Part shown: piece after piece, positions 1 to 23,306 of the stretch
Numbering within the stretch: the first letter of the stretch is position 1
Layout: each line of letters opens with the position of its first letter
Origin: a virus
Length of the DNA stretch: 23,306 bases
Direction: 5' to 3' (one strand)
IMG/VR virus record: IMGVR_UViG_3300008448_000675
Coordinates: 1 to 23,306 of that record
Notes under the pieces: generated by a model
Databases searched by the model: none
Told to the model about the DNA's origin: nothing
Seen by the model: the letters and a program-made list of their open reading frames with translations, nothing else
Translations under genes and position numbers: made by a program

Positions 1-10
1 TGGATGTGAA

Positions 11-397
11 ATGGCACGTAAGGAACCAAAGAGTGGATGGAGAGCACGTCTTCGTTTCTACACTAACGTTCTAGTTGATGATGCTACAGAAGAGCCATAC
101 ATTGCAGTATGGTCACAGGGCATCAGCAAGCAGTCTGCATTTAATACAATTCGTGAGTATGCACTAGAAACAGGTAGCATCTCAAACCTAACATGGAAGC
201 TAAAGCGTAATGGTCAAGGTACAGAAACCAATTACACACTTATTCCATCAACTCCAGATACTGAGCCATTTAATTGGGACAGCAAGGAGTTCTTCAATCT
301 AGAGAAGGTAGTTCGTGAAATTCCATATCCAGAACAAGAAGCATTTTATTTTGGATTTGATACACCTTCTGTTACCAGCACAAATATCGACTGGTAA
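11..397 (+). CDS. Conserved phage protein, possible ssDNA-binding protein
   Basis: A 128-residue soluble protein with no signal peptide or membrane segment. It is rich in aromatic and basic residues in its first half (W10, R11, R13, R15, Y18), followed by a beta-rich middle ending in a TNYTLIP-type strand. The frame is open to the window's left edge, so translation could begin upstream of the ATG used here. The stop lies 3 bases before the polymerase start, so the two are probably translated together. The small basic/aromatic beta-rich appearance and position before a replicative polymerase would suit a single-stranded DNA-binding protein, but I see no diagnostic motif. The functional call is a guess; the gene itself is well supported. 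Confidence 0.7.
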   Translation: MARKEPKSGWRARLRFYTNVLVDDATEEPYIAVWSQGISKQSAFNTIREYALETGSISNLTWKLKRNGQGTETNYTLIPSTPDTEPFNWDSKEFFNLEKVVREIPYPEQEAFYFGFDTPSVTSTNIDW

Positions 398-400
398 TCA

Positions 401-3400
401 ATGACTTATATTGGGCTTCATGTCCACACCCATTATTCTTTAATGGATGGTGTGGCAACTCCGCAGGAATATGTAAATCGAGCAGTTGAACTGGGTATGC
501 CAGCAATTGCAATAACAGATCACGGAACGCTTTCAGGCCATCGTGAAATGTATCGTGCTGCGAAGGAAGCGGGTATTAAACCTATTCTTGGCGTAGAAGG
601 CTATATGACAACAGATATGGCTGATAAGAGAGCAAAGGCAGAACGCACTGATCCTCTTGATCAAAACTATCATCATATAGTCCTTCTTGCCAAGAACCAA
701 CAAGGACTAGAAAATCTTAATAAGATTAATGAAATTGCTTGGACAGATGGATTTTTTAGTAAGCCAAGATTTGATTTTGCAACATTAGAAAAATATAAAG
801 AAGGAATCATTGTAACCTCTGCTTGTTTGAGTGGATGGATTGCAAAGGCGGTAGAACTAGATGAACTCGCTACTGCTAAGAAGCATATTCAATGGTTTAA
901 AGATACTTTTAAAGATGATTACTATATTGAAGTAATGCCACACAACCCTGAAAAGGTAAACAAGGGGTTGATTGAGTTGGCTAAATCTATGGGGGTAAAG
1001 ATTGTTGTTACTCCAGACTGCCACCACTCTGACACAAGTCAAAAAGAAATACAAGAATTAATGCTCATTCTTAACACCCATGCAAAATTGCAAAAGGATG
1101 TTACATACGATAAGTCAAAGAAGCACAAAGATATGATGGATAGACTTGATTATCTTTATGGAGCAGATAGACAAATGTCTTTCCGTTCATTTGACATTCA
1201 CCTTCTCTCGTATGAAGAGATGAAGGCATGTATGGCAAAGCAGGGTATAGATAATGAAGAGATGTTCACAAGCACCATGGATATCTATAATAAAGTAGAA
1301 GAGTACGATATTAAGTCTGGTCTAAATCTCTTACCAGTTCAGTACAGAAATCCAGGAGACGAGCTAAAGAAGCTTGCGATGGAAGGACTAAAAGACCGTG
1401 GTCTAGATACAGATAAAGAATATCTGGATAGACTTGATGAAGAATTAGAAATTATTGGTCAAAAGAATTTTGAGCCATACTTTTTGGTAGTTATGAACAT
1501 GCTTAACTGGGCTAAGAAAGAAGGCATTATGGTTGGTCCAGGCCGTGGATCATCTGCTGGATCTTTGCTATGTTATGCAATTGGAATTACAGATATTGAT
1601 CCAATTAAGCATGGACTTCTGTTCTTCCGATTTATTAATCCTGAACGTAATGACTTTCCAGATATTGACTCAGATATTCAAGACTCTCGTCGTGATGAAG
1701 TAAAAGATTATCTTGTTAGACAATATAGACATGTTGCTTCTATTGCTACATTTTTAGAGTTTAAAGATAAGGGTGTTGTGCGAGATGTTGCTCGTGCATT
1801 AAATATTCCTTTGCCAGATGTTAATAAGGTATTGAAAACAGTAGACACATGGGATGATTTTTGTACATCAAGAAATTCAGAATGGTTTCGTGAAAAATAT
1901 CCAGAAGTAGTTGTGTACGGAGATCAGCTACGTGGGCGTATTCGTGGAACAGGAATTCACGCTGCTGGTGTTGTAACAAGTAAGGAGCCTATTTTTAAGT
2001 ATGCCCCACTAGAAACACGAAGTGTCACTGGATCTGATGATCGTATGCCAGTTGTGGCGGTAGACATGGAAGAGGCAGAAAGAATTGGCCTTATTAAGAT
2101 TGATGCTCTTGGTCTAAAGACTCTTAGTGTTCTTAAAGATACACTAGATATTATTGAAGATAGACACGGCAAAAAGATTGATCTTTTAAAGATTGATATG
2201 GATGATAAAAATGTTTATCAAATGCTTTCAGAAGGATATACAAAAGGTGTCTTTCAGTGTGAAGCAACTCCATACACAAATCTACTAATTAAAATGGGTG
2301 TAAAGAATCTAGCAGAGCTTGCTGCATCAAATGCTCTAGTTCGTCCTGGTGCTATGAACACTATTGGAAAAGATTATATTGCTCGCAAACATGGTCGTCA
2401 AAATATTTCTTATACTCATCAGGTTCTTAAGCCATTTACACAAGATACATACGGATGTATTCTTTATCAGGAGCAAGTTATGCAGGCTTGCGTTGAGCTT
2501 GGCGGTATGACTATGGCAGAGGCTGACAAGGTTCGTAAGATTATTGGAAAGAAGAAAGATGCAAAAGAATTTGATCAGTTCAAGGATAGGTTTATTAAAG
2601 GTGCTTCTAAGTATATTGCTCCTAATGATGCTTTGGATTTATGGCATGACTTTGAAGCACATGCGGGATATTCGTTCAACAAGTCTCATGCGGTTGCTTA
2701 TTCTACGCTCTCGTATTGGACGGCATGGTTAAAATACCACTATCCAATTGAGTTTATGTTTGCACTTCTAAAAAACGAAAAGGACAAAGATGCACGAACT
2801 GAATATCTTATTGAAGCGAAAAGAATGGGTATTAGCATTAAGTTACCTCACATTAATGATTCGGATATCGATTTTAAAATTGAGGGCAAGGGTATCAGAT
2901 TTGGACTCTCCGCAGTTAAGTTTATCTCTGATAAGATTGCAGAACGATATCTATCGGCACGACCTTTTAAGTCTTTTGCAGAGGTTGAAGAGTTTACATT
3001 CACAAAGGGGAATGGAGTAAATTCTCGTGCACTACAGGCTATGAATGCAATTGGGGCTTTGACATTCCAAGATAACCCAGCAGATCCAGAAAAGGTAAAA
3101 GAAAATCTATATGAATACTTAAACCTTCCTGAATTTAACATCTCTGTTCCACAACATTATTATGCTTATATTAATGATATTGAGGAGTATGAGGAAAAGG
3201 GAGCATTCATTTTAATGGGTATGGTAAAATCGATTAAGAGATCTAAGGGATGGTCACGGGTAGAGTTGTTAGATAAAACTGGAAGTGTGGGTATATTTGA
3301 TGAAGAGAATACCACTATTGAGGCTGGTCGCTCTTATATTATTCTTGCAAATGATAACAGGGTTGTATCTGCAGTACCTGCTGACGAAATAAAAGATTCA

Positions 3401-3676
3401 AAAGATCCTTTGGTAAAGTTCTTAAATTATAAAATGCTTCCATATAAAGATGATGAAATGTTCGTGATTTCTTTTAAGCCAAGAATGACAAAGGCTGGTA
3501 AGAAGATGGCATCTTTGACGGTAGCAGATTCAGGAAGAGAATTACATGCGGTAACAGTATTTCCAACAGCTTTTCCAAAAGCATATATGAATGTAGAAGC
3601 AGGCAATATCTATAGGTTTACATTTGGAAAAACAAAGGATGGAACAGTAATAATGGAGGATGTAGCAAATGTTTGA
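401..3676 (+). CDS. dnaE: DNA polymerase III alpha subunit (DnaE type) with PHP domain
   Basis: A replicative C-family DNA polymerase of 1091 residues. The N-terminal PHP domain has its metal-site residues in place: H7 and H9, D40-H41, E66, H91/H92, C142, and D206 with H208. The polymerase core has GPGRGSSAGS at residues 379-388, the PDIDSDI motif with catalytic D421 and D423, and the third acidic residue D568 in a KIDALGLKTL context. Helix-hairpin-helix-like and OB-fold-like segments follow (about 860-910 and 930-1010). It is slightly shorter than E. coli DnaE (1160 residues), and I see no clear tau-binding tail. No separate epsilon exonuclease is in the window, so the PHP domain may proofread, as known for some actinobacterial DnaE proteins. 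The stop overlaps the MazG-like gene by 8 bases. Confidence 0.97.
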   Translation: MTYIGLHVHTHYSLMDGVATPQEYVNRAVELGMPAIAITDHGTLSGHREMYRAAKEAGIKPILGVEGYMTTDMADKRAKAERTDPLDQNYHHIVLLAKNQQGLENLNKINEIAWTDGFFSKPRFDFATLEKYKEGIIVTSACLSGWIAKAVELDELATAKKHIQWFKDTFKDDYYIEVMPHNPEKVNKGLIELAKSMGVKIVVTPDCHHSDTSQKEIQELMLILNTHAKLQKDVTYDKSKKHKDMMDRLDYLYGADRQMSFRSFDIHLLSYEEMKACMAKQGIDNEEMFTSTMDIYNKVEEYDIKSGLNLLPVQYRNPGDELKKLAMEGLKDRGLDTDKEYLDRLDEELEIIGQKNFEPYFLVVMNMLNWAKKEGIMVGPGRGSSAGSLLCYAIGITDIDPIKHGLLFFRFINPERNDFPDIDSDIQDSRRDEVKDYLVRQYRHVASIATFLEFKDKGVVRDVARALNIPLPDVNKVLKTVDTWDDFCTSRNSEWFREKYPEVVVYGDQLRGRIRGTGIHAAGVVTSKEPIFKYAPLETRSVTGSDDRMPVVAVDMEEAERIGLIKIDALGLKTLSVLKDTLDIIEDRHGKKIDLLKIDMDDKNVYQMLSEGYTKGVFQCEATPYTNLLIKMGVKNLAELAASNALVRPGAMNTIGKDYIARKHGRQNISYTHQVLKPFTQDTYGCILYQEQVMQACVELGGMTMAEADKVRKIIGKKKDAKEFDQFKDRFIKGASKYIAPNDALDLWHDFEAHAGYSFNKSHAVAYSTLSYWTAWLKYHYPIEFMFALLKNEKDKDARTEYLIEAKRMGISIKLPHINDSDIDFKIEGKGIRFGLSAVKFISDKIAERYLSARPFKSFAEVEEFTFTKGNGVNSRALQAMNAIGALTFQDNPADPEKVKENLYEYLNLPEFNISVPQHYYAYINDIEEYEEKGAFILMGMVKSIKRSKGWSRVELLDKTGSVGIFDEENTTIEAGRSYIILANDNRVVSAVPADEIKDSKDPLVKFLNYKMLPYKDDEMFVISFKPRMTKAGKKMASLTVADSGRELHAVTVFPTAFPKAYMNVEAGNIYRFTFGKTKDGTVIMEDVANV

Positions 3677-3986
3677 TAATTTAGCAGAAGAGATACATAA
3701 AAATGCAGTGAGCAAAGGTTTCTGGGATCGAACAGTAGACCCTATCTTTGTTGCAAAACAAATGATGATGATAGTGTCTGAAGTAGTTGAGGCAATGGAG
3801 GCTCTTCGCAAGGAGATGGATCCAGATCAAATGTCAGATGAGTTTGCAGACATTATTATTCGCACACTTGATTTGTATGCGGGTATGGTAGAGGCAGGAT
3901 ATATGACTAAATCTCTTGATTATGCTATTAAAGAAAAGATGGAAAAGAACTCAGGTAGACCAATGAAACATGGGGTAAGATTTTAA
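3669..3986 (+). CDS. mazG: MazG-like nucleotide pyrophosphohydrolase
   Basis: A 105-residue all-alpha protein matching the MazG/dUTPase-like NTP pyrophosphohydrolase family. The magnesium-binding pattern is visible: E38-x-x-E41 in the first helix and E58-x-x-D61 (DEFADII) in the next. Family members hydrolyse nucleoside triphosphates to monophosphate and pyrophosphate. In phages they are thought to adjust nucleotide pools or alarmone-like signals. This is a single-domain version, about the usual phage length. It starts inside the polymerase gene (8-base overlap) and its stop codon shares one base with the next start (TAATG), so it belongs to the replication operon. The substrate cannot be read from sequence. 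Confidence 0.88.
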   Translation: MFDNLAEEIHKNAVSKGFWDRTVDPIFVAKQMMMIVSEVVEAMEALRKEMDPDQMSDEFADIIIRTLDLYAGMVEAGYMTKSLDYAIKEKMEKNSGRPMKHGVRF

Positions 3987-5002
3987 TGGCTATAACAGTA
4001 GAAGAAGTTCTTGCTCAGCTTAATCCTAAATTACGCAAAAATATATTGGTTGGTGATGCTGTTCCAGCAACAGAGTATGCAGCAACTCCAAGCTTTGGAT
4101 TAAATCGTGCACTTAATGGTGGCCTGCCTTACGGACGACAAGTTTTAATTTGGGGCAGCAAGTCTAGTGCCAAGTCCTCTCTGTGCTTACAAATGATTGG
4201 CATTGCACAGAAAGAAGGTAAGGTGTGTGCCTGGATTGATGCTGAAATGTCTTATGATAAAAAATGGGCAGAAGGTTTAGGAGTTGACACGTCAAAGCTT
4301 ATTGTTTCACAAGCACGTACCATAAATGAAATGGTTGATGTTGGTGTAAACCTTATAGAAGCAGGTGTTGATATGATCGTTATTGACTCAATTACATCTC
4401 TTCTTCCAGCTATTTATTTTGAAAAAGATTCAGACGAACTTAAGCAGCTTGAAAATACAAAACAAATTGGTGCGGAGTCAAGAGACTTTAGTAACGCATG
4501 GAAGATGTTGAACTACGCTAATAATAAGGTAAAGCCAACAATGCTTGTACTTATTAGTCAGTCTCGCAATAATATTAGTGCAATGTATACAAGTCAACAG
4601 CCTACGGGTGGACAAGCAACTAAGTTTTATTCTTCAACTGTTATAAAACTGTTTTCATCAGAATCAGATAATCAGGCTATTAAAGGAAAAATTCATGTCG
4701 GTGACAAAATCATTGAAGAAAAGATTGGTAGAAAAGTTAGGTGGGAAGTACAGTTCTCTAAAACATCGCCTGCCTTCCAAAGTGGCGAGTATGATTTCTA
4801 TTTTAGAGGTGACAATCTTGGCATTGATTCTATTGGCGATCTTGTCGATACCGCTGAGCTTGCTGGTTATATTAATAGAACTGGTGCATGGTACCAACTA
4901 GAAGATGGTACAAAGGTTCAGGGTCGTGAAGGATTAATCAATAGGGTTAGAGAGGATTTGGACTTACAAGATATGTTAAGAACCAAGTTGTCAAATGGCT
5001 GA
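3986..5002 (+). CDS. RecA/UvsX-like recombinase
   Basis: A 338-residue RecA-fold ATPase for strand exchange and replication restart. The Walker A position reads GSKSSAKSS (residues 57-65), with A62 where RecA has the conserved glycine before the catalytic lysine K63. The glutamate of the IDAE motif is E87, equivalent to RecA E96. Walker B is the hydrophobic run ending at D134, and an ISQSRNN segment resembles the region before DNA-binding loop L2. The C-terminal portion has the RecA-like DLVDTAELAGYI...GAWYQ block, so the ATPase core is complete. It sits between the MazG-like gene (TAATG overlap) and a zinc-ribbon gene (8-base overlap). Classification as a RecA-type recombinase is firm; the effect of the altered P-loop is unknown. 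Confidence 0.93.
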   Translation: MAITVEEVLAQLNPKLRKNILVGDAVPATEYAATPSFGLNRALNGGLPYGRQVLIWGSKSSAKSSLCLQMIGIAQKEGKVCAWIDAEMSYDKKWAEGLGVDTSKLIVSQARTINEMVDVGVNLIEAGVDMIVIDSITSLLPAIYFEKDSDELKQLENTKQIGAESRDFSNAWKMLNYANNKVKPTMLVLISQSRNNISAMYTSQQPTGGQATKFYSSTVIKLFSSESDNQAIKGKIHVGDKIIEEKIGRKVRWEVQFSKTSPAFQSGEYDFYFRGDNLGIDSIGDLVDTAELAGYINRTGAWYQLEDGTKVQGREGLINRVREDLDLQDMLRTKLSNG

Positions 5003-5192
5003 TATTAACTTTACTGTTTACAATGGAAAGTTTACATGCAAGACATGTAAAGAAGAAGTTAAAAATCTTAGACTCTACGCAAAATCTGGAAAGGGTACTT
5101 GGATGTGTTCTAAAAAGCACTTAACAGAAGTACAAATATTTCAGGTTGGATATAAAAAGAAAAAGGATTATGAGCGAGAAGAACGAAAGTAA
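4995..5192 (+). CDS. Small zinc-ribbon protein
   Basis: A 65-residue protein with a CxxC knuckle (C15, C18) and a second half-site at C38 and H42, separated by about 20 residues. This is the pattern of a small zinc ribbon. The C-terminus is strongly charged (KKKKDYEREERK), suggesting nucleic-acid contact. The ATG overlaps the end of the recombinase gene by 8 bases, and the gene overlaps the next one by 23 bases, so it is translationally coupled inside the recombination operon. A role as an accessory DNA-binding factor for the recombinase or nuclease is inference from position only. Confidence 0.72.
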   Translation: MADINFTVYNGKFTCKTCKEEVKNLRLYAKSGKGTWMCSKKHLTEVQIFQVGYKKKKDYEREERK

Positions 5193-5469
5193 AAGAATAG
5201 GTGCCAAGCAGCACAAGAATTCTGGAAGAAATACCCAGAAGGGCGATGCAACATGGAGAGATTTTGTTGTAGACTTTAAAGAGTCTGCAAAATCTTTTAC
5301 AGTTACGCAGGATGTTTGGGCTAAAGCGGTAACAGATTCCATGAAGGCTGGGGTAGACAAATCACCAGCAATAGTATTAATTCTGGGAGAAGGAAATAAA
5401 AAAACTCGTCTTGCAATTATAGAATTCGATCTACTGGATCAGCTTACATATGAGGAGAAAACAATATGA
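5170..5469 (+). CDS. Putative PDDEXK-type endonuclease (resolvase-like)
   Basis: A 99-residue basic protein. K24-G25-D26 followed by the strand V33-V34-D35-F36-K37 fits the split acidic/lysine active site (D...D/E-x-K) of PDDEXK nucleases, including small Holliday-junction and VRR-type enzymes. I chose the ATG at 5170, preceded by AAAAGGA only two bases away. An in-frame TTG at 5146 would add eight residues (MDIKRKRI) but has no better ribosome site. The gene lies in the recombination operon and overlaps the next start as ATGA. The nuclease call rests on motif shape and context, not on clear family recognition. Confidence 0.65.
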   Translation: MSEKNESKRIGAKQHKNSGRNTQKGDATWRDFVVDFKESAKSFTVTQDVWAKAVTDSMKAGVDKSPAIVLILGEGNKKTRLAIIEFDLLDQLTYEEKTI

Positions 5470-5786
5470 CACAAGAGAATCCTGCTGGAAATAAAACAAC
5501 TATAGATATGGTTAATGGGCTATCTGAAATAGCAGATTTCATGAACGATGAAGAGCTAACTGTTGCCCTCACAATGATTGCCAAACTTATATTAAAGCCA
5601 GATATTCCTCCACAGGCTGCAAGCTTAGAAATAGTTAGGCTTCAAGCAATCGCAGCAAAAATGTCATTCAGGGCAACTTGGTTGACAAATGTAGACAAAT
5701 CAGATAGGTCTAAAAAGAACATCTATTACACAGCAGCAGAAGCAATTAATGATCTGGTATCAGCACTTAAATACATAATGCGCTAA
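5466..5786 (+). CDS. Conserved hypothetical phage protein
   Basis: A 106-residue, mostly alpha-helical, soluble protein. It has no cysteine, no signal peptide and no membrane segment. Helical stretches cover roughly residues 12-45 and 53-105, and the sequence ends in a hydrophobic LVSALKYIM helix. It overlaps the putative nuclease gene by four bases (ATGA) and is the last gene before the promoter at 5788-5796, so it closes the first operon. I do not recognise a family. A small helical partner of the replication or recombination proteins would fit the position, but nothing in the sequence shows it. Confidence 0.7.
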   Translation: MTQENPAGNKTTIDMVNGLSEIADFMNDEELTVALTMIAKLILKPDIPPQAASLEIVRLQAIAAKMSFRATWLTNVDKSDRSKKNIYYTAAEAINDLVSALKYIMR

Positions 5787-5787
5787 C

Positions 5788-5796
5788 TGGTATAAT
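5788..5796 (+). promoter_or_regulatory. Extended -10 promoter for the Cas4/RecB-like gene
   Basis: TGG-TATAAT, an extended -10 element starting two bases after the preceding stop codon. The -35 is poor (TTAAAT near 5767). Transcription would begin near 5803, giving a leader of about 10 bases that contains AAAGGA just before the ATG at 5814. The 13 bases from the stop codon through the -10 (TAACTGGTATAAT, 5784-5796) recur exactly at 14000-14012. Confidence 0.7.
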
Positions 5797-5813
5797 ATAT
5801 AAAAAGGATAATT

Positions 5814-6626
5814 ATGACTAAAAACTTGATAAAGCAAATGATGAAGAAGGTTGAAGAAAGAGAAACCTTTTTAGATCCTGCTGCACTAATAGAAAAAATT
5901 AACTACGGCTATATAGCTAAGCGTGAATCTAAGCATACAAAAAAGAAAACATTTGCTCCATCTACATTGGCTTGGGGTCATGGTGAGTGTCCTAGATATT
6001 GGTATCTAGCTTTTGAAGGCAATATATTTGAAGATAATAGTGACCCATACTCTATAGCAAACATGACTGCTGGTACAAAGTCTCACGATAGAATTCAGCA
6101 AGCAATGCTAGATGGTGGATTGGTTGTAGAATATCTTGACGATGATAACAAGCCAACATCAGAATTTAAAGTAGTCAATAGCGATCCTCCTATCTTTGGA
6201 TGGGGAGATGCAATGATTAAGTGGGAAGGTGAAGAAATCATTGGTGAAATTAAAACAATGAAGTCGGAAGCCTTTGAGCATTATAAGGTAAAGGGTGAGC
6301 CAGCCAAGTATCACGTAATGCAGTTAATTATTTATATGAAGGTATTACAAAAGGCAAAGGGTGTGCTTATCTATGAAAATAAGAATAACCATGACCTCAT
6401 TGTATTTCCAATCGAAGTAACTGACTATTACAAGCAATGGATTGATAATACTTTTGATTGGATGAGAACTGTTCATAAGTCTTGGAAAAACCAAGAACTT
6501 CCACAAAAAAATTATAGATCAAATGCAAAGGTATGTAAAGGTTGTCCAGTTAAAGCTGCTTGTGCAGTAGCGGAGCCTGGAGTAGTAAAGATTAAATCCT
6601 TGGAGGGATTGAGTGAAGCAATGTGA
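5814..6626 (+). CDS. Cas4/RecB-like PDDEXK exonuclease with predicted Fe-S cluster
   Basis: A 270-residue nuclease of the RecB/Cas4 type. The active site is visible in order: H91, D132 in GWGD, E145-I-K147, then Q170 and Y174 forming the QxxxY motif. Four cysteines are placed as in Cas4 and AddB-type iron-sulphur nucleases: C59 before the core and C241, C244 and C250 after it. Such enzymes resect DNA ends; in phages they often sit with RecA-type recombinases, as here. No cas1/cas2 or CRISPR array is present, so a role in phage recombination is more likely than spacer acquisition. It has its own promoter (5788-5796) and SD, and ends overlapping the next gene by 14 bases. Confidence 0.9.
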   Translation: MTKNLIKQMMKKVEERETFLDPAALIEKINYGYIAKRESKHTKKKTFAPSTLAWGHGECPRYWYLAFEGNIFEDNSDPYSIANMTAGTKSHDRIQQAMLDGGLVVEYLDDDNKPTSEFKVVNSDPPIFGWGDAMIKWEGEEIIGEIKTMKSEAFEHYKVKGEPAKYHVMQLIIYMKVLQKAKGVLIYENKNNHDLIVFPIEVTDYYKQWIDNTFDWMRTVHKSWKNQELPQKNYRSNAKVCKGCPVKAACAVAEPGVVKIKSLEGLSEAM

Positions 6627-6903
6627 AAGGTGCGACAGTAGGTTTTCTCCAAAGGTAACTTATCAAATATATTGTAGTGAAAAATGTAGAGATGAGGCAA
6701 CCAGAGAGAAAATTGCTGAACGCTACAAAATAACACGTAGACAAAAGCGCAAAGGCAAAGAGCGCAAATGTCTTGGTGGTTGTGGTCAAGTCCTTTCAAT
6801 ATATAACGATGATGGATTTTGCTCTAATTGCAATGTTAGCAAAAAAGCAGTTGATAAAATGTTAAAACAAATAAAGGGGTATTTTCAATATGAACAAGAT
6901 TGA
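6613..6903 (+). CDS. Double zinc-finger protein
   Basis: A 96-residue protein with two cysteine clusters: C4, C7, C21, C25 and C53, C57, C70, C73. These flank a very basic linker (YKITRRQKRKGKERK). This suggests two zinc-binding treble-clef or ribbon modules joined by a DNA- or RNA-binding helix. The start is a GTG at 6613, supported by GGAGGG at 6602-6607 five bases upstream. The next ATG-like possibility is out of frame. It overlaps the Cas4-like gene by 14 bases and the RuvC-like gene by 14 bases. I cannot name a family, and nucleic-acid binding is inference. Confidence 0.75.
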   Translation: MKQCERCDSRFSPKVTYQIYCSEKCRDEATREKIAERYKITRRQKRKGKERKCLGGCGQVLSIYNDDGFCSNCNVSKKAVDKMLKQIKGYFQYEQD

Positions 6904-7474
6904 TCAGCCTTCTCATATTTGTGCTATTGATGCTAGTACTAATAGCCTTGCATTTGCATTTTATACATACAAGAAATTGACTGGGTACGGGAAAATAAAT
7001 TTTGAGGGTAGCAACATATATGAAAAAGTTATAGATGCTACAGCAAAGACTAGGGCTTTGTTTAATCATTACAATATGGTTAATGCTATTGTTATTGAGC
7101 ATACCGTTTTTATGAACTCGCCCAAGACTGCAGCAGACCTTGCTATGGTTCAAGGAGCAATAATAGGTGGCGCAGGCCTGTCTGATATTTCTGTAATTGG
7201 CAGGGTATCGCCAATAACATGGCAGAACTATCTAGGTAACAAAAAACTATCTAAAGAAGAACAACTACAAATAAGAAGCGTTAATCCTGGCAAGTCGCTG
7301 TCTTGGTATAAGTCATATGAGCGTGACTTTAGAAAGAAAAGAACAATAAAGCTATTAGAGATAGAATATGATAAAAAGATAGATGATTATGATGTTGCAG
7401 ATGCAGCAGGTATTGGACATTGGGCTATCAATAACTGGGAAAAGGCTGTTAAATTTGACAAGGATAAGCCATGA
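6890..7474 (+). CDS. RuvC-like Holliday junction resolvase
   Basis: A 194-residue RNase H-fold protein. The first strand carries D14 in AIDAS, the second acidic residue is E70 in IVIEH, and the C-terminal helix has D168 and D171 in YDVADA. This is the acidic set of RuvC-family junction nucleases. The spacing and total length (RuvC is about 170-190 residues) agree. In phages these enzymes clear branched DNA before packaging or finish recombination. It overlaps the zinc-finger gene before it and the small HTH gene after it (ATGA at 7471). A basic insertion around residues 130-152 (ending RDFRKKRTIK) is unlike E. coli RuvC and may contact DNA. Confidence 0.88.
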   Translation: MNKIDQPSHICAIDASTNSLAFAFYTYKKLTGYGKINFEGSNIYEKVIDATAKTRALFNHYNMVNAIVIEHTVFMNSPKTAADLAMVQGAIIGGAGLSDISVIGRVSPITWQNYLGNKKLSKEEQLQIRSVNPGKSLSWYKSYERDFRKKRTIKLLEIEYDKKIDDYDVADAAGIGHWAINNWEKAVKFDKDKP

Positions 7475-7626
7475 GTGGTAAACTATATACAAGTGAGGCT
7501 TGGCTTCGTAAGAGATATCTTATGGACAAGAAGTCTCCACAAGACATAGCAAAAGAGTGCGGGGCAAGCGTAGAAACAATCTATGTTTATCTTGCTAAAT
7601 TTGGACTAAGAAAGAGTAAACGATGA
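7471..7626 (+). CDS. 51-residue helix-turn-helix protein
   Basis: A very short gene, ATG at 7471 to TGA at 7624-7626. It encodes one homeodomain-like HTH: a W-L-R-K-R-Y motif, then SPQDIAKECG as the first HTH helix and ASVETIYVYLAKFGL as the recognition helix. The pattern resembles the small sigma-factor-like or resolvase-like HTH proteins common beside phage replication and terminase genes. It overlaps both neighbours by four bases (ATGA-type junctions), strong evidence that it is translated. It may be a small regulator or an accessory DNA-binding protein; the target is unknown. Confidence 0.78.
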   Translation: MSGKLYTSEAWLRKRYLMDKKSPQDIAKECGASVETIYVYLAKFGLRKSKR

Positions 7627-7868
7627 CAGATAAGTTTAATATTACAGTAGATCAAGTCAATCATCCTGTTCACTATACGTCAGATCCTTCTGGTGTGGAG
7701 TGTATTCAGATTACTCGTCATCGTAATTTTAATGTTGGAAATGCTTTCAAGTATTTATGGCGAGCAGGATTGAAAAATCAGGATACTCAGATTGAAGATT
7801 TAAAGAAGGCAATATTCTATATTCAAGATGAGATTAATAGATTAGAGGGAAAAAATGTCAGATACTGA
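7623..7868 (+). CDS. DUF3310 family protein
   Basis: An 81-residue protein with the DUF3310 signature. It has N13-H14-P15 and H17-Y18, then G-V-E-C, then F-N-V-G-N-A-F-K-Y-L-W-R-A-G, then a helix with KKAIFYIQDEI. The family is widespread in phages, sometimes fused or adjacent to nucleotide kinases, and its biochemical role is not established. Length is typical for the single-domain form. Start and stop overlap the HTH gene before it and the next gene after it, placing it in one transcript leading into the terminase. Confidence 0.9.
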   Translation: MTDKFNITVDQVNHPVHYTSDPSGVECIQITRHRNFNVGNAFKYLWRAGLKNQDTQIEDLKKAIFYIQDEINRLEGKNVRY

Positions 7869-8394
7869 AATTGAACTCGTAAAGCATCTTGATGAAGTAA
7901 ATAAAGTTGTTGAAGAGTATTTAAAAGGCAATGATCCAACAAAAATTGCTAAGACTTTAACTCTACCAAGAACTCGTGTAGTCGCACATCTTAATGAGTG
8001 GAAGGCAATGGCCTCTGCTAATGATGCTATTCGTGCTCGTGCTAAGGATGCACTCGTTGGTGCAGATGCTCATTATACAAAACTAATTCAGCAGGCATAT
8101 GAAGTTATTGATGATGCAACCACTACGGCAAATCTTAATGCCAAGACTGCAGCAATTAAGCTTGTAATGGATATTGAAGCAAGAAGAATTGATATGCTGC
8201 AAAAGGCTGGACTATTAGAAAACAAAGAGCTTGCAGATGAAATGGTTGAAATTGAAAAAAGACAAGAAGTTCTTGTTGGAATTCTTAGAGATATTGCATC
8301 TGAGCATCCAGAAGTTCGTGATATTATCATGCAAAGACTTTCAATGATTGCTAAAGAAGGCGAAGTGATTACGGTTGTCCACGAAGTTCAATGA
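7855..8394 (+). CDS. Probable terminase small subunit
   Basis: A 179-residue, almost entirely helical protein. The first 55 residues include a likely HTH (PTKIAKTLTLPRTRVVAHLNEW), matching the N-terminal DNA-recognition domain of small terminases. The remainder is helical (residues 60-175), suited to ring oligomerisation. Placement directly before and overlapping the large terminase by 20 bases is the strongest argument. Small terminases select the packaging site and regulate the motor. I recognise the role by position and fold pattern, not by a conserved family motif. A general HTH regulator is the alternative. Confidence 0.72.
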   Translation: MSDTEIELVKHLDEVNKVVEEYLKGNDPTKIAKTLTLPRTRVVAHLNEWKAMASANDAIRARAKDALVGADAHYTKLIQQAYEVIDDATTTANLNAKTAAIKLVMDIEARRIDMLQKAGLLENKELADEMVEIEKRQEVLVGILRDIASEHPEVRDIIMQRLSMIAKEGEVITVVHEVQ

Positions 8395-10156
8395 TTTTCT
8401 AGAAGCTTTACAGGATAATCATTTTGAGGAAAATCCTGTAGATGTAAAAACATTTGTTGAGTCTCCAGAATATCTTGGTCAACCTCCGCTATCTGCAATT
8501 CAATATGACATTGTAGAAGCAATGAGCCAGATATATAAGAAAGAAGACCTGCAAGAGTTACTTGGAACTGAACAAGGCGATAGACACTACTCTAAATATA
8601 CTAAGAATGAAATTATCTTGCAATTAGGAAAGGGCAGTGGTAAAGACTTTGTATCTACTGTTGCTTGTGCCTATGTTGTATACAAGCTTCTATGTTTAAA
8701 AGATCCAGCTAGATACTATGGAAAGCCTGCTGGAGATGCTATTGATATTATTAACGTTGCTATTAATGCTGAGCAAGCTAAAAACGTTTTCTTTAAAGGT
8801 TTTAAATCAAAAATTGAAAGATCCCCATGGTTTGCTGGAAAGTATGATCCAAAAGTAAACTCTATTGGATTTGATAAGTCAATTACTGTTTATTCAGGCC
8901 ACTCAGAGCGTGAATCACATGAGGGTTTGAACTTGTTCATGGCTGTTCTTGATGAGATTTCAGGCTTTGCTACAGAAGTAGGTACTGGAAATGATCAGGG
9001 TAAGACTGCTGATAATATTTATAAAGCATTTAGAGGTACAGTAGATTCTCGTTTTCCAGACTTAGGAAAGGTTGTTTTGCTTTCATTCCCAAGATATCAG
9101 GGTGACTTTATTTCAAAGCGGTATGACGATGTAATCATGGATAAAGATGTAATAGAACGTAGATATAAGTTTGTAATTAATGAAGAATTACCAGAAGGAC
9201 CAGATAATGAGTTTGAGATTGTTTGGGAAGAAGACCATATCAAAGCATATAAATATCCAAAAATGTTTGCTCTTAAAAGACCTACATGGGAAGTAAATCC
9301 AACAAGAAAGATTGATGACTTTAAAATTGCATTTCTTAATGATCTTGGAGATGCAATGATGCGTTTCTTGTGTACACCAACATACTCATCCGATGCATTC
9401 TTTAAACAAAAGGATAAACTAGAAAAGTGCATGACACTTAGAAACCCTATCGATAATAGTAAAAGATTTGATACTGCATTTAAGCCAGACCCAGATAAGA
9501 TATATTATGTTCACGCCGACCTTGCACAGGTACACGATAAATGTGCAGTTGCTATTGCACACGTTGAACGCTGGGTTAATGTTCAAATTATTAAAGATTA
9601 TGAACAAGTTGCACCAATCGTTGTTGTTGATGCGGTAGTCTGGTGGGAGCCAAAAGTAGAAGGCCCCGTAGATTTATCCGAAGTTAAAAGATGGATTATG
9701 AACCTTCGCAGAGAAGGATTTAATATTGGTATGGTTACATTTGACCGTTGGCAGTCCTTTGATATTCAACAGGAACTAAAGGCAGTAGGAATGAGAACTG
9801 ATACCGTTTCAGTAGCCAAGAAACATTATGAGGATTTGGCTATGATGATATATGAAGAGAGAATCGCAATACCTATGATTCCTTTGCTTCTTGAAGAAAT
9901 GAGTGAGCTTAAGATTATGAAAAATAATCGTGTAGACCACCCACGCAAGAAATCTAAGGATCTAGCAGATGCCGTTTGTGGGGCGGTATTTGGAGCAATA
10001 TCACACACAAGTAGAGACTCTAATCTAGAAATTGAGGTCCATACTTGGAGTTCTGCCTCTCGACTTGCAGACAAGCAAAGGGGTATGGTAGAATTGGATT
10101 CTGAGGAAATTCCTGATAAAGTTCAAGAATACCTTGGGGAATACAAATTAATTTAA
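8375..10156 (+). CDS. terL: Terminase large subunit (packaging ATPase-nuclease)
   Basis: A 593-residue packaging motor. The ATPase domain has the P-loop LGKGSGKD (residues 84-91; D91 replaces the usual Ser/Thr, a variation seen in other phage terminases). Walker B is VLDE (191-194), so D193 coordinates magnesium and E194 is catalytic. The C-terminal RNase H-like nuclease has three acidic sites: D382 in YVHADLAQ, D457 in VTFDRW, and D532 in KDLADAV. The start is uncertain: TTG at 8375 overlaps the small subunit by 20 bases without a good SD, and no earlier ATG is in frame. The next Met (residue 50) would cut into the conserved region. The stop is followed by the secreted-protein gene. Confidence 0.95.
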   Translation: MSTKFNDFLEALQDNHFEENPVDVKTFVESPEYLGQPPLSAIQYDIVEAMSQIYKKEDLQELLGTEQGDRHYSKYTKNEIILQLGKGSGKDFVSTVACAYVVYKLLCLKDPARYYGKPAGDAIDIINVAINAEQAKNVFFKGFKSKIERSPWFAGKYDPKVNSIGFDKSITVYSGHSERESHEGLNLFMAVLDEISGFATEVGTGNDQGKTADNIYKAFRGTVDSRFPDLGKVVLLSFPRYQGDFISKRYDDVIMDKDVIERRYKFVINEELPEGPDNEFEIVWEEDHIKAYKYPKMFALKRPTWEVNPTRKIDDFKIAFLNDLGDAMMRFLCTPTYSSDAFFKQKDKLEKCMTLRNPIDNSKRFDTAFKPDPDKIYYVHADLAQVHDKCAVAIAHVERWVNVQIIKDYEQVAPIVVVDAVVWWEPKVEGPVDLSEVKRWIMNLRREGFNIGMVTFDRWQSFDIQQELKAVGMRTDTVSVAKKHYEDLAMMIYEERIAIPMIPLLLEEMSELKIMKNNRVDHPRKKSKDLADAVCGAVFGAISHTSRDSNLEIEVHTWSSASRLADKQRGMVELDSEEIPDKVQEYLGEYKLI

Positions 10157-10182
10157 CAATAATGAATAAAACAAGGAGAAAA

Positions 10183-11379
10183 ATGAATTCATTTAAGAAA
10201 ATCGCTCTAGCCATGGTTGCAGCCTTGACTCTGGGCACATTAGTGTCAACACCTGCAAGTGCTAACACGCTTTCTGTAGTAGCAACTACTTGGAATGCAT
10301 CAGCAACGCCTGCAGCATTTGATACACCAGCAACAGCTGGAACTGCTTTGGCATCTGCAATCGTACGTGTTGTGCCAGAAGATAACAAGATTGACAACAC
10401 AGACGTTGTTCGTTTTGTAGCAACAGTTGCTGCAGGAACATCTGTAACAGCATCTGCAACAAATGCAACTATCGTTGCAGCATTGCACAATGATGCTGCT
10501 CCAGTATCTTCAGCATCTGGATCTACATCTTTGACAATCGCAACTGGTACAGGAACAACTGCTACGTTTTACGTATATACAAAAACGACAGCAATTGGAA
10601 CAGTAGTATTTACTAATGGTGTAAATACAACAACTTTCTATGTACAGGGAACTGTAGGAAAGATTCATACTCTTTCTGTTTCAGCACCTGCAAATGCTCC
10701 ATCTGGAACAAAGCAGGATGTTGTAGTAACAGCAACAGACGTATTTGGAAATAAGGTATCAGATAAGCAAATTACTGCAACAGTATTTGCTAACTCTGGA
10801 ACACTTGATACTGCAACAGTAACAACAGGTACAACTCTTGCTACTTTTGGTCAGGCTACATTCAAGGTAACAGTGCCAGCAACTGGATTTACAAGAACTC
10901 TTGTAACATTTGCTCCAACTACATCTACAGATGCAGTATCTACTACTGCTGTAGCAGGTTTGGCTACTCCAGTTTTGTCACCATTTGCAGAAATTGCAGT
11001 GCGTGATATGGCTGCAGAGCTAAAGGCTGCTCAGGATGCTCTTGCTGCTGAGAAGGCTGCACATGAAGCAACAAAGCTTGCAGATGCTAAGGCTCTTGCA
11101 GATGCAAAGACTCTTGCTGATGCTGCTGCTGTAAAGGCTAAGGCTGATGCAGATGCTGCTCTTGCTGCTGCTGTAAAGGCAGAAGCAGACAAGGCTGCTG
11201 CTGAGAAGGCTGCAACTGCAAAGGTAACAGCAGATACTCTTGCTGCTAAGGATGCAGAGATTGCAAAGTTGAAGGCAGATAATGCTGCTGCACTTGCTGC
11301 AATTAAGAAGGCATTCAATGATCTTGCCAAGAAGTGGAACGCAAAGAATCCAAAGGCAAAGGTTACACTTGTTAAGTAA
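10183..11379 (+). CDS. Secreted Ig-like protein with Ala/Lys-rich coiled coil
   Basis: A 398-residue exported protein. I place the start at 10183, where AAGGAG sits six bases upstream; an in-frame ATG at 10162 would put that SD inside the gene. Residues 1-27 form a classical signal peptide (MNSFKKIALAMVAALTLG..., cleavage after ASA). A Thr/Ala-rich beta region follows, including an Ig-like or invasin-like domain around 158-250 (VVVTATDVFGNKV). Residues about 270-375 are an Ala/Lys/Asp/Glu coiled coil, and the end is basic. This architecture resembles actinobacterial S-layer-like or surface proteins. Lysine is mostly AAG and alanine GCA/GCT, and a strong SD and terminator frame the gene, suggesting high expression. 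It lies between the terminase and the PA14 gene. Its role is unknown. Confidence 0.85.
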   Translation: MNSFKKIALAMVAALTLGTLVSTPASANTLSVVATTWNASATPAAFDTPATAGTALASAIVRVVPEDNKIDNTDVVRFVATVAAGTSVTASATNATIVAALHNDAAPVSSASGSTSLTIATGTGTTATFYVYTKTTAIGTVVFTNGVNTTTFYVQGTVGKIHTLSVSAPANAPSGTKQDVVVTATDVFGNKVSDKQITATVFANSGTLDTATVTTGTTLATFGQATFKVTVPATGFTRTLVTFAPTTSTDAVSTTAVAGLATPVLSPFAEIAVRDMAAELKAAQDALAAEKAAHEATKLADAKALADAKTLADAAAVKAKADADAALAAAVKAEADKAAAEKAATAKVTADTLAAKDAEIAKLKADNAAALAAIKKAFNDLAKKWNAKNPKAKVTLVK

Positions 11380-11398
11380 TTAACATCTAAAAGATTAG

Positions 11399-11429
11399 GG
11401 CGCAGAGAAATCTGCGCCTTTTTCTTTTT
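11399..11429 (+). terminator. Rho-independent terminator after the Ig-like gene
   Basis: A perfect 8-bp stem, GGCGCAGA (11399-11406) with TCTGCGCC (11411-11418), closed by a GAAA tetraloop and followed by TTTTTCTTTTT. It is the clearest intrinsic terminator in the window. It lies 20 bases after the stop of the secreted Ig-like gene and just before the promoter at 11432-11440, insulating the two transcription units. Confidence 0.95.
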
Positions 11430-11431
11430 AA

Positions 11432-11440
11432 TGGTATAAT
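11432..11440 (+). promoter_or_regulatory. Extended -10 promoter for the PA14-domain gene
   Basis: TGG-TATAAT, an extended -10 directly after the terminator's T-run. The -35 region falls within the terminator stem and shows no consensus. Transcription would start near 11447, just ahead of AGGAG (11448-11452), so the leader is only about 14 bases before the TTG start at 11461. Confidence 0.72.
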
Positions 11441-11460
11441 TTGTTTTAGGAGACCCCCAA

Positions 11461-13593
11461 TTGAATACAAAGTTATATCGCATATTGTTAACGCTTATCC
11501 TTGGTTTTGGATGGCTTTTTACTGGATCGTCTCATGCCTCAGAAGATCCTTTGGTTGTAGCATATAAAGAGTTAAATCAATTAAATGCAGATATTGAAAA
11601 CCTATCCGATAAAAAATCAACCCAAGATTTAATTGATATAGCAGAGCAAAAATATGAAGATGCTATAGATGCAAAAGATGATCTATATAATGCAGAAGAT
11701 ACATATGAAAATAAGTCTAACCTATACAATTCTGCTGTTCAAGCAGAGTCGGTTGCCTTATCTGAAAAACAAGCAGCACAAACTACGGTAGATAATCAAA
11801 CACCTATAGTTGCAACTGCCCTTACTAATAAAAATAATGCTAAAAATCAACTTGATGTTGCACAGATAAACCTTAATACTGCAAACACAAACTTACAGAC
11901 AGCATCATCAGCACTAAATAACTCGGCATTTCAAGGTGTTTATTTTAGAATATACCCTCTTTCTCGTATGGGCAACTATGCCTACCTTGCAGAAGGATCA
12001 GGATTAATGTGTCACGGTGGACTTTCTACCTTTGATACCTGGGCTGGATCTGGTGCTATTTGTGGACTATCTCAAAACATAATTGGTATATTTGAAGCAA
12101 CTGTTACGGTTCCAGCAGATATAGATGCAGTTAAATTTGCTGGCTATACAGATGATGGGTTTAGGCTTTATGTAGATGGTGTTCTAGCTACTCAGCAATG
12201 GGAAGAACAAGGGGTGGAATGGAGTCCGCAGACTCAGTGGTTTGATACATCTGTAGATAAAACATTACAGCTTCAGGCATGGTGGTATAACGGTGGAGGT
12301 CCAGGAAGTATCCATGTTGGTGTGGGAACATCTCAGTGGTGGGGTGGAATTCCATCGAATTGGCTATCATATGGCTCAGGACCAACACAAGAACAGATAA
12401 ATGCATACAATGCTGCGGTAACGGCACAAGCAGCAGCACAAACAGATTACAATAATAAATTAGCGGTATATAATGATAAATCCACAATTTATACAGTAGA
12501 GAATAACAAATTAAACACATACAATCAAACATTGAATACAAAAACAACTGCACACTCTAATGCACAGACAAATACTTCAAATGCACTCTCTGATAAAAAT
12601 AATGCTTTTCAAGATAAAGAAGATGCACAAGATAGCTATGATCAAGCAATTATAGATTTACAAGAATCAATTGTTGATGCTAGAGAAGAATATAATGAGC
12701 AGTGGGAGTTTGAAGAAAAGCAAAGAATAGCAGCAGCAATAGCTCAAGCATTAGCCAATCAGCCTCAACCAGAACCTACTCCTGAGCCAAGCCCAGAACC
12801 AAGTGCTGAGCCAACTCCAACTCCAGAACCTTCGCCAGAACCTACTCCTGAGCCAAGTCCTGAGCAAACAAAACCAGTAGATCCCACTCCTTCTCCAGAG
12901 CCTGAAACCACTGATGAGGCGACACCAGAGCCAAGTCCTGAGCCAAGCCAAACTCCAGAGCCTTCACCAGAGCCTTCACCTCAGCCAACGGATACAAATC
13001 CAGAGCCAACTCCTGAACCAGAGCCAACTCCTGCTGAACCTTCTGAAGAACCATCACCAGACAATACTAACATAGAAGAATTAATACCTGAAAAGGGTCA
13101 GGGAACATCAGAAGATTTATCAAGAATGATAGCTAATCTTACTAGTAAAGATAATGTTGTTGTTAAATTGAGTCCAGAGCAAATGGCTGCTGTTGGACAA
13201 ACGCTATCTGCTTTGTCTACTGCAGCAAAGGTAGAGGTTGCTGCAAGCTTGGGTGTTAAAACAGATGACGTAGCAATTCTTGCTGAAGCAGCACAAGATA
13301 ACCCAGCAGTAGCTGCTGCTATTGTTTCTTTTGAGGCAAAGGCTGCAGAAAATGCAGAAGCCCCAATGCCGTATACAATTGCTGACGCTATTACTGAGGC
13401 TGCTGCAGAATTATTTTTAGAAGATCCACTTGCAGTTTTTTCGGGGGTAGACCTAGAAGAATTATCTGACCCATCACAATGGGGTAAAGATATGACAGAT
13501 GACCAAAGAGAAAAGGCACAAGAAGTAATAATTCCTGTTATTTTAGTGTCAAATATTGTAGCCTCTGTAACATCTGTAATAAGGAGGATATAA
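11461..13593 (+). CDS. PA14-domain surface protein with Pro-rich spacer and C-terminal TM helix
   Basis: A 710-residue exported protein. The TTG start is supported by AGGAG eight bases upstream. Residues 1-26 are a signal peptide (cleavage after SSHA). A first coiled coil covers about 30-155. A PA14/GLEYA-like carbohydrate-binding domain spans about 158-300, with the hallmark YTDDGFRLYVDG at 229-240. A second coiled coil follows (305-430). Residues 436-533 are Pro-Glu/Pro-Thr/Pro-Ser repeats, typical of wall-spanning spacers. A helical domain (550-680) ends in a hydrophobic helix (689-707) with terminal RRI, a likely membrane anchor. This topology would display the PA14 domain outside the host. 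A virion fibre is the alternative. The stop codon lies inside the -10 element of the next gene. Confidence 0.85.
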   Translation: MNTKLYRILLTLILGFGWLFTGSSHASEDPLVVAYKELNQLNADIENLSDKKSTQDLIDIAEQKYEDAIDAKDDLYNAEDTYENKSNLYNSAVQAESVALSEKQAAQTTVDNQTPIVATALTNKNNAKNQLDVAQINLNTANTNLQTASSALNNSAFQGVYFRIYPLSRMGNYAYLAEGSGLMCHGGLSTFDTWAGSGAICGLSQNIIGIFEATVTVPADIDAVKFAGYTDDGFRLYVDGVLATQQWEEQGVEWSPQTQWFDTSVDKTLQLQAWWYNGGGPGSIHVGVGTSQWWGGIPSNWLSYGSGPTQEQINAYNAAVTAQAAAQTDYNNKLAVYNDKSTIYTVENNKLNTYNQTLNTKTTAHSNAQTNTSNALSDKNNAFQDKEDAQDSYDQAIIDLQESIVDAREEYNEQWEFEEKQRIAAAIAQALANQPQPEPTPEPSPEPSAEPTPTPEPSPEPTPEPSPEQTKPVDPTPSPEPETTDEATPEPSPEPSQTPEPSPEPSPQPTDTNPEPTPEPEPTPAEPSEEPSPDNTNIEELIPEKGQGTSEDLSRMIANLTSKDNVVVKLSPEQMAAVGQTLSALSTAAKVEVAASLGVKTDDVAILAEAAQDNPAVAAAIVSFEAKAAENAEAPMPYTIADAITEAAAELFLEDPLAVFSGVDLEELSDPSQWGKDMTDDQREKAQEVIIPVILVSNIVASVTSVIRRI
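12766..13059 (+). repeat. PEP(S/T) tandem repeat region inside the PA14 gene
   Basis: A low-complexity coding repeat: PEPTPEPSPEP-type units over about 98 residues, partly interrupted. At DNA level it appears as many CCAGAGCC/CCTGAGCC repeats. It encodes an extended, rigid acidic spacer, as in cell-wall-spanning surface proteins. It is prone to length change by slippage. Confidence 0.9.
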
Positions 13594-13594
13594 T
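13589..13594 (+). promoter_or_regulatory. -10 element six bases before the ATG at 13601
   Basis: TATAAT, with the upstream gene's stop codon (13591-13593) inside it, followed by ACGATT and then ATG. This spacing predicts a leaderless transcript. An SD, AAGGAGG (13581-13587), also lies 13 bases before the ATG, too far for ideal use and absent from a leaderless mRNA. The -35 is not recognisable. Confidence 0.55.
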
Positions 13595-13600
13595 ACGATT

Positions 13601-14002
13601 ATGGACAAATTAAAAACTATCTTGTCTAAGATTAAAATGCCTAAGCTAAAAATGCCAAAGGTAAAATTTCCACAGCTTAAAATGCCCAAGGTAAAGACCC
13701 CAAAGCTACCTAAAATATCATTTCCAAAGTTGAATATGGATAAGGTTAAGCCATTATTGGTAAAGCTACTTCCTATCATAAAGAAGTCCTTAAACCTGCT
13801 TATAAAGGCAGCCAAAGGCCTAATACTGTGGTTTGGTAAGGCTATCAAGGAAAGCATCGCTCAGGTATGGACCTTGCTAGGATTCTTTATTGCCTGGTTA
13901 ACCTTGACAGGAACAGCCCAGCAAATTGTAGGAATCGCTACTATTTTTGCTACTATTTTATGGCTGATTACAATCCCACTGAGAGAAGAAAAAGAAGAAT
14001 AA
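13601..14002 (+). CDS. Small membrane protein with basic MPK-type pentapeptide repeat
   Basis: A 133-residue protein in three parts. Residues 12-45 are a five-residue repeat of the form (M/F/T)-P-K-(L/V)-K, highly basic and without acidic residues. Residues 48-85 are amphipathic and basic (VKPLLVKLLPIIKKSLNLL...). Residues 86-126 form two hydrophobic segments consistent with a membrane hairpin, and the tail REEKEE is acidic. There is no cleavable signal peptide. It sits between the PA14 and lipoprotein genes, upstream of a holin-like protein and endolysin, so a lysis role or an accessory surface role are both possible. I do not recognise a family. Confidence 0.8.
   Translation: MDKLKTILSKIKMPKLKMPKVKFPQLKMPKVKTPKLPKISFPKLNMDKVKPLLVKLLPIIKKSLNLLIKAAKGLILWFGKAIKESIAQVWTLLGFFIAWLTLTGTAQQIVGIATIFATILWLITIPLREEKEE
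13634..13735 (+). repeat. MPK(L/V)K pentapeptide repeat region
   Basis: About six proline-containing repeats of roughly five residues (MPKLK, MPKVK, FPQLK, MPKVK, TPKLP, FPKLN) at the N-terminus of the small membrane protein. The DNA shows recurring AAAATGCC/AAGGTAAA units. It would form an extended basic segment facing the cytoplasm or membrane surface. Confidence 0.85.
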
Positions 14003-14003
14003 C

Positions 14004-14012
14004 TGGTATAAT
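14004..14012 (+). promoter_or_regulatory. Extended -10 promoter for the lipoprotein gene
   Basis: TGG-TATAAT, directly after the preceding stop codon and seven bases before the ATG at 14020, so it predicts a leaderless mRNA. The ATG at 14011 overlaps this -10 and cannot be a start on this transcript. The 13 bases TAACTGGTATAAT (14000-14012) are identical to 5784-5796. Confidence 0.7.
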
Positions 14013-14019
14013 GGTGGGT

Positions 14020-14235
14020 ATGCTAAGGATAATCGGTATCATTCTTCTTGGGTTAACCCTGACTGGCTGTGGCTATGATGGTCAATACCGCTATCCTTGT
14101 CAAGATCCAGCAAATTGGGATAGCAAAGAATGTAATCCACCTATTTGTGAGCCTACAGGAACATGCTCAAGAGATTTAGTTGGACAAGAAACATGGGATG
14201 AATATCAGAAAACAAAAGGGGTAGAGAATGAGTAA
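14020..14235 (+). CDS. Small lipoprotein
   Basis: A 71-residue lipoprotein. The N-terminus MLRIIGIILLGLTLTGC is a type II signal peptide with lipobox LTGC and lipidated C17. The mature part is about 55 residues and contains four more cysteines (C27, C38, C43, C49), so one or two disulphides are possible. I chose ATG 14020 because the -10 element ends seven bases before it; an in-frame ATG at 14011 would add three residues but lies within the promoter. It overlaps the holin-like gene by eight bases. Phage lipoproteins can act in superinfection exclusion or lysis; either is inference here. Confidence 0.82.
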   Translation: MLRIIGIILLGLTLTGCGYDGQYRYPCQDPANWDSKECNPPICEPTGTCSRDLVGQETWDEYQKTKGVENE

Positions 14236-14671
14236 GGAAAGATTATCACCACAAGACCTAGATGCTAGATTAAAGTTTATTCTTGGCATTACATTAGGTT
14301 CTATTTTATTTTTAACATCAATTGGAATTCTTTATGGATTGCTTTTTGTAAGCCAGCCAGTTGGAGCACAGTCAGAGAATGACAAGATGTTCTTCAATGT
14401 TCTTGGATCAGTAGCAACATTTATTACAGGAACACTTGCTGGTCTTTTGATTGGGCAAAGTGGCGCAAGAGATATTATGAAGGCACAGCTTGATAACAAA
14501 GCAGAAGATGCCAAAAATACTCAAGCAGACAAGAAGCTTGAATCAGAATTAGAAATTGCAGAAAAGAAAGTAGATGCAGAAATTGATGCAGTTAAAGCAC
14601 GTTTAGCAGCAAAGCCAGACGGTGCAATGCCAGCAGAACAACCAGTTGATACAGATTGGGACAAAGACTAA
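14228..14671 (+). CDS. Holin-like two-helix membrane protein
   Basis: A 147-residue protein with two predicted transmembrane helices, residues about 17-41 and 55-77. A long charged coiled-coil tail follows (about 84-128) and an acidic end (DTDWDKD). The layout and its position one base-overlap before the endolysin (TAATG) fit a holin that forms the membrane lesion releasing the endolysin. It is longer than many holins because of the coiled-coil tail. It starts eight bases inside the lipoprotein gene. Holin assignment is from context and topology, not from a named family. Confidence 0.75.
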   Translation: MSKERLSPQDLDARLKFILGITLGSILFLTSIGILYGLLFVSQPVGAQSENDKMFFNVLGSVATFITGTLAGLLIGQSGARDIMKAQLDNKAEDAKNTQADKKLESELEIAEKKVDAEIDAVKARLAAKPDGAMPAEQPVDTDWDKD

Positions 14672-15294
14672 TGACAACAGATAATTTTCCAGTTCCAGCA
14701 GAAACAGCAAAAGCTCCAAAGGGAACAGTTGCTAGATTAATTCAGGTTGCTAAATCTCAGGTGGGATATATTGAAGGCCCTAAAGATAACGAGACAAAGT
14801 ACGGAGCGTACACCAAGGCAAACTTCCAGCCTTGGTGTGGAAGTTTTGTAAATTGGTGTGCAAACGAAGCAGGAGTTAAGATTCCAAACACAGTATATAC
14901 ACCTGGAGGAGCAGCAGCATTCAAGAAGGCAAACGCTTGGATTGACGGAGATATTGCTGATCCTGAGCCAGGAGATATTGCCTATTTTGATTTCCCCTCA
15001 GATGGCGTTGATCGCATTTCTCATGTCGGAATTGTTATTGAGGATAATGAAGACGGGACCGTATGGTGTATTGAAGGAAATACTTCTTCAAACAAAAAGG
15101 GAAGCCAAAGAAATGGTGGGGAAGCCTGCAAACAACTTCGTGCTTATAAGAAAAACAAAGCAGGAGTTATGGTTTCTATCGTAGGTTTTGGTCGTCCAAA
15201 GTTTAAGGGTGCTGCAAAACAATCTCAAGAGCCTGCTCAGGCTGCTGCAGTTGAAAATAAAACATGCCCTACTTGCGGTCAATCAGTAAAATAA
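14671..15294 (+). CDS. CHAP-domain endolysin
   Basis: A 207-residue cell-wall hydrolase. The CHAP (NlpC/P60-like) domain covers residues about 20-175, with catalytic C56 (QPWCGSFVNWC), H118 (ISHVGIV), and E135/N137 (CIEGN) as the likely third residue. CHAP enzymes cleave peptidoglycan stem peptides or amide links. A linker rich in Ala and Gln leads to a tail containing CPTCGQ, half of a zinc knuckle. No signal peptide is present, so release depends on a holin, probably the preceding gene. I prefer ATG 14671 (TAATG junction) to an in-frame TTG at 14656. It is followed by a sigma70-type promoter. Confidence 0.92.
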   Translation: MTTDNFPVPAETAKAPKGTVARLIQVAKSQVGYIEGPKDNETKYGAYTKANFQPWCGSFVNWCANEAGVKIPNTVYTPGGAAAFKKANAWIDGDIADPEPGDIAYFDFPSDGVDRISHVGIVIEDNEDGTVWCIEGNTSSNKKGSQRNGGEACKQLRAYKKNKAGVMVSIVGFGRPKFKGAAKQSQEPAQAAAVENKTCPTCGQSVK

Positions 15295-15301
15295 TACATA
15301 T

Positions 15302-15330
15302 TTGACATATTAAAAACTGTTTGATATACT
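15302..15330 (+). promoter_or_regulatory. Consensus sigma70-type promoter for the Ntn hydrolase gene
   Basis: TTGACA (15302-15307), 17-base spacer, TATACT (15325-15330). Transcription should begin near 15337, giving a leader of about 22 bases containing AGGGG ahead of the ATG at 15359. It is among the strongest promoters in the window and separates the lysis genes from the next unit. Confidence 0.88.
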
Positions 15331-15358
15331 AGAATAACGAGAAAATCTAGGGGTAGGC

Positions 15359-15877
15359 ATGACTTGTATTGCAGGTATAATAAAAGACGGCAAAGTTTAT
15401 TTTGCTGGTGATCGTGGAGCGTCTGAGGGTAACTATACTGTTCCTATAGATAGACCAAAAATATGGAAAAATGGTCCATACTTATTTGGTTTTGCTGGAA
15501 CATTTGATGGTCAAGTTGTTCAATATAACTTTAATCCTCCAACTCCTGAAGGTAATTTAGATAAATTTATGCATACTAAATTCCTTAAATCTCTTAAGGC
15601 ATTTTATGCTGAATGGGATATTGGTGGTAAAGATTCAGAAATGTCTTTATTAATTGGTATTAAAGGTAAAATATATGAGCATGAATCAGACGGTTTAACT
15701 ATGATTTCCTATGACAAAGATTATATTGTTATAGGATCAGGGGCAGACTACGCTATGGGTTCTCTTCATGCCACCCGCAACCATAAGGATCCAAAGCGTA
15801 GGCTTGCTCTTGCATTAGATGCTGCTTGTGATTTAAGCACATCATGTATTGGTCCAGTTGACTTTTTAAATGGATAG
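15359..15877 (+). CDS. Proteasome-beta/HslV-like Ntn hydrolase
   Basis: A 172-residue protein resembling the catalytic subunit of HslV or the 20S proteasome. After removal of Met1, the chain starts T1-C2-I3-A4-G5 and has D17 (AGDRGAS) and K33 (RPK), the positions of the catalytic Thr/Asp/Lys set in HslV. A GFAG block follows, and the IGSGADYAMG motif carries the family's conserved serine (S127 from Met). The length matches HslV (about 175). No HslU ATPase or other proteasome part is in the window. It could assemble alone as a peptidase ring, use a host unfoldase, or cleave a non-protein amide. The nucleophile could be T1, since Cys follows it. The gene has its own strong promoter. Confidence 0.85.
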   Translation: MTCIAGIIKDGKVYFAGDRGASEGNYTVPIDRPKIWKNGPYLFGFAGTFDGQVVQYNFNPPTPEGNLDKFMHTKFLKSLKAFYAEWDIGGKDSEMSLLIGIKGKIYEHESDGLTMISYDKDYIVIGSGADYAMGSLHATRNHKDPKRRLALALDAACDLSTSCIGPVDFLNG

Positions 15878-15886
15878 GTGTAGAAT
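15858..15886 (+). promoter_or_regulatory. Promoter within the Ntn hydrolase gene end, leaderless for 15893
   Basis: TTGACT (15858-15863, inside the upstream coding sequence), 17-base spacer, TAGAAT (15881-15886), then six bases to the ATG at 15893. The predicted start of transcription is the start codon itself. Confidence 0.72.
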
Positions 15887-15892
15887 TATAGT

Positions 15893-16096
15893 ATGAATCA
15901 CATCCACGAAGAACACCTGTCTCCAGATGAGCAGGAATTCGGCATCTGGCTACAAAACGGTATTGAAAGAGGATGGGTAACACCTCCATTTTGCAATACA
16001 CATGATGGTGGATACGAATATATGGATGAAGAAGAGTTAGAGGACTGGGAAGCAGGGGGCGACCCATGTCAACACGTAATTAGAATAATGATCTAA
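15893..16096 (+). CDS. Small acidic conserved phage protein
   Basis: A 67-residue, very acidic protein (MDEEELEDWEAGGDPC segment). H3, H5 and H8 are near the N-terminus, with CNTH around residues 34-37 and a C-terminal GGDPCQHVIRI motif. The Cys/His positions allow metal binding but no classical finger is formed. The E-x-x-x-W-E-A-G-G-D-P-C-x-x-V-x-R ending is of a type seen in small proteins of actinobacteriophages; its function is unknown to me. It has its own promoter and no SD, consistent with leaderless translation. It is followed by the subtilase gene, with an SD 10 bases after its stop. Confidence 0.75.
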   Translation: MNHIHEEHLSPDEQEFGIWLQNGIERGWVTPPFCNTHDGGYEYMDEEELEDWEAGGDPCQHVIRIMI

Positions 16097-16106
16097 AGGG
16101 AGAATA

Positions 16107-17021
16107 ATGAAGAAAATTGCAGTGGGGATTATTGCAGCACTTGGTCTTACTTTTTTACAGGTAGCACCAGCTAAAGCAGCAGGGGAAACAATTGTAATTA
16201 TTGATACAGTATTTGACACATCTCGTCCAGAATTGAAATCAAATATTGTTCATGAAGTATGTATTACTGAGAGCAGACGATGCTCAAATCAAACATCAAT
16301 GGAGCAAGAAGGTCCTGGATCTGCATCATTGCAGGGTACATTGACAAGCCTTATTTATTCTAATAAGGATATGAGACATGGAACTGACGTTGCGCTTACA
16401 GTAAAAGCAGTTGACTCAAATGCTCGAATTATTGTTATTAGAACTACTGGTGTAGATATTGCAAAGAACAATAAAGTATCTATTGCACATGTTAGTAATA
16501 TGAAGCATTTTGCAAAGCCATTGAATTGGGTTGCACAAAATAAGTCTAAGTATAATATTGCTGCAGTTGTTCTTTCAAAAGCATCAAACACTTGGGGAGC
16601 AGGCACATCATGTGTTCCACGCAAGGATGATGAGCAATTAGTTTCTGCAATTAAGAGCATCACATCTCTTGGTGTTGCTGTAATGGCAGGCACTGGAAAT
16701 GATCGTAATTTTACTCGTACAAGATTCCCAGCATGTGTTCAGGAAACTGTATCTGTAAGTTCAACTGTTGATTGGCAAGAGGCGATTGATGAAATTCAAG
16801 CCAACCATTCATCAGATGTAGATTTTTATGCACAAGGATTTTGGAATCTTCCAACAGCAAGATCTACTGGAACATCATTAGCAAATGCAGCACTTGCTGC
16901 ATATTGGGTAAAGAACTATAAGGGCTCATATCAATCAACATATGATTACCTAAAGTCTATGTCTAAACCACTTAAGGGTGGACAAGTTTCAACTAATTCT
17001 TTTATTAATGTAAACAAGTAA
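16107..17021 (+). CDS. Secreted subtilisin-like serine protease (S8 family)
   Basis: A 304-residue exported protease. Residues 1-24 form a signal peptide (cleavage after AKA). The catalytic triad is complete: D33 (VIIDTVFDT), H91 (RHGTDVA) and S257 (STGTSLANA), with the oxyanion Asn at N198 (GTGND). It lacks a propeptide domain; the catalytic Asp is only about nine residues after the cleavage site. It is at the short end for subtilases. Cysteines at 52, 59, 169 and 210 could form disulphides. The SD is AAAGGGAG six bases before the ATG. The tRNA pair begins seven bases after its stop. Possible jobs are trimming host surface or S-layer proteins, or processing phage proteins outside the membrane; neither is shown. 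Confidence 0.9.
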   Translation: MKKIAVGIIAALGLTFLQVAPAKAAGETIVIIDTVFDTSRPELKSNIVHEVCITESRRCSNQTSMEQEGPGSASLQGTLTSLIYSNKDMRHGTDVALTVKAVDSNARIIVIRTTGVDIAKNNKVSIAHVSNMKHFAKPLNWVAQNKSKYNIAAVVLSKASNTWGAGTSCVPRKDDEQLVSAIKSITSLGVAVMAGTGNDRNFTRTRFPACVQETVSVSSTVDWQEAIDEIQANHSSDVDFYAQGFWNLPTARSTGTSLANAALAAYWVKNYKGSYQSTYDYLKSMSKPLKGGQVSTNSFINVNK

Positions 17022-17028
17022 AAGGATT

Positions 17029-17101
17029 TGGGGATTAGCTCAGCAGGCAGAGCGGGAAGCTGTTAACTTCTAGGTCGTAAGTTCGAATCTTACATCCCCA
17101 G
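17029..17101 (+). tRNA. tRNA-Asn (GTT)
   Basis: A 73-nt cloverleaf. The acceptor stem is TGGGGAT with ATCCCCA. The D-arm is GCTC/GAGC, the anticodon stem GGAAG/CTTCT (one G-T pair) with loop CTGTTAA, and the T-arm GTAAG/CTTAC with TTCGAAT. Anticodon GTT is at 17062-17064. The discriminator base is G73, as usual for tRNA-Asn. CCA is not encoded (GCAAA follows). Confidence 0.95.
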
Positions 17102-17106
17102 CAAAG

Positions 17107-17180
17107 GGTCCATTAGCTCAGTTGGTTAGAGCGCTACCCTGTCACGGTAGAGGTCGTCAGTTCAAGTCTGATATGGATCG
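17107..17180 (+). tRNA. tRNA-Asp (GTC)
   Basis: A 74-nt cloverleaf five bases after tRNA-Asn. The acceptor stem is GGTCCAT with ATGGATC (one G-T pair). The D-arm is GCTC/GAGC, the anticodon stem CTACC/GGTAG with loop CTGTCAC, and the T-arm GTCAG/CTGAT with TTCAAGT. Anticodon GTC is at 17141-17143. Discriminator G73 fits tRNA-Asp. CCA is not encoded. Confidence 0.95.
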
Positions 17181-17190
17181 CTGGAGGGTT

Positions 17191-17556
17191 ATGAAACAGT
17201 GTAGTAAATGTAAGCAAATGTTATTGTTGTCTGAGTTTTCACCTTCAAGCGGTGGCAAATATCTAAGACCTGAGTGTAAGTCTTGCGCTAAAAAATTAGC
17301 AAAAAGAAGAGAAGAATTAAAACAAGAATATGGGTATCCATCAGGAAATTATGTATGTCCTATATGTTTAAAAAATGAAGAAGAATTAAAAGGCACTGGT
17401 GGAAATGCAAGTGTTTGGGTAGTAGATCATAATCACGATAATGATATTTTTAGAGGACACCTATGCCACAACTGTAACAGGGGGCTTGGAATATTTCAAG
17501 ATAATATAGATAGACTAAATAGAGCTATTGACTATTTGTCTAAGGATATGATATAA
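17191..17556 (+). CDS. Recombination endonuclease VII-like HNH nuclease
   Basis: A 121-residue protein of the T4 endonuclease VII type. The core motif is VVDHNHDND (D79, H80) followed by RGHLCHNCNRGLG with N96. The structural zinc is held by C56, C59, C92 and C95. An extra N-terminal cysteine module (C4, C7, C30, C33) looks like a second zinc ribbon. The enzyme class cuts branched DNA such as Holliday junctions; related stand-alone copies can act as homing endonucleases. The frame is open back to 17122, but that would run through tRNA-Asp. The ATG at 17191, with GGAGG three bases upstream, is therefore the start. The window also carries a RuvC-like enzyme, so two junction nucleases are present. 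Confidence 0.9.
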   Translation: MKQCSKCKQMLLLSEFSPSSGGKYLRPECKSCAKKLAKRREELKQEYGYPSGNYVCPICLKNEEELKGTGGNASVWVVDHNHDNDIFRGHLCHNCNRGLGIFQDNIDRLNRAIDYLSKDMI

Positions 17557-17557
17557 T
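17528..17557 (+). promoter_or_regulatory. Promoter for the Hsp20 gene
   Basis: TTGACT (17528-17533), 18-base spacer, TATAAT (17552-17557) preceded by TG as an extended -10. Both boxes overlap the end of the endonuclease VII-like gene. The predicted transcript starts near 17563 and has a leader of about 53 bases to the ATG at 17616. Confidence 0.82.
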
Positions 17558-17561
17558 TAAC

Positions 17562-17586
17562 ATGTACCTGCCAATCGGGGGTACAT
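17562..17586 (+). promoter_or_regulatory. 5' leader hairpin of the Hsp20 mRNA
   Basis: A 7-bp perfect inverted repeat, ATGTACC (17562-17568) and GGTACAT (17580-17586), with an 11-base loop in which CC and GG could also pair. It would lie at the very 5' end of the mRNA, about 16 bases ahead of the SD AAGGAG (17603-17608). It does not cover the SD, so a stabilising end-hairpin is more likely than an SD-masking thermometer. Confidence 0.5.
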
Positions 17587-17615
17587 AAACGAACTCGCTG
17601 AAAAGGAGAAAAAAT

Positions 17616-18056
17616 ATGGTAAGTTCATTTGCATGGGACCTTTTTAAGGATCCCTTTTTTATTGGCTTCAATCGTGAGATGGAGCGTCTAAGTAATGTAC
17701 AACTGGCTTCTCGCCAAGTATCCTATCCACCGTACGATCTAGTAAAGGTAGACGATGATAACTTTAAGCTATCTCTAGCTGTTGCTGGATTTTCAAAGGA
17801 CAATATCTCAGTTACTGTAGATAATTCAACACTTATTATCAAGGGTGACAACGCTGTAGAGTCTGAAGAAGAAAACTCTGAAGTTCTACATAAGGGTATT
17901 GCTGCTAGAAAGTTTACAAGAACTTTTGCTCTTGGTGAATACATGGAGATTGTTGGTGCAGAAATGAAGGACGGTATGCTTCATATTGATATTGAACGTA
18001 TTGTTCCAGAAGAAAAAAAGCCAAAAGAGATCACAATCAAGGCATCTAAGAAGTAA
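17616..18056 (+). CDS. hsp20: Hsp20 family small heat-shock protein
   Basis: A 146-residue alpha-crystallin chaperone. The domain spans residues about 38-130: YDLVKVDDDNFKLSLAVAGF begins the beta sandwich and ISVTVDNSTLIIKGD is the classical mid-strand. MLHIDIERIVPEEKKPKEI closes it. The C-terminal I-T-I motif (in EITIKA) is the IxI anchor used for oligomerisation. Small heat-shock proteins hold unfolding proteins without ATP; phages related to T4 carry similar genes, perhaps for virion assembly. It has a strong promoter, a structured leader and a good SD (AAGGAG, seven bases upstream), so it forms a single-gene unit. Confidence 0.95.
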   Translation: MVSSFAWDLFKDPFFIGFNREMERLSNVQLASRQVSYPPYDLVKVDDDNFKLSLAVAGFSKDNISVTVDNSTLIIKGDNAVESEEENSEVLHKGIAARKFTRTFALGEYMEIVGAEMKDGMLHIDIERIVPEEKKPKEITIKASKK

Positions 18057-18141
18057 TACATCCCACCTGAGCATGTGGAAAAACTGCTCAATATTCATTA
18101 CATGTTTACTTTGATTTAACTAATATATCTCAAACAATCGG

Positions 18142-18147
18142 TATACT
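18142..18147 (+). promoter_or_regulatory. -10 element for the PstS gene, leaderless
   Basis: TATACT, six bases (CATAGT) before the ATG at 18154, so the transcript would be leaderless. No good -35 is found at the right distance. Instead two T-rich units at 18104 and 18115 lie 11 bases apart, which could indicate activator-dependent transcription. Confidence 0.6.
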
Positions 18148-18153
18148 CATAGT

Positions 18154-19167
18154 ATGAAACTTAAACTTTTTATTATTACTTTAACACTATCTATTACCAC
18201 ATCATTTATTCCTACCGCACATGCAACAGATTTAAAAGGGGCGGGATCAACATTTTCTGCTAATTTTATAGACAAGTGTAGGGTTATGTATGCACAGCAA
18301 ACAGGTAATATACTTAACTATACCCCCAATGGATCTGGGGCAGGAAGAAACTTTTTTAATAATAAGATTGTAGATTTTGCAGTATCAGATACACCATATT
18401 CTAGTTTAGATAGAAAACCAACGGACGAATTTTTATATGTTCCAGTGGTTGCTGGACCTATAGCGGTAGTATACAACCTAAAAGGTTACAACATTAAAAT
18501 TAAACTCACCAAAGAAACATTAGCAAAAATATTTGCTGGTCAAATAACAATGTGGAATGATCCAGAAATTCAAAAACTTAATATCGGAAAGTTACCTAAA
18601 ACAAAAATAACAGTAGTTTATAGGGTTGATGGGTCTGGAACGTCTGAAGTTTTTACATCTTATTTAAATGCAGTGGCTCCACATATTTGGACGAAACCAG
18701 GAAATAAAACATTTTCATCAGCTTTTCCAGGAAACATTAATAGCTATATTGGTGGATTTCAGTCAGCAAGCGGATCAACACAGGTATCAGTAGTTCAATC
18801 AACAATCAATGGGTCTATTTCTTACAACGAAGTATCTTATGTTGGTAAGTTTAAAGCAGCATCCATAGAAAATGAAGCTGGAAAGTTTATGTCACCAACT
18901 TCAAGTGCTGCAGCAGCATTTCTATCTAACCTAAAATTCAACGCTGATGGGTCTACCTATTTAGACTATAAAAACCCTAACAAGCTTTCCTATAATATAT
19001 CTACTTTTGCATATGCTGTAGCCTATACAAATAGCAAAGAAAAAGCGGTAATTATCAGAGAATTCTTAACATATGCAATTACTAAGTGCAATAAGATAGA
19101 TGGATATGCTCCAATTACTGGCAATGCATTAAAAGTTGCCAAGTTGCAAATAGCAAAGATAAAGTAG
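18154..19167 (+). CDS. pstS: PstS-like phosphate-binding protein
   Basis: A 337-residue periplasmic-type phosphate-binding protein. The signal peptide ends after AHA (residue 24). Phosphate-contact motifs are in order: GAGSTFSANF (S32, T33), NGSGAGR (60-65), SDTP (78-81), and RVDGSGTSEVF (R157, D159, S161, G162, T163). It is of normal PstS length. There is no lipobox cysteine; the only cysteines are C42 and one near the C-terminus. It would therefore be released unless held by a partner or an outer membrane. Phage pstS genes are known auxiliary metabolic genes in cyanophages, thought to boost phosphate uptake. No pstC, pstA or pstB is present. A leaderless promoter precedes it. Confidence 0.93.
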   Translation: MKLKLFIITLTLSITTSFIPTAHATDLKGAGSTFSANFIDKCRVMYAQQTGNILNYTPNGSGAGRNFFNNKIVDFAVSDTPYSSLDRKPTDEFLYVPVVAGPIAVVYNLKGYNIKIKLTKETLAKIFAGQITMWNDPEIQKLNIGKLPKTKITVVYRVDGSGTSEVFTSYLNAVAPHIWTKPGNKTFSSAFPGNINSYIGGFQSASGSTQVSVVQSTINGSISYNEVSYVGKFKAASIENEAGKFMSPTSSAAAAFLSNLKFNADGSTYLDYKNPNKLSYNISTFAYAVAYTNSKEKAVIIREFLTYAITKCNKIDGYAPITGNALKVAKLQIAKIK

Positions 19168-19173
19168 TATAAT
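19144..19173 (+). promoter_or_regulatory. Promoter for the structured RNA
   Basis: TTGCAA (19144-19149, inside the end of the PstS gene), 18-base spacer, TATAAT (19168-19173). No gene start follows within 100 bases. The downstream product is the folded RNA at 19174-19256 and, on readthrough, the HNH gene. Confidence 0.68.
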
Positions 19174-19256
19174 GGAAGTCCCCGCATAGGACTTAGGATG
19201 GATTAGTTACCCATTTTATATACCTGGCCATCGTGCTTGAATCGCCTATGCGGGGC
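19174..19256 (+). ncRNA. Structured RNA with two alternative folds
   Basis: An intergenic element of about 80 bases with its own promoter and no ORF. An 11-bp perfect helix can join CCCCGCATAGG (19180-19190) to CCTATGCGGGG (19245-19255), enclosing a smaller arm GATGG (19197-19201) with CCATC (19228-19232). Alternatively, AAGTCC (19176-19181) pairs with GGACTT (19189-19194) around a seven-base loop CCGCATA. The two folds share bases 19180-19190, so they exclude each other. The 76-nt closed domain is tRNA-sized but has no T-arm or anticodon arm. I see no T-run after it. It could be a small regulatory RNA or the leader of the HNH gene. Confidence 0.6.
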
Positions 19257-19270
19257 TCAATAATTTAAGA

Positions 19271-19276
19271 TATAAT
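19271..19276 (+). promoter_or_regulatory. -10 element for the HNH gene
   Basis: TATAAT ten bases before the ATG at 19287, giving a leader of only about four bases. No -35 match is visible; the region where it would lie is the 3' strand of the RNA's long helix. Confidence 0.5.
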
Positions 19277-19286
19277 TAAAAGTGCT

Positions 19287-19562
19287 ATGACCGAAAAAGA
19301 ATTAGCACACAAGACGAAGCAGCAGTATAAAAAAAGACTCGCTGAGATCAAACAAGCGAGTGGTTGTGCTGACTGTGGAGAAAATAACCATATAGTTCTT
19401 GATTTTGACCATTTAAGAGATAAAAAATATAATGTTTCAAGGATGATTCATGATGGATTTTCTTGGGCAGCAATTAAAAAAGAAATAGCAAAATGTGAAG
19501 TGGTATGCGCTAATTGCCATAGAATTAGAACGTATCTAAGATTGACAGAGAAAACTGGATAG
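19287..19562 (+). CDS. HNH endonuclease
   Basis: A 91-residue HNH nuclease. The zinc-binding pairs are C27-x-x-C30 and C74-x-x-C77, and the catalytic element is L39-D-F-D41-H42 followed by ANCHRIRT with H78. The N-terminus is a basic helix (HKTKQQYKKRL). Stand-alone HNH genes in phages are often homing endonucleases but can also act in packaging. Here it stands alone behind the structured RNA and its own -10 element, far from the terminase, which favours a mobile-gene origin. The -35 box of the next promoter (19542-19547) lies within its coding end. Confidence 0.87.
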   Translation: MTEKELAHKTKQQYKKRLAEIKQASGCADCGENNHIVLDFDHLRDKKYNVSRMIHDGFSWAAIKKEIAKCEVVCANCHRIRTYLRLTEKTG

Positions 19563-19570
19563 GATATAAT
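19542..19570 (+). promoter_or_regulatory. Consensus promoter, leaderless for the FmdB-like gene
   Basis: TTGACA (19542-19547), 17-base spacer, TATAAT (19565-19570), then six bases to the ATG at 19577. Both hexamers are perfect consensus. The predicted transcription start coincides with the start codon. Confidence 0.85.
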
Positions 19571-19576
19571 TAAGAT

Positions 19577-19744
19577 ATGCCAAAGTACGATTATAAATGT
19601 AATGTTTGCTCTTCTCAGATAGAGTTTGAGCGTGGATTCGGTGAAGATCGAGAACCAGTTTGTTGTGGAACATCAATGAGCAGAGTATGGAATTCTTTTG
19701 GAATTCAATTCAAAGGTTCTGGATTTTATTCAACTGACAAATAG
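19577..19744 (+). CDS. FmdB-like zinc-ribbon protein
   Basis: A 55-residue gene from ATG 19577 to TAG 19742-19744. It begins MPKYDYKCNVC, the FmdB/CxxC_CXXC_SSSS pattern, with C8 and C11, then C29 and C30 (EPVCCG), then SMSRVWN and a KGSGFYSTD ending. These are typical of FmdB-type small regulators or metal-binding proteins. Family members are widespread in bacteria and phages and their exact role is unclear. The C-terminal GSGFYSTD segment is especially characteristic. It is a single-gene unit under a perfect consensus promoter. Confidence 0.85.
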   Translation: MPKYDYKCNVCSSQIEFERGFGEDREPVCCGTSMSRVWNSFGIQFKGSGFYSTDK

Positions 19745-19753
19745 AAAGAGATG

Positions 19754-19759
19754 TATAAT
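19754..19759 (+). promoter_or_regulatory. -10 element, leaderless for the DUF7455-like gene
   Basis: TATAAT six bases (ACAATT) before the ATG at 19766. The -35 is weak (CTGACA at 19734 is too close; TTCAAC at 19729 is 19 bases away). An in-frame upstream ATG at 19751 overlaps this element. Confidence 0.62.
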
Positions 19760-19765
19760 ACAATT

Positions 19766-20032
19766 ATGGCCAGACCAATAATGGAAAATCGTCCAAGTAC
19801 TACTGAAGAAAAGCCTTATATATTAAATGCAACGGACAGATGCGATAGCTGCAGTGCTCAAGCATATGTCATGGTAAAGGGATCAACTGGAGAATTGTTA
19901 TTTTGTGGACACCACTATGATAAGATTATGAACAATCCAGATGCATATATAAAAATGATGGGCTTCATGCTAGAAATTACAGATGAACGTGACAGGCTTA
20001 TTGAAAATAGATCACAGGGCAAGGATTACTAA
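19766..20032 (+). CDS. DUF7455-like zinc-binding protein
   Basis: An 88-residue protein. Its core LNATDRCDSCSAQAYVMV, followed by GELLFCGHHYDKI, matches the actinobacterial DUF7455 type, with C22, C25 and C43 plus H45/H46 as probable zinc ligands. The C-terminal half is a helix (DAYIKMMGFMLEITDERDRLIE). The start is set at 19766 from the promoter spacing; ATG 19751 in the same frame lies within the -10 region. The function is unknown. It is useful as a hint of an actinobacterial host. The stop shares one base with the next start (TAATG). Confidence 0.83.
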   Translation: MARPIMENRPSTTEEKPYILNATDRCDSCSAQAYVMVKGSTGELLFCGHHYDKIMNNPDAYIKMMGFMLEITDERDRLIENRSQGKDY

Positions 20033-20439
20033 TGTATCAATATTATGTCAGAGAGATTAAATCGGTAGTTGATGGGGACACTATTGATGTTGTAATTGAT
20101 TTAGGATTTAATGTTCTTTTTGAACAGCGTGTAAGATTAGCTGGAATTGATACGCCAGAATCTAGAACATCAGATAAGATGGAAAAAGCTTTAGGTCTTG
20201 AATCAAAAGAATATTTAAAGAAACATCTTAAAGAAGCTAAATCTGTAGTAATTAAAACAGAAAAAATGGACTCATCTGAAAAGTATGGTCGTATACTTGG
20301 TTGGCTATATGTTAATGGTGATACAGAATCTGTTAATGATAAGATGATTAATGATGGATATGCCTGGGGATATCTTGGAGATACTAAGGTTAAAGACTTT
20401 TCAGCATTAGCAGCACAAAGAAAGAAGTCTGGTAAATGA
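20032..20439 (+). CDS. Thermonuclease-like (SNase family) nuclease
   Basis: A 135-residue OB-fold nuclease of the staphylococcal nuclease family. The strand SVVDGDTIDV supplies D14 and D16. VRLAGIDTPES supplies R35, D40 and E43. KYGRILGWLYV supplies R87. These are the calcium-binding and catalytic residues of the family. There is no signal peptide, so it acts in the cytoplasm or after lysis. It may help degrade host nucleic acid or serve in repair. It is co-translated with the DUF7455-like gene (TAATG) and the thioredoxin gene (ATGA). Confidence 0.92.
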   Translation: MYQYYVREIKSVVDGDTIDVVIDLGFNVLFEQRVRLAGIDTPESRTSDKMEKALGLESKEYLKKHLKEAKSVVIKTEKMDSSEKYGRILGWLYVNGDTESVNDKMINDGYAWGYLGDTKVKDFSALAAQRKKSGK

Positions 20440-20690
20440 AAACTGTTTATTATTTTACAGCTGACTGGTGCCAGCCATGCAAAAAAACAAAGCCTATAGT
20501 TGAAGAAATGAACCGTGAACAAACGGTAGCAGGATTTCAGATTATTGATGTAGATACTGTGCCAGAATTAGTAAAAACTTTCGGTATCCAAGCAGTTCCA
20601 ACCTTTATTCTATTTAATGAGGGAATAGAGGTAAATAGAATGACTGGTGGAAAAACAAGAGAGCAACTAGAGGATTTTATTAATGGATGA
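20436..20690 (+). CDS. Thioredoxin-like protein
   Basis: An 84-residue thioredoxin-fold protein. The redox motif is W11-C12-Q-P-C15 and the cis-proline lies in IQAVPTFILF (P54). The usual thioredoxin is about 105 residues; this one is short at the N-terminus but keeps the core. It would reduce disulphides, possibly supporting ribonucleotide reduction or keeping phage zinc/cysteine proteins reduced. It overlaps the nuclease gene by four bases and the next gene by eight. Confidence 0.93.
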   Translation: MKTVYYFTADWCQPCKKTKPIVEEMNREQTVAGFQIIDVDTVPELVKTFGIQAVPTFILFNEGIEVNRMTGGKTREQLEDFING

Positions 20691-21018
20691 ATCTAAGCAA
20701 GTTATAGACGATCTATTATTATCAGGGGCTATGCAGATATGCGGTGTAGATGAAAAGACTGGTGAGTTTTTATATCAATTTACCCCCAAACTAAAAGATG
20801 TAATGCCAGATTTATATAAAGAGCACCTCAACCATGTAAACTCAGAAATAATGGGGCTATGGGAAAAGGGGTTTGTCCACATGGATTTACTGGCTGAGTC
20901 TCCTATTGTTAGATTATCTGAGTTAGCCTTTAATGATGAAGAGATTTTAAAGCTTTCAAGAGAAGATCGTTGGGCTTTAGAAGAGCTAAAGAGAATCCTT
21001 TTTACAAAAGAACTCTGA
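20683..21018 (+). CDS. Conserved hypothetical phage protein
   Basis: A 111-residue soluble helical protein with one cysteine (C20) and no membrane segment. It has the pattern DDLLLSGA...CGVDEKTGEFLYQFTPKLKD, then an IMGLWEKGFVHMDLL segment, then an EEILKLSREDRWALEEL helix at the end. The middle could be a winged-helix-like fold. It overlaps the thioredoxin gene by eight bases and ends 12 bases before the next start. Proteins of this look occur next to head genes in actinobacteriophages, in my recollection; its function is unknown. Confidence 0.75.
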   Translation: MDESKQVIDDLLLSGAMQICGVDEKTGEFLYQFTPKLKDVMPDLYKEHLNHVNSEIMGLWEKGFVHMDLLAESPIVRLSELAFNDEEILKLSREDRWALEELKRILFTKEL

Positions 21019-21024
21019 TATAAT
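21016..21024 (+). promoter_or_regulatory. Extended -10 promoter, leaderless for 21031
   Basis: TGA-TATAAT, overlapping the upstream stop codon (TGA 21016-21018), six bases before the ATG at 21031. No clear -35. The predicted transcript starts at the start codon. Confidence 0.7.
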
Positions 21025-21030
21025 GGTTGT

Positions 21031-21744
21031 ATGCCATATAGTGTAGGTTCTAAGGGTTCATACGGTTGTTCAGGCTATCCAGCTGTCAAAGATGATGGAA
21101 CAGTAATGGGTTGCCACAAAACAAGAGGAGCTGCTGCTCGTCAAATTTACGCTATAAATGTTAGCGAAGGAAATATTGATAAAGCCATGGTAAAAGAAGG
21201 CGACATGGTTATGGCTCCACATGAAGAAGAAGTATATGTTGGGCGTGTAGTCCATGTTATGACAGAAGGAATGCTAGGATTCCCTGGATCAGAGTATTCT
21301 ATTCCTGCGTCTGCAGAAGAGCCTGCAATATTAATTCAATTATTTGAAATGGAAGAAGGCGGTCTTGAAGAGACCGAATATTTTGTTGGTGCAAAAGCAT
21401 CTGACGTAATGAAAATGCCATCTCTTGAGTCTAATGTTGGAATGGATAAATCCATGCAAGAAGATGAAGAAGATGAAGATGATATGAATAAAGAGTATGA
21501 AGGCTGCGGTTGTCCAACCTGTAAAGAATTAAACGTTAATTGTGAAAATTGTCCAGTGTGTAGAGAAGATGAAACAATGAAGGATTGCTGTGGAGAAGAT
21601 GTTTCAAAGAAAGCTCCTTGCTGGGAAGGCTATGTTCAGCGTGGAATGAAACCAGGAAAAAATGGAAGAATGGTTCCTAATTGTGTTCCTGTTGAAAAAA
21701 TTTGGTCTGGATCTGCTTTTGACTTAAGAAAGTTTACAAAGTAA
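21031..21744 (+). CDS. Phage protein with Cys-rich centre, probably head-associated
   Basis: A 237-residue multi-part protein. The N-terminus has SVGSKGSYGCSGYPAVK, then VMGCHKT and RGAAARQIYAINVSE, a module often seen in phage capsid-region proteins. The middle (45-135) is a beta-rich domain. Residues 140-152 are very acidic (QEDEEDEDDM). Ten cysteines cluster from 159 to 218: C159, C161, C164, C171, C174, C177, C186, C187, C197, C218. The end carries PCWEGYVQRGMK and MVPNCVP, another recurrent phage structural motif. This suggests a zinc-stabilised structural or scaffold-related protein. No catalytic motif is seen. Confidence 0.75.
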   Translation: MPYSVGSKGSYGCSGYPAVKDDGTVMGCHKTRGAAARQIYAINVSEGNIDKAMVKEGDMVMAPHEEEVYVGRVVHVMTEGMLGFPGSEYSIPASAEEPAILIQLFEMEEGGLEETEYFVGAKASDVMKMPSLESNVGMDKSMQEDEEDEDDMNKEYEGCGCPTCKELNVNCENCPVCREDETMKDCCGEDVSKKAPCWEGYVQRGMKPGKNGRMVPNCVPVEKIWSGSAFDLRKFTK

Positions 21745-21884
21745 TGTCATCTGGAAAATATAAAACTAAGCATCCTTTTAATGCTGTTCAAATTAAAGAC
21801 GGAATGATTGTTCGTCTTAATAAGAACGGAACTATTAAATCTATTATTGGAAAATATGGGGAGAAAAAAGATGACAAGAAGTAA
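21744..21884 (+). CDS. 46-residue basic phage protein
   Basis: A short gene whose ATG shares one base with the preceding stop (TAATG), ending TAA at 21882-21884. The product is basic (13 Lys, 2 Arg/His-rich start) and probably forms a small beta hairpin (IKDGMIVRLNKNGTIKSIIGKYG), with a Lys/Asp tail. It overlaps the next gene's start by 14 bases, which together with tight coupling supports translation. I do not recognise a family. It might be a small accessory head protein. Confidence 0.65.
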   Translation: MSSGKYKTKHPFNAVQIKDGMIVRLNKNGTIKSIIGKYGEKKDDKK

Positions 21885-22305
21885 AATTGTTCAACCATCA
21901 GATATCCATAAAGCAGAAACATATACACCTACTTCAGGAATGAAGGCTGCAGCACGTCGTGCTCTTAAATGGAAAGAAGAGGGCAAGGCAAAGGGTGCTG
22001 GAACTCCTGTTGGCTGGGGAAGAGCAACAGATATAGTTGCAGGTCGTGGACTATCTCTTGACACCGTTAAGCGTATGTACTCTTTCTTTTCTCGTCATGA
22101 AGTAGATAAGCAAGGAAAAGATTTTTATAATACGTCTAATCCATCAAATGGACGAATCATGTGGGATGCATGGGGCGGAGACGCAGGATTTTCCTGGTCT
22201 CGTAAAATTGTTGAAAGAGAAAAGAAAATGAGCAAAGAAATATTTTCTGGTTTTGGTAATGATCATACAAAATCTTCATCTCTATCAACAGTGTTTGATA
22301 ACTAA
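21871..22305 (+). CDS. Conserved phage head-region protein
   Basis: A 144-residue protein. I set the start at 21871 (GGGGAG eight bases upstream), 63 bases after an in-frame upstream start that would overlap the small basic gene. The conserved part is YTPTSGMKAAARRALKWKEE, then VGWGRATDIVAGRGLSLDTV, then RMYSFFSRHEVDK and WDAWGGDAGFSWS. The W-G-G-D-A-G and S-F-F-S-R-H motifs recur in phage portal, protease and capsid-region proteins as a small domain of unknown role. The tail is charged. It is followed by a 43-base promoter gap. Confidence 0.78.
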   Translation: MTRSKIVQPSDIHKAETYTPTSGMKAAARRALKWKEEGKAKGAGTPVGWGRATDIVAGRGLSLDTVKRMYSFFSRHEVDKQGKDFYNTSNPSNGRIMWDAWGGDAGFSWSRKIVEREKKMSKEIFSGFGNDHTKSSSLSTVFDN

Positions 22306-22312
22306 ACACTAC

Positions 22313-22341
22313 TTGACACGCTAACTCTACTTTGATACAAT
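22313..22341 (+). promoter_or_regulatory. Consensus-like promoter, leaderless for 22349
   Basis: TTGACA (22313-22318), 17-base spacer, TACAAT (22336-22341), then seven bases to the ATG at 22349. It is the only regulatory element in the gap between the head-region protein and the next gene. Confidence 0.82.
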
Positions 22342-22348
22342 AGTATAG

Positions 22349-22765
22349 ATGAGCAATATGATTTTAGTTCAAATTTTACAATACTGCATTATTGCCGTGT
22401 TGACTTTTTACCTATCTTCATATATAATTAAACGTAATTCAAAAATTAGATCTAAGGGGGTAAAAACTGTTATGAAAAGTCAGAGCATTATTTATAATAA
22501 GACAAAGCAGTTTATTCCTAAAGATTTAAAAAATAAAGAGCACATAACTCAATCTATTAACCACTCTAATAAATATATGTTAAAGGTAATGGTAATAGAT
22601 GAAAATGCTTACTGGGTAAAAGATAATACTTTTTTTACAGCAGACATTAAAGATGGAAGCGTTATGCCAGAAACTACACGCCAAATTGATACATTGAGTA
22701 TGTCAAAACAAGATATTGAAAAGATGATGTTCATATTAGATAAGCTAAAGGAAGAAAAAGAATGA
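22349..22765 (+). CDS. Single-pass membrane protein, conserved phage hypothetical
   Basis: A 138-residue protein. Residues about 5-27 form one hydrophobic helix (ILVQILQYCIIAVLTFYLSSYII), followed by basic residues (KRNSKIRSK), which places the C-terminus in the cytoplasm. The soluble part has MVIDENAYWVKDNTFFTADI, then DGSVMPETTRQIDTLSMSK and an end helix KMMFILDKLKEE. This looks like a conserved module I have seen in phage proteins of unknown role. It has its own leaderless promoter and overlaps the next gene by four bases (ATGA). Confidence 0.78.
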   Translation: MSNMILVQILQYCIIAVLTFYLSSYIIKRNSKIRSKGVKTVMKSQSIIYNKTKQFIPKDLKNKEHITQSINHSNKYMLKVMVIDENAYWVKDNTFFTADIKDGSVMPETTRQIDTLSMSKQDIEKMMFILDKLKEEKE

Positions 22766-23112
22766 ATATAGTTGTTCAAGGAAGCAAAGATTTTGATGAC
22801 TATCAAGTTTTTCTTCGTGCCATAGGTGTTGCAATGTCTAGCATAGGCATTGACGACAAAGAGCTACATATATACTCTGCTGGACCAGCAAGGATTAACT
22901 CAATGTTGTCTGAGTTTTGTAATCTATCAGAGCGTGGTATGAAAGCTAGGGGAATGAAGATTAAGCATTATAAGGTGCCACCTTCATGGGTTATAGAAAA
23001 TATAGATTATATAAATTATTTTGCATTTTTAAGTAAGCCAAAAGAGGCTGTTTCAAAATTAGTTTCTGTCGCAGAATCTAAGCAAATCGAAGTAGGAATA
23101 TTTAGGTATTAG
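22762..23112 (+). CDS. Possible SLOG/Rossmann-like phage protein
   Basis: A 116-residue protein starting with a glycine-containing strand (MNIVVQGSKDFDDY), then a helix and a second strand (ELHIYSAGPARINS). A helix and a third strand (MKIKHYKVPPSW) follow. This is the alternation of a Rossmann-like or SLOG/DprA-like nucleotide-binding fold, where G-S-K-D-F-D-D and S-A-G would lie near a ligand. It lacks catalytic residues I can name. It overlaps the membrane protein gene by four bases. The fold call is tentative. Confidence 0.7.
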   Translation: MNIVVQGSKDFDDYQVFLRAIGVAMSSIGIDDKELHIYSAGPARINSMLSEFCNLSERGMKARGMKIKHYKVPPSWVIENIDYINYFAFLSKPKEAVSKLVSVAESKQIEVGIFRY

Positions 23113-23121
23113 GAGAAACGA

Positions 23122-23306
23122 ATGATCATTAATAGATTAGAAAAAATGGAAAAGATTGTTTCACGCAACAGCAACTTATCTTGGATTGGATGGGATGTTG
23201 TTGATCGTAAAAGATCTGAGTCAGGACGAACATCAGTAAGTGGTGTCAGAGTAGATGGCGTTTGGTATCTACAAAGAATTTACCCAGTTGGAAAAAATGG
23301 TTGGGA
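23122..23306 (+). CDS. Partial conserved phage protein (cut by window end)
   Basis: The first 61 residues of a gene that runs off the right edge. The start ATG at 23122 has AGGAGA six bases upstream. The visible part has NLSWIGWDVVDRKRSE and then VDGVWYLQRIYPVGKNGW, a Trp/Arg-rich beta pattern without a signal peptide or membrane helix. Such short Trp-rich phage proteins are common near head genes. The family and full length cannot be judged. Confidence 0.7.
   Translation, partial: MIINRLEKMEKIVSRNSNLSWIGWDVVDRKRSESGRTSVSGVRVDGVWYLQRIYPVGKNGW

Follow-up and report, generated by a model that had tools for sequence, protein, structure and literature searches.

The element at positions 19168-19256 of a 23.3-kb virus record is, on the evidence of comparative analysis, a real small RNA, not catalogued before, that belongs to freshwater viruses infecting bacteria. 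The whole 23,306-nt stretch of that record was analysed and is referred to here as the window. The element very probably stands alone as a structured small RNA. There is complementarity between its best-conserved stretches and a key part of ribosomal RNA, which suggests that the virus uses the RNA to touch the protein factory of its host.

The small RNA occupies the gap that separates the PstS stop codon from the start of HNH. The genes on its 5' side include those for a DNA polymerase, a terminase, an HslV-family peptidase, two tRNAs, Hsp20 and a PstS-like protein, while those on its 3' side specify a 91-aa HNH endonuclease, a zinc-ribbon protein, a DUF7455 protein, a nuclease and a thioredoxin-like protein, the last label being taken from sequence. 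The phage-encoded PstS-like phosphate-binding protein (18154-19167) and Hsp20 chaperone (17616-18056) adjoin the RNA, and the Hsp20-RNA gene order is kept in most relatives. Further upstream, a tRNA-Asp gene (17107-17181) overlaps the start of an endonuclease VII ORF (17122-17556, counted from the first listed start codon).

Structure and conservation of the small RNA

What can be read from a single copy of the element is limited, and the motifs in the window are weak when taken alone. A simple calculation predicts about 0.5 perfect 11-bp inverted repeats (spacing <100 nt) per 23 kb; 6-bp hairpins are common, and the element folds with a z of only -1.9 relative to shuffles. The weight of the evidence lies in comparison. 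Relatives of the HNH protein were found at 80 loci, nearly all with a homologous element directly upstream, and a search with the RNA sequence, making no use of HNH, recovers the family independently. In all, the ~85-nt element is found in more than 130 distinct viral sequences, with one copy per phage genome; in long phage records, additional matches fall on the opposite strand of that one site.

The long closing helix, P1, is judged to be real because all 11 pairs are kept in 45/45 distinct divergent homologues and 9 of them have changed on both sides. The P2 hairpin (GAUGG/CCAUU in the RNA) is about 97% paired. The covariation score of the family alignment is reached by 0/500 shuffles, and the + strand is favoured both by G-U pairs and by model scores, which are mostly 65-104 bits on + and 20-29 on -. 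This combination of pair covariation and G-U asymmetry argues that the conserved entity is an RNA and not a DNA site. The parts of the element are collected in Table 1.

Table 1. Parts of the small RNA element and its surroundings in the window.
Feature	Position	Strand	Remarks
-10 box TATAAT	19168..19173	+	Of the small RNA; directly 3' of the PstS stop codon; conserved 5' of P1
P1 5' strand CCCCGCATAGG	19180..19190	+	Pairs with P1 3' strand; conservation given in text
E1 core CTTAGGATGGATTAGTTACC	19192..19211	+	Near-invariant in class A; found again in scaffolds B, C, D and E
CTTAGGA within E1	19192-19198	+	Antisense to 23S rRNA 1923-1929
TAGTTAC within E1	19204-19210	+	Antisense to 23S rRNA 1910-1916
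P2 hairpin GATGG/CCATT, 9-nt loop ATTAGTTAC (loop consensus NNUAGUUAC)	19197..19215	+	96.9% of cells paired; 3/5 pairs with double changes
P3 hairpin CTGGC/GCTTG, loop CATCGT	19224..19239	+	70.9% of cells paired; weakest helix of the element; loop variable in the family, with GNRA-looped variants
E2 element GCCATCGTGC	19227..19236	+	Antisense to 23S 1964-1974 with one gap; top antisense window of E2 segments is 23S 1956 (all of 16S and 23S)
P1 3' strand CCTATGCGGGG	19245..19255	+	Same evidence as P1 5' strand
T-rich tract site after P1	19256..19265	+	Terminator-like in the family; weak in the window copy (CTCAATAATT)
Second -10 box TATAAT	19271..19276	+	Not part of the RNA; probably the promoter of the HNH gene (ATG 19287), which is almost without a leader

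The first-pass annotation had described this region as a promoter-driven RNA with two mutually exclusive folds. The sequence features on which it built are genuine: TATAAT at 19168-19173 and the hairpin AAGTCC/GGACTT around CCGCATA are present where it had placed them, or within a base, and the perfect complementarity of the two P1 strands is confirmed. Its suggestion of a phage small RNA gains support from the promoter sequence and the 11-bp helix. Compensatory changes, however, occur in only one of the two helices that it proposed, being found in 9/11 pairs of the long helix and at the level of shuffles in the 5' hairpin. That hairpin has 71.9% of its cells paired versus 72.3% in shuffles, and is lost or mismatched in whole clades (for instance GTCCCCGCATAGGCCTTGG and AACCCCACATGAGAACTT), so that it is ruled out as a conserved alternative fold. 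A kinetic switch between the 5' hairpin and the long helix is thus very improbable: the hairpin of the window copy does fold at -6.5 kcal/mol, yet it is unconserved, the full fold with P1 reaches about -29 kcal/mol, and the closing helix is never broken.

Catalogues and collections outside the freshwater viruses gave little. At the gathering threshold Rfam 15 finds two tRNAs only in the window, with no credible match at E<=10 in the element region, and no description of the RNA family was found in the full-text open-access literature (subscription papers lying outside that scope). Among cultured phages blastn detects no homologue of the RNA, an Arthrobacter PinkFriday match being a chance similarity before a gene start, and the cultured-phage relatives of the HNH gene sit in different gene contexts, such as tRNA arrays. 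The RNA was not found in 297 genomes of one actinobacterial class under stricter filters, for which a positive control was run, and E1 at <=1 mismatch is absent from the genome contigs examined.

The probable transcription unit and its neighbours

Is the RNA a unit in its own right, or a leader of the gene that follows it? A match of at least 5/6 to TATAAT is present in the 22 nt before P1 in 131/132 distinct homologues, and is perfect in 63 compared to 11 after shuffling, with commonest distances from the -10 box to P1 of 6 and 8 nt. This conserved sequence points to a promoter belonging to the RNA itself at its 5' end. On the other side of P1, the fraction of T in the following 10 nt is 53% versus 25% downstream (132 distinct members). 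With a -10 box before the helix and a T-rich stretch after it, the element looks like a stand-alone small RNA. In 109/132 homologues a second perfect TATAAT is found between P1 and the next ATG, <=40 nt from P1; the downstream gene therefore seems to start independently, almost without a leader. Across 19271-19289 of the window and in homologues, the end of TATAAT is 10 nt from the HNH ATG, a layout also seen 5' of unrelated genes in other phages.

The idea that the RNA acts as a cis-regulatory leader, attenuator or terminator draws on its usual position directly 5' of HNH and on the T-rich tract 3' of P1. HNH is indeed the next gene in most members. In others, however, it is replaced by a Dps, methyltransferase-like, glutathione-peroxidase-like or structural-looking gene (names assigned by eye from translations), or there is only a convergent gene, so that no one type of gene recurs downstream on a shared transcript, as would be expected of a riboswitch or cis-leader. 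What stays constant is the syntenic spot, 3' of Hsp20 (or PstS) and 5' of a variable stretch that leads to a conserved structural-looking gene. Differing downstream genes and a separate -10 box near the ATG make cis control of HNH unlikely, and a leader function for whichever gene follows is improbable in general. The first-pass proposal that the RNA might control HNH meets the same difficulty, as the RNA is kept with other or convergent genes and HNH has a -10 box of its own. A DNA-level element, such as a homing or recognition site that resembles rDNA and is tied to the endonuclease, is remoter still. HNH often adjoins, and the core resembles the conserved 23S rDNA stretch where I-CeuI-type endonucleases cut, but the element also exists where HNH is missing, in further scaffolds and within tRNA arrays.

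A shared core and its complementarity to 23S rRNA

The most conserved part of the family in the window, hereafter class A, is not confined to it. With the pattern CTTAGG-N6-TAGTTACC, the E1 core CUUAGGAUGGNNUAGUUACC, or 18-nt core, is seen to recur in at least four other structured scaffolds, most of them in phage tRNA arrays and some circularly permuted. Class B (L424, L415, L408, L400) and class E (L473-L483, L485, L486; found later) place it directly after a phage tRNA-Ile(UAU) gene. Class C (L386, L445, L451, L362, L463, L364, L366, L469) is a structured RNA of ~85-115 nt within phage tRNA arrays or beside tRNAs, and its closing helix keeps 13/13 pairs, 5 with double changes. Class D (L399/L397) is a permuted scaffold with TATAAT upstream and a terminator-like hairpin, and no tRNA was found in the stretch examined. 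Rfam 15 returns only tRNAs at the gathering threshold for classes B, C and D, and nothing credible at E<=5 for C, D and E. The elements run E1-E2 in A and B and E2-E1 in C and D, as in circular permutation, and the permutation keeps the E2(3')-to-E1(5') adjacency that antisense pairing requires.

Within E1, CUUAGGA is perfectly complementary to 23S 1923-1929 and UAGUUAC to 1910-1916 (E. coli numbering; the target stretches are identical in an Acidimicrobiia 23S). When every 25-nt window of 16S and 23S was scanned, with 5S and one tRNA added, 23S 1906 was the top-ranked antisense window for the E1 variants. Independently, with E1 removed, the E2-side segments rank 23S 1956 first; by class, this window is first for class C alone and second to fourth for class A alone, or first when the last 24 nt are used. 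The two target stretches, 23S 1910-1929 and about 1960-1974, flank H70/H71. A class C example is TCAGTACGTCATTGTGCAG against antisense 23S TCATTACGCCATTCGTGCAG, and a class A example is GGCATTCGTGC and GCCATCGTGC against GCCATTCGTGC.

A joint statistic, which requires both targets within 80 nt, is 24.0 for antisense 23S, as against <=21.2 for 300 dinucleotide-shuffled 23S and <=20.5 for 108 genomic decoys (E1-like sites cut out, plus shuffles, the first set being biased since its contigs were chosen by an E1-like pattern). An Acidimicrobiia 23S fragment scores 23.9. Elsewhere the statistic is at the null level, with 18.9 for 16S antisense, 16.7 for 23S sense and 18.6 for 16S sense. The complementarity to rRNA thus appears to exceed chance, with E2 support that is uneven among classes: strong only in A and C, weak in B, D and the later class E. 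The GNRA-loop clade and L321/L458 have lost E2 or carry an altered form of it. The sequences had already been seen when the rRNA hypothesis was framed, and class E, the first scaffold examined afterwards, places its E2 site at a rank of only 22-50 of ~880. Nor is E1 unique by duplex energy when taken alone, as 12/100 shuffles are as good somewhere and H69 is not singled out.

Other partners were considered. The P2 loop AUUAGUUAC (within window 19197-19215) is one base off the 16S 790 loop AUUAGAUAC, both being 9-nt and GG/CC-closed, and E1 alone in the sense orientation resembles that loop with a higher z; mimicry of the 790 loop was nevertheless rejected, as E2 gives it no support and the joint statistic is that of the null. 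Forty phage tRNAs reach <=17.5, again the null level, and tRNAs were discarded as targets. So was the mRNA of the phage HslV-like protease (GGTAACTA in the window copy), the site being unconserved in other phages.

Possible action on the host ribosome and relation to known systems

The mechanism proposed is of an ~85-nt RNA, made up of the long closing helix P1, P2 with its conserved 9-nt loop, and P3, that would be transcribed from the promoter sequence just 5' of P1 and act in trans by pairing with domain IV of the host 23S rRNA. The P2 loop UAGUUAC would kiss 23S 1910-1916 in the H69 loop, CUUAG(GA) would pair with 1923-1929 next to H69, and E2 in P3 would pair with about 1960-1974, 3' of H71. 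With H70/H71 looped out, the RNA would occupy the 50S surface at the subunit interface, where it may affect subunit joining, and presumably translation, or shield or remodel ribosomes in infection. Tolerance of permutation would be explained by such pairing, because the order E2(3')-junction-E1(5') pairs colinearly across the base of H70/H71. Two points count against it: in the mature 50S the target sequence is itself folded, and the E2 bases are taken up by pairing within P3. Taken as a whole, trans pairing at the subunit interface is a plausible reading that falls a little short of an even chance. A broader version is put forward somewhat more tentatively. In it, phage RNAs in at least five scaffolds, some permuted, share a core antisense to H69 and to the sequences flanking H70/H71; by docking on the 50S of the host during infection they would block or capture ribosomes, or else shield or repair them.

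The same stand-alone RNA could instead hold E1 and E2 as a three-dimensional core, binding a protein or ligand or serving as a scaffold, with a coincidental match to rRNA. A real structure with conserved loop nucleotides, circular permutation of the sort typical of structural cores, and a class E with E1 and without a clear E2 all sit well with this reading, which is possible if rather doubtful; set against it, both elements independently pick neighbouring, antisense-colinear sites in one rRNA, beyond shuffles and decoys. The hammerhead and twister ribozyme types come to mind as well, since permuted scaffolds occur in phages close to tRNAs and to an HNH gene. A self-cleaving ribozyme in several permuted types is nonetheless improbable, as no Rfam ribozyme model matched and, in class A, transcripts from the promoter would already begin at P1, with no evident task for cleavage.

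The small structured phage RNA is a known kind, and it is the permuted shared core and the rRNA complementarity that set this family apart. It resembles the trans-acting base-pairing small RNAs of bacteria and phages in having its own promoter sequence, a small structured RNA and a conserved single-stranded loop suited to pairing, and differs in that the proposed target is 23S at the subunit interface, not mRNA, and the core is common to permuted scaffolds. Phage tRNA clusters are known to contain stable non-coding RNAs of unknown function, for instance RNA C and D of T4. By description, classes B, C and E are similar in lying inside or adjoining phage tRNA arrays, whereas class A is outside arrays with its own promoter sequence. 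GOLLD, ROOL, HEARO and other phage-linked candidate RNAs of unknown function have likewise come from lake and phage sequence; by description they are far larger or tied to other proteins, and the phage RNA here has no Rfam match.

The mycobacterial protein toxins MazF-mt6 and MazF-mt3 cut H70 of 23S at UUCCU 1939-1943 (PMC5930309). This site falls between the two proposed target stretches, with the difference that MazF is a protein toxin. A link to MazF, with the RNA shielding or splinting H70, is speculation.

The family adds an uncatalogued and abundant RNA to freshwater phage biology. If the pairing with rRNA is true, it would be the first such RNA, as to our knowledge there is no earlier phage-encoded antisense RNA aimed at the ribosome subunit interface, and it would represent a new route of host takeover or counter-defence. 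It would also provide a lead on the role of small RNAs in phage tRNA clusters.
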